Assembly (NCBI GenBank): GCA_002897115.2
Contig: BCIH01000009.1
Span: 10,019 to 74,018 of the forward strand
Origin: Prototheca cutis
Lineage: Eukaryota > Chlorophyta > Trebouxiophyceae > Chlorellales > Chlorellaceae
DNA: 64,000 bases
Reading direction: 5' to 3'
Part shown: positions 1 to 64,000 of the stretch, piece by piece
How the letters are laid out: each line of letters opens with the position of its first letter
Numbering within the stretch: position 1 is the first letter of the stretch
Translations under genes and position numbers: made by a program
The notes under the pieces: generated by a model
Databases searched by the model: none
Told to the model about the DNA's origin: nothing
What the model saw: the letters and a program-made list of their open reading frames with translations, nothing else

Positions 1-2738
<2,738 letters not shown>

Positions 2739-2878
2739 GATGTCCGCCTAATCGCGCTCGACGGCTTGATCCACGACTCCCGACAACGCTCCCGGCCCTC
2801 GCTACCAAGAACTCATGCGCTCTCTCTGTCGCGCTGCCGCATTGCTACGCTCCCATTGCGTTGTGTGAAAGTAGAAAA

Positions 2879-2883
2879 TTACA
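2879..2883 (-). terminator. Putative TGTAA poly(A) signal of the UBL-NEDD8 gene
   Basis: The minus strand reads TGTAA 95 bases after the stop of the UBL-NEDD8 gene. TGTAA is the common chlorophyte poly(A) signal. Its position, before the DDX41 start at 2738, fits. Confidence 0.5.
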
Positions 2884-2977
2884 TGTATAACTTTAACTTT
2901 CTGCAGCCCGTCGAATATCAGGACAATCGCCTGCAGGCAGCGAGTCGCCGAGTTTCGAGACGCACGTCTACCCGATC

Positions 2978-3780
2978 TCAGCCGCCCCCTCGCAGTGCAA
3001 GGACCAGGTGCAGCACCGATCCACCCTCAATGTTGTAGTCCCTTGCAAGTTTCTCGTCGTTCATCTGCTTCCCCGCAAAGATAAGTCTGCAATGACAAGG
3101 GAAGAACGTTTACAGGAGTTACTGCAGTGGAGCAGAGGAGCTTGTGGAGTCATTCAAGTAGCCCGGCAGAAGCTTGGCTCAGGGCAGAATCAAACANCCC
3201 CCCTCCCCCGCCACTCACCGCTGCTGCACGGGAGGGATACCCTCACGCTCTTCGACCCGCTCCTTGATCCTCGCAATGGAGTCGCCAGGCTCGATGTCAA
3301 TCTCAATCTCCTTGCCGGTAAGCGTCTTCACCTGCGCACGTGGGTGTGGCAAGGGCCCCAAGCTCGCATTGCTGTCGCTGCACACACTCAAGCCCAGTTG
3401 TTGCGTGCCCGGACATTTCCGTGCACTCAACCAACACGAGCACCTTGATCATCATGCCTCCACGGAGTCTGGGGACCCAGCAATAGGTGGCGCCAGTCGT
3501 GAGTGGTGTCTGGGCGTCAAAGACCTCCTGGTGCCCTTTGTAGATCCGCAGGCCGGCCAGGTCCATGCCAGTCATGCCCCCCAGAGCATCCATCAGGCAT
3601 CCTGGAAAAGGGGTGGCGCGAGTCCACGTGGGTGGATCCAAAGTTCCAGCGGAAATCAATGGGCCTGAGCAGCTCATGCGGGTGGGAGGGGTTTTCCCCG
3701 AGCAACTCACCAACGGTGGTTCCATCCTCCATTGTCACCGCCATGGACGTTTCACTTGCAATCCTAGCTGTGACCAACAT
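2978..3780 (-). CDS. RUB1: Divergent ubiquitin-like domain fused to NEDD8/RUB1; complement(join(2978..3086,3219..3331,3444..3601,3711..3780))
   Basis: A 149-residue precursor. Residues 73-149 are unmistakable NEDD8 (RUB1), the modifier of cullins: [52 protein letters not shown], with one extra Gly after the mature GG. In frame upstream is a 72-residue domain ending in PRLRGG, directly before the second moiety's Met-Met. It has the ubiquitin layout: a first strand, then [11 protein letters not shown] as the second strand, a helix, LRIYKGHQ where ubiquitin has LIFAGKQL, and the LRGG end. Little else of ubiquitin survives, and it has a single lysine. Arabidopsis RUB1 and RUB2 are ubiquitin-RUB fusions, so this is that architecture with a drifted first half. 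Isopeptidase cleavage after each GG would release both parts (inference). The start at 3780 is the only ATG that keeps the first strand; all four exons join in phase. Confidence 0.9.
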
Positions 3781-4162
3781 TCTAGAGATAGACAAGGGAA
3801 CCGGTACGATCAAAAGAGCGGCAGAACTCGTTCCTTTACCCGCACGGTGCGTCCCCGACCGAAGCGATCACTCTTTTGGGTACCCAGAGTTCGCACGGCC
3901 CAGGTTGGATGCAGCGAAAGGACCTCCTTAAACTGAAAAATGTAAAGTGCTCGATATCGATGGGAGCGCCCGGCTCTGCCCCACAAGTCCCCGCTCGCGT
4001 CTGTGATCTCCGATCCTCATCTCACACCCTTACTGCCCGCAGCATTGTTCCCACGGACGGCCCTCCATGAAAATCGGTCTCATTCCACAATATTTGGTGC
4101 GGTTCGCACCTGTCGAGGATAATAATTCATCAATGCATGGTTGTGTAAGTGATTAGGAGACC
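3781..4162. promoter_or_regulatory. Shared divergent promoter region of UBL-NEDD8 and CKS1
   Basis: 382 bases between two start codons pointing away from each other. No clear TATA box or repeat was seen, and no gene is supported here. Confidence 0.5.
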
Positions 4163-4694
4163 ATGTCTGTGGTGAACAACGGAATTAATTACAGGTGCGA
4201 GGGGGGTGTCGGGGACCTAGGCCGGTGGCGCACATGACTAAGTCGCGGGAATCGCGTCCGGCGGATTGCAGAGGCCCATTTGTGATCGCAAAGCTCCACA
4301 TGTAATGTTACGATGCTTGGATGTCTTGCCATGTCGTGGTTGGGATCTGGGCGGGACGCAGTGTTTGTCACCATGGTGGGCGGCAGTGGGGCTGTGCGAC
4401 TGCCTGTGATCCGACACTCCAACCCTCTCCCAAGCGAACCCCCCCCCCCCGCATTGCAGTGAGCGTTATTACGACGATGTGTACGAATACAGGCATGTAG
4501 TTCTGCCGGCTGAGGTCGCAAAGCGGCTGCCAAAGGGCCGGCTATTGACCGAGGCGGAGTGGCGGGCTCTGGGGGTGCAGCAATCCCGTGGCTGGATTCA
4601 CTACACCATTCACCGGCCGGAGCCACACATTATGCTGTTCCGGCGGCCAAAGGGTTATGGCACGGCCGCAGCTGTGGTGCCTCCTGCGCAATAG
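4163..4694 (+). CDS. CKS1: Cyclin-dependent kinase regulatory subunit CKS1; join(4163..4194,4460..4694)
   Basis: An 88-residue CKS protein, a docking subunit that binds CDK-cyclin complexes and phosphorylated substrates in the cell cycle. Visible family signatures are [31 protein letters not shown] and [13 protein letters not shown], the last holding the HxPEPH hinge. The first exon is only 32 bases ([10 protein letters not shown] + AG) and splices in phase to T GAG CGT, restoring the conserved YSE. The length is normal for the family (about 80-115 residues). The intron carries a poly-C stretch just before its acceptor. It is expressed divergently from the UBL-NEDD8 gene. Confidence 0.96.
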
Positions 4695-5593
4695 TCGCAG
4701 TGAGAGCTGAGCTGGATTGCCTGTGAGGGAGCGACCACGCAGCAGTGCGCTGAACGGTTTGCTGACACTCCCCCCCACTTGACACATTTCCAAGAGCTGC
4801 GGATCCGGTCGATGCAATCCTCCGTTAATTCCGGCACAACACAGTCTTTGATTCCAAATCTGTTCGGATTCTTTGCACCAGAGAAAGTCTCTGCCAGTGC
4901 GCCGTCATTCAGTTGTGGATGCCAACTGGACCGACGGGACCTACCCCTGCCAGGCAGTGCCTGGGCACAGCTGACGAGCTGTAATCCCCATGTCAGCCAT
5001 CTGCATTGGATGCGCTGGGGCTCCTGCCAACCCGGTACCCTGCCTCGCTGCGAATCCCTGGTCAGGCCATCCATGTAACGCGCAGCAAGCAGTCTTACAA
5101 GTGATATGGATACCAGGTCTTCGCTGACTAATAGGACAAGAGAAGCACATGCTGGACCCGAAGGGAAGAAAAAACATGATGGGCCAACAACCAAGCTCTT
5201 CGGAGCTCAGGCTGTCAACCGCGGCAGTCTTCAGCAGCGCCCACGCGAGTCAATGTCCAGGGGTTTTTTATCAGCGGTCTCGTGGAGTGAGAGAGTCGAG
5301 GGAACATGCATGCCTCCTATTGCTCGACAAATTCAGTGCTCAGAGTCTGGTCCGGGTCTGCACCAGGCATGTGGTGGAGTCCCAGCCAGGACAATCCAGC
5401 AGCCGCACAGACATGCACCCTTGGGATGGAAAGGAAGAAAGGAGAGAAAAGAATAATAGATGAGGGAGTGCCGTCATCAGAGAAGGGTGCACGCTTGACC
5501 GGGGGGCCGGCCGCTGGTGGTGGTGCATGTGCCGGGCAGCTGGGTTCCCGACGCATGGCCACATCATTCAACAGTGTGTAATCCGGTTGGGCA
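4695..5593. other. Convergent 3' region between CKS1 and PP2C
   Basis: About 900 bases with no ORF showing family similarity on either strand. A TGTAA at 4980-4984 (+) could end the CKS1 transcript. The rest is probably 3' UTR and spacer. Confidence 0.5.
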
Positions 5594-8500
5594 TCAGGGT
5601 ACCTCGCTTGTGTCGCGCGCCGACCCTCGCCGGGCGATGGGCACTGCGGCGGTCCTCCCTGGCCGCCTGGGGACCGGCACTTGGAGTGGCGTGTCTTCTG
5701 GGCCTGGCCCCGGCTGCTCCACTTCCGCCGCGAGGCCGCGGACCAACTCTGGCGTGGGGGGCAGGGATGCCTGGAGAATGGCCCCTGCCGGGGAAGCGCT
5801 GCCCTGTGACACCGATGCCTCCGTCTCCAGGAGCAGCCGCTCCTCCACGCTGTACGACCGCCTGTGTGGGTGTGGGTGTGTGAGTGTGTGGGTGTGGCGG
5901 GGGGGGGGCAGGCGGGGGCGGCGCAGACGGGCGGCGATGGAAGCACTTGCTTCGCATGCATTCATTTAACCCCCATCCGCCCATGCATCCAAACCCTCCC
6001 TCCTCGGGCACTGGGGGTTCCCACATTTCATTCTGCCTGTTCCAAATAAAAACGACAGCCACCCGGGATTTAAAAGAAAGAAGGGACCCGCCTCTCGGCA
6101 CACCCCCAGATCCAAAACCCGTACCAGGCACTGGCAACGGCGATGTAGCTCTCTGAGCCTCGGCGGCTGAACGAGCCAGACATGGACTTTGGAAGCCCCC
6201 CCCGAACCTTGCCCTCATGCTGCATGATCATGGAAAGATTGTGCGCCTGGACAGTATGGTGGTGGTGATGAGGTGATGATGGTGAGATGGGCCAAAGGGT
6301 GTGCCACTACAGCGTGCCTTTCCCTCGCCTCCTCTCATACAGCTCCCCTGAACCTCATCAAACTGACTCCCATCCTGTGCATCAACCAGGCAACCAAGGA
6401 CAGCTGTCCATCCACCAATTGAAGCAACGTACCGAGCTCGCCGTGGGAAGGGCGCCCGACCCTGTGGAAGACAGCACGGTTCTGCGGATGGGCCGGAGTG
6501 TGTCGCCCATTTCGGTGCTGGCGTAGAGCCCGCCCCTGCTGGCGGTCGTGTGCCAACTGCTGCCCCCCGCCGACAGCGCGTCTGACGTGGACGGAGATGG
6601 GGTCGTGCCCGAGGGCGTGGTCCGTCGCGGGATCTCGGTCTCCTGGTCAAATGGTGACGGCCCCGCTGGCCCCGCAGGACTCGGCCCCGGGAGGGCCGGT
6701 TGCGGTGGTGGCATGCTGCGGCCAGCGATACCACTCACAGGCCAGAGCACGGGCCAGCCGCTGGGGCTCCACGGTGCTGGCTTGCCTTCTGGTGTTATTG
6801 CTGTACTCTGCTGGGCCCTGCCCGTACTGGCAGCACCAGCCACAGTGCTGGAGGTAGCGCGATGGTTGCCTGGGTCTGCTGATCCGGGCTGCTCATCGTC
6901 GTCATCCTCGTCACCACCACTGCCTCCTCCGCCAGCAAGAAGCTGGCTGAGCTGGTGGCGTTCCGGCGGAGCAGCGGCGGTGCCGAATAAATGCAGAAAG
7001 TAATCCCGCGGTAAATATGTGCAGGGGTTGAGGTCTGGGTCCGCGAGCCAGGCATCGTACGCATCGTTGGCCGCGGCGTTTGTGGCGGCGGCGGCGGCGA
7101 GCTCCGGGGGCACGGCCCAGCTCCCCTCCTCAGGCCCCGGGGCGCGGAGCGGGGGCGGAGGCGCGGCGAGGTGGACCACCGCCGCGGCGATGTCGTCCAC
7201 TAAAGCCTCCGCGCTGGAGCGCTTCCAGCGCTCCAGCGCCTCGAGCGTCAGCGCCTCGGCCACGCTGACCCCCGGCAGGCGCAGCGCCGCATAGCGCACC
7301 ACAAACGCCGCCACGTCGTCGTCCGTCATCACGTCCCACACGCCGTCTGTCGCTAAAACAAGCATCGCATCGCGGGGGTCAAGCGCTCTCGTCGTGCAGT
7401 CGGGGGCTGCGGAGACACCCAGCTTGTGCGCCATCTCGTCGCCCAGGCTGCGGCTCATGGCCAGACCGGGGGCGACGCCGTCCCCCGCCGCAAACACCCG
7501 TGCCGCACCCATCGGCCGGCCGTCGCGGTCCACCAGCCGCCGGACCTCCCCTCCCGCAGCCTCAATCCGAGCACGCTCACGAGGCTCGTCGGGCTTGGCA
7601 TCCCGCGTCAGTCGGATCGCCTTGGCCTGCCAGGCATGCACGGCGTCGTGCCGGCCCTCCGACGTGTGTGGGGACGTCGTCGACGCCATAGAAGCGCTGC
7701 GGCCACTGCTGCCCGCACCGCCGACATCGCTGTGGTGATGGTAATGGAACAGGCCGTGTCCAACACCAGCCAATGCGCCGTGGCCTTCAAGCCTCACCAG
7801 AATCGCCCGGGAGTCCCCGACGCCGGCCACCGTCAGCCTCCTGCCGTGCAGCAGCGCACAACAGGCCGTTGTCCCCGAACACGCGGGATCAAATGCGGCC
7901 CCGCCCGTCATGCCCTCGTGCACCTGCAGGCACGCGGCGGACAGCGCGGCGCTCCTCCGCCGCGCCCCCGCACTCGCGCCCGACTGGACCGCCCGCTGGG
8001 ACGCCAGCGACGCTGGGAGCGCACACGCGGCGTGCGTGGCGGCGGCGCGGCCGTAGGGCCCGTGCCCGTCAAACACGCCCACAAACAGCTGTCCGGGCAC
8101 GCCGGCAAAGTCCTCGACCACGGTCACCTCATCCTGGCAGTCCGACTTGAGCCAGCGGGATGCGGCTGCTGCCATGGCCAGTCGGTCACCCTCCTCTGCG
8201 CTCGTGTCGGCCATCCAGTAGAATGTGGGGCGGATGGCAACGTCCACCAGCCGCCGGGGTGGGGGGTTCTTGTCTGCTGGGCCGCCGCCGGAGGGACGCC
8301 CTGCGTATTTGGTGTGTGTGTGTGTGTGTGTTGGGGGCGTCGGATGACGCACAGACAGGTATAACGCATCAAGGAAATTGCAGCACGGTACCATGGGATG
8401 TGATCGTACATGCACGACCCGAGCGTGCGCGGGCCCATACCCTTGTCCCAAATCACCTTCTCCATGCACAAAAGTCCCTCCACCCCCCCNCCCCACCGCT

Positions 8501-8699
8501 CGCACGTACGTAGGCAGGAGAGGAACGAGCGCATGCGCCCACCGCCGTGAGCGTGCTCCTGCACCACCGCGGCCTCCTGCACCACCGCGGCCTCCGCATG
8601 GTCCCGTTCCGGTACCTGGGGCGGCGCATCGCCGGCCATGACCGGCCACCCGTGCGCCGCCAGGCTGCCGCTGCCGTGCACACAGGGGTCGCGGTCCAT
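5594..8699 (-). CDS. PP2C-family Ser/Thr phosphatase with long C-terminal tail; complement(join(5594..5861,6125..6246,6433..8273,8510..8699))
   Basis: An 806-residue protein with a PP2C (PPM) metal-dependent phosphatase core. Metal-binding and core motifs are in order: EDF then FVGVFDGHGPYG near residue 130, SGTTA, VAGVGDSRAI, LTRDAKPDEP, AMSRSLGDEMAHK and LATDGVWDVMTDDD. The order resembles plant clade E PP2Cs (medium confidence). The core carries a Gly/Ser/His-rich insert between GDSRA and LTRDAKPD. After it comes a low-complexity Pro/Ser tail of about 300 residues ending in a charged stretch (SYSVEERLLLETEA); no domain was recognised there. The N-terminal exon (from MDRDPCVHG) contains the repeat VVQEAAVVQE; its strong donor CTAC|GTACGT joins in phase to KNPPPRRL. 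The first-exon start is less certain: another in-frame Met lies upstream. One ambiguous base sits at 8490 in intron 1. Confidence 0.85.
8555..8592. repeat. Tandem duplication of about 18 bp in PP2C exon 1
   Basis: The unit cctgcaccaccgcggcct occurs twice in tandem and gives the repeat AAVVQE-AAVVQE on the minus strand. It keeps the reading frame, which supports this exon being coding. Confidence 0.7.
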
Positions 8700-11465
8700 C
8701 AGGGCTGCCGCATCAGGCGTGGCCTGGTGCTGCCTCCCTGGGCCGATGCACAAGCCGGTCCGGGGACCCAGGGTTGGGACCCCTGCGATGGCAGACGCGG
8801 GGCCCGTCCAGGCGTGGGGGTGTGTGCTGGGGGGCCCTAGGGTTCGAGCCGGCCAGCACGTCGCCCTCGTCGGGACGCTGTTGCCGCCGTCTCAGCCGCG
8901 CATCTGTCAAATTCCAATTTATAGACTCGTTAAACGAGTTCGCAATGCATGCGCGCGGTCCAAGTGTCCACCTCGTCCCGCCACACTGTACTGCTCGGGG
9001 CCCGGGGCGTCGGTGCACTGGTTAAGCTCGAAAGCTGCAGGCGCGCTGCCGGGGTGCCAGGGGTACCCGCTCCTTGATCTTAAAACAATTGACAGAAAGA
9101 AAGCGACTTTTCTCAATGGACACCTGCACAGACACGTTGCCGACATTGGCCAAGACCGCGCCCGGGTGCAGCGCGAACGCGAGCTTCGGCAACCGAGGGC
9201 CGCTGCTCCAGCAGTGGATGAGCCTCGGGAATGACCCAATCTGGCCCTTCTATAATCTGACTGCAATTGCAGAGAGGCATCTTCTATGCAACCCTATATG
9301 CATTGTATTGCTTTGCTTGAAAGAATCAAAGAGTTTCAAGTTCCGGTCCCCAACATGATGTATGCGTGTCACCTTTGGAGGGGCTTGCAGTGATGGGTGC
9401 CACCAGGTAGGTGGCAAGCACGGACTCGTGACAGGCCGGCCATCTGTCACAAGCAGCCTATGTGCTGCCACAGCAAAAATGAAACTCAGTAGGCCACGCT
9501 CAAATGGATGCGCTTGCAAAATGCGTACAAGGCAGTCTCACCAGAGTCATGCAAGGAGACAGCAGTGGCACAGTGCAGAGCCTAAAGGCACGACTAGGCC
9601 AGTCCGTGCCTTTTGGCACTCAACAAGTCTTCCCGCTCTACCATCTTCTTTGGCATGCCAGCAGGCAGGCGGATCACAGGACTTGGGGAATTTCAAAACT
9701 GCGTCTCTGAAACCTGACCAACATTGGCCCTGTCGGGCAATGACCAACCCGTGACGTCATAAACAAATTTGTAGAGAGTGCTCCCTCCAAAATGCCTTGG
9801 ATGATCGGTTTGGCGCAATGTGTGCATTGGTGCTCGCGAGTGCATGCGAACCCCGTGTGCAGTAAACCCGACCCCATGCGTGACGCTGAATCGTGTGTGG
9901 CAGAGGCACGCATGTTACCAACCAGGTCGGACAAGGAAATGCATCGCCATTGCACACGCAACTGCGTGTCATGTCTCGGCAACACACCATGCTTGAAGTT
10001 TGGCTGCATTGCCGCAAGGGACGCCGCATGACGATCATCGAATGACGGCAGCCTCGCCATGAATTCCCGTTTCAGCCCTTCCGGTCCTCCCGTGCCGCAC
10101 CACCCCCTTTGTCCCGCCCCACAAAAATGCTTGTTGGACATCCAGATAACGGTGCATGAACAGTACCCCTCCATCATAACGGGGCATACTTGGGAGCAAT
10201 CACTCTTCGAAGTTTGCGGCGGGGGGGACCGACGGAGGTCGCGCCCACTAGACAGCGCGTACAGGCTTTTGCAGTGCTTGCTAACTACAGAAATAAATAT
10301 GACAGACCTTCTTATATGATATGTTACACAAATTGGGGCTGTATATGTACAGTTACTTAGGTTTCCCGGCAGGCCGCCGCAAGGCCTTGGCCGTGACGGC
10401 GGAGGTGTGTCAGTGGGCGACTGGGAGCCTAGGCCACACCAGGTCTGAACAAGCGCTTTCTAGGGGGATTCTACAAGACAGCCCCCCAACCATGCCTGCA
10501 TGTACATATTAAATGGTGCCCAGTCAAGGCAAGGGAAACAATGAGCAGTCAATGACTTGTTGGCGGCTCAGTCTGGGAGCCAGCTTCACGGTCCACAGTG
10601 GGCAGTGCACGGGCCACCGTTTGTTTGGGTCTCCATTGTCGCACCGCATGACTGCATGCTCCGTGTGGATGCACGCTCGGCCGGTCTGACTTGGCGCGGA
10701 GTTGCCGCGTGGAAGCAGGCGAGCCACCCAGGTCTGGAAAACCTGGGGCTGCCAAAGTGAATCGTTGTTAACGAGATTATGAGGGGGGTTATCCATCGCG
10801 GGCTGTCCACGCAGCGCATGATGCCACAACATCGAACAAAACCCGGCAACGAAATGATTTCTTTTTGTAAATGGTAAATAGATGCAGGTGGACAATAGGG
10901 GCGGGCGTGTGAACCGGTTGGAATGCGTGCTGTACGACCCACGTTTCGGGTTCCCATGATGGGGGCCACATCGGGAAATAACCTGCTGATGTCAAGGATT
11001 TCAGCACACCTGGTGCGACGTTTCACGACAGAGCGATGGTACAAATGAGCAGTCAGCAGTGCCAAGTACGTGGCGGTCCCCGTCCCTCCGCATTCAGCTT
11101 CAGCTGCCTGAGTGCCCGCCGCCGCTTCCCCTCCGTAAAATGGGAGCCGCATTCTGACTCGGCGTGCAAGAGCTGTCGACCACAAAACCAACCCGCGCCA
11201 TCATTCTGAAGTGGAATGTGATAGTTCCACTTGTTCCAGGTTGACGTGGAGGTGGGAGGGTTAGGTGGGAGGTGGTTTGGGGTTGCAATCGGCGGCGAGT
11301 CGGTCTGCAAGTTGTCTGACCAAAGGCCACACGTGGGCCGAGCCCGACAGCCGTCCACCGCCATCCACAGTGGGGGTATAAAGGCGAACTACGCCCTAAC
11401 CAAAAAACTCAAAACAAAATCCCATTAAACTTGTTTCAGCCTCTCGACTAGGTTATAACTGCAAA
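8700..11465. other. 2.8 kb intergenic stretch without a supported gene
   Basis: Lies between the PP2C start (-) and the expansin start (+). Only short unrelated ORFs occur, none with a recognisable family or a spliceable series. Base composition is visibly less GC-rich than the flanking exons. No tRNA could be folded. It should hold the promoters of both neighbours and perhaps non-coding transcription. Confidence 0.5.
11377..11382 (+). promoter_or_regulatory. TATA box of the expansin gene
   Basis: TATAAA follows a G run and lies 84 bases before the ATG at 11466. This is the only clear TATA box I saw directly in front of a gene in this window. Confidence 0.6.
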
Positions 11466-12927
11466 ATGGCGTTGAAAACCATCTCAGCAATTCTTCTCTT
11501 GTGCATTGCACTGCAACACGGCGCGGAAGCCCGTACCATGGCCCAGCGGTAAGTCCACGACCGACTTTGACTTGTGTGCAGGTGCATTGATCGCCCACAT
11601 CCTGGAACAAACATTATAATTCAAAATTGTTTACGCTACGTACTTGACTGGCCGGTTTCTGCAAGAGCATTCACCTTCCCCCACCGGTCATCACCCTTGC
11701 AGTCGGCTGACTCAGGAAGACAGCGAGGCGGCGGACAAGCTGAACAACTACATCAACCAGCTTTCCAGTGGCAAGTCCAATGTCGTGACGTCTCCTTCTC
11801 CCTCTCCCGAGCCCAGCCCCAGCCCCTCTCCCGAGCCGAGCCCCTCTCCTGAGCCCGAGCCGAGCCCCTCTCCCTCTCCCGAGCCGAGCCCTAGCCCCTC
11901 TCCCGAGCCCAGCCCCAGCCCCTCTCCTGAGCCCGAGCCCAGCCCCAGCCCCTCTCCTGAGCCCGAGCCCAGCCCTGAGCCCAGCCCTCCCCCTCCCAAG
12001 AAGCACCGCAAGAAGTCCCCTCCTCCGGCCGAGCCCAGCCCTCCTCCCCCCAGCCCTCCCCCAAGCCCCGAGCCTGTTGTCGAGCCCAGCCCTCCTCCCC
12101 CCAGCCCTGAGGCCAGCCCTTCCCCCAGCCCTACCCCAAGTGGCAACTATGACCAGTACATCTACGCCAGCTCTCCCACCTATTCTGGAGATGGCACGGC
12201 CTACTCTGCCGGCCTGAGCTCCAGCGGTGCCACGGGCTTTGCCTGCGCCTACCACTACCTGAGCTCCTACTTCACCCAGTACTTTGCTGGTGAGCTTCTC
12301 GTTTATTGCTGCGCAAGGGTGGCACGTAGATGTTTAGTGGATGTGTGTTTGCACAACCGGTGCCATGTGTTTTGAGGACTTGGATCACTAACCCCTTTGC
12401 CCTCACCCACACAATCCTCTGCAGCCATGAACGCTCCTCAGTGGGACAACGGCGGTGCTTGCGGCCAGTGCGTGGTTGCACGCTGCATCGACCCTGCTTG
12501 TGTGACGCAGAACGTGGGTGTGCTGGTCCAGATCGTGGACAAGTGCCCCGAGTGCCTGGAGGGCGCCCTGGACTTCTCCTACCCGGCCTACCAGGCCATC
12601 ACCGGCCGGTCTCCCAACCGTCTGAAGGTGTCTTGGCAGTACGCGGACTGCGCCGCGTTTGTGGAGGGCACCATTCGCTTTGACCCCAAGTCTGGCTCCA
12701 ATGATTTCTGGCAGGCATTCTTCCTGTCCAACTACAAGTATCCGCTGGCCTCGGTCGCCCTGGACGGCGTCGTCCTGGAGCGCTCCCAGTTCCAGTTCTT
12801 CCAGCACTATGGCAGCATGCCCTCTGGGGCCTTCACCCTCACCATCACCGCCACCAACGGCCTCGTGGTCACCGCCACTGTCGCCGACATGAGCACCTCC
12901 CAGGACCTGGGCGTCCAGTTTAGCTAA
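11466..12927 (+). CDS. Secreted expansin-like protein on an SP-repeat stalk; join(11466..11548,11703..12289,12425..12927)
   Basis: A 390-residue cell-wall protein. Exon 1 encodes a signal peptide (MALKTISAILLLCIALQHGAEA). Exon 2 starts with a short charged part and then runs through about 110 residues of SPSPEP/SPPPP repeats (bases about 11790-12150), typical of algal hydroxyproline-rich glycoproteins and with a KKHRKK basic patch. An expansin double-psi beta-barrel follows: GTAYSAG, NGGACGQCVVARC, VQIVDKCPEC, then GALDFSYPAYQAI where plant expansins have the HFD motif (the His is Ala here). A C-terminal CBM63-like domain has LKVSWQYADC and NYKYPLASV. Expansins loosen walls without hydrolysis; the SP stalk would anchor or space the domain in the wall (inference). 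Phases join cleanly. Confidence 0.9.
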
Positions 12928-14105
12928 GTGCACATCCTGGTCCCTCTTCTGGCCGTGATGCATCTGCGCCGAAGAACACAACTCCATTCTTCTTGTTTTC
13001 CGTAGCGTCGCAACATATTGTGTTGTGGCAGGTGCTGCATCTCTTTGCCACACTTGCCCGCGTGCTGTGCCCTGTTCGTGTGCGTCTACACGCATTTCAT
13101 TCCAATAATTCCACCATGCTTGTGCACCGGCCACCGCGCCTGGTTTCTTTGGCGCGTGCTGTGTGCGTGTGTGTTGAAAGTCGCCTTGCGCGACCTTCAA
13201 CTCCCAAACCACCCACGGCACGCGCCGCAGAACACCAGGCGCAAGGCGTGCCGGCGCGCCGCAGCGCAGCCCTTGAAGATTCGAGCCCGCAGCCTGGACT
13301 GACCCCCCGTGCCGTCTGCGGCTCCCCTTGCACTGAGTTTTGGCCCGAGGAGGGCGTCAGCCTGGACGACTCTTACTGCCCCATTGTTGGACCACTACCT
13401 CCAATGACTCCTGTTGACATGTCGCAAACTTTGACGTTCCTTGTATCCGCTGAGTGGTATTGCTCGCCACGTGACCATTCGTTTCGACCGATTCACATTC
13501 CTCTCATTCAACTTGCTGTAAGATGCAAACACGCTTCACCCCGGGGCCCCAGTCAACTCTCAAACGCGGTGGCCGCCCGGTTCCAGGGGGCGGTCTGACA
13601 GCGTAACCCCCCCGGCGGAGACACCTGTCCGACTGACCGGCAGGGCCTCCGGCGCGGGTACGGCGGGCAAGGGCGCGGGTTCTTTTCACGCAATTTTCTG
13701 CTGGTCCCCTCCTTGGAAGACACCACGCGAAATGTTTCGGAGATGCAAATGCCCGGGAGATGGCTCAGGCCGGCATGGGAACCGCTGAACCGACCCCGGT
13801 CCCAAACACCCATCAGAGCGCCCCGCTCCTCCCATATTCGTCATGACATCAAGAACGAATTGTGCATGTGAAGCCCGAGAGGGGTTGCAGGCCCCGCAGC
13901 GGGTGGTCGCCTCGGCGGGGTCACCTCACGACAAGGCACGTGCATCGGAGGCTTGGAAACCCACGTGCCGCTGCACCCGTGCATGGGACAACCCTGAGTC
14001 TCGTCGCGCTGCCGCATGGGTCGACTCGTCGAGACACGGTCCTGGACAGAACAAAGCATTAAAGGCCTCGCACGAATTTGTAATGTAAAATATACTGAAC
14101 TTGAA
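12928..14105. other. Intergenic stretch, no gene seen
   Basis: About 1.2 kb between expansin and the RING-CH gene, both on plus. It holds the expansin 3' UTR (a TGTAA lies near 13515) and the next promoter. ORFs here lack family features. Confidence 0.5.
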
Positions 14106-15118
14106 ATGGAGCGAGAACTCATGAGCGCAGAGAGCGCCGTGAACGATGATGGGCCTGCTTGCTGGATTTGCCATGAGCCTGACCTCCCATGCAAGCCCCT
14201 CATCCGGCCCTGCCGATGCATGCCCGCGCACCAAGCCTGTCTGGCCCGCTGGCAGCTCCAATCAGCCGGAAGGACTGAGGAAAAGGCGCGCATGAGCGGG
14301 TTGGCGCCGGGGAGCGCAGGTTCTGCTTGCTGCCAATTCGGGGACAGCGGATCCCATGTCGGATCCGAGATCTTGCATGAACCCCCCCGCCTCTCGCGCC
14401 GGCGCTCCCGCCCCTTCACATCCGTCTATCCGACTCCCGATGCAGGTGTGTCGCTTCTGCCGAGCTGAACTCCCGGACTGGAGAGTGTGCTGGGACGACC
14501 TGCCCAAGGCCGACCCGGTCATGACGGTGGCGCACGAGGGCAAGACGTACCAGGTGGTAGTCCAGGCGGGACCCGAGGGCAAGGCCGCATTCGAGCGTAC
14601 CATCCGGGACATCTTTGGGTTGTCGGACAGTGACACCGTTTCCCTAACATTTGGATGCTCCCTCCCTCCCTGCGGGGCCAACCCCGCAGCGCCAGGTTCG
14701 GTGGCGGTGGCGGACTTGTGGTGGTTTAACAACAGGTGCATGAATTGGTCTTGCCGTGCCGCCAGGGCGTCAGTTGACGCTTCCGCCAAAAAGTACCCCG
14801 GCATCTCATGGTCCCCACTTCACCCACCCTGCATCAGGCATCCCTAACGACGTGACTCTGAATGGGTGGGAATCTTTCGACGCCGCCGTGTTTTGCGCCT
14901 CCCTCTCGGCCGGCCAGCGGCGGCAGCGACGCCTGGCCGCGGCGGCGGCAGCTGCAGCTCTCCCCGGCGCCGCTCAGGCCCCAGCATCCACCGAAGCGGG
15001 CCGGCCGACGGGCGCGCCTCAGAGCGCCGCCGACACAACCCCCATGCCCAACAGGAAACCCCCCATGGACTCCATCCGACGAGCCCTGGGCCGCGCCTGT
15101 GATGCCATCATCGGATAG
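14106..15118 (+). CDS. RING-CH (RINGv) zinc-finger protein, probable E3 ligase; join(14106..14285,14446..14695,14838..15118)
   Basis: A 236-residue protein with a C4HC3 RING-CH finger as in MARCH-type E3 ubiquitin ligases: CWIC (19-22), PCRC (34-37), H41 and C44 in HQACLARW, and CRFC (62-65). The finger is interrupted by an intron. Joining EEK to VCRFCRAELPDW needs a donor of the form AAG|GCGCGC, so this is a GC-AG intron (14286-14445); no GT donor keeps the frame and finger spacing. After the finger comes a conserved-looking block (KTYQVVVQAGPEGKAAFERTIRDIFGL), then an Ala-rich basic tail. No transmembrane segment is obvious, unlike many MARCH proteins. The second intron's donor (CCAG|GTTCGG) was chosen by phase and is less certain. 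Confidence 0.8.
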
Positions 15119-15597
15119 TTCCCACAGGCCCCAAACTGGCTGAGAGAAGAATAAAACAGCAGCGTCCATAATGATGCAGAGTTGTATTCCCTGCTTGCAG
15201 CGTCCTCGATGTTCCCAGGGGCCTGGGACATCGCTTTCTACGCCCTGCTCGGAGTGCAGAGCACCACGGGGCCTGCCGAAGCAGCGCTGCCAAGTGTGTG
15301 CGCTCGCTCCAGAGTGCTCTGGTCTAACATAAAGGGAGTTTCGCAAATGATCCCGGGCCCCAAGAAGACGTCTCACCTCCTGCACCCCGTACCGCACCCT
15401 GGAACCAATTTTTTTTGTGTCTGTTTTTTTGTTTCATGATGGTCATTGCTCTAACGGTCCAGCAGGTTCGCCGGCTTCTTTTTCCCCTTTCCTATTGATA
15501 CTGTAACCGTGCCAAGCACAGCTGAAGGGGGGGGGCAGAGAGGACAAAAGCACACACACTGGAACGTGTGTGTGCACCCAACCACACACGGCTCCAA
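15119..15597. other. Convergent 3' region, RING-CH and NOSIP
   Basis: No gene seen. It contains T-rich and G-rich runs and probably both 3' UTRs; a plus-strand TGTAA is near 15502. Confidence 0.45.
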
Positions 15598-16980
15598 TCA
15601 GTTGTTGAAGCGGAGACCAAACTTTGAGCTTGCCGAGGCGGCCTGGCCCCTGCGATCGGCCAGACCAGACCCCGGTCCGAGGTGGAAGAATTTCTTGGCC
15701 TGGGCCTGGGCGTCGTGACTGGCAAAACCTGTGCCACCTCGCTGGAGGAGAATCCCGTCGTCAGGCCCCAGCGGCACGCCCCGCCACGCGCCATCGGCCA
15801 GCAGGCACGTGCGCCACGTTGTTTCGGCCACGACGTCGCCCGTGGGCTTGACCAAGACGAGGCGGGTGGCATTTGTCAGTGGGTCACGGGTCACAGGGTC
15901 CATGAACGTGTCGGCACCGCCGCCCGGCACGGGAGTCAGCTTGACTGGCACCAAGTCTTTGAGCCGGAGCGGTTTGCCTGACGCCGGGCACCGCGTGACG
16001 TCATCGGGTCTGGTCAGGCTTGCCTCGGCTTCGGGCGTCTTGGAAGGCAGCCAGAACGCCTTCATCTCCGCCATGCGCTCACGGCTGGCAGCAATGTTGA
16101 CCGCGCCCCCGGCCACGCGCTTGTCCGCGAGCAGCGCCTCTGCTTCCGCGGAAATGGCCGCCCGCAGCTCTGCCGCCGCCGCCCGGCTTGCACCCGCGTG
16201 ATTCTGACGGTCAAAAGCCAGCACTGCTGCATCAGCCTCGATCGATGCACGCTCCTCAGCCTGCATGTATTTGCTTGGAAGGGGCATGTGTGCAGCCCCC
16301 AACACAGAATGCCAGCGCATCGACTGCATGCCGTGCCAGCCAAACATAGCACACACACTACACCATGGACCGCACCTTGTGCCGGCGTTCTTCTTCCTGC
16401 GCCTTCCAGGCAGCGAGCTTGCGCTTGTTGGCCTTCTTTTGGGCCAGCAGGTTTTCCAGGATGGCCTCCCGACTGAACAGGAAGCCGTCTGGCGTCGCCA
16501 CGGGATCCTGCCATCGTGGAAACAGGGGTTACAGCCTGTCCTGAGACATCGCGCAAGCGCATGCAAGAGGGCAGGATGAATGCGATGCACACAGGAAACC
16601 AGGCGCATCATGCAGCAGCACCGGCCCAATGGGGACACTCGCTGGCCGCTCACACCGGGCACGGTGCGCCCAGTCCCCCAACCCCAGCGCTCACCACGGC
16701 CGGACGCAGTGTCAGCCTGCAGTCGTAAAAGTTACCCATGGACTCCTGCAGCATCGAATCGCACGACGGGATGATGCGTGAGCATCTGACAGCAACAAGG
16801 TGTCCTCTCAGGCACTCAGAGGCGAGTGGGTCCTCAAAGCGTCCCGGCACCACTCCTCCCGTCCCTCATGCTTGCCTTGCCAAGTCGCTCAGACACTGTC
16901 CCAAATCCTAGAGCTTTGCGCTCATGGTACGTGAGGTTCTCACTCCCCATGACGCCCGCATTCTTGCTATGTTTCCCCAT
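15598..16980 (-). CDS. NOSIP: NOSIP-type U-box E3 ubiquitin ligase; complement(join(15598..16260,16376..16507,16695..16745,16876..16980))
   Basis: A 316-residue homologue of nitric-oxide-synthase-interacting protein, a nuclear U-box/RING-like E3 present in plants and animals. The N-terminus GKHSKNAG and LTYHERKALGFGT match the family opening. The first half of a split U-box reads CRLTLRPAVDPVATPDGFLFSREAIL, followed by a Lys/Glu-rich coil. A second U-box part is at VTRCPASGKPLRLKDLVPV and MDPVTRDPLTNATRLVLVKPTG. Intron 1 (16746-16875) begins with GCAAGC after GGCAAG, a GC-AG intron; it joins LGK to ESMGNFYDC in phase. The start at 16980 is the first Met and matches the family start. It is transcribed divergently from the small gene at 17448. 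Confidence 0.93.
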
Positions 16981-17447
16981 GGCGAACGGGTCCTCGACGT
17001 GGCCAACGCGCAGGGCGCAAGCAAGGGCTACTCTGTTGCACGATACAAAGGAGATGAATGTATCGTTTATGGACGATCAGGGCTTATAGGAGCGAGCCCT
17101 GCATGTGCGTGGCGAATGCGGACTGCATGTCTGTGGTTTATTCTGCTCTGCCGCTGCCACCCTGGCAAGCCTCGACAATGTTGAATTCGGAATCGGCGAC
17201 CTGATACGCCATTCCACGCTGAAACAGCACCAACCGTCCGCGTCCATGTGTGTATCTCAGGATCTTTGATATTGATCATAGCAATCAGCACGACGGATTG
17301 ATCGGCATGTCGGCATTCAGGCTCAGCATTGTCCTCAGGTTGGTGGAGCGCCTCGGCTCTGCTCATCCGCCTGCGGCACTCGGACTCCTTGAACAGCGTC
17401 CTATAACACATTACCGCACACATGCTCACTCTACCGTGCACAGGGCC
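16981..17447. promoter_or_regulatory. Divergent promoter region of NOSIP and the 17448 gene
   Basis: 467 bases with no coding evidence. An acceptor-like CACAG lies just before the ATG at 17448, so a 5' UTR intron or an upstream exon is possible. Confidence 0.4.
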
Positions 17448-17780
17448 ATGGCGGCGGGGGCGTTGGCGCTGGGCTCCAAGTCTGCTGCCATTGCCAAGGG
17501 CGCGGGTGGCATGAAGACCCTGCTGGGCATGACCGCTGCAGGTGAGCCTGGGTCACTGTTGGAAGTGACATATGGCATGGGCAGACTGAAGGCGTGTGTC
17601 TTGTGCCTTCTCGTCCTGGAAACGTGATTGGAACCTGAGTGTAAGCCCACCCGGCCAACGCCAGGTGGTGCCATCGCCGCCGCCTCCACGTCGACCGTCA
17701 CGACCGCCCCTGCGGCAGTCACAGAGGCGAGGATTCCCAGCATGGCGCCGCCGCCGCCAGCGGCGGCGGCAAAGATCTGA
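17448..17780 (+). CDS. Small Ala/Gly-rich protein of unknown function; join(17448..17541,17665..17780)
   Basis: A 69-residue protein from two exons that join in phase (GCA G|GT GGT). Lys, Ser, Gly and Ala predominate in the first half (LALGSKSAAIAKGAGGMKTL), followed by a hydrophobic Ala/Ile/Thr stretch and a Pro-rich end (MAPPPPAAAAKI). The start ATG is in a good context (GCCATGGCGG). The hydrophobic middle could be a single membrane span, and the basic N-terminus could target an organelle (inference). I do not recognise a family. An in-frame upstream extension without a Met cannot be excluded if an earlier exon exists. Confidence 0.55.
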
Positions 17781-18897
17781 TGTTATTTGGATTACCTGCG
17801 GCGCACAATTGTGTTTAGAGTCGGAAGCTGTGAGGCGTGTGTTCGCTGCTGTCCCCAGATCTGTGTACTCTACATTAACAGCAGAAAATGATGAAACCTT
17901 CTCGAGAATCGTCCACTCCCACCTGCACAGCAAGGGCATGTTTTTCAAACAAAATGCCTGTTGGACTGCATTCCCTGGCCACGTCGATCAGAGAATGGGT
18001 TGGGTTCCTTCTGATAGCAGGGCAGGTCGTGCAGGGAGCAGACGCCCGAGGTGGTGTGCCATCAGCTGGTGTTGCACCAACAAGGAGTGCCGGCCCTCAA
18101 ACAGCGAGCATCGTCTCTGGACCAGAGACTTGATGGTGTGTCTGAACATGAGGCACATTGTGCAGACTCTGCGGAAGACCGGCCAGCGGCCTCAGCGCTT
18201 CCAGCGCCGCAGTGCTGATGAACATCCATCCATCCATCCTGGGGGGTTATAGCCTTCCCAACTGGGGGTGGGAACCCCCAGGGCTCCTTCCCTCCCCCGG
18301 GAAGTGAAAGGAGGTGGTCCATCATTGAGGTGGTCCACTTTCCTATTGCCATGCAGAGTGTGGAAATTTTTCGGCCATCAGTGATGCCCAGCAACCCCCG
18401 GGGTGATGTGACGCTGGTGCTGGCTGAGCTGGTGGCATTATTTTTGCCCTGCACGGTACATCTGATTCCCGTTTGCCTCCAGAAGTATTGGGAATGAAGT
18501 AGGGGTCTGAAAATTATTCTTTGATGTTGATGTCACAACACTGCGCGGGACATTTCCGTCACAGCGTGCTTCCTGATTCGAAAAAAACTGAGACCAGATC
18601 GCCATCCTTGCGATCTTGACCACGCTCGCCGCGCCCAAAGCGCGGTCGAACTCAGCAAGCGATCTGGGGTGAAAATGCGTCACTTCAACTGTATGCTGTA
18701 TGACCCGAAAGCATCAGAGCGAGTTGGCGTGAGCTTTAAGGCGTGGATGAGGGCGGCATTGCAGTGAGCCTGAACGCCCTCCCGCGAGCCTCGTCTCCCG
18801 ACCACAACGCACGACATGGCCCGCCCGCACTCCCAGCCGGCCACCTGATTCGGGAGGATAACCTTGCATCTGGGCCGGCTCCTCCGGAGCAGCAGGC
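17781..18897. other. Intergenic stretch, no gene seen
   Basis: About 1.1 kb before VPS45. Open frames exist on both strands (for example 81 codons on minus at 18438-18683) but show no conserved features. Confidence 0.45.
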
Positions 18898-21015
18898 ATG
18901 GCGGGCGGGATGGATCTCATGGCGATTGCCCAGTCCTATGTGGACCGCATGGTGGAGGTGCCCGGCATGAAGGCCCTGCTTCTGGACGCAGAGACCACGG
19001 TGTCCCTCAGCGGCATCGCTACCCAGACTTACATCCAGAATCACGAGGTGTATCTGGTGGAAAAACTCGAGGCCAACAAAACCGACAAGCTGCCCCACCT
19101 CAAGGCAGGTCGCCCGGTAGCAGTCCGGTGGCACAACCCCCCACCGCACACTGGGGATGTGGTTTGCAGACTGTGCACCATGCCACACTGATTGCTCACT
19201 CACCGGCATCATCGTACAATGCAGGCTATTTGCTACCTGCGCCCGACAAGAGAAAATGTGGCCCGGCTCCGGCGGGAGCTCAAGGATCCTCGGTTTGGGG
19301 CGTACCACATCTTCTTCACCAATCGCGCCGAGGACCTGCGGCTGCAGGACCTGGCGGAGGCGGATGTGCACGAGGTGGTGCACGGCGTGCAAGAGTGTTT
19401 CTGCGACTTTATTGTTCTGGACGGGGACCATCTCGACGTGCCGGTCCCGCGGCCGCACGTGCTGCTGCAGCCCGCAGAATGGGAGTACGGCGCGGCGATG
19501 GACGCGGTGCAGCGTGGCACCGAGGGCCTGGCATCGCTGGCCCTGGCGCTGCGGCGGCGGTTCACCATCCGGTGCGCGGCCGGGAGCGAGGCCGGCGCGC
19601 GGCTGGGTGCGGGGCTGCAGCACCTGGCGGGGGCCGAGGAACGGGAGCTGTTTGACTTTGGCCTGCGTGGTGGCGGGGGCAACCCTGTGCTCCTGCTCAT
19701 GGATCGAAGCGATGATCCTGTGACGCCGCTGCTGACGCAGTGGACGTATCGAGCCATGGTCCACGAACTGCTCGGGATTGACGACGGCTGCGTCGACCTT
19801 GCGGGGGCCGCGGCTGCCACGGGAGGTTCCAATTCCCTCGTACGCCCCGAGTACGCCACTGCGGTGGTAACCCCCGCGGCAGACGAGTTTTTCGAGGCCA
19901 ATGCGGGACGCAATTACGGCGAGGTGGGAATGGCCGTCAAGGGACTCGTAGACGAGCTCGCGGGCGCACAGCGGGCCAGCGGAGAGCTTGGGTCCATCGA
20001 GGCCATGTCGGCGTTTGTGGAGGGCCTGGGCGGGCTGGGCGCCAGCCAGGGCACGGCCTACAAGCACGTCACGATCATGGGCGAACTGGGTGCTGCCGTA
20101 GAAGGGCGAGGGTTGATGGCGCTGTCCAGTCTGGAACAGGACATCGTGTGCGGACCATCTGCGTTGAGCGCCCATGCCGAGGCCGTCGGTCGGACGGTCG
20201 GCGACCCGGCGCATTCGCCGGCCGACTGGCTCCGCCTTGCGGCGCTCTTTGCGCTGCGGTACGAACGCGACGGCGCAGCCCAGATCGCGGGGATTGTGAC
20301 GAAACTCCGAGCTGCGGGTATCCCAGAGGCCAAGACAGCTGTCCTGAAGACGCTGCTGGAGCGCTGCGGCACTTCGAGCCGGGTGGGGGACCTGTTCCAG
20401 GACCGAACCCTCACTTCGCGCTTTGCCGTACTCGCAAAGCAACACATCAAGGTGGACTGGAATTGTTTTGTCGATTTGTTTGGGTTCTCCAGTTCGCGGG
20501 GTGAAGGGGGGAGGTCGGTGGGGAGTGGGCTTGGGTTGGGGCCTGGCACCGTGATGAGTCATGGGCGGGGTGCCAGGCGGACTGCGCTGTGCCATGATTA
20601 CGTCATTCTCAGCGGTTACCAATCCAGCACCCCACGTCACTCCTTCATGCAGGGTGTCGAAAATGTGTACACGCAGCACACGCCGCTGCTGACGCACGTG
20701 CTGGAGCGCCTGGCCAAGGGCAGACTGCCGGAGAGCGAGTACCCCTTTGTCGACCGGGCAGCGGCTGGTAGTGGTGGCAGCGGGGTGCCGCCCCCACGAC
20801 TCATCGTCGTCTTTATCCTGGGCGGCAGCACGTACGAAGAAGCGGCAGCCGTGGCAGCAATGAATGCGGCCGCCGCCCGCGGCGAGGGGCCACTGCCCCC
20901 GGGGACCCGAGTCCTGCTCGGGGGCACAGGCGTTCTCAACAGCACTGCCTTTCTGAACAGTCTGGCTGCTGTCACAGAAGCCAAGCCGGTTACAGGGGGG
21001 CGCGGACTGCGATGA
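18898..21015 (+). CDS. VPS45: VPS45-like Sec1/Munc18 protein; join(18898..19104,19225..20451,20653..21015)
   Basis: A 598-residue SM-family protein closest to VPS45, which binds Tlg2/SYP4-type syntaxins and guides SNARE assembly at the trans-Golgi and early endosome. Blocks that match human VPS45 are VDRMVEVPGMKALLLDAETT, QNHEVYLVEKL, HLKAICYLRPTRENV, DRSDDPVTPLLTQWTY, MVHELLGI, KHVTIMGEL, GVENVYTQHTPLL and FILGGSTYEEA with VLLGGTGVLNS. Intron 1 (19105-19224) starts GCAGGT after CTCAAG, so it is a GC-AG intron; the junction HLK|AIC is identical to the human sequence. Intron 2 (20452-20652) is 201 bp and has no in-frame stop, so an unspliced mRNA would stay open; splicing gives HIK|GVENVY as in the family. 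Confidence 0.95.
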
Positions 21016-21825
21016 GCGACCCTTGCTGTCTCCGGTCATTGTTTTATGGGATTCCGAGCAGGCAAGCAGGCTGCGGAGACCGTCGAGTCGCGCCGGCCCT
21101 GCTGGCTGCCTGTCAGTTGGACACCAACGTGAGCTTTTTATTGAAAACAAGAAACCCACCCCCATGAGTCAGGCACTCTTTAGTTGGTCTCTTCCACTCC
21201 AGGCAGTTGTCGTGGCAGGTGCGGAAGCCTTGCGGCAACGACAGAGGACATGGACAGTGAACACAGACGCAGCTCCAGAGAATAACCACGACACTCCACC
21301 ACACAACAGGCAGGCGCAACAATGCAAAGAATTGTTGCAGTTTTATCCAACGAAATGGCGTAATACACACTGGTGCATCAAACATGGTTCTGTCTGAAGT
21401 GGCTGTGTGCCTCCTCCCAGAAGCCCTTTGGGACTGGCTTCACGCCTGGAACTAGCGACGCAGGTGCCGCGCATGAGGTGAGCCGGAACAGCTCACCAGT
21501 CACCAGTCACCAGTCACCCCCCTGATCGCTTGTGTGGAACGAGTACGTCCCTCTGCCCAGCGTGTAAGGGCAACCAGTACATTCAGCCATGACCAGTGGT
21601 TATTAAGGACAAGCAGTAGAGAATCAGTTTTGTTGTGCGCAAGCAGGACCCGCTTTGACTTTGCCCCGACAGGGGTTGCCGTGCCGGGACGCTGCCGGCC
21701 GCCCCTCTTCTGCACCCGACCTAGCCAAAGACGGGCCGCTTAGTCTGCTCAGTGGAGCATAATTTTGAAAGCTTGATGCTTGGAATTTGAGGCAGGATTT
21801 TGGTGAGCAGGGTGGCGAGGCCGGC
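21016..21825. other. Intergenic stretch between VPS45 and the carrier gene
   Basis: 810 bases with no supported gene; VPS45 3' UTR and carrier promoter. It contains a short tandem of CACCAGT (about 21497-21515). Confidence 0.45.
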
Positions 21826-22406
21826 ATGGACGGCCCGAGCACCAGCGGCCGCAGCCCGTTCTGGGACTCCCTGCGCTCCACCCCCGTGGTCTTCAGGGTA
21901 GGTCGCCCCATCGCACAGGCTTGGAATGCCCTGGACGGGAAGTCCCTGTCTAAAGACTGTACAGTATGTCCTTTACCACAAGTTGCACGACGTGATTTCC
22001 CCTGTTTGCAGGAGCTTCTGGCCGGGGGTGTGGCTGGCATCACAGGCAAGACATCCGTTGCACCGCTGGAGCGATGCAAGATCCTGTTCCAGGTTGGCGC
22101 TAGGGCTGCGAGGTATTGGGCATGGTCCTATGCACAGGGTCAAGGTCTGCCTGTGGTGTGATGGATTGCAGAGGCGATCCTCCAGACAGATGACGGCAGC
22201 CCTCTCACTTCCCTCTGCAGACGGGCCGGATGACCCCTGGAAACCTGAGAGCCACACTGGCCACAATCTATCAAACCGAGGGCATGTCCGGCCTGTTTAG
22301 GTGAGGGTGTTGGACTGAATGCCGATTCTCGAGGTCTATGCAGTTGACTTTGCAGGTTTGGGGTATGGTACATGCATCCCAGCACAGCGCAACCCCCAGC
22401 CCGCCC

Positions 22407-22491
<85 letters not shown>

Positions 22492-23814
22492 CCGGCGACA
22501 GGGGCAATGGGGCGAGTGTGCTGCGCATCATTCCCTATTCTACTATTCATTTTACAATGTACGAGCAGTACCGGCGACTGTTGGTGGAGCATGTCGTTGG
22601 ACAAGAGCGGCCCGTGCACCCGGTGTGGGACCTGGCGGCTGGGTCGGCCGCTGGTGCCACCGCTGTGATCATAACCTACCCGCTGGACCTGGTTCGCACA
22701 CGTCTGGCCTTTACCAGCGAGATTGGCGGGGGGCCGCCGGTGCCAAAATATCTCGGCGCCGCCGAGCAGAGCCAGGAGGCGTTGGCGAAGTTGAGTCCAC
22801 AGGCTGGGGACTCGGTCCGCCGGCCGGCCGGCACAGCCATTGGCTCTACTCCCACAGTGGCCACGGCAGCAACGGCTGCGCCCGGGGTTCTAAGCCCTGC
22901 AAGCGGCAACAGGACCAGCCAAGGCGTAAACGGCTGGGGGCGGTCGGTGCTGGGCCCCCGGGGACTGGCAAGCTCCACAACATCCGCCGCAACAGAACAC
23001 GTGGCGGCGGCGGTCGATGGCACGCGGCGTAGCATTTTTGGCACCCTGGCAGGCACGCTGCGGCGAGAGGGCCTGCGGGGGGCGTACCACGGCGTGGGTG
23101 CCTCGATGTACGGCATCCTGCCGTATGCAGGGCTCAAATTTTATGTGTACCAGAGCCTGAAACAGTGGTACCACCACGGCAGTCGGGCCCGGGGAGCGGC
23201 GGCTGGGGTGGCTGGCCCGCCGGTTGCAACCGTGACGGCGGGTGCTGACCCCAGCCCCAACCACGGCGGGTCGCCGCGGCTGCCCGTACCGCTCATGCTT
23301 TCTTTCGGCGGAGTGGCCGGTCTTGTGGCGCAGACGATGACATACCCGTTTGACGTTGTGCGGAGGCGAATGCAGGTGGAGGCGCTGCAACTGGAAAGCA
23401 TGCACACGTCCATGGAGCGCGGGCTGACGCTGCGGTCCACGCCCCAAGCCCTCCTGCTCATCGCTCGGGCCCAGGGCTGGCGCGTGCTGTTCTCGGGGCT
23501 GTCCATAAACTACCTCAAGGTCCGTTGTGTGGGGTGTCTGATGTGGGGTGGAATTGCTTTCTTGCGAGTAGGATTTTTCTGCGTTTTGTTTGGGTACTGG
23601 GGTGGGTGTCCGTGGGCGCATGTCTGCCCGCCCACACCTGCGCTCGGCGCCATGCGCCCATGCTTGCATGTTGGCGGGTGCTAGGCAACCCAGTCGGCCG
23701 AGCCAATGGACACGCCCACAACCCCTGGAACACCAGGTGGTGCCATCCACGGCCATCGGGTTTACCATGTACGATTACATGAAGTCGCGGCTGGCACTGA
23801 CGAGCAACCTGTGA
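21826..23814 (+). CDS. Mitochondrial carrier, coenzyme A transporter type; join(21826..21897,22012..22092,22221..22300,22502..23519,23737..23814)
   Basis: A 442-residue SLC25 carrier with three repeats. Signature motifs PLERCK, PLDLVRTR and PFDVVRRR are present, each followed by a GL or GW/Y helix turn (GMSGLFRGN, GLRGAYHG, GWRVLFSGL). LRIIPYSTIHFTMYEQY and the order of blocks resemble the CoA/PAP carriers (SLC25A42, yeast Leu5, plant CoAc1/2); the substrate assignment is by this resemblance. A Gly/Ala/Ser-rich insert of about 80 residues sits between repeats 1 and 2, longer than usual. Five exons join in phase, and ELLAGGVAGITGKTSVAPLE starts exon 2. Intron 3 holds a CA microsatellite. Confidence 0.9.
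22410..22490. repeat. (CA)n microsatellite, about 40 units, in carrier intron 3
   Basis: An uninterrupted CA run ends about 10 bases before the acceptor GACAG at 22501, taking the place of the polypyrimidine tract. Confidence 0.95.
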
Positions 23815-24149
23815 GATCACCGGGCCGGTGGTTGAAGAATGTGAACTCATGTAGGCAGAGAAGAAGCGTGCAGACGTGGGAAGCAAGACGAGTGAGGGGT
23901 GCTGGGAGAGGCTTCTGCATGCACTGCAAGGAAAGGGCCGGTGAATGTGGTGGGCGGGCGCCAGCTGAAGAAGAAAAAAAAGGGCAAAATCTGGTGCCTG
24001 GGCGGAAGCAGCAGCACAGAGTTTCCAGGCCGGGTTTACGGAGTGAGCGATGCATGCAGGCGCTGTCTTTGAAAGGGGGTGCAACAGCCCGCAGCTCGGT
24101 GAAGAGCAGAGTGCGGCCAGGCCGCCGGCCGGGAAGTGCGGGAGCATGA
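23815..24149. other. Convergent 3' region, carrier and CaaX protein
   Basis: 335 bases, no gene seen. Confidence 0.45.
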
Positions 24150-24683
24150 TCACTGCACGCAGCAGCAGCAGCCACCGCCGTCGTCATCGTCGTGCCTGCT
24201 GGCACCGGCAGCGCTCGACTCGCAGTAAGGGCTGTCCTCGTGCCGCATGCCACGAAAGGGGGGCCTGCCGCCCGTCCAGGACCGCACACGGCCGTCGGCA
24301 GTCTGACCAACGGACCAGCTGGCCGTGCCAGCAGGGGTTGCGCTGGCCGCGGCCTTGACAAAGGGCGAGTCCTGGGCCTGGTTGGGCCTGGGCTCTAGGG
24401 GTTTCAGGGACACCCGGGCTATCTCTGCGCCGGGCTTGAGAATGTCAGACTTGGCCTTGACGCGCTTGGACCGGGTCTTGGCCTTGGGCGGGCGGACAGC
24501 CGGTTTGCCGGGGGAGGGGACGGCTGGGGGTGGGGCCGGAGGGCTCGGCGCCGGCTCGCGCGGCGATGGGCACGCGTCATCGGAAGCACCATGCTTGGGT
24601 GTTTGCGCACCGTTGGCTTGTGCATCGAGTTCCGCCTGGGCATGCGCCTCGCCATGCCGCTCATCGTCCCTTGTAGGGGACAT
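24150..24683 (-). CDS. Unknown Pro-rich protein with CaaX-like tail
   Basis: A single open frame of 177 codons, from ATG at 24683 (MSPTRDDERHGEAHAQAE). The N-terminal third is acidic and Gln/Ala-rich. Next come a Pro-rich linker (PAPSPPAPPPAVPSPGKPA) and a strongly basic segment (PPKAKTRSKRVKAKSDILKPG). After a Gly/Ser region the protein ends DDDDGGGCCCCVQ. A C-terminal CCVQ fits a CaaX prenylation box, and the extra cysteines before it could be palmitoylated, as in membrane-anchored GTPases or effectors (inference; no GTPase domain is present). I recognise no family. The coding call rests on length, the plausible start and the unusual tail; an upstream exon may exist. Confidence 0.5.
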   Translation of the reverse strand: MSPTRDDERHGEAHAQAELDAQANGAQTPKHGASDDACPSPREPAPSPPAPPPAVPSPGKPAVRPPKAKTRSKRVKAKSDILKPGAEIARVSLKPLEPRPNQAQDSPFVKAAASATPAGTASWSVGQTADGRVRSWTGGRPPFRGMRHEDSPYCESSAAGASRHDDDDGGGCCCCVQ

Positions 24684-25282
24684 GGCACGTCCCTCCCCTC
24701 ACCTCTCGCGCTGGCCCTGCGGGGTCCATGGATATGGACAGGATGAGACGACAGCTCGCCACCCAGCTCATGCAAGTGCGTTGGACAGGAGTCTTACCAC
24801 CGGACGTATTGGCTTGTGAAGGCACGGGGAGGGCTCGCGCTGGGGCAGGGACCAGGACGCCCCCCGGAGACTAGGCGGTGAATGTCGTCACTCGGATACA
24901 CGCTCCTTACTGCATATGCTTGCGTGCGCAGGGCTTTCCTTTGAAATGAGACGCATATGGCAGGCTGCACGGCCTGCGGCGTCTGCTGTGCACGACATTG
25001 TGTCCCCAAATCCGCTGAGGAACCCCCGCGGACGCTCCGTGACGGGGCGGGGATGGAGCTGCTGGGCCCAACCCTGGATGTCCCGGGTGTCCCTGAGGTC
25101 ACGCTTGCCCAGGAACCCCACTTGTGTAGCCTTTCGTTGAGTATGGTGTCTGCCATAACAACTAGGCAAAACAACGACAGACATAAACTGGCGCAGACAA
25201 TGTTGCATGAATACAGAGGAATACACCCGTGGAACGGAGGGGCTCAGGGCAGAGGGGGCCCGGGCGTGGCCAGCGCGGCGCC
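24684..25282. other. Spacer between two minus-strand genes
   Basis: 599 bases: cysteine synthase 3' UTR and promoter of the CaaX protein. No coding evidence. Confidence 0.45.
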
Positions 25283-25717
25283 TCACTCAAACGTCAGCTT
25301 CTCCGCCTCCTCGCGCAGGGCAGCAAACAGTGCAGTCGACAGGTAGCGCTCGCCGTAGCTGGGCACAATCACCACGATCGTCTTGCCCTTGTACTCGGGC
25401 CGCTTGGACACCTGTTGACGTCATGGTGGGTGGGTCAGTAAGTTTTGGGGCGCCAGGGAAAACATGGGCGCTTGGCAGATGAAAATCTTGATATTCCTCT
25501 GCGCACACGCACACACATGTGCATGGACACCACCAAGAAGGCAATAAAATCCCCCAATCCACATCCCACCTCGATGGCGGCCTTGACAGCGGCGCCTGAG
25601 GAGATGCCCACAAAGATCCCCTCCTCGATGGCCAGGCGACGGGCAAAGGCGATGGCATCGTCAGAGCCCACCTTCTCCACGCCATCCAGCAGCTCGGTGT
25701 CGAGATTCTTGGGCACA

Positions 25718-25749
<32 letters not shown>

Positions 25750-27080
25750 ACCAGGGGAGCCGCCCGAGATCACGGGGGACTCCTCGGGCTCGACGGCCAG
25801 GACCTTGACGCTGGCCTTCTTCTCCTTGAGGTACCGCCCCGCGCCCGAGATCGTGCCGCCGGTGCCAACGCCCGCGACGAGCACATCCACGGCGCCTGCC
25901 GTGTCGTTCCAGATCTCGGGGCCCGTGGTATCGTAGTGGATCTTGGGGTTTGCCGGGTTTTCAAACTGCTGCAGGATGTACGAGTCGGGTGTGGCCGCCG
26001 CAATCTCCTCTGCCTTGAGCACAGCACCCTTCATGCCTGCAGGTACGCACGCGCGCGTGCGCGTGTGTGTGTGTGTGTTGGGGAGAGGTTGGCAAGGAGG
26101 CGTGAGAGGAAACCCCCTTGCTGTCGTCGCACGTGCGTAACAAGGGGCATCCATTCACACGGCACCACCTCCACCCCCAGCCCGCTTTATAACCAAGACG
26201 TAAAACTCATTATAACAAACTGGCTCCCCGCACCCTTGGCCGGATCAGTCAGCACGAGCTGGGCACCAAAGGCCCGGAGGACGATGCGGCGTTCCAGGGA
26301 CATGGTGGCTGGCATGGTCAGGACCAGCTTGTAGCCGCGGGCGGCGGCGACAAAGGCCAGCGCGATGCCCGTGTTGCCTGAGGTGGGCTCCACCAGCGTC
26401 GTCTTGCCGGGGGCAATCTTGCCTGCCTTCTCAGCGTCCTCGATCATGGCCAGGCCGATGCGGTCCTTGACACTCGAGTTGGGCTCCAGAGACTCCAGTT
26501 TCAGCAGGATCGTCGCACCAGCACCCTCCGCCTCCGCCAAGCGGTTCAGCTTCACCAGCGGTGTGTTGCCTGTGAGCGAGCATAGCAGTTGTTCACATAT
26601 TGCAGTCAGCCACGCGTTGATGTCAAGCGTTGCGGCCAGATTACAGTGAAGAAAGTAAACAAGCATGCCGGGGATCGGCTGGGGCAGCAAACAAACCCGG
26701 CGCACAAGCAAGGTGGGATGACCGCCATTTTCCGCAGGTTTTCACGGACAGGGATCACGCACCCACAAGAATCCAGACACGCAATTCCCGCGCAGTCAAC
26801 CCGAGACTCCCGCGCACCGATCAGCTGGGTGACATTCGAGGCAACATGGGGAACGGGAGCAGTCGCTTGGGCGGCGGTGTCTATGGCGGCACCAGGGGGG
26901 GCAGCATCGAGCGCGCGACGTGATGGCCTGTTCTCCGCGACGGTCACCAGAGGATCAGACGTCGCTCCAGACTTCTTGCTGCGCAAAATCAATTCCAAAA
27001 GAGTGCGTCGCGAGACATTAACCTGGGAAGATCAACACAGCTCTAGATCCGTCTACACGCGTCACCCCGCCCCAAGCCAT
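25283..27080 (-). CDS. Cysteine synthase / O-acetylserine (thiol)lyase; complement(join(25283..25411,25570..26036,26234..26569,26818..27022,27066..27080))
   Basis: A PLP enzyme making cysteine from O-acetylserine and sulfide. The catalytic landmarks are present: [22 protein letters not shown] with the Schiff-base Lys, [12 protein letters not shown], the acetate-binding region, [37 protein letters not shown] and [10 protein letters not shown]. About 75 residues precede the core and are rich in Ser/Arg/Ala, consistent with a plastid or mitochondrial transit peptide (inference). Exons 2-5 join in phase, including LIG|GNTP restored as a single G. The first exon is tentative: a 15-base MAWGG exon whose donor GGG|GTGACG joins to VNVSRRT; no in-frame Met is available inside exon 2. 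With it, the protein is 383 residues. Confidence 0.88.
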
Positions 27081-27403
27081 GGCACAAGGTGCGCACCTGT
27101 GGGACCCGCCCATGGTGACTGTAAGCTTTGTCACTCGATTCACGTCGATACTCGTACGCCTCAATGGGTACAAGTGGGCTGCCGCGTGCAGGTGCGAGGC
27201 TTTGTAAGTACCCGTGTTTGCTGGAACAGCGGCATCGGTCGATGAGGCCTCGCAGTCGTGATCCCTTTGTTGGGTTAAGATCTGCCCCGCCGCTGGAGAG
27301 CTCCTCGCCGCTGCGTACATACAGGGCTGCAAGTCTGCACCGCCTGGCCCATGGACAGAGACACCGCCCGCTTCATGCCTTTACGAGGCCCTACGACGAT
27401 TCG
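27081..27403. promoter_or_regulatory. Divergent promoter region, cysteine synthase and HAD phosphatase
   Basis: 323 bases. It includes an open minus-strand frame starting MYAAARSSPAAGQ that looks like a transit peptide but cannot be joined in phase to the enzyme by a normal donor. Confidence 0.4.
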
Positions 27404-28995
27404 ATGAGGATCAAGGCCGTCTTCTTCGGTGAGTAGATGCGATCTTCATGCGGCCACGGTTGGCGGTGGGGGTTCTTCCGTTCGGATGGTGGCCCCTGCC
27501 TGTCTCCCAATTCAGCATTCCACCAAACCGCTCACGATATTTAGATTTGGATGATACGCTTGTGCTGACGACCAAGGGGGACGTGCTGGCGCTGGAGGAG
27601 GTGGCGGACGTGGCTCGCCAACTGTGCCCGGAAGTGGACTCGGAGCGCCTGCTGGCCGACTGGCGACAGTTGTTCAAGACCGAGCCCTGGGATGTGACGG
27701 GAGAGGTACGGGACTCTTCTTGTCATTGGGATGGCCAGGGCAGGGATCGGTCACCTGGGGCCTGCCCTTTTGGCAAGGTGTGGAGCAAGGGCGCGCTGTG
27801 CGGGTCGAGGAAGCCTCCCTGCACCAGCTTCTTGGCAGGTGCAGGGCAGCCCCTTGTCCCGCTGGCAATGGTTCCCAGCCCTTGAGCACAATTCTCCCCC
27901 CCGAGGTGTATCCGCAACAGCAAGGGCATGCAAACCCAGAGTCCTCCAGGTTTTCCTGCCTCGAGCCGCCGGCAGGAAGGAGTATTACGGGCCGTACATT
28001 TCACTTCTCTGCCAATGTTCCTTTACTGCATCTGCGATAATTTTTTTTGTTGCAATGGGGAGAGTGCCAGTGTGGCGGGCGGTTGCGAGCAAGGGAGGGC
28101 ATGAGTGTTGATCCCCATGCCGATAGCCGGTGGTGGGGGAGACCATGGCATGGCAGACAGCACTCACCCACCCAAACGCACGCATGGGGGTCGATCAATG
28201 CTGCTGGGTCGAGTTTTGGCAAAGGGGCCAACGCCCCCGCCCTCACCCCTGCAGGTGGAGGTAGAGGAGTGGCGCGCGGGCCTGTGGGCACGGGCCCTGG
28301 CGGCGCAGGGCCGGGGCGGTGCGACCCTGGAGGAGCGGGCGGAGTTGGGCCGGGCGCTGCAGGAACGATTCCGGTGCTCCCGTATCGAGCGCTTCCGCTT
28401 CCTGCCGGCAGTGAGGGCGTTGCTTGATGCGCTTCGTGCCCGGGGTCTGACCACGGTCATCATCACCAACGGCCACGCGGACGTCCAGGCCGCGAAAGTG
28501 GAGGCCTGCGACGCTCGGGAGTTCGTGGACGCTGTGCTCATCGGTGGTGAAGAAATCGCTGCAGGCAGGCACGAGAAACCCCACCCAAGCATCTTTGAGA
28601 GGTACGTGTGATGTTGCGGTGTTTTCTTTGGTGGAGTGAAATTGCTTTTCTTTGGTTGTGGTGTGAGCCTTGGAGGAGTTTGTGGCCACGGTGCAATCCT
28701 CATCACATACTTCCCAAGTAGCCAACTGTCGACCGACTGACAACCTGGTCACAGGGCATGCGAGCTGGCGTGCTGTGAGGCTCCCGAGGCCATCATGGTG
28801 GGCGACAATTACGTCGCCGACATCGAGGGCGGCGCTGGCGCAGGGCTCGCGGCCACGGTGTGGATCAACGAGGCGGGCAAGGCGGTGCCGGCGGGCGCCG
28901 CCGTGCAGCCCACATTTACGGTCGACAGCGTGACAGAGTTGCCGGCATTGCTGGACCGACTAGAACAGGGGAATGGTGCGATGCGGACCGGATGA
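27404..28995 (+). CDS. HAD-superfamily phosphatase, NANP/haloacid dehalogenase-like; join(27404..27428,27545..27705,28255..28601,28755..28995)
   Basis: A 257-residue HAD hydrolase. All four motifs are visible: I, DLDDTL with nucleophile Asp after MRIKAVFF; II, VIITNG; III, the Lys in EKPHPSIFE; IV, VGDNYVADIEGG. An alpha-helical C1-type cap lies between motifs I and II. The order resembles N-acylneuraminate-9-phosphatase-like and other subfamily I phosphatases; the true substrate cannot be read from sequence. The first exon is only 25 bases, and the intron splits the codon of the catalytic Asp (G|AT). Intron 2 is about 550 bp. No upstream in-frame ATG is obvious, so the start at 27404 is the best choice. 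Confidence 0.88.
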
Positions 28996-29420
28996 TCCAT
29001 GGCTTGTGCGCTGGACTACTGAGTCGGTGCCCTGAAGTTGAGGGCGTAGGTTGCAGTGGGGGGCCGGCCCTTGTACGTTGCTCCATGCCTCTGGCGTCTC
29101 TTTTGCGCACCAAAAAATGAACAAGCAAATAATGTGAGATGTGCCGAAAAGTATCGAGTGGTGTTCTTCAAGGTCAGGGCTGCACAGGCCACATGGTGCG
29201 GTCGCTCAATGGCTCTGCGTGCCGGCGATCATGTTTTGAACACCACACTCGAGAACCCTGTTGGAATCCTCAAAATTGGATCGCCCAGAACCATGGGGAC
29301 CCCCATCACCAAATGGGATGGGTTCTGTCATGGTATTTCATTGTAACAATTTCTGCGGCGTTCCTGCTCCCGGCGCCATGTGATCGGGGCGTCCAGGAGT
29401 GAGAAGGAAGGATCGGGGCC
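28996..29420. other. Intergenic region, HAD to TPR-J gene
   Basis: 425 bases, no gene seen; 3' UTR and promoter. Confidence 0.45.
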
Positions 29421-31424
29421 ATGGTGGACTTAGCCGGCGAGGGTGGCGCCACGGCAGGCACTGACGCTGTGCCACGGGCGTCATTCTCGTCTTCTTTCCG
29501 GCCAAATATGTCTCATGATGCTGCACCGCACTATGGTGCCTTCACTTTCAACGCCAGTTTCGCGGATCCCTTCCGACCTGGGCTGCAGAGCGGGCCGGCA
29601 ACCACCGGGAGCACATCCTTCAGTTTCTCAACGCCAGGCAAGCGCTCCGGCAAGCCGCGCTCTTCTATCGTTGTTCCTTGTCATTGGGGCGTGAACTGGG
29701 TATTCACATGGCGACTTCAGTTCCCAAAAATGCTGGTTCTGGTGTGCCGCAGGGAGCGGCACGGCGCAGCGCCCACACAAGCCTCGGCCCACCGGCGGCA
29801 AGAGTGCTCCTGCCACGGCCTCCAGGACCCGGATGCAGACGCCGCTGGGCCCCAATGCCGGCAACGTGGCGCACACCCCCGAAACCGCTGTCTCCATGGC
29901 GTGGTCCCCTTACCCAGCCGAAGCCCTTGCGGGGGACGTAGCGACGCGGCTTCGGTTCGACGCGTCGCCGGGGTCGGGCCCGCGGCCTGCCGAGCGGCCC
30001 GAAGCATCTGCGCCCAAGTCGAGCGCCGCGCCGCCCTTTGCGTGGCCGGCCGCGCACGAGCTGGAGGAACCAACGACCCCGGGCTTTGGCAAGGCCGGCG
30101 GCAGCAGCACCATGTTTCAGTTTGCGGCCCCCCCCACGCCAGCCGTGTTTGGTGAGACGACGCCTGGCCCAGCCGAAAAGGCTCAGCGCCCTAAATCAGT
30201 GCACAAATCTCATAGCGCGCGGCGAGCACGGGCTCCCGAGCCGGGACCGACTGCTGGTAGGCCAGAGCCAGGAGTGGATGCCACTGTCTTCCAGGGGCCC
30301 CCAGGGACCGGCCGATTGTCATCTGGCGTTGCACACGGACAGCAGCAGGCTTCTGCATCCGTGGCCCGGGGTCTTGGAGCAGATGATGCTCCCCCCGCGC
30401 CGGGATCAATGACCCAGGCACCAGGTCCTGTGGCGGCCCAGGCCACTCCGGCTGCAGCACCGCTCCCCGGCCCTGTCCCCGTGGAGCTGGCATTTGCGAA
30501 GACTGTGCCGGAGACTGCGACCTTTGTGGCCGGAGCAGGGCCATCGACTACCGGCGCTACTGGAGTTGACGGTTCCAGAATGAGGCCGAGCGGGCGGAGG
30601 AGTCCCTCCCGCCGGCACGCCGCGGCTACGGCGGCATCCACGACCGCCGAGACGTGGTCCAACCTGATGGGCCGATCGGGGGCTGGTGCAGGAGGCGCTG
30701 CGCCGTGGGGGGACGGCCTGCCCGCTGCACCGGAATTCCTCGTCAAAGCCTCCGGCTCTGCTGATGCTTCTGGGGATGCCGGGCAGGCGACGGACAGTGG
30801 TGCCGGTAGGATTGATACCACTGCACAGGTGAGCGGATCTGCTCCCGCATCCGGAGCCACGACTGCATCGCCGCAAGAAACCGCCGCCGCAGCAGCAGCA
30901 CGCGCTGCTCGGGCGCAGCAAAAGCAGGCGGAGGAGCTTCGGCGACAGGGCAACCTGGCCTTTAACGAGAAGCGGTGGCAGGCTGCACGTGCGCGATACA
31001 CCGAGGTCGGTGGCGGTTTCTTTTGGGGGGGGATGGAATTGCGAGATCTTACGAGAAGATGTATGTTTGCGGTGGGAAGGCTCGTCCGTGTTGTCATCAC
31101 CACACGCACGGCTGCCTCACATTAATCATGACCACTGGCCCCCCTTGCCCCAGGCGATGGATGTGTTGCAGCCGCCGGAGGCTTCGGGGTCCATGATGGC
31201 GACGCTGCTGGCCAACCGTGCCGCAGCGGATCTGAGCATGGGCCGGCCGCTGCAAGCTGAAGCAGACTGCGTCCGGGGCCTTGAGGTGTGATTGTGGTGG
31301 TAAAGGGTGTTTTCTTTGGAGGTGGGGGGGTGGGGGGGTTGGGGCGCATTTGCCGAGGGACCCTTGCACCCTTGGGCGGGACATGGAAATTTTTCCATCA
31401 ACCAGTCGTCAAACACCCCCCCCC

Positions 31425-31478
<54 letters not shown>

Positions 31479-33722
31479 CAAACATGCAGTATGATCCCAC
31501 GCACGTGAGGTGCGGGGTGAGGTTGGCCACGTGCCGCTGCCGACAAGGCGAGTTTGCCGGAGCCCTGACGGCACTGGATGCGCTCGTGGCGGCTGGTGCC
31601 GATGCCCAAGGTGAATTTGAGGGGGTGAGGGCTATATGTATTGGTGTGTGTGTGTCAGGGAGATAGGGTGAGGTGGGGTTTGACTCCTGCTAGCTCACCA
31701 CTTGCCCACCGACCCTCTGTTCCCCTGCTCGCCGGACCCCCCCCCAAACCCCTCCCCCAACGCCCCGCTCACCGACCCTCCCTAAACAAATAAATGCACG
31801 CAAAACGAAGCAGACTCACATATCAGCGGCAAGCGCGTGGAGGTGGTCGCGTACGGGCAGGAAGTCCTGAGCTTGCTGTGCACGCTTCGTGGCGAAATGG
31901 TCCCACTGGGGATGGCAAGGGCACTGCTGGGCGCGGGGCCCTCACCGGCGGTGCCAGACGATGAATTGCAATCGCTGCTTCAGAGTGCGGCGGCTACGCC
32001 TGCAGCTGCTCAGTCAGAGCAGCTGGGCCTGTGCCTGTCGCGGGCGTCCGCGCTGGCGGGGTCGCTGCCGCACGCACCGGTGAGTCACGCGCTGTGCGCG
32101 CTGTGCCGTTTGCAGATGGAGGGCGGCCTGGCCGAGCTGCCGGCCCTGCTGGACAAGGCCCGGGCCGCGGGCTGCATCGGCGGTGGTGGAGTCGTCGGGG
32201 GGGTCGTCGGGTCGGCAGGAGGTGGTGCGAATGGACAAGAGCCGCCGCCGCCATCCTTGTGGGCGCAGTGGCTCCGGGCACAGCACGCGTTCCACGTCGG
32301 AAACTACGAGGAGGCTGTTGTGGCGCTGGAGGAACTGGCCAGGGAAGACGGGGACGAGGTTCGTCGTGGCACCTCTGGCTGTCGTAGCACGGGCGATGGA
32401 GGGGGGAGTGGGCCGAGCTCCCCGTCGCCATCACCAGCAACGAGCATGTCGCCGCAGGAGGCATTGGTGCGCTGGGCGCTGCCGGTGCCCGAGCCCGAGG
32501 AGGCCGCCGACTTGGCGCGCCAGCTGCGCGAGGTGACGGAGCTGCGGTGGAAGGGCAACGATGTTATCAAGGCCCGGAAGTTCACGGAGGCCGCGGCGTT
32601 GTATGGGCAGGGCCTGGCCAAGCCCGCGCTCTCGCCCATGGCGGCGGCGGTCCTGCTGTGCAACCGAGCCGCCGCGCACATGGGTGGGGGCAAGATGGCC
32701 CTGGCCATCGCAGACGCCGCCCGAGCCGCCTGTCTCAGCCCGGGGTACCTCAAGGTTGGTTGGCTGGTGTGGGTGGCGGGGTGGCGGGGGCATTGTTGGG
32801 GGAGAGGGGGGATGGAAAGGGGGATCTGCATTTGTATCCACCACCTGAGACAACGCAGTCCCCACCCCATGCACCCCATGCACCAACCGACAAATCGCAG
32901 GCGCATTCGCGGCTGGCGACGGCGCTGGGCGAGGTGTGGCGGCATCGGGACGCGGAGGAGTCGTTGGAGCGCGCGCTGCGTTGCCCGGGGCTGTCCGAGT
33001 CTGAACGCACGGATCTGCGGTGTCGAAAAGACGCCGCTCGGGCCGCGGCGGCGGCGTGCGCGGATGCGTCGGCCTCACCGGCACCGCCACCCAGCGCGGA
33101 CCACTACCGTGTGCTGGGCGTGCCGCGGGGTGCAGCGGCCGAGGAGGTCCGCCGGGCCTACAAGCGCCTGGCGCTGGAGCTCCATCCGGATCGAGCGGCA
33201 CGGTGCGCGGCCCTGGATTCGACGCTCGGAAAGTGCGGAGCAGCGTTGCCCGACGCGGAGCGGTCGGCCGGACTGGCCCGCCTGCATGCCGCGGCCAACT
33301 GGCTGTTCAAGTGCCTGGGAGAGGCGTACGAGGCGCTGCTGAATCCCGCGTCTCGTCGCGAACTGGATGACTACCTGGCCTCCAAGGACCGCGCCGCCGC
33401 GTGGGCTGCCCGGCGGGGGGGGGGGCCCTCCAATCATTCCTACAACCAACAGGCCAACGGGGGATCGTGGGCGCCGTTTGGGGGCCGGGGCCCGCCATTT
33501 GGGCCCACGGGCACCACGTGGTCCCAGCACTCTGGCAGCAAGGCGACCGGCGGTGGTGGCGCGGGGAGTGCGCGGAACCAGTACCGCCCGCGCCACGGTC
33601 CCGCCAGCGACGGCTCCGGTGCCAGCAACACCGGGCCCTCGGGCTTTGATGAGGAGTTTGACTACTGGGCATACACGGGTCACAACCCCAATGCCGGCAG
33701 CAGGTGGTGGCGTCGGCGGTGA
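29421..33722 (+). CDS. Large TPR-J-domain co-chaperone; join(29421..29637,29753..31005,31154..31285,31490..31610,31814..32754,32901..33722)
   Basis: An 1161-residue protein like the plant TPR-DnaJ proteins (Arabidopsis TPR15/TPR16). The first 450 residues are low-complexity, Pro/Ala/Ser-rich with Phe motifs (FTFNASFADPF, FSFSTPG, FQFAAPP). TPR motifs follow: QKQAEELRRQGNLAFNEKRW, then LLANRAAADLSMGRPLQA, then LRWKGNDVIKARKFTEAAAL and LLCNRAAAHMGGGKMALA. A J domain near residue 950 has YRVLGVPRGAAAEEVRRAYK and the essential HPD in LELHPDR, with the insertion before WLFKCLGEAYEALLNP typical of this subfamily. The Gly-rich tail ends FDYWAYTGHNPNAG. It should bind Hsp70/Hsp90 and stimulate Hsp70 ATPase (family knowledge). 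Intron 1 (29638-29752) is a GC-AG intron, chosen by phase. Intron 3 carries a CA repeat. Confidence 0.9.
31430..31473. repeat. (CA)n microsatellite in TPR-J intron 3
   Basis: About 22 CA units directly after a C run and shortly before the acceptor ATGCAG at 31489. Confidence 0.9.
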
Positions 33723-34126
33723 TGTAGTCTGAGGGGAGGACTTGTGGCATCGCTCCCCGTCTATTCTCGGTGAAAGAACCCTCTCGCCCCCCCCCCCNCC
33801 CCNCCCNNCGGAAGGGGGGNGGCATGGCGCCATATCGAATCCCATCTTGGCTTTTTCCTCGCTTGAAAAGAAACCTTGGCCACGTGTCTGCTCGCCGGCG
33901 TGGATCGATCACTCACCAACCCCGGTCCGCACTAGCAAGCACCTTGCCTTGATGTCAGCACCCACCCTAAACCCCCCCCACACACATGCCATACACCGCC
34001 ACCCTGTCAGTCATGCACCTGCACCTGCATCCATGGACAACCAGCCATTCTCATGTGAACACAAATCTCAAAACAGAGCAGCAAGGGGGATTATGTTCCT
34101 TAAGAGTAAGCAATACAGCTTGTGCG
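33723..34126. other. Convergent 3' region with ambiguous bases
   Basis: 404 bases between two stops. It holds several N positions inside a C run (about 33788-33820), a sign of hard-to-read sequence. No gene seen. Confidence 0.5.
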
Positions 34127-37100
34127 CTACTTGGAGAGCGCGAGCGAGCGGACAGCGATGACAAGAGTGTGCAGCCTGGCTGAGAATTCCGCTTCACTTC
34201 CCGTGGCATGGCCAAAGCCAGCGGCCGAGACCGGCGCCGAGCAGAACGCCTGGTACGCTCTAGTGAGTGCTTGCTGCAGGTGTGATTGGACATTCGTTTC
34301 GTGCTTGCTCTTCCTTTCTGGGAGCATCCGGTATGGCAAACATCCCCATAAGCACGAGCCACCAGCCGGCCAACACCCGCCCACCAATTCACCTGGGCAG
34401 CGGGGTCGGCGATCCTGGCGGCCGTATGTAGCTGGAAAGCGTGCACGGCCTCGGGTTCACGTGCCACCAGGGCTTGCGTCGCAGGCACAGCCACATCAAC
34501 GATGCGGGCCCCCGCCTCGTCAAACACCAGCCGCTGCAGCAGTCGCACCAGCAGTGCCGTCAGCGGGCTCATTGCCCCAGCCCACTCCGCACCTGGGGGA
34601 AAGATGGGGCATGGGTGGTGCGATGAAATCGCATGCGCCCCCGAGGACTAAAGAACACCAATGGTAAGCTTCAGCCATGTGCCCAGCCACGGCGTGTTGT
34701 GGTTAGAGGGGGTGTCCCTCAACCACACACACCTTTATCAAGCACCACACCACCTCAGTTCCCAGCAAACACACCTGCTTCACGACAGTTACCTTGGGCG
34801 GCGGGGGTTGCGCCGAGGACGGGCTGATCTTGCTGTGCCTTTGCCGCTGCCGTGATACCATCGAAGATGCCAGTCAATGCCGTCTCATCCCGCGCCATGC
34901 CAATCCCGTGGTAGAGCGTGCCCAAGAGTTGCACTCTGAGTGCCGGTGGCATAATTTCGACCGAGCTGGAGTTTGCCCGGTTCGCACCTCTTTGTGCTGG
35001 GACCTTTGTGGTGATAATGGTGGTGGTTGGTGGGGTGCTCAGAGGGGGCTAGGGAGGGGCTGGGGATGGCTGTTTGATGCAGGAAGAAAACCAGTTGGAA
35101 CTGAAGCCCCACAAAGCCAACACCGAACTGACCTCGAGCAGTGCGTGCACAGCATTGAAAAAGGCGGTGAAGAGCGAGGAGTGAGCCGCCATATCGGCTG
35201 GCAGCAACTCCATCACTGCGACTAATGCGCCGCCGACGTCCTGCAGTCGTGGTGCAGGCAGAGCGTGATGGCAGTGGAGCGTGGGCAGGTGGGCCTGCGG
35301 CGGTGGAAGAGCATGCATGCATGCATGCATGCTCACACGCCACATGCCAGCACCCCTAGAAGAGCTGCTTTAGCAGGACAGCCACCATCACCCCATTACG
35401 CACTCACGCATGATGCAAACAAAACTAATAAGTCCAGCAATTTTGCGGCAATCAGTATCACCATCAGCAGCACCTGGACGAGACGGGCAGCGACAGCCAC
35501 ATCCGCCGCATCTTCAGCCCAGCGGGCCAGGCCGGCCTGGAGACCAAACAGCGCAGCCAGTTCTTCCCGCGATTCGTCTGCGAGCTTGGCCGCTTCGTGC
35601 ACGCCGCAGACGATCGCGACATAGGCGGCACCAAAACGCGAAAGCCAGAGTGCCAGTTCCGCTGCCATCGCTGGGTCGTCGTCGGCGGTCCGAGGCAGCA
35701 GCACCCGTGCCATGTCCCGCCCCAGCGCCAGCAGAGCCGCGGTGCCCTCGGCGTGGCCGTGGAAGCCACGCAACAGCACCTCTGCCACTGCACACACAGG
35801 CTGCAGTGCCGGCAGCAGCGCCAGCGGGGGGACGCCGTACTCCCCGGCCAGCGCCGCCCCGCGCAGGCACTCGAGCCAAAAGGCCACGCGCCGAGCGGCA
35901 TCCGCACGGCCCAGTGTTGTGGGTTGAGACGCAGCCTCTGTGATTCCCCGCGCTGCCGGCCCGGCCAGCGCCGCGATGTACTCTGTGGGCGAGTGGGCAG
36001 ATGCTTGGGTTGCAGAAGAAAACCCGCCGCCGCTGTAACCGGTTGCCGAACCGTCTGCGTCCACAATCCCAGCACCGCCGGCACAGAGCGCCAGGAACAG
36101 CGGTGCGGCAGCATCGGCGCCGACGCCCTGCAACTGTGCGGCACCGACGTCGGCACACAGCACCTGCCAGGCGGTGCAGGCGGGCAGAACGACGGCCGCC
36201 CCCGGCCGCAGAGCCAGGGGGACCAGCAGCTTCCCCGCAGCTTCCGCATGCAGCGTGGCCTCCCCTGCATATGCCGGGTGACGCAGCCCCGTGCTGGCCA
36301 GACCGACCAGCAGGGCCACAGCCTCTGCTGGGGGGCACGGGGTGCACGACCCCGGTTCCAGCGCGTGCGTGCCGGCCCACCGACCCAGTGCACGGCAGGC
36401 GACCTCCAGCAGCCGCGGGCTCACGGCGTCGTGCCCTGCATGCTGCACGCACAGCTCTGCTGTCGCCAGCAGTGCTGCTGTGAGTTCTGTTGCGGCCGAC
36501 TGGGCGTTGGCGCCGTCGAGCTCCAGCCACAGCGGCGCCACCGGCGGCTCGGCGGTCGCGTGGTCATTGCTGTCACCGAGTGCGTCGGCGGCCGGGTCTG
36601 CAAGCAGTGCCGCGCCCAGTTCCAGCAGCCAGCACAGCTGCTCCAATGGTATTGAGGGGTCGACATTGGAAGAAACGGCGGAGGCCAGCGCCGAGCGCGC
36701 ACCTTGCACCGCTGCTGCAGTGGCTTGTGCCGCCGCAGGCCCAACCCCCCGGCCTAAAGCAGCGAGACGTGCTAGGTCGTGCTCCGCAGCTTCAGCTTCG
36801 GCTTCCTCGGCAGCTGCATCCTCATCAGCGTGGGCTTGCACTGCAGCCAGCGCCAGCCCCGCGGCAAGAGCCGCCTCGAACACCCTGCAGCCGAGCTCGC
36901 GGCCGGCGACGGACCCAAACCCTGGCAAGCCGGTGGCCAGCTCCCTCCATGCGTCCAGCAGGGTCCGCCAGGCTTCGCCTGCCCAGTCTTCGTGCTCGTC
37001 AGGCCGTTGGTGCAGCAGCTCCAGCAGGGCACACGATGTGCCCCCCAGGATACAAAGAATTCCTGGCGCATGCCCCTGTTGTCCGTTGGCCAGTGCTACG

Positions 37101-38893
37101 CCTTGGGACGAAGCAGCATGCAAGAGCAGGGAGCCTTCGCCCAGGATCTCGGGCCAGCGAGCTGCTGGGGGAGCGGCCAGCACCCTGCACGCATCCAAGA
37201 GTTCCTCCTCATTGCTGCCGGGGGTTGCGGCCGCCTGCACGGCGGCGCCGGCTTCGTCCAGCCATGCACTGGACGCCACCTCCACCGCCCAGCGCATGTG
37301 CATGCCCCGTTGGGGTCGGGGGCTGTTTGTCCCAGGAGCGCTGCCGTCGGCAACGGAGACGCAGGCGAGCTGCAGAATCACTCGCCGCACAGCACATGCT
37401 GCGGCCCTGCGACCATGCTCGGGACCCCTGTGAATCGTTGACCGTGTTTTGAGCGGCCTGTTGAGAAAGAGGGCAAAAGTGCGGCGAACCCCACAGCCCC
37501 GACGAGACTCCTGCATGGCATGAATTTCCTTGCAGGGCCACATCCACTCCCCTTCCAAACAGATACAAACAAAAAAGAGGAGGACCTGAGGGCGCGGGCG
37601 AGTTCTGCGACCCAGTCCAGGGCGCCGGGTTGTGTCAATGCAGCGTGGACACCAGCAGCCAGCTCAAGCCCGCCCTGACCGGGCTCGTGCTCCGACGGCC
37701 TATCGGCTGCATGATGCCCAACCCAGGTGCCGGCTGCAGCGTCCCAGTTGAGTGTTGCGCACAGCGTGCACAACGCGGCCTCGGCAACGGCTTCGGAATC
37801 GGTCCCTGAAGCCACCGAGCTGGCGGCTGCTGCCCCGCAGGACAGCGCGCACGCCGAAACTTGGGCCAGGCACGCCGCCTGGAACGAGGCATGCGCGCTC
37901 TCATGCCACCTCCTGTGCCAGGGGGGGACGAATGGGTTTGGGGAGCACTGAATGAGTGTTGTTCCCTATGATGGTGACAACCATAGTCATCACCGGGAAA
38001 TTCCAGTATGGCTCTGGCATCTGTGACGTTCGTGCTGCATGCAGTGACTACCCTGTCCGCAAACAGCATTTTGTCACAGTTCTGATGCCTTCATTCCCTC
38101 GCCACACTCATATCTCCTCTCCTTGCCGGCCAACACACACCATGGAATGCCCAGGGGCGTGGCGGTCCGACTGTTGGCCTCAGTGGTCAGGGCAAGGAGC
38201 AGCTCCAGGCACGCCCGCCGCTCCGCCGGCCGGTCTGCGGGTGGTGTGGAAGGGGGTTACGTGGCCATGCTGCTGGGGACGTAGAATGGCACGCACATGG
38301 CTTTCCATGAGGCAAATCATAACACATGCGCATGCCTGAGTGCGCATCTGTTCCTTGTCAAAGACTTCAGCTGTGAAAGGTGAAACCCCGCTCGCCACCT
38401 CCGGACACAGACGCCGGATGGTGCTCCCGTCGCCGCCGTTCACCCCAAGCCAACAAAGCTCCTTACCGTGTAGTCCACGCGCGCGGTCTGCGATGGTGGG
38501 CACGAGGCGCTCCATGGTTAGTTCGTGCAGGTCATCGCTGCCATGGCCACGCTTGATCAGTTGTGCGGCGGCGGCGACGCATTGTGCCCGGACGATGCCC
38601 GGCCGCTCGGCGGCCCGAGCCAGGCTCTGCTCCAGCAGGCACTGCACGATGGACTGCCTGCTGGGCCAATCCAGTTCGGTCCAGGACCTCAGGGCCGCCT
38701 CCCTCAGGGCCAGCACTGCCTGGAAGGCGGCGCCAGGCACGGCGGTGTGTGCCAGGATGTGCTGGCAGGCAGCAAAGGGGGACTTGCTGCCCCGAAACTC
38801 CAGCAGCGTGCGCTCGGCTTCATTTCGGGTGTGCGGATTCTCGAGAGCAAGAGTCGCGGATTCAATCAGCGCCTGCACGCCCTGAACATCCAT
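34127..38893 (-). CDS. XPO4: Exportin-4 (XPO4-like) nuclear transport receptor; exons at 34127..34273, 34393..34592, 34793..about 35010, 35133..35240, 35474..37457, 37586..37912, about 38300..38370, 38467..38893
   Basis: An importin-beta-family HEAT-repeat receptor. The N-terminal exon has NEAERTLLEFRGSKSPFAACQ, very close to human XPO4 (FLSFRKSKSPFAVCKHIL), followed by AAQLIKRG as in the importin-beta N-terminal domain. The large exon keeps the alignment (VILQLACVSV near human QCLAQLASL). The C-terminal exons match by pattern: GALVAVMELLPADM, then PALRVQLLGTLYHGIG, then LTALLVRLLQRLVFDEAGARI, then RAYQAFCSAP. XPO4 carries cargoes such as eIF5A and Smad/Sox factors in animals. Exon phases agree where resolved; the donor of the second exon and an acceptor near 35010 are not settled, and a short exon between 37912 and 38300 may be missing. 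The start at 38893 is the first Met. Confidence 0.85.
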
Positions 38894-39342
38894 CCGGCTC
38901 TGCGCGCAGGTGTGAGCCGGAGTGGGCCTCCGCGAGGTGGCGCCCTGCTGCTCCTGGCCTGTCTCTGCAGCGACTACATGGGCACAAACAACATACTATT
39001 GGACTCAATGTATCATAATAAATATTGAAGCATATGTACTTTGCAGCAGCGACGTCATGTGGTGCGGGGAAAGGGTCCCGGGGGGTGTGGGATTGGCTTT
39101 GATTTGGTGGTGGTGGCGCGCACAGAGGTGGTTTGACCACTGACCACCCCACTCCGCTCCCATGGTGATCGGTCGTGGCCCCAACCTGCCCCTGGTCCAT
39201 CGCAAACGGCATCTGGCGATCCACGCGGCCCGCCCGCCAGATCTTTTCAGTCTCGTTTCTGTGCCTGGAGGCAAGCTGACAGCCCAGCTGCCCGAGTGCC
39301 ACCGTTGGTGGCACGGTTGGCCGGGAGAGTGATCGCGGCACC
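38894..39342. promoter_or_regulatory. Divergent promoter region, XPO4 and beta-adaptin
   Basis: 449 bases with an AT-rich centre near 38990-39040. No gene seen. Confidence 0.45.
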
Positions 39343-42300
39343 ATGACGGACGGGCGCTTCTTCTCCACCACCAAGAAGGGTGCGCACGGCATGCGGCCAG
39401 GGGGTTGAGAATGTGTATGCTGCGGCGCGCTGCGGTCTTGATCAACCGCTGCTGCGCGGCGGAGCGAGGGTCCGGCAGGCCCCCTTTGCCTTGACGTGCG
39501 AGGGGACGATCCCGGCCCACCGGATCCCGGGCCCTCGAGCCCTGCAGGGGAGGTGGCGGAGTACAAAAATGACCTGCACAGCACGGATCGGAAGCAGCAG
39601 AAGAATGCCGTGAAGCGGGTGATCGCGGCCATGACCGTGGGCAAAGACGTCAGCTCCTTGTTCCCAGGTGTGTGTGGTGGGCGTTGATTGGAGAGGTGCC
39701 TGAGCTCATCCGTCGGGCATGATGGGGCCGTATGGCATGACTTGCAATCTTCACGTGAGCATGACGTTGGGGTGTGCATGTGCTTGGCCATGGGACCAGA
39801 GAGGAGGGGTGGTGTTGGGCCCGTCCCGGTGCCCCTTTGTTGGCGGGACAGCATCGGCCGAGGCGACTGGTCAAGGCGACTGGTGTCGGAGACCTCGCAG
39901 TCATGCTGTACAGTCATTCAAGTGCTCTCATTCCCATTCGTCACAACACTCTCCCAACCAAGCCGAGCCCACCCAATCCATGGCGCATATACTCCATTAC
40001 ATCTGCAGATGTGGTCAACTGCATGCAGACGGACGACATGGAACTGAAAAAGCTTGTGTACCTGTATTTGATCAACTATGCCAAGTCGCAGCCCGACCTG
40101 GCCATCATGGCGGTGAACACCTTTGTCAAGGACACGCAGGACCCCAACCCGCTGATCCGCGCGCTGGCGGTCCGGACCATGGGCTGCATTCGCGTGGACA
40201 AGATCACCGAGTACCTGTGCGACCCTCTGGCCCGCTGCCTGCGCGACGAAGACCCCTACGTGCGCAAGACGGCCGCGATCTGCGTGGCCAAGCTCCACGA
40301 CATATCTGCGGACATGGTCGTGGACCGCGGGTTCTTGGATGCGCTGCGGGACATGGTGGGCGACGCAAACCCCATGGTCGTGGCCAACGCCGTCGCGGCC
40401 CTGGCCGAGATCCAGGCCTCCTCGCCCCCCGACGCGCCTGTGTTTGTCGTCGACCCGCCCGTCCTCACCAAGCTCCTCCGCGCGCTGAACGAGTGCAGCG
40501 AGTGGGGACAGGTGTTTATTCTGGACGCGCTGAGCGGGTACGAACCCGCCAGCGCAGGTGAGGCCGAGGGCATCATCGAGCGCGTCATGCCAAGGTTGCA
40601 GCATGCAAACGGCGCGGTGGTGCTGTCTGCCGCGCGAGTGGTTCTGCGCTGCTTGACGCACGTGACCGACGCCAACATCGTCACCTCCGTCCACCGCAAG
40701 CTGGCCCCGCCGCTCGTCACGCTTCTGGGCGCGGAGCCCGAGATCCAGTATGTCGCGCTGCGCTGCATCGGGCTGGTAGTCCAGGCGGTGCCTGGGCTCT
40801 TGGCCGGCGACGTCCGCGTCTTTTTCTGCAAGTACAACGACCCGCTGTATGTCAAGGGCGAGAAGCTGGATATCATGGTGCGACTGGCGGACGAGAAGAA
40901 CATCGATCAGGTGCTGCTGGAACTGCAAGAGTACGCCGCGGAGGTCGACGTGGACTTTGTCCGCCGCGCTGTCAGGGCCGTGGGGCGCTGCGCGGTCGCG
41001 CTGGAGCCCGCGGCCGAGCGCTGCGTGGGCGTGCTGATGGAGCTGGTGCGTGGCCGCGTGGCGTACGTCGTGCAGGAAGCCGTCGTGGTGCTGCGCGACG
41101 TGTTCCGGCGCTACCCCGGGCGCTACGAGCGCGTCATCGCCCCGCTGTGCGAGTGCCTGGATGCGCTGGACGAGCCCGAGGCCAAGGCGGCGATGGTCTG
41201 GATTGTGGGCGAGTACGCGGACCGCATCGACAACGCAGACGAGCTGCTGGAGGGTTTTTTGGAGGGGTTTCCCGAGGAGTCGCCGGGCGTGCAGCTCGCG
41301 CTGGTCACCGCCACGGTCAAGCTGTTTTTGAAAAAGCCTGCGGAGCGCGCGCAGGCGCTGATTCAGCTGGTGCTGTCGTACGCGACCCAGGACACTGACA
41401 ACCCGGACCTCCGCGACCGGGCATACATCTACTGGAGGCTGCTGTCTGCTGACCCCGACGCCGCCAAGGCCGTCGTTCTGGCGCCCCGGCCGACCATCGC
41501 GCCCAGCGACGACGGCCTGGACGCGGCCCTGCTGGCCGAGCTGATGGACGAGCTGGGTAGTCTGGCCAGCGTCCTGCACCGCCCGGCCTCAAGCTTTGTG
41601 TCCAAGGGCAAAGTCCCCGTCCGCGCCGCGGGCGCAGGAACCACGCCCCGAAGCTCTGATGATGTTCCTGCTGGGTCTGCGCCGGGGTCGGCGAGGACGA
41701 CGGCGTCGCACGAAGCTCCTGCTCTTGCTGCTCCGGGATCGGCTGTCGCAAGGCCCCCAGCACCAGTGCCAGACCTCCTGGGCGATCTGCTCGACCTCGG
41801 TGACAGCGCCGAGCCCGCAGCACCTGTCGTGCCTGCAGTACCGGCGACCAACGGGGCAGCGAGCCCGCTGGACTTGCTGGCAGGCCTGGACCTCGGAGGC
41901 GGCAGCACTCCAGCAGCCGCGCCGGCGGTGCCGGGGTCAAACGGTGCCGCGTCCCGGGAGCCGGGGCTGCCACTGCTGTTGAGCGCCGAGCAAGGCAAGG
42001 GCCTGGCCGTGCACGGCCTCGTGGAGCGCGACGCCGCAACGGGACAGCTGTCTTTCCTGGTAATAACCCTTTTGGATACCTTTTTGTGTGTGTGCAAAGT
42101 TTGGATTGGGTGGGCAATCGTGTGGGTGGTGGCCCTGGCGAGATGTGTCCCCCACTGCTTCTCTCTCGAGACCCGGGATGGCTGTTGCGGAGTGTGGTGT
42201 CCAGCTTCTCGACAACGTCAAATGAAATCCATCTCACTCCAACCCTGCCACCGCAGCTGCGTTTGCACAATGTGTCGGCCGGCGTGGTGCTGGATGGCTT

Positions 42301-42871
42301 CATGATCCAGCTGAATAGGAATGCGTTTGGCCTGGCACCACAGGGCCAGAGCATCCCCGTGGCAGAACTGGCACCGGGGTCCAGCGCCATGGCCCGGGTC
42401 TCCCTCATTCAAAACCCTGCGATGGCGCCGGCCGGGTCGGCGCCCGCGCTGCAGGTGGCGGTCAAGGTGACGCAGTTAGGAGTGCTGTACTTTTCGTCCC
42501 CGGCGCCTCTGGCGGCGCTGCTGCTGCCAGACGGCCGGACCACGGCCGAGGGCTTTGTGGGCACGTGGCAGGCGCTGCCCGCGACCGCGGAGCAGGCCCG
42601 GTCGTTGCCGGTGACGGTGACCAGCCTGCCCGCGGCTCAGGCCGCGCTGGAGGCCGCGCGCCTGTTTGTCATGGCGCACAAGTCGGTGCCGGGGAGCGAA
42701 GTGCTGTACGTGACGGGTGCGGCTCAGCTGCCGCTGGGCGGCCGCACGCAGCTCCTGCTGGAGCTGCGCCTGGTGCCGGGCACGCCAGGTGTCGCCGCCG
42801 TGTTCAAGGCCGAGCGCGCTGAACTGGGCGCTGCGGCGCTGGATTTAGTTGCGGCCGTCCTTGCTTCTTAG
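39343..42871 (+). CDS. Beta-adaptin (AP-1/AP-2 large subunit); join(39343..39379,39548..39667,40009..42059,42257..42871)
   Basis: A 940-residue clathrin adaptor subunit. The N-terminus follows AP2B1/AP1B1 closely: [88 protein letters not shown]. The armadillo solenoid runs to about residue 590. A hinge follows, rich in Pro/Ala/Ser, with LLGDLLDL and [10 protein letters not shown], which look like clathrin-box or related short motifs. The C-terminal ear starts [26 protein letters not shown] and includes the platform subdomain. As in plants, one subunit may serve both AP-1 and AP-2 (inference). All four exons join in phase. Confidence 0.95.
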
Positions 42872-43166
42872 TTTTTTTGTGTGGACGATCCGGATTGCGC
42901 TAAAGCTGTACACACGCTCGGTCGCAAAATCGCTGCCACCACCGCCTCCCCGACAGTGCATGCGCACTCTCCTCTGCCGTGTGACAAAATCACATTTGGT
43001 TGGACGGGCAGATGGACGCACAAGGGTTTGGGTCGGACACCAAAAGGGGGTCTGGCTCAGCAGTTCGTCATTCCATCCAGGAGATGCATCAGCAAACCCA
43101 TTCCCCACGAACCGAGGGCGGGGGAGTCCCCCCAAGCAACATTATGACCAAACACCGACAAATGGA
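42872..43166. other. Convergent 3' region, beta-adaptin and SPF30
   Basis: 295 bases between stops, no gene seen. Confidence 0.5.
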
Positions 43167-44769
43167 TTAGGCATCGCCCTGGCCTGGTTGAAAAACGTGC
43201 CGCCGAGCGTGGGTGTAGTCGGTCATGGCCTTGCCGCTGCCGACGACGCCGACACGGCCCTCCAGGCCCTCGGGTGCCGCAAACATCGAGCCTTTTTTGT
43301 GGCCCGTCATGAAACCCTTTTTCTTCTTGGCACCTACAGTGTTGTGATGAGGGTTTGCTGGGCATGCACAATGCCCGGGCCTGCGACGGATGGCGCAGCA
43401 ACTTTGGGGCGGTCGTGTCACCAGTCGCCCGCAAGCCAAATGCTGCAGGCTGCCTCCCAAACAACAGACCTGGCAAGGAACCCCTGCTGGGCAACAGAAC
43501 CCACCTTTGCCTGAGACGAACGATTTCCAGGCATTGGCCTTCTCCTTGGTCTCCAGGTCCATCTTTGCAAACCGTTGCTTGGATTTGTAGCTCTTCTGCA
43601 GCCGCCGCTTCTTAGTCTTGGTCGCCTCGTCATCTATCATCGGATGGGAATTGAGTTGGGGGAGGTGGCGGTGTAGGGTGGTCATCGCCCATGCAGTCCG
43701 GCGCCCTTTCCCATGCCCATTCCTCCGCATGAACTGCCTGCTGTATATCAACCCTACAATGCATCAGCATCAGAAAAAAGGCCAAAAACAGCAAATACAC
43801 ACCTTCAGGCTTGATGTTGAGCCAAGCGGGCATCTCCTCGATCACGGCATCGTCCGTAGCTCGGGGCCGCTTGGGCGCCGACACGCCCGTGTACCCTCCC
43901 TCCGAGTCCAGCCCCCGCAGCTGCACCTCCTCTCGCTCCAGTTCCTCGGGCTGCTCATAGCCCTCGTACGACACAATCAGCTTGCCCGCCGCACTGACCG
44001 CGACGATCGTGCCGGCATACCACTGCCCATCTCCGCGGTACAGCGCTCTCACAGAGCTGCCGATGGCCCACTCCAGGGGCGCCTGCCCACCAAGCGCAGC
44101 TCGTTGCCGGGCGAGCATGATCTGTCGGGCCATGGTGGGAGGCAGAACAGATGGGAGTCGGAGGTCGGGGGCCGTCGTGATAGCTGCCGCAGGGTGCACA
44201 GCTGTCCCTGCGCTGGCCCGTCTGGCAGCACTGGGGGCCGACGTCGATGCCTCGGTCCCCGTCCGCTCCGCGGCAGATGTCGTGGGCGCTGCTGCAAGGG
44301 CTCGACTGGCCTCTGCGACGAGATCCCTGGTCAGCTGGATAACCTGTGAAGTGGCATGTGGAGGGAGGGTTGGGACCTTGCACCAAATTGGCGACGGTGC
44401 CGCACCGGGACTTGGCCAGCACGCAGACGCAGCATCTGTTGTCAGGGATGCAATGCATCCTGGCACATAACCATGGCATATGAAGTCAAGCATTATGTTC
44501 CTGCGCTTGTAAACCACCCCAGCATACCTCGGAGAGGTCGTCATAGATGGTCTTATACTCTTGGTTGTGGGGGTCATCCAGCAGGAGTGCTCCCACCTGC
44601 ACACGCACGCAATGTCGGCCTATAAATGGACCTGGTGCAGTGGGGTCACAGTCAGGCGTTCGCTTCACCGCGTGCCTGAACACATGCAAGCCCTTACCTG
44701 CTCCAGCTGCTCCTCATACTCCTTCAAGTTTGCCTGGAGCTCGGCAGGGCTCGGCGCCTCCTCCGCCAT
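43167..44769 (-). CDS. SPF30: SPF30 (SMNDC1-like) splicing factor with Tudor domain; complement(join(43167..43333,43505..43633,43803..44343,44528..44596,44698..44769))
   Basis: A 325-residue homologue of survival-of-motor-neuron-related splicing factor 30, needed for spliceosome assembly. The N-terminal helix is ELQANLKEYEEQLEQVGALL. After an Ala/Ser-rich linker a Tudor domain reads WAIGSSVRALYRGDGQWYAGTIVAV, then KLIVSYEGYEQPEELEREEV, keeping the aromatic residues that bind methylated arginine. PAWLNIKPEDDEATKTKKRRLQ leads into the conserved basic C-terminal region (KEKANAWKSFVSGK, then KKGSMFAAPEGLEGRVGVVG and MTDYTHARRH). All five exons join in phase. It is divergent from the four-TM gene. 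Confidence 0.93.
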
Positions 44770-45405
44770 GGCGCCTGGATCGATTCTATGGAATTACAAT
44801 GTCCCGTAGTTTGACAAGGGAATTCGTGAGGTGGAATGCTGTGCCTGGGCATGGCCACAATCGGTGATCTCGTTTGGATGGATCGCCTGGGGAGGATTGC
44901 AGCAGTGAGGCGAAGCCTCAAGGGCGCGCCAGCGGACGGAAAAATTTTCTTCCGACCGCATCTTCCCAACCTGGAGAACGCAGGGCATATCGTCGACCGC
45001 GTTGCAAAGACATGCAAGGTCACACCTGTTTTCGTATACATCGTCTATTCCAGGGTTGACTGGTGCTGGCTGACGTGGGATTATCGCGGAGAGAGGCGAG
45101 ACACAGGGAGCATCTCCTCGGCGTAACGTGTACGTCGTCTCCCAGCGCCCGGTGCGATTCTGCTGGGTTGGGGATCTGGATCGTGGGGTTGCGATATGTG
45201 TAGTTCGAGGTCGCATTGTGGTAATGTTTGCTGGAGCATGAGGTGTCACGCCTCGAAGTGGGGTCGGATGGGGGCTGGCCCGGGCTGCCATCTGTTCCGC
45301 TTCCAGGACCGTTCCTCCCAGGCCGGGGCCCCTTCCCCGGTCTACAAACCACTGCCAGTCTGATCCGCATTCTCCTGCCTTGGACGCCATGCTGCAGATA
45401 ACATA
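44770..45405. promoter_or_regulatory. Divergent promoter region, SPF30 and four-TM gene
   Basis: 636 bases, no gene seen. Confidence 0.45.
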
Positions 45406-46173
45406 ATGCAGCGTTCCACGATCATCACAGTCCTCTACGGACTGTGCATTCTTGCCTGGATTGTGCTCCTTGGCGGTGCGCTTGGGAGAGGCGCATGGGG
45501 TAGCCTGCGAATGCATCCGCACCGACAGACTCCCCGTCACAACGCCGCAAATCCCTGGACCATACCGCAGGCATCTCCGCGTGGCAGTACAACTGCAACA
45601 AGGAGAATCCTGATAACATCACAGACGTTTGCCTGACTGCCTATGCCCAGCTCGCCTGGTGGGTTGCAGAGCGTTTGCTTTGGAATGTGGACGGGGACCG
45701 GCACATGGCTAGCGACTCGCGGCGCAGCGCTCAATGTCTCCAAACAAACACACACGAGCCTGCATGCCGTCCAGACAATTACATAAATAAGGCACCTGTG
45801 ATGCTCTCGATGCAGGTGGGCCGTGTTCTTCCAGCTGTTCACACTCATCTTCCTGTATGTCGCTTACTACACGCGGCGTGGCTCCAACAAGATTGGTCTC
45901 GTGGTCATGCTTGCCATGGTCACCACCCTGTTCTTCTCCGTGACTAACAACGCCTTCACTGTGGTCAAGACCTCTGGCGGCGCGCTCAAGAGCTCGACCC
46001 AGGCCTTTGCCGCGGGTGCCATCATCACCATGATTGCCAACATGCTGCTCATCGTCATTCTGGGAGACGACATGTCCGGCGCCGCGGCAGGCTCGTCTGC
46101 CTACCTGAGCAACAACCCCGCCGCCGTGCAGATGTCCCAGACGACCAAGCCCCCCTCCAGTGCCATGGTCTGA
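45406..46173 (+). CDS. Four-transmembrane protein of unknown function; join(45406..45475,45571..45658,45816..46173)
   Basis: A 171-residue protein. Exons join in phase: GGC G|GC ATC and GCC TG|G TGG. Predicted spans are ILAWIVLLGGI near residues 10-25, AVFFQLFTLIFLYVAYYT, IGLVVMLAMVTTLFFSV and AGAIITMIANMLLIVILG. The first loop has two cysteines and an N-glycosylation sequon (YNCNKENPDNITDVC). The C-terminal tail is Ser/Pro-rich and ends SSAMV. The topology is like MARVEL or other tetraspan membrane proteins, but I cannot assign a family. Three in-phase exons and the clear hydrophobic pattern make it a real gene. A TGTAA at 46304-46308 would end it. Confidence 0.8.
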
Positions 46174-46303
46174 GCAGCACGGGTTTGACTGGGGAGAGCC
46201 CTCGTTTGGAACCCCCATACACACCTGGGGCATGCCTGCAGTGAGCCGCCTCCTGTCTCGTCTGACGTGTTCATGAGCGTTTTATTCAGTGCCAGCACTT
46301 GAT

Positions 46304-46308
46304 TGTAA
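46304..46308 (+). terminator. Putative TGTAA poly(A) signal of the four-TM gene
   Basis: TGTAA lies 131 bases after the stop codon, inside a T-rich stretch. Confidence 0.5.
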
Positions 46309-46639
46309 GGTTGCCATGCCGTAGGAATGGAGGGTGACTTGCGTGTGGTCAGGGAACTTCAGGGGGACAGGGATCTCGGTGACTGCAACACTTGCCCGGA
46401 TACTGGGGCGTTGATCCGATGTGCCACGAGTCACCGGAATGAGGGTACACATCCCTGCACAGATCGCCCAGTACCAGGCCCCATTTGGACAGTTACCAAA
46501 CTCGTTGGTGTGGTGCGGGACAGAATGTTGCAATGACAGGCGGTGATCGTGGCGCCGAGGGCGTTGGGCACAAGTGATCGACACGCTGCTTGGCCCTTTG
46601 GGACGCGCTGAAACGCAGTCCACCTGTCGGCGGGACGCG
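46309..46639. other. Spacer before the PX gene
   Basis: About 330 bases, no gene seen. Confidence 0.4.
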
Positions 46640-48942
46640 ATGCCTGCTCGAACGGCGTCCGAATGGACATACACGCTGCGACTGCCGTCCTGGTCCTCCG
46701 TGACCCTTCCAAGCGGGGATCCCTGCGTGTTTTACCAGGCACGTGTGCGGAGTGTGCATTGGGGGAGACAGCCTGCAGTGTGTGGGATGCCCCGCAGACC
46801 GACATGCCATGACAGTCTCATGCTGCTGGTCTCAACGACAGAGGTGTTGGATTGCAAACAGACCACAGGCCCCTGCACCTCCTGCAGATGGAGGTCACGG
46901 TGATCCCCCCTGGCGGGCCCCCACGCAAGCGCAGCCTGGGACGTCGCTACTCCAACTTCCTCGCGCTCTACAAGAAGGTGACTCCTTTACCTTGCATAAA
47001 TCTTGTTGTTATTTCATCGCCAAGGTAGCTACTTCTCCCGTGAAGACCCCAACACCTCCATCCCCACTTGAAAACAACATCATACCATCCCCAACCAAAA
47101 ATGCATGTGCGGTGCAGCTCCAGGCAGAGCTGGGGCCTGGGCTGCTGGGTGCTCTGGAGCCGCCGGGCAAGCATGTTTTGCTGGGAGTCAACAGGCACGC
47201 GCAGTTTGTGGAGCGCCGGCGCTCCGAGCTGGAGCAGTGGCTGTGGCGGCTGACGGAGGTGGGGCGCATCGCCAACTCGCAGGCCATGTACGAGTTCTGC
47301 GAGCTGGAAACCGCAGCGAGGACAGCCGTCGCACCCCATGCACCGCCATACATGCAGCATGCCAGTCCCCGGGGCCCGGCCGGGTCAAGCTCACAGCCGT
47401 CTCTTACGCCGTCATGGTCGGGCAGCGAGGGACCAGATGAGCTGCCTGCGGCGATTTCCGGACCGGGGTCATCGCGGCCGGCGCCGCCCCGGGGCGTGCG
47501 CCTGGGCTCGGGCTCGGGCGCGGGCGGCGATGCGTCGCCGCTGTCCGCCGGGTCACCGGCCTGGGCGACCGCCGAGCAGCAGCAGCGAGGCATGCGGCTC
47601 GCGCTGCATGTGGAAGAAAGGACGAGACTGAAATCCCTGGTCAAAGATCTTCGTGCTGCGCTGGCTACGGCCAAGTCTGATCTCTACGGTGAGTGTGCGG
47701 AGCATTGATGCATGGTGGTGGGGTTTGCGGCGATCTGAACCGCTTGTTATGACCGCACCAGCGCCTCTTATTTTGCTGCCGCGCACCCATCCACGCGACT
47801 GTGCGACCGTAAGACATTCCACCGCGCATGCAGATGCTGCGCGGTGCATCCAAGCGGACCAGGCCACGATCGCGGCGCTGGCGGCGACCGTGGAGGCCTC
47901 CCAGGCGTGGGAGAGTACACGGGACGAGCTGAACTCGCGGGACTCCCCCGAGCCAAAGGCTGATACCTCCGTGGCAGCAGAAGCTGCAGCGGCCGCAGAG
48001 GCCATTGCCGAGGCAGAGGCTGCCGCTGCAGCCTCTGCCGCCATGGCGGCGGCACTGAAACTCGAGCGTGACGAGGTGCAGCAGCGGTATGGGGACTTGG
48101 AAGCAGCGTTGGGCGCCGCACATGAGCGGATAGCAGCCGCAGAAGCGGCGCGAACTGACGCGGAGAATCAATTCATGAAGCGCGAGGGGGAAACTGCGGC
48201 GCAGCTTCGCAAAGAGCTCGAGCAGGAGCGGTCCGCGGCCGAGGAGCGCATGGCTTCCGCGGCCGCGGCTGCACGAGTCAACCAAAAGCTGCTGGCCCGC
48301 GAAATTAAAAGCCTCAGAGCCCGCATCGCCGAACTGGAGTCGGCTGACAAAGCTGAGACAGTCGGGGATGGCCGGGAGACTGCTCCACGGCCGCTTTTAG
48401 CTGCCAACCTGCCGGGCGTGGACGCCGCTTGCCAGGTCGTGATGTCCACCACGAAACCCTCAAGTGCGCAACGCCCTTTATGGACGGCTCGTGCGGTGGC
48501 TGAAGTGCGCGAGGCGCTGACGGCCTGCGACCTGGGAAGCTGCGCCGACGTGGATGGCGTGGAAGCTGTCGAGCGCCGCCTCGCGGAGCTGTCTGGCCGC
48601 CTGGCAGAGCTGGGGGCTGGCGGGGCTGGGGGCGAGAGCACGGGAGACTTGAAATCAGGCACTGATGACGAAATGGCGGCCCACCCTGAAGGAACGGCCA
48701 CTGGGATACGAGCAGATGGTGCGGCTTCGTCCGAGGATCTGGCGCGTGAGTCGCTGAGACTGGCGGGTTCCGCGGCGGCTGCGTTGACCCAGGCGGCGGC
48801 CCTGCTGCGGGGCACCCTGGGCGTTGCCACGGCGATGCAGAGTCTGGAAGAGAGAGTGGCAACACCGGACAGGGAACGCCGACCGCCGGCGGCCGTGCCG
48901 CGGATCGACGACCTTGCCAACGGGACCGCCAGCCTGATTTGA
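46640..48942 (+). CDS. PX-domain and coiled-coil protein, EREX-like; join(46640..46738,46888..46977,47118..47688,47834..48942)
   Basis: A 622-residue protein with an N-terminal phox domain that should bind PtdIns3P on endosomes. It opens SEWTYTLRLPSWSSVTL, then DPCVFYQ|MEVTVIPPGG, KRSLGRRYSNFLALYKKL with the RRYSNF phosphoinositide motif, and FVERRRSELEQWLWRL. A Ser/Pro/Gly linker follows, then long Ala/Glu/Arg coiled coils (AEAAAAAEAIAEAEAAAAAS, QLRKELEQERSAAEERM) and a Glu/Ala-rich end. The order is that of plant EREX proteins, PX effectors of Rab5-type GTPases (inference). Intron 1 (46739-46887) begins GCACGT after TACCAG, so it is a GC-AG intron; a GT donor would drop conserved PX residues. 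Confidence 0.85.
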
Positions 48943-49000
48943 CACTACACTTTTGACGACAGTACTACTATCACTCACTCTTCTCTTGTGGTGCTGTAGT

Positions 49001-49005
49001 TTACA
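49001..49005 (-). terminator. Putative TGTAA poly(A) signal of the U2B'' gene
   Basis: The minus strand reads TGTAA 18 bases after the U2B'' stop, only 59 bases from the stop of the convergent PX gene. Confidence 0.5.
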
Positions 49006-49022
49006 CGCGTGCAAGGGACAGG

Positions 49023-50278
49023 TCAGCGTTTTGCAAAGGTCAGCTTGAGCGCGTTTTGCGGGGTCACCCTGAATCCATTCAGTCCAGACAACGCCACCGC
49101 AGACTGTGGCAATTATTGGGAGGGAGGGAGGTGTGCGTACTAGCTGTAGAGTCTTCTCATCCTTGCCGGTGCACGAGGATCTCTTTTCCACTTGAAGCAC
49201 AGCATATGGCCAGAGCAGTGCGCCACGCCACCGTCGGCGCCATGCCACCACCAGAGACGATGCCCTGTCACCATCTCTCGCATCCCAGGGCCCCCCGCCC
49301 AATGCCACTCCAACTCCGTCTCCCACCTGCGACTCGTTTTGATAATCGACAAATGCGATGCCCGGCCGGGCCTCCACCATGCGCACTTCCACAAATCCTG
49401 CCGTTCTCCGGGGGCAGATGCGGCATCAGGCTGAGCTCATGTGGTCCATGTGTGCGAGCACCAATGAACCCACGGCCCCGCTGGCCCGAGAACCCCACTC
49501 CCAACGTACAAGCACTCACCGTTGTACTGGCTGAACAGCATGGTAAGCATCTCTGCCGTCGTGGCCTCGGGCAGGTTTTCCACAAACAGGGTCTCCGACG
49601 GCTCGCCGACGTCGGCGGCACGCAGCGCGGGGGCCGGCGGCTGCAGCGGCTGGGCCGCGCCGTTGGCCCGGGCTGGGGTCTCCGCGCCCTCTTTCTCCTT
49701 TCTTTCCTTCTTGGACTTTTTGGTCCCGGCCTCCAGCCGCGTGATCACGTCCGATTTTGTCTTGGCAAAGGACAGGTGCTGCGGGTAGTAGGGGGAGGAG
49801 GTGAGGTCTGGGGTTCCCAGACGGCCCAGTCGCCATGCGGTGGTCGGTGGCAGATCCCTCGATTGGGGCACCAGTCGCCATCAGAAATAACCTTCTCCCC
49901 CAATACAGTCCTGCACCTAACCCCCCACCAGTGGCTTGTTGAAGAATGGAAAGTCTTGCATGGCTCTGAGGGCCTCGGTGGCAGAGGCAACGTCCGAAAA
50001 TGCTACCCAGGCCCGGCCACGCAGGCCGGGGCCCTTCATGACCACCACATCCAAGATCTTTCCAAACTGCCCAAACAAGGCATAGAGCAGCTTCTTGGCC
50101 TCTGCGTCATGGGCATATGGATCTAAAAAGTTCATGGATGGCGAATGCACCGCTTGGGAGTGACAAGAAAAGGTCTCGTTGCCTGGTTTCCCCACCAGAA
50201 CCCCCCACACCCACCTTCTTTGTTCAGTTTATCGTACACATTGCTGACGTAGATGGTCTGGTTGGGCAAAATATCCAT
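49023..50278 (-). CDS. U2 snRNP B''/U1A-like RNA-binding protein; complement(join(49023..49103,49327..49397,49520..49778,49929..50122,50215..50278))
   Basis: A 222-residue protein with two RRMs. The start reads MDILPNQTIYVSNVYDKLNKE, then LLYALFGQFGKILDVV and the RNP1 block GRAWVAFSD, then HLSFAKTKSDVI: the U1A/U2B'' first RRM that binds an snRNA loop. A Lys/Glu-rich linker (KKSKKERKEKEG) leads to RRM2 with TLFVENLP, GFVEVRMVEARPGIAFVDYQNE and LNGFRVTPQNALKLTFAKR at the C-terminus. All five exons join in phase. Plants keep separate U1A and U2B'' genes; which one this is cannot be settled from sequence by eye. It is divergent from RPS3. Confidence 0.92.
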
Positions 50279-50699
50279 CAATCCTAATTGTATATCCACA
50301 CCCGTCCTCCTACACCGGCCCTCTGGCCCTGGCAATGCCGTTCCTTCGGGAGCAAGGAGCACTGGTACGGGCGCTGGTGCCCACCCCTGCGGCCGCCGTG
50401 GGATAAATGACGAGGTCTGCGACTGTTTTTCACTCCGTTGTGTATTTAATATTACAATTTCTCCAGCGAATGCGTCTGTATTCGCCAGCGTGATCCTGGA
50501 CAGGCCTGCCCAGCATCCATCGTCCCGATCGCTTGCCCGGCAGTGGAGCGGGGCCCCCTGGCGAAGCGAATTTCCGGGGTCAACTCGCCTGGGGCGGCTC
50601 CATGCGGAAGGGTAGAGCTGGGCAGGTGGCAGCTGGGCGCACCCTCTTTCGGCGAGTTTCAGCCCCATCCGACCCTCGTGACAGTCGTCGGGTGCAACC
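50279..50699. promoter_or_regulatory. Divergent promoter region, U2B'' and RPS3
   Basis: 421 bases between start codons. No TATA box seen. Confidence 0.5.
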
Positions 50700-51938
50700 A
50701 TGGCGACGCAGATCAGCAAGAAGCGGAAGGCGCGTCTTGGCGGGAGTGTGGGCAGGCCCATGGCGGAGCCTCCCGTGGGTGCACGGCCAGAGGAGCGCGG
50801 ATTCGATGGGCTGACAGGCTTCTTATCCTTTATTTTGCAGTTCGTTGCGGATGGCGTGTTCTACGCTGAGCTGAACGAGCTGCTGACCCGCGAGCTGGCT
50901 GAGGATGGGTACTCCGGCGTGGAGGTCCGTGTGACCCCCCTGCGCACGCAGATCATCATCCGCGCCACGCGCACCCAGGGAGTCCTTGGTAAGCAGCATG
51001 GCTATTGAGCGAGGTGGCGGGGACCCGTCGCCCGTGCACGGCGAGCGCGGAGTTCGTGTTTCCATGGCTGCCTGCCGGCCCATGGCCCCTACTGCGCGGG
51101 GCAGGCGGTGGATTGGTGGGGCACACTGCGCCCGGGCCTAGCACGCGCTGTCGACAGGCATTGTCCTGCTCTTTTTTGTCCTGGAGCCGTGCACGGAGTT
51201 TTACTGGTCGCTGGGGAGTGTACCAGCTTGGGCAGCTTGGATGCCCTCCAGGCTGGCTGGCCAGTCATGAGTTGGTACCCCTTTGCTGGCTTTGGCTTCC
51301 AAACAGGACCAATGTCCTTAACCCCACACCCCCCCGGCCTAAACACAACCCTAATGCTCCCAAACAAACATGCCAACACCGACGCCGACACCTCCCTCCC
51401 CCGACAACCCATTGCAGGCGAGAAGGGCCGCCGCATCCGCGAGCTGACGAGCGTTGTGCAGAAGCGTTTCAAGTTCCAGCCCGGTGCGGTCGAGCTGTAC
51501 GCCGAGAAGGTTGCCAACCGCGGCCTGTGCGCCGTTGCCCAGGCCGAGTCCCTGCGGTACAAGCTGCTGGGCGGTCTGGCCGTGCGCCGTGCATGCTACG
51601 GCGTGCTGCGGTATGTGATGGAGTCTGGCGCCAAGGGCTGCGAGGTGATCGTCTCTGGCAAGCTGCGGGCGCAGCGCGCCAAGTCCATGAAGTTCAAGGA
51701 CGGCTACATGGTGTCCTCGGGCAACCCCGTGCGCGAGTACATCGACGCCGCCGTCCGCCACGTGCTGCTGCGCCAGGGCGTGCTCGGCATCAAGGTCAAG
51801 ATCATGCGCGAGTGGGATCCCACCGGCAAGGTCGGCCCCCGCACCCCGCTGCCCGATGTCGTCACCGTGCTCAACCCCAAGGAGGAGGAGACGGGCGGCC
51901 TGCGCGTGCCAACCGGCGCCCCCCTGGTCGAGGCGTGA
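50700..51938 (+). CDS. RPS3: 40S ribosomal protein S3 (uS3); join(50700..50729,50841..50988,51418..51938)
   Basis: A 232-residue ribosomal protein at the mRNA entry of the 40S subunit. It is nearly identical to eukaryotic uS3: [36 protein letters not shown], the KH GxxG loop [50 protein letters not shown] and [20 protein letters not shown]. The first exon is 30 bases. Conservation fixes the first junction after KKRK, and the base pair there is GC (AAG|GCGCGT), so intron 1 (50730-50840) is a GC-AG intron beyond reasonable doubt. Introns 2 and 3 boundaries are GT-AG. A TGTAA at 52061-52065 follows. Confidence 0.98.
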
Positions 51939-52741
51939 GCGGCTACCACACGGTATGCAACCCCCGAGCGACCTCCCCTNCCCCTCAACGTGACCGACCG
52001 GGCGAGGGCGGAGCCTCCCCGCCTGCCCAAACCTCGTCGCCACACCCCTGCCCCGTCCAATGTAAAATCCAATGGACGCACTCGGGCAGACATGCACAAC
52101 AGGGATGGATGGATGGATGGATGGGCTAAGGTGTTGAGGTACCATTCACACACAGACAGTCATGACGAGTCGCATACATGGCGCCTGCATAAATGGTGAA
52201 ATGATTAAAAAGGTGCTTCACTGGGCCCGCACCGCCGGGCAAGGGGCGGGGGTGGTTTTGGGGATCGGGCAAAGCCGATCTCGTGGACTGAATGCCTCCT
52301 GCCCGGCCCCCCGCCCGTCGAACGGGTTCGATCCACAGACTCCTCGCAATCGCACAGCCTGGACTCCACCACCGGCGCAAATTTCATTGTAATGGCAGTC
52401 TTGAGAGCCAACGGCATGGAATGACGGCAGAGATCGCCGCTGCATGCGCGGAGGGATGTGCCGGATCACCGTTCCGGGGCGCCATTGCGACGACCCACCC
52501 ACGAGGCAGCATGGGAAGGGGGCCCCACGCCGGTATCGCCCCCACCAAGCACATGAATGTCATATACTTTGAAAGGACATGACCACAGCCACGCCTCGAA
52601 GGCCATCGGAGCGGCCACCCACGGCGCTGCAGGCAAGCATGGGAGAGGGCGCTCCTGTGTTTGGGAACAGGTGTCGTCGTTCCATGGCTGAGCTCAGAGC
52701 CCTCCCCAGCGCCACGGCAGAACCGCATGTACCCCTAGCGC
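51939..52741. other. RPS3 3' UTR and spacer
   Basis: About 800 bases. TGTAA at 52061-52065 is the likely RPS3 poly(A) signal, and (ATGG)n follows at about 52102-52123. A GGTTCGATCC string near 52324 resembles a tRNA B box but no tRNA folds around it. Confidence 0.5.
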
Positions 52742-54958
52742 ATGGATCATCCTCAAATGCAGGTGTGCAAATGGCTGCTCCAGAGGAACTACTTGTTGAC
52801 CTCACTGGAGTTGTTGCTGGAGGCAGGCGAAGCCGGCCGCGAGGACGAGGTGGCTTGCCTGCAGGCCCTCTTCTCCGATCAAACCCTGTTCCCACCCGAG
52901 CGCCTGGTGTCATACACCGGCCAGGAATGTGGGTTGGCCATAATGGTGGTGGTGGTAGTGTGTCTGGGAGGGTGGACCCGGTGTTAGGGACTTGCGTCCA
53001 GACCACAGATTTTCACCCCTTTATCTTGTAGTATTCATTCCACCCAGCATACGCCAAATAAAAATTCTTAACACGCAGCACTGGACTTTCAAGCAGTGGC
53101 GCGGGCGAGGGAGGAGCGGCTGGCGCTCGTCGAGTACGAGCTGCGGGTGGCTCGCGAAGATGCCATCGAGCTTACTGCCGACGGGGGTGCTGGAGGTGGT
53201 GAGGGACTTTCAAATGACAAGACAGCCCCAGCTGGGGCTACATCTAAGACTGAGGGTGCCTCAAGAGGGCCGGACCAGGGGAGCTCCACACCGCCACCGA
53301 CGACCGAGCAGCGGGCGGTTCTGAATGCGGTGGTCCTGCGGTACCTCGACCAGCAAGGGTACCGCATCTCGGCAGGAACGCTGCGGGCCGAGGCGGGCTC
53401 GGCGTCGACGCCGGCGGGCGCTGCCGCCGCGGCCAGGCTGGAAGCCGCTGCGCCCTTGTTGGCAGACTGCCTTGACGCCCTGGTCAGAGCTGAAGCGCTG
53501 CGGACTGAACTGGCCAGTCGCGAGCTGGGCATCACAGAGCTCAAATCGCAATTGGCATTGGCGCGGTCCAGGGTGGCAGAGCTCGAAGCTGCCCGGGACG
53601 TGGCAGGAGCACAGCTGGAAAAGACGCAGGCCGGGCTTGATTTTGCCATGGCGCGCGTGGCGGAGCTGGAGGCCACGGTGATGCTGGGCGGGGCCAGGAG
53701 GGTGGCAGAGGCATCTGTGGATGCTTCTGACGTCAGCGACCGAGCCGGCACTCCCGGCGATGCCTTTGCGGGTCTGTCTGATGAGCGCGAAGTTGGGTTA
53801 GATGGTGGCACAGCGGATGCTGTTGACTGCACGAGTGGAGAGGCAGTGGAGGAGGGAGCAAGGCCCTTCGCTACCAAGCCAGCTGTCTCTGGTCCTGACG
53901 CCGCCACCGGCACATCGTCATCTCGCAAAGCAGGCATCGCTGCCGATGGGGGCGTGCCTGCCGCTCCCCATCTCCACGATATTCCATCATCCTCGACCTC
54001 CGGTGTACCACCGTCACCCGTTCCGGCCCCGACGCCGCGGCTGGCACTGGACGAGGTGTCGGCGGCGCTGCCTGAACTGCTGCCACATGTACTCATCGCG
54101 AGGCGATCTGCAGCAGTGCCGCTGCTTCGGGTGCTGGCGGCACAGCATCCCAGGCTGGAAGCCCGCAGCGCGGCCGTGGCCCAACTTGCCGCGCTGTATC
54201 GTCGACCCAGCATGGAGCAACGGCGCGAGATTTGTGCCGCATTGGCAGAGCTGGCGGGGATTGTGGGGCGGGCCCGGTGCGCACTGGAAGTCCTGCCCGC
54301 GTTGCTGGGTGCCTGCGGGCCCGATGCCTCGGTCGAACGCCGTGTGCTGGCCTGCGAAGCTGCGGCTGCACTAGCACCGAGGCTGCCGCCGCGGGCGCTG
54401 GCCGGTCCTGCGCTGGGTCTGGTCCAGCATGCAGCAGAGAGTAGCATACCCGAAGTCCGCGAAGCTGCTGTTCTTGCATTGGGAGCGGTCCTGGATGCCG
54501 GACCGGATCCGCAACGTTCCGCAGGGCGAGCCGCGGAGACGGCGCTGGCACTGGCGCTGGACCCGGCGCCACAGGTCGCCGGTGCCGCATTAACAGTCGC
54601 GGTGCCATGCTTTGCACGCTGGGCGCGCCGAGCCGCGCCATCTGAATTACTGGAAACGACGCACGAGGTCATGGTCATGCTGGATGCTGAGCTGGCAGCC
54701 GCGCCGTTTCTGGCGGGAACGCCAGAGGCCATGGTCGACGTGGGCGAAGCCATTCTGCGTGCCCCGTCTGAAGTGACATTCTGGCGGGTGAGTGGGGGAG
54801 TTTGGTCAGATTTAGTTCCTTTTTTGGTGGTTGACTTGTTGCCTTCGCTGTATGGACTAGGAGGCGGGGAGGTGGAGCAGGGAGCCCCGCGTCAGAATCG
54901 GTGTCAGACACCGCTGGCACGTTGCCATGGAAAGAAGGGGACACCCGCATGGGCCTCA

Positions 54959-55029
<71 letters not shown>

Positions 55030-57083
55030 ACACCATTGTGAACCCCTATCCTGAAAGCAGGCCACGGCATTGCTGGGCGTGGCAGGGGTGCTGGTGCCCG
55101 AAGTTCACGGCCTCGCGGCAGACACCGTCCCGGAGAGCTTGCTGCGCCTGGTTGTGCAAGAGGACGCTGGGGGAAAGGGGGATGCGGAGACCGTGCCACG
55201 ACCGGGGCAGAGGACATCTGGCAAAGAGCAGCAGCTCTCTGCCAAGCCTGCAGCTCTTAAGCCGGGCAGTTCTTTGCAAAGCAGTCACTATGCAGCAGCA
55301 CTGGAGTTGTGGTGCTCGAACCGTGGCGGGTCGCCAGTGTCGTCCCCGGGAACCGAGTACCATGACAACGAGGCCGCCTTACCGAGGCCCAAACCTCACC
55401 ATAGACCTACCAACTGGCCGGCGGCTGAGACGCTGCTGTTTGACGTGGTCCCTGCGACCACCAGCGCAGCGAGTTGTCTGGCCCCGACATGGGCCACGGC
55501 TTCGTTGCGCCGCGGCTTTGCAGCACTGTTCGCAGCTGTCTGCGGCGGCGGCGGACCTGGGTTTGCACGGCTGGGCGTGCAGCCGTTGGTGTACGCGGCG
55601 GCGGGCCTTCCGGCCTGGCTGGTCGACGACATGGAGCACACCTCGGAAGCCGTGGCGGAAGCTGCGAGGAAGCTTGCACCCCATGCGCCCGCGGTGGAGC
55701 TTGCCAGCCATGCCAGCCTGCTGCCGCTGCTCCTAGCGGGCGTGCTGCCGGCCGTTGGGCCCGGCGCGGCACGAACCTTGCTGACTCGCTTGCTGGCCGG
55801 CGGCCGAGCGGGGTGGGCAGCCACACACATGAGCACGCTGGCACATGCACTGCGCTGCGCCGCCGCCGACAGCACCAGTGCCAGGGTGTGCTTTGGGGGA
55901 ATTTCTTGGATTTATTACCAGACAGGTGCATTGAAGGCCTGATTGTTTGTTCGATTTGTGCAAGAAAGGGAGAGGATATACCCACATCCACACACCAAGC
56001 AACCCAGCAACCAATCCATTCTTCAATACCCTCGCACCCTCCGAAACAGGAGGCAATCATAGGCATCATCCAGGAAACGGGAGCAAGCACCACAACTGAG
56101 CTGCGGGTGTGCGCCGCTGCCTTTGCGGCCAACGTGGCTCGGACGTTGTCTTCGGAGCAGGTCACGGCGATGATTGTCCCAGTACTGCACAGCATCGTGC
56201 GGGGAAGAAAGCAGGGCCGGAACAATCGACGGGTGTCCCGGGGAGCAGAGCCGGCCAGCCACACAGGTGGCCCAGCGGCCGGAGAAGAACCAGTTGCCGT
56301 GGATCAGCTCGCGGCGATCGCTGCAGCCGTGGACCTTCTCATCAGCTTCCCAGACGATGAGGAAGTTCAATCAGCCGTTCTCGGTGGGGGTGTGGTGGTG
56401 GGGGTGTGTGGGGGGGGATGGGGCTTCCAGGGCTAATGTTGATCGTTTGGTGCATGGCTTTGGGATAGGGCCAGAACCTTGTCATCCAGACGGAATTTCC
56501 ATGATTGTGTCCCTGCACAGCTTGAATCCATACACCGATCCCCCCTCCAAAAATAGGCATGCTGGACGGGGCTGTGAGCTCACCGGAGGTTGAGCTGGCG
56601 CTGTTGCGCTGCGCGGCTCGTGTCATGGCGGCCGCGCCGGCCGGCACGCTCGAATCGCTTCTGCAGCGAGTGTTGCTGCTCCTGGCGGGCCTGCACTCAC
56701 GGGCGGGGAGCGGTCGGACTCAGGCAGCGCAGCGCGAGGCTGCGGCTGCAGTGTTTGGGCTAGTGTACCGGGTGGACCCAGCACGGCTGGATGCCGGGTC
56801 CCGAGCGGCACTGCACTATGCCGCAGCCTTGCAGGCCCTGGCCCGAGAGGCTGACCTGCTCGACCCGGGGGCACGGGATGTGCTGGGATCGATCATCGCC
56901 GATGCCGGGGTCGCGGCGGAGCTGACCCCGCCACGGGCCAGTGGCGGGACAGCTGTCCCCGGGGCACAACCCGCCACCCAGCGTCCCGACCCCGATGGCC
57001 TGGAAGCATTAGTGCTGTCCCAATTTGTCTCTGGACACATCTTTGGCGACTGGCGCTGGGAGGACGTCCTCATGGACGTGTAA
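52742..57083 (+). CDS. RELCH-like LisH, coiled-coil and HEAT-repeat protein; join(52742..52928,53079..54787,55061..55885,56050..56383,56557..57083)
   Basis: A 1193-residue protein. It starts with a LisH-like segment VCKWLLQRNYLLTSLELLLEAGE and LFSDQTLFPPERLVSYTG, then REERLALVEYELRVAREDAI, the arrangement of RELCH (KIAA1468) and its plant homologue. A second LisH is LNAVVLRYLDQQGYRISAGT. Coiled coil covers residues of about 190-280. HEAT repeats then fill the rest (LPELLPHVLIARRSAAVPLL, LRVCAAAFAANVARTL and many Ala/Leu helices). In animals RELCH binds Rab11 and helps move cholesterol from recycling endosomes to the trans-Golgi (family knowledge). Exon phases agree throughout. The start at 52742 (MDHPQM) is the first Met, but a CAAATGCAG acceptor-like site just after it allows an upstream exon. 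Confidence 0.85.
54960..55029. repeat. Homopolymer C tract of about 69 bases in RELCH intron 2
   Basis: An uninterrupted C run inside a spliced intron, about 30 bases before the acceptor. Its true length is uncertain. Confidence 0.9.
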
Positions 57084-57115
57084 CGATCAATCAATCAACA
57101 CAGGGGAGGCGTGTG

Positions 57116-57152
<37 letters not shown>

Positions 57153-57411
57153 TGGAGGGTGGAAGGGGGGATCGTCGTCATGGCATGGATGGTTCTCAAG
57201 GTCTGTTGGTCGAGGTGATGGTCAGTAGCGGGTCACTCCATGCTGATCAGCAGAAGCCTCCTCACTCCGACGTGCACAACAACAGCAAGGGAGTCAAAAC
57301 ATTACATGAGGGAACTGAGACAAGGCTCAAGGCCATATGTTGGGCATCTCTCGGGAACATGAGACACACAGTCATTGTCTATGTTGTCATTGGCATTCGG
57401 GCCAGCACTCG
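57084..57411. other. Convergent 3' region with (GT)n
   Basis: 328 bases. A (GT)n run lies at about 57118-57150, and the minus strand has TGTAA at 57303-57307, 105 bases after the RWP-RK stop. No gene seen. Confidence 0.5.
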
Positions 57412-58985
57412 TCAGCACATGATGATGCCTTGGGCAGAGAGTGTCAGTTGGCCGCAAGTCAACTGGTGCAGCTCTCCTTGCAATTCTTCCATCTTGGCTT
57501 GCAGAGCACTGCGCTCTCCAGGGGACTCGGGCACCCTGCTGACCAGCTCCTGAACCCGTTTCTCAATGCTCTTCAACTGGTGGTGTGTGGAGTCATTGGA
57601 TGGAGGGGAATCGCGAGGTTTTAAACTGGAAAATGGGTGTGGACATGCCGTTTCCATGGTCCAAATGGCTTGCTCACGAGAAGAATGAAAGCACCATGAT
57701 ATACTTGCACCCACACCCGCTCCGCAACACCCTCCTCCATCCAATCCCACCTTGCGCTGGGGCCAACGGTGGATGTTGTGCCGTCGGCAGATCTTCTTCA
57801 GCACGGTGGGACAGATGTCCATCATGCGTGCTGCGTCGCTGATAGGATGCACAAAGTACTGTGCAATGGCACGGATGTCTGTGCACCCTTTTCTCTGGTC
57901 CATCCGCGTCGATGCCTCGCCGCCAGACTGCGTGATTGTCCGGGGCGATTTGGGGGCTGCTATCTTGTGCAGAGCTCTCGATAGAGTTGGAAGGAATGCA
58001 GCGGCGCGGCATCAAAGCCACACACGAATGCTCTTCCCATCCCAAATCAGATGCTCACCAGGCGGCTGGGGCTCTGGCCAGGCGCGGAGCCTCGAGACCG
58101 TAGTGGCAGGGGGCTGCCACCAAACATGGATGACTGACTGGGGCCGCATGAAGTTGGCGCCGTGCTTCCACTGTTCATCCCAGACAGGGACAAGGACAGT
58201 TCTGCCCAAGTACGCGTCGGTCCGTTTGAGAGGGGAGGCTGTGTGATATTGTTTTCCAACCAGTGTGCATGGTAGTGCTGGACTCCTATTGGGGACTGGT
58301 TACCAAGGAATGTGCTTGCTGAAGCCCCACTCGGCACCAGCACTGGCTGCCAACGCCCTCCCCAACCCCAACCCCAAACACGACGCCCATGCTTGCCTTG
58401 GATGCGGGGTGGGCAGGCGTAATGTTTCACCACACAAAAACCCTCTTGGAGTTTGAGTGCCACAAAAGCCTCGACCATGGCTTCCCAGCTGCAACTGGCA
58501 TCGTCGTTAAACCTGTGTGTGTGTGGGTGTGTGTGTGTGTTTTTGGGGGGGGGGGGACGAAGGCCGGCGGCTGCAGGCACCCCTGGATAAGATCAAAGCT
58601 TCGGCCAGCTCAAACGTTTGCCCAATCCCCCAAGGTGCGTCAGAATCAACCCAAAACATCACAAACAAGGGCAAAATGCACACTGCAACCAATAATGACG
58701 CGGAATCCGGTCCATCATGTTTCCTTCCGAGTCTCTTACCTGGCCTGGACTGCCGCTGGGGCTTGGTCCGTGGCACCCACGTCCGCCAGTTGACTGACGG
58801 TGGCCAACACGCCGTCGTCCTCCTGCTGAATCACCAGACGGCAAACTTGCAGCCCTGCCAGCCCAAACGCATAGACACATAAAACAGTGAAGTGGGTTCA
58901 TCGCGGATTGGGCTCCGGACCAGTCATTGAGCGGGAACAACCCCGAAACAGGGGCCCCATCAAAGTCAAACCCCGGTTCGAACAT
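57412..58985 (-). CDS. RWP-RK transcription factor; complement(join(57412..57576,57751..57927,58059..58318,58397..58488,58740..58854,58886..58985))
   Basis: A 302-residue protein whose RWP-RK DNA-binding domain is clear near the C-terminus: DIRAIAQYFVHPISDAARMM, then DICPTVLKKICRRHNIHRWPQRK, then a leucine-rich coil (LKSIEKRVQELVSRV, ALQAKMEELQGELHQL). RWP-RK factors control nitrogen response and gamete or egg-cell fate in green plants. The short N-terminal part (MFEPGFDFDGAPVSG, LQVCRLVIQQEDDGVL, SWEAMVEAFVALKLQEGFCV) is not recognised; a Ser/Pro/Gly linker follows. It lacks the long GAF-like and PB1 domains of NLPs, so it is closer to RKD-type proteins. The intron at 58319-58396 starts GCAAGC (GC-AG), by phase only. 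All six exons join to a whole number of codons. Confidence 0.85.
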
Positions 58986-59524
58986 GCGACTCTCTCACCC
59001 TTCTGCATCGACAGATCCTGCAAGATGTACATGCTGCATGAAAAATATATAGATTTCTACGACTTTTTGCAAAGTTCATTTCTGCGATCAGGGCTATTGG
59101 CTTCGGGGGGAGTCCCCCCGAACTCCGAGATGAGCCCAGCGTCTGGGGTTTTCGTTGTGACGCATCGGCGCCACCCTTTCCAAGATCACCGGAGGGACCT
59201 CCATGGAGGACGACCCACTCCACACGCCATCACACACAGCACATGAAGATATTTTCGTATCACACCAGGATTTCAGAACGCACACGAAGATCACATTAAT
59301 TCTTAGAAAGCTTGATCACGAAGCGGGCACTCCAGTCCTGGGGATGGGGTTGGACTCGGGCAAAGGACAGGATGTGTCTGAGACGCCTGAAAAATTTGGA
59401 TCAACCAAGCCTTGCCGCCCGGATCTCAAACCCTATGATCAGGTACTGCATTATTTGAAAATCAGAAAGAGTCCTCCTGTGGTCACACCGGCCTGTCGTC
59501 CACAGCCTGCAGCCCCGCCTGACG
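58986..59524. other. Spacer between two minus-strand genes
   Basis: About 540 bases, fairly AT-rich near 59035-59060; promoter of the RWP-RK gene and 3' UTR of the next. No gene seen. Confidence 0.45.
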
Positions 59525-61581
59525 TCAACCGGCACCAGAGTCCAGGCCAGCGGCTGGGAAGAAGCGCGAGGGCGGACGCAGCATCCTTGACCCCGGTATC
59601 TGCACGTGTGCCAGCGCAGGCTCCACACGGACCGGCATTGCGTTTGTGGCATCCGGAGCGATGCCCATGCCGGTGCCGTCGTTGGGGCTGCCCGTCTGCA
59701 ACGCAGCACTGTTTCCACAAACGGACCCTGACAACAGTCCCGCACTCAAGCCATCTGGTCCGTAAAAGAGTAAGCGCACGTCGTTTGATATCTTAGAGCG
59801 CAATGCCAATGCTGTGGCGATACTTTTGCAGTGTTTCACCCACAAATCTTTCTGCAGTTCTTGCGAGCGCCAACGGGCAGAGGAACAGGGTTGGTGTCCC
59901 GACAACCGCAGCCTCGGAAACCAAACACCAGTCATAAAAACTCTCGCGCACGTACCCTTGGGCGTAGACTCTGCGCCTCCGGCGGCGCTGTCCCCCTGAG
60001 ATGACGCTGTATAGCTGGAGAACCGCCGGAGCTCATGCTCTGGCGCGGAGCTGGCCTTGAGGAGTCCGCGCTGCCAGAGCCGCAGCCTGGCTGGGACCCC
60101 AGCGATGGAGCCGTCGCCAGGAGGCACGCCCACGGACACCTCGACCCCCGGCGTCCAGGCCGTTCCAAGGCCGCCGCCAAAGACAACCGCACCCGTCGTG
60201 GAATTGGGAGATGGTCCATTTGCATCGCTAGCGACAGCGGCATCGTTGTCCACACCGATGCCCTGCCCACTTGGAGGCAAGGGCAGACCCGGCGTCGCCA
60301 GGGCCCGCACTGCCTGCAGTGCCTCAAACTCCTCCAGGGCTCCCAGCAGACGCAGCGGGTCGGACACGGAGCGCAGCGGCCGTGACGGCGGCCGGTCGCC
60401 ACGCAGCCGGGCCAGCGCCGCTTCAAATGCCGAGTCAGGGGACAGTGGCCGGTCGGGCGGCGGCGCCGGTTCTTGGCTTTTCATTGGTGCTGCACTCGTT
60501 TCACGGCCCGATTGGTCCACTGTGGAGGTGTCCATGGGCTGAGATACAGCCCCTGCGAGCGGTGGCACGGCCGCTACAGCATTAGAATCGGAACTCAACG
60601 GCGCGGCCTGCTTGGTAACCATTGCCGAAGAAGGTACAAAGGGCCGTGCCTGCGGCTGCAGCCGAGCACCGCTGAGCGGTCTGGGAGGCGGCGCGGGGGG
60701 AGGCGCAGCGTATGCCGGGTAGGGTACCGGTCCCGGCCATGCATAGTACATCCCCGGTGGCATCACCCCGGGCGGCGTGAGGCTCCTGGGCGGCGGCGCC
60801 ACGGGCAGAGGCGGGGCAAGCTGTGGGGTGGGCTGCAGCTTTGGAAGCACCACGAGCTCATCATCTGGAGGCTCGTTGCAGAGCACTGCCAAATTGTGCA
60901 AGTAGTCGGCCAGAGACTCGGGGTCCAGGCCTGCAGGGAGGGAGATGGCCAACGGGTGATGTTGGGCCTGCGATCCCGGGTCAGCTCGAAGCTCCCTGGG
61001 CAATGCACTGATGGCGAAGCACGTCGCTGCATCGGATCTCAATCCCAATTCCAACCCCATGGCACCCACAGATAGACATCAACATGCATGCATACTATGC
61101 CAGCGGCAATCGCCCCTCTGTCGAAGGCAACACCAACAGACAGCCACCCTGTACCGGCAGCGCTGGAGGCAAAGGCCTGCAGAATTTCGCCATAATCCAA
61201 GTGGTGTGCGTGGGTGGCCCTGGCAAACAGTTGTGCCGGGGCGGTTCCCGAGACCGGCACCGCAGGGTCTGCCCGCTGGGCGTCGGTGGGGGGGGGGCTG
61301 GGGGNGGGCTGGGGGTGAGCTGGGGAGCCTCGTCCATCCCCCACCCTGCCCTCCAGCTCTCGCCGAACTGCCGAGAGGGCGTCCGTCAGGAAAAGGGTGC
61401 CCAGTCCATGCCCGCACAGGGAGTCCAAGCAGTCCACATAGACCTTCAGCTCGCTCGCATGCAGCCCTTGCAGGTCGGGGCCCGAGCTGGGAGGGCTGCC
61501 ATGATGAGCAGAGGACAGCTCGGACGAGCCTGAGGTGGACCGGGGCCCAGCCGCATGCACGCNCTCTGCCGCCTCAGACAT
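59525..61581 (-). CDS. Proline-rich protein of unknown function; complement(join(59525..59859,59956..60930,61155..61275,61345..61581))
   Basis: A 555-residue protein from four exons that join in phase. The N-terminal 125 residues look folded: ASELKVYVDCLDSLCGHGLG, then TLFLTDALSAVRRELEG, then HHLDYGEILQAFASSAAG, then DPESLADYLHNLAVLCNEPP. A long low-complexity region (MPPGMYYAWPGPVPYPAYAA, Pro/Ser/Ala-rich) follows, then a patch LSPDSAFEAALARLRGDRPP. The last exon begins ELQKDLWVKHCKSIATALAL, again helical. I recognise no family. An ambiguous base in codon 7 (61563) does not affect the frame; another N (61306) is in intron 1, which is C-rich. The start at 61581 is the first Met of the frame, and the gene is divergent from TSG101. 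Confidence 0.7.
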
Positions 61582-62155
61582 CTGGGATTGGCATGTTCAG
61601 CGCCGTAGGGTCATTGATGGAGCATCTGATCAGGCCGAAACCCAGGGGAACCTGCTCAACACCAGTCGTTGCTCCGTGTGGTCGGCGAAGCACAACGCCA
61701 ACAGAAGCAGGTCCTTCCCAAAGCCCATCAGCTGCCTGGAGATTGCCTCAAAAACCAGAAAACAATATGAGAGGGCAGTTCATGTACAGCAGGTACCGAT
61801 CATGGGAGAGGATCGCCGGCTTCGCCACAGGTGGTTCGAGTCTCGGCACAAGCAGGGGGTGTGATCACATTGGCGCTTGCTGAGCTCGCTTTAACAGGGC
61901 TCCGATGTTGAAGTTCGACGCGTCTGGGAACAGCACAGCCAATTACCCGTTCAAGTAAATTGGAGTACAACTTGCTTGCTCAGGATCCGAGTGGAAGAAG
62001 GTGTCGTGACTGGGGCTCCCGGCTCCTAGGGCACCCCCGCCGCGGAAGGGAGGGTGTGCCCAGACAGACGCGAAACGAGCTCTGCCTGTCCGCCGCAAGA
62101 TGCGCGAGTAGGTCTTTTCCTGAATAGGACGCCATTACCGTTGACCGGGCTGAGC
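61582..62155. promoter_or_regulatory. Divergent promoter region, proline-rich gene and TSG101
   Basis: 574 bases, no gene seen. Confidence 0.45.
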
Positions 62156-64000
62156 ATGGCACGGAACTCGTTGGCCCTGGTGTCGGAGGCGCTGGGCAGA
62201 ACGGGCTCGCACGCGCTGCCCTACGCCGAGGAGTTCAAGTACGGCATTCACCAGCAGATCTCAGACCTTGTGGGGGTGAGCGCGCTGATGTGCTGCATAT
62301 GGACCGAAATAGGGATGCTTGCCAGGCAGGGCATGCACTCCCCGGAATCTATGGCGCCCATTGCTGGGAACGTCCGCCTCCCCAGGGCTCTGTCGCCGAT
62401 ACGCCGGACACCTGCCGTGCATGCAGGACTTTCCCTCTCTCAAGGTCAAGGTGGACACGTATACGCACCCGACTGGCAGGTGGGTATGGCCGGATGGGAG
62501 ATTTGCCTGCATGCGTGGGGTGTCCGGGGCGCTGATGGCTGGTGCATGTGCCATGGTTGTTCCCAGTGGGAATTCCCATCCGCCCATGGAAATGTGCTCT
62601 CACTGCTACACTACAATCGACATGGCACTCTGTTTTCCCATGACAGCTCGTTGGACCTGCTGCTTGTGGATGGCACGGTTCCAATGTACTATGAGGTATG
62701 TGTGGGGCCTGCCTGGGGGGTTTCAGGGGATGAGGAAGGGTGGTCGAGGCAACGGACCGGGCCCTGCCAATTCAAACCAAGCTGCGACTGCCGAGCGTGA
62801 TTGCGAGCCACATGGTAGTCACACCTGTCAGCCACCGGTTTTGCCGTGCTTGACCGTACTCAACACCTCTGCAGGGTGTCAAGTACAACATCCCTGTGGC
62901 GGTGTGGATGCCGGAGCAGTTCCCCCTGGCGGGTCCCATCGTGTATGTGACGCCGACTTCAGACATGCTTATCAAGCCTGGGCACGCCATCGTGGACCCT
63001 TCTGGCACCGTCAGCTCACTCTACCTCCGGAACTGGATGTTCCCAGGGTCAAACCTCCGTGTCCTCGTCGAGGTGCGCGCTCATGACCCTGCTTCGCTCT
63101 GCTGCTGGCGCTCCTAAACCTTGATCTGTTTTGGGGTTGGCTCCATGAACCCATGACCCGTCCTGTGGGTTGCCTGTCGGTTGCGGGGCCACGCCCAGCA
63201 CCACTGTATCCTCCAGCACCGCTTGTTTACCATGCGAACTCGCTGCCAAACTGCCACGTTGCCCCCCGTCAAACTGGCAGGATATGTCCATAGCATTTGG
63301 CAGCGACCCACCGCTGTTCACCAAGCCGCCGGGGTGGACGCCATCCCCCTCTCCGAGGCCCATGCAACGGCCAAATGGGCGGCCAGAGCCTGCCGCTGCC
63401 TACAGGCCATCCCCTCCCCCACCCCCGCCACCTCCGCCACCCCCGCCACCCCCGCCGCCCCCACCGCCTACGTCCGGCCTCGGAGCGAGCACCGATCTGG
63501 GCAACGGCAGCATCCAGAACCCCCTTGTATCTGGGTGAGTAGTGGGGAACATGCTGCTGCTTTGTGTTGACGTCTGTCCGTCCATCACATGGTGTTCTGG
63601 GGTGTGTTCGAAGTTCTGTCCGCAGCAGCATCAAAAGCCGATCATGCGGCCCCAACACACATGAACACACACAAGCGCACTCTCCGAATCGGCGGTGCAG
63701 GTCGTTGCCGGCGGCGCTGCAGGCCTTGAACCTGGGCTTCACGCGACCAGCATCGGAGACACGGCCACCCAATGGTCTTCCTCCGACCATCGCCGGTGGC
63801 AGCACGGGGTTCTGGGGCTCCCTGCCCGACCGTGCGACGCAGAGCCTGCCAATCCCCCCCTCGGCAGCTACAGGCGGGGGGGACGTTGCCACTTCGGGTG
63901 TGCCGACGACAGCAGGGACAACCGCGCAGCCACGGCCTGCGTCATCGCTGACCCCGCCATCATCGGCGGCATCAGCGGCAGCGGCGGCGGCGGAGGAGCT
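62156..64000 (+). CDS. VPS23: TSG101/VPS23 (ELC), ESCRT-I subunit, 3' end missing; join(62156..62275,62427..62479,62647..62695,62875..63072,63281..63534,63701..>64000)
   Basis: ESCRT-I subunit that sorts ubiquitinated membrane proteins at endosomes. The N-terminal UEV domain is evident: DFPSLKVKVDTYTHPTG, then LDLLLVDGTVPMYYEG, then VKYNIPVAVWMPEQFPLAGP, then VTPTSDMLIKPGHAIVDPSG and YLRNWMFPGSNL. It lacks the catalytic Cys of E2 enzymes, as expected for UEV. A Pro-rich linker with about 20 consecutive prolines follows (bases 63412-63470), then an Ala/Ser/Pro-rich part cut by the window end. The coiled coil and steadiness box of the family lie beyond. All five junctions are in phase. The start at 62156 is the first Met and matches the family. 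Confidence 0.93.

Follow-up and report, generated by a model that had tools for sequence, protein, structure and literature searches.

A NEDD8 fusion gene with a divergent first domain

The minus strand of the window, a 64,000-nucleotide stretch of the Prototheca cutis genome, carries at positions 3780-2978 a fusion gene which consists of 4 exons separated by GT-AG introns and encodes 149 residues. The predicted precursor starts with a 72-residue ubiquitin-like (UBL) domain with a VPRLRGG end, followed by a 77-residue NEDD8 with an ALRGGG end. Exon 1 (3711..3780, 70 nt) contains the start codon, codons 1 to 23 of the UBL domain and 1 base of its codon 24, and is followed by intron 1 (3602..3710, 109 nt, GTGAGT...CAG), which interrupts codon 24 in phase 1. 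Exon 2 (3444..3601) encodes the remainder of the domain, from the rest of codon 24 to Gly72 (3456..3601, ending in RLRGG), and, directly after the LRGG, the first 4 codons of NEDD8, MMIK (3444..3455). The gene continues with intron 2 (3332..3443, 112 nt, phase 0, GTGCTC...CAG), exon 3 (3219..3331), which encodes NEDD8 sequence matching PF00240, intron 3 (3087..3218, 132 nt, containing one N, GTGAGT...CAG), and exon 4 (2978..3086), which encodes the end of NEDD8 with ALRGGG and includes the stop codon. The coordinates, the NEDD8 identity of the second half, the 72-residue first half with its single lysine (K45), and the RLRGG/MMIK junction are all as described in an earlier note on this DNA.

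A Pfam scan of the whole protein recognized the ubiquitin family (1.2e-26) at residues 75-145, i.e., in the second half only, and residues 1-72 scanned alone gave no match up to E 10. The NEDD8 half is identical to Chlorella variabilis NEDD8 at 67/76 positions, and the NEDD8 hallmarks N51 and A72 as well as the GG end are visible in its sequence.

The intergenic stretch between the fusion gene and its divergent upstream neighbor (3781..4162) contains no ubiquitin match. The neighbor is a CKS (cyclin-dependent kinase subunit) gene (4163-4694, plus strand), with an exon at 4410-4694 (E 1.6e-34) and a start codon placed by eye at 4163, leaving approximately 380 bases between the start codons of the 2 genes. 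An exon of a DEAD-box helicase lies downstream of the fusion gene. Scans of the window with Rfam (at the gathering threshold) and for tRNAs were empty. An upstream ubiquitin exon was considered and rejected, the contig showing no ubiquitin match besides the NEDD8 exons.

Ubiquitin-type genes and neddylation components of the genome

The genome comprises 19.9 Mb in 23 contigs. No match to the light-harvesting family PF00504 was found in it, a search in which only a cyanobacterium matched among the controls, suggesting a non-photosynthetic green alga. The 2 NEDD8 exons in the window represent the only NEDD8 found in the genome. A second NEDD8 gene was rejected, since the NEDD8 query otherwise matched polyubiquitin (2 places), Ub-L40 (1 place, named by eye) and 1 marginal sequence (E 0.44). 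Polyubiquitin looks normal where readable, being interrupted by a run of N, and the ubiquitin of Ub-L40 is 72/76 identical to ubiquitin. By contrast, the partner in the sole S27a gene found (G000:C1:844051-844386, minus strand) has drifted: it is identical to ubiquitin at 34/76 positions and ends in LRLLGG, while still being recognized by Pfam with 54 bits. Therefore, 2 of the 3 single-carrier fusions found (NEDD8, S27a, and L40) have drifted.

Cullin neddylation domains were identified at 3 loci, 2 of them over the cut-off and displaying RVMK or RIMK, which we take to be the acceptor motif. A DCN1-type domain is also present, along with C12 proteases at 2 loci and C48 matches at 3 loci, of which 2 are weak. 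The E2_bind domain of UBA3 had no match in the genome, with the control being equally silent. A further ubiquitin-like domain, presumably FUBI-like as judged by eye, is encoded at G000:C5:454251-454358 (plus strand) and has a GRLRGG end, after which an in-frame, weakly ubiquitin-like stretch follows; a match to S30 lies elsewhere (C2:1596518).

Conservation of the fusion in related sequences

A search with residues 1-80 of the precursor yielded 3 candidates and 1 match, P0001 (E 2.4e-17). P0001 reads as genomic DNA in which the introns have been retained, namely exon 1, a 99-nt in-frame intron (by count), exon 2, and an intron after MMIK. With the in-frame intron removed, 43/72 residues match the window domain without a gap; in exon 1, 17/23 residues match. 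The second sequence, P0122, was found with a joined query and covers exon 2 only, with 32/48 matching residues. Wherever covered, the visible intron boundaries agree in all 3 sequences (window, P0001, and P0122; by eye), and the apparent intron after MMIK is likewise present in both P0001 and P0122. Because the 2 sequences encode the same domain with introns in the same places (by eye), the fusion gene, predicted as a 4-exon model, is on this comparison real and not a chance reading. The fusion, the possible absence of which from relatives had been raised in the earlier note, is thus present in both. The di-glycine immediately precedes the NEDD8 methionine, as LRGG/MMIK, in 3/3 sequences, in line with the direct succession of LRGG and the next Met claimed previously.

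These data bear on the possibility that exons 1 and 2 are not spliced to NEDD8 and that the true ubiquitin exon resides elsewhere. The exon joining is indeed predicted from genomic DNA, and the P0001 and P0122 readings still contain introns. However, the LRGG and the first NEDD8 codons are located within the same exon 2, the boundaries are the same in P0001 and P0122, and the contig (as genomic DNA) offers no candidate for the alternative first exon restoring ubiquitin that the earlier note had envisaged, its ubiquitin matches being confined to the NEDD8 exons. We consider an artefact of the gene model extremely unlikely.

Of the 48 columns of the domain covered in all 3 sequences, 24 show the same residue throughout, among them the L-R-x-Y, E-V-F-D, and V-P-R-L-R-G-G motifs; the last of these, the 7-residue tail, is the longest stretch of the domain that is invariant in 3/3 sequences. 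In a neutral simulation started from the window codons, which ignores indels, changes as conservative as those observed against P0001 together with the lack of a stop codon were obtained in 45/3000 runs (0.015). Taken singly, the conservativeness was reached in 0.043, the lack of stops in 0.39, and the retention of all 6 tail residues in 0.053 of the runs. The simulation provides modest evidence of constraint on the domain.

Retained and lost features of the first domain

The domain shares 14 identities with ubiquitin over a 76-column alignment and does not qualify as an N-terminal plain ubiquitin. Positions were placed by the window-ubiquitin alignment, which is ungapped to residue 55 and anchored at the C-terminus thereafter; other sequence pairs place the gaps differently, and positions 42-54 are therefore the least certain. 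In the placement used, all 7 ubiquitin lysine positions are changed in both full-length sequences (window and P0001), with K6 replaced by Arg (a placement-dependent assignment). The window domain contains a single lysine, and P0001 and the P0122 piece contain none. L8 (Ala), I44 (Tyr), E51 (Phe), and R54 are also lost, whereas R42, T66, V70, R72, L73, R74, G75, and G76 are retained in both full-length sequences. Accordingly, the claim that nothing of the Ile44 patch remains holds for L8A and I44Y but is slightly too strong in this placement, since V70 is kept.

A search of the PDB with the 72 residues gave 5 matches with E values from 0.37 to 1, none of which is named ubiquitin. A structure model of P0001 with the intron still translated, based on an alignment with the window exon pieces and P0122, had a pLDDT of 33. 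The LRGG end proposed in the earlier note is present, whereas the beta-grasp pattern proposed along with it is inferential, the profile signal outside the tail being weak.

Descent from ubiquitin

Intron 1 is located after 70 nt, in phase 1 of codon 24, which is exactly the position of the Ub-L40 intron in the same genome, and exon 1 has the same length as that of Ub-L40 (both by eye). In the other ubiquitin-type genes of the genome, the introns are located elsewhere, at codon 10 in polyubiquitin and at codons 8 and 33 in S27a (by eye). As intron 1 coincides with that of Ub-L40 in both codon and phase, we read the domain as a decayed ubiquitin. Profile comparison matched the domain to ubiquitin/NEDD8 with a probability of 64-70 in local and 46 in global mode when the tail was included; without the last 6 columns (the tail), the probability dropped to <1%, and column shuffles scored as well in 57/300 local and 1/300 global comparisons. 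With single sequences devoid of the tail (n = 5000), shuffles as good as the window domain were obtained at frequencies of 0.036 against ubiquitin and 0.0016 against NEDD8; for P0001, the respective values were 0.0014 and 0.0002. Gene structure is a stronger clue to the descent of the domain than its sequence, which by itself is a thin one.

Which partner is usual in this position was assessed by a survey of fusions comprising the best 120 of 1377 matches plus P0001 (121 in total), a selection which favors plain-ubiquitin repeats. Ten of the 121 were left out, as no NEDD8 start was recognized by pattern, so that 111 fusions were counted. Plain ubiquitin (at least 67/76 identical) directly precedes NEDD8 in 89/111 of these fusions, drawn from the best 120 of 1377 matches. 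Among the other 22, 17 look by eye as if they were truncated, contained an insertion or a retained intron, or repeated NEDD8; the remaining 5 (P0032, P0121, P0083, P0096, and P0075; from the same best 120 of 1377) carry a substituted partner. In green algae, the arrangement is Ub-Ub-NEDD8 in Chlorella variabilis, C. vulgaris, Micractinium, Nannochloris, and Volvox, and Ub-NEDD8 in Trebouxia and Haematococcus. Given the survey and the green-algal Ub-(Ub-)NEDD8 arrangements, the ancestral partner in the present fusion was probably plain ubiquitin. The suggestion that the ubiquitin partner has drifted is thus probably correct, considering the occupation of the ubiquitin position, the junction common with Chlorella and Volvox, and the intron position and phase of Ub-L40.

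Alternatively, ubiquitin in front of NEDD8 could have been replaced by another UBL, as Pfam sees no ubiquitin in the domain and its similarity to ubiquitin outside the tail is weak. Such a replacement appears improbable, however: the codon-24 phase-1 intron is common to the domain and Ub-L40, the alignment of the window domain with ubiquitin is gap-free to residue 55, and a genome search up to E 10 did not reveal a second copy of the domain.

Putative carrier role of the first domain

We consider it probable that NEDD8 is made from this locus, the only precursor gene found for it in the genome, and that the first 72 residues of the precursor are a carrier descended from ubiquitin which no longer serves as ubiquitin and is cut off after Gly72. 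The domain would be translated first and, by folding, may help NEDD8 expression in a chaperone-like manner. A ubiquitin-fusion-processing protease of the UCH or USP type would then cleave after Gly72, freeing NEDD8, the last glycine of which could be trimmed by a UCH or a DEN1-type enzyme. No longer homogenized with polyubiquitin and Ub-L40, this copy would have been free to drift except for the cleavage tail and the core. The ubiquitin functions would have disappeared from the domain because other genes, polyubiquitin and Ub-L40, supply ubiquitin. The fold of the domain, its cleavage, the chaperone-like role and the fate of the freed domain belong to the proposed mechanism and are inferred. 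As a choice between a spacer or carrier and a new UBL, the carrier is favored by the kept tail, the lost lysines and Ile44, the drift of S27a in the same genome, and the S27a precedents in the literature. Its tail is what the processing protease needs. Against the carrier stand the weak ubiquitin signal outside the tail and the low confidence of both structure models, and the invariance of EVFD in 3/3 sequences, which a mere spacer need not keep, could point to a specific function.

Cleavage itself deserves consideration. In Chlamydomonas ubiquitin, changes at E51 or R72 are reported to reduce cleavage by USP2 (PMC3215745). With R72 kept and position 51 occupied by Phe in the placement used, ordinary cleavage is not assured, and NEDD8 might work, or wait, as an uncleaved 2-domain protein if the change at position 51 impairs USP cleavage. 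We regard this as very unlikely, given that the 7-residue tail is the longest invariant stretch in 3/3 sequences.

The complete conjugation end makes it possible that the freed 72-residue protein is a new modifier, activated and conjugated through its own RLRGG end. Besides the complete RLRGG, the equivalents of R42 and R72 are present in both full-length sequences, EVFD, LR-x-Y, and PRLRGG are invariant in 3/3, the lysine counts are 0 (P0001), 0 (P0122 piece), and 1 (window), and only 45/3000 neutral runs (0.015) were as conservative without a stop. However, the need for cleavage alone would also keep the tail, a low lysine count means little where the genome is GC-rich, neither Ile44 nor E51 has been retained, the domain is not known to have a dedicated E1 or target, and the simulation reached the conservativeness alone in 0.043 and all 6 tail residues in 0.053 of the runs, so that we view a new modifier as rather unlikely. 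A domain nearly without lysines could hardly be extended into chains and would be a single-copy tag; somewhat less likely still is the specific version in which the ubiquitin that once carried NEDD8 in this gene gave rise to a lineage-specific, nearly lysine-free modifier, released in equal amount to NEDD8 and conjugated as a single tag unable to form ordinary chains.

Ubiquitin is among the most conserved proteins, and a copy reduced to little but the cleavage tail constitutes a natural experiment that bears on which features a ubiquitin needs in order to deliver its cargo as a carrier, the cargo here being the modifier NEDD8. In the same genome, a second carrier, that of S27a, has drifted, whereas Ub-L40 has not. 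The decayed carrier may show the real requirement for a carrier ubiquitin, and 2 old questions become testable: the reason for the fusion of ubiquitin to other proteins, and the origin of new ubiquitin-like modifiers.

Comparison with known systems

A literature search covering titles and the beginnings of abstracts among the papers listed, with most subscription journals outside it, brought up no NEDD8 fusion with an unrecognizable ubiquitin partner. In a Brachypodium Ub-NEDD8 gene, the ubiquitin part is reported to lack 22 residues, apparently through a deletion (PMC3968751). Milder drift of the partner was observed in P0121 from Marchantia paleacea, P0083, P0096, and P0075, with 49, 52, 57, and 59 of 76 residues identical to ubiquitin, respectively. 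The Ulva mutabilis protein P0032 contains a 74-residue Pfam-silent domain (77-150) with an RLRGG end between ubiquitin and NEDD8; unlike in the window fusion, plain ubiquitin comes first. When P0032 was modelled alone, residues 73-150 remained below 50 pLDDT. The heavily gapped, low-scoring alignment of its domain with the window domain has 18 identities and displays no close likeness beyond the tail, so that P0032 would be an independent case, based on one gene model.

Carriers of S27a provide a precedent for such drift. Divergent UbS27a is reported from many protists and from Caenorhabditis, and in Giardia the ubiquitin fold of UbS27a is said to be kept and a chaperone role may persist (PMC10457151). 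As in these divergent carriers of Giardia, Apicomplexa, and Caenorhabditis (PMC10457151), the position has been kept in the window fusion while the ubiquitin sequence has been lost, but the cargo is NEDD8 rather than a ribosomal protein, and the 14 ubiquitin identities are fewer than the 34 in the S27a partner of its own genome. The S27a ubiquitin of Guillardia is reported to form a separate branch (PMC6332867). FUBI-S30 (PMC10611586) likewise has a ubiquitin-like leader cut from a cargo, although the cargo differs.

In overall design, the window fusion resembles the plant and green-algal Ub-NEDD8 precursors, RUB1/RUB2, for example CrRUB1 of Chlamydomonas (PMC3215745) and the Ub-Ub-NEDD8 proteins of Chlorella, Micractinium, and Volvox, in which a ubiquitin-type domain is likewise joined head-to-tail with NEDD8 and a short extension lies past the GG of NEDD8. 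Its 11-residue junction is the same as in Chlorella and Volvox. Unlike in Ub-NEDD8 precursors, its first domain is 72 residues long, Pfam-silent, and devoid of the 7 lysines and Ile44.
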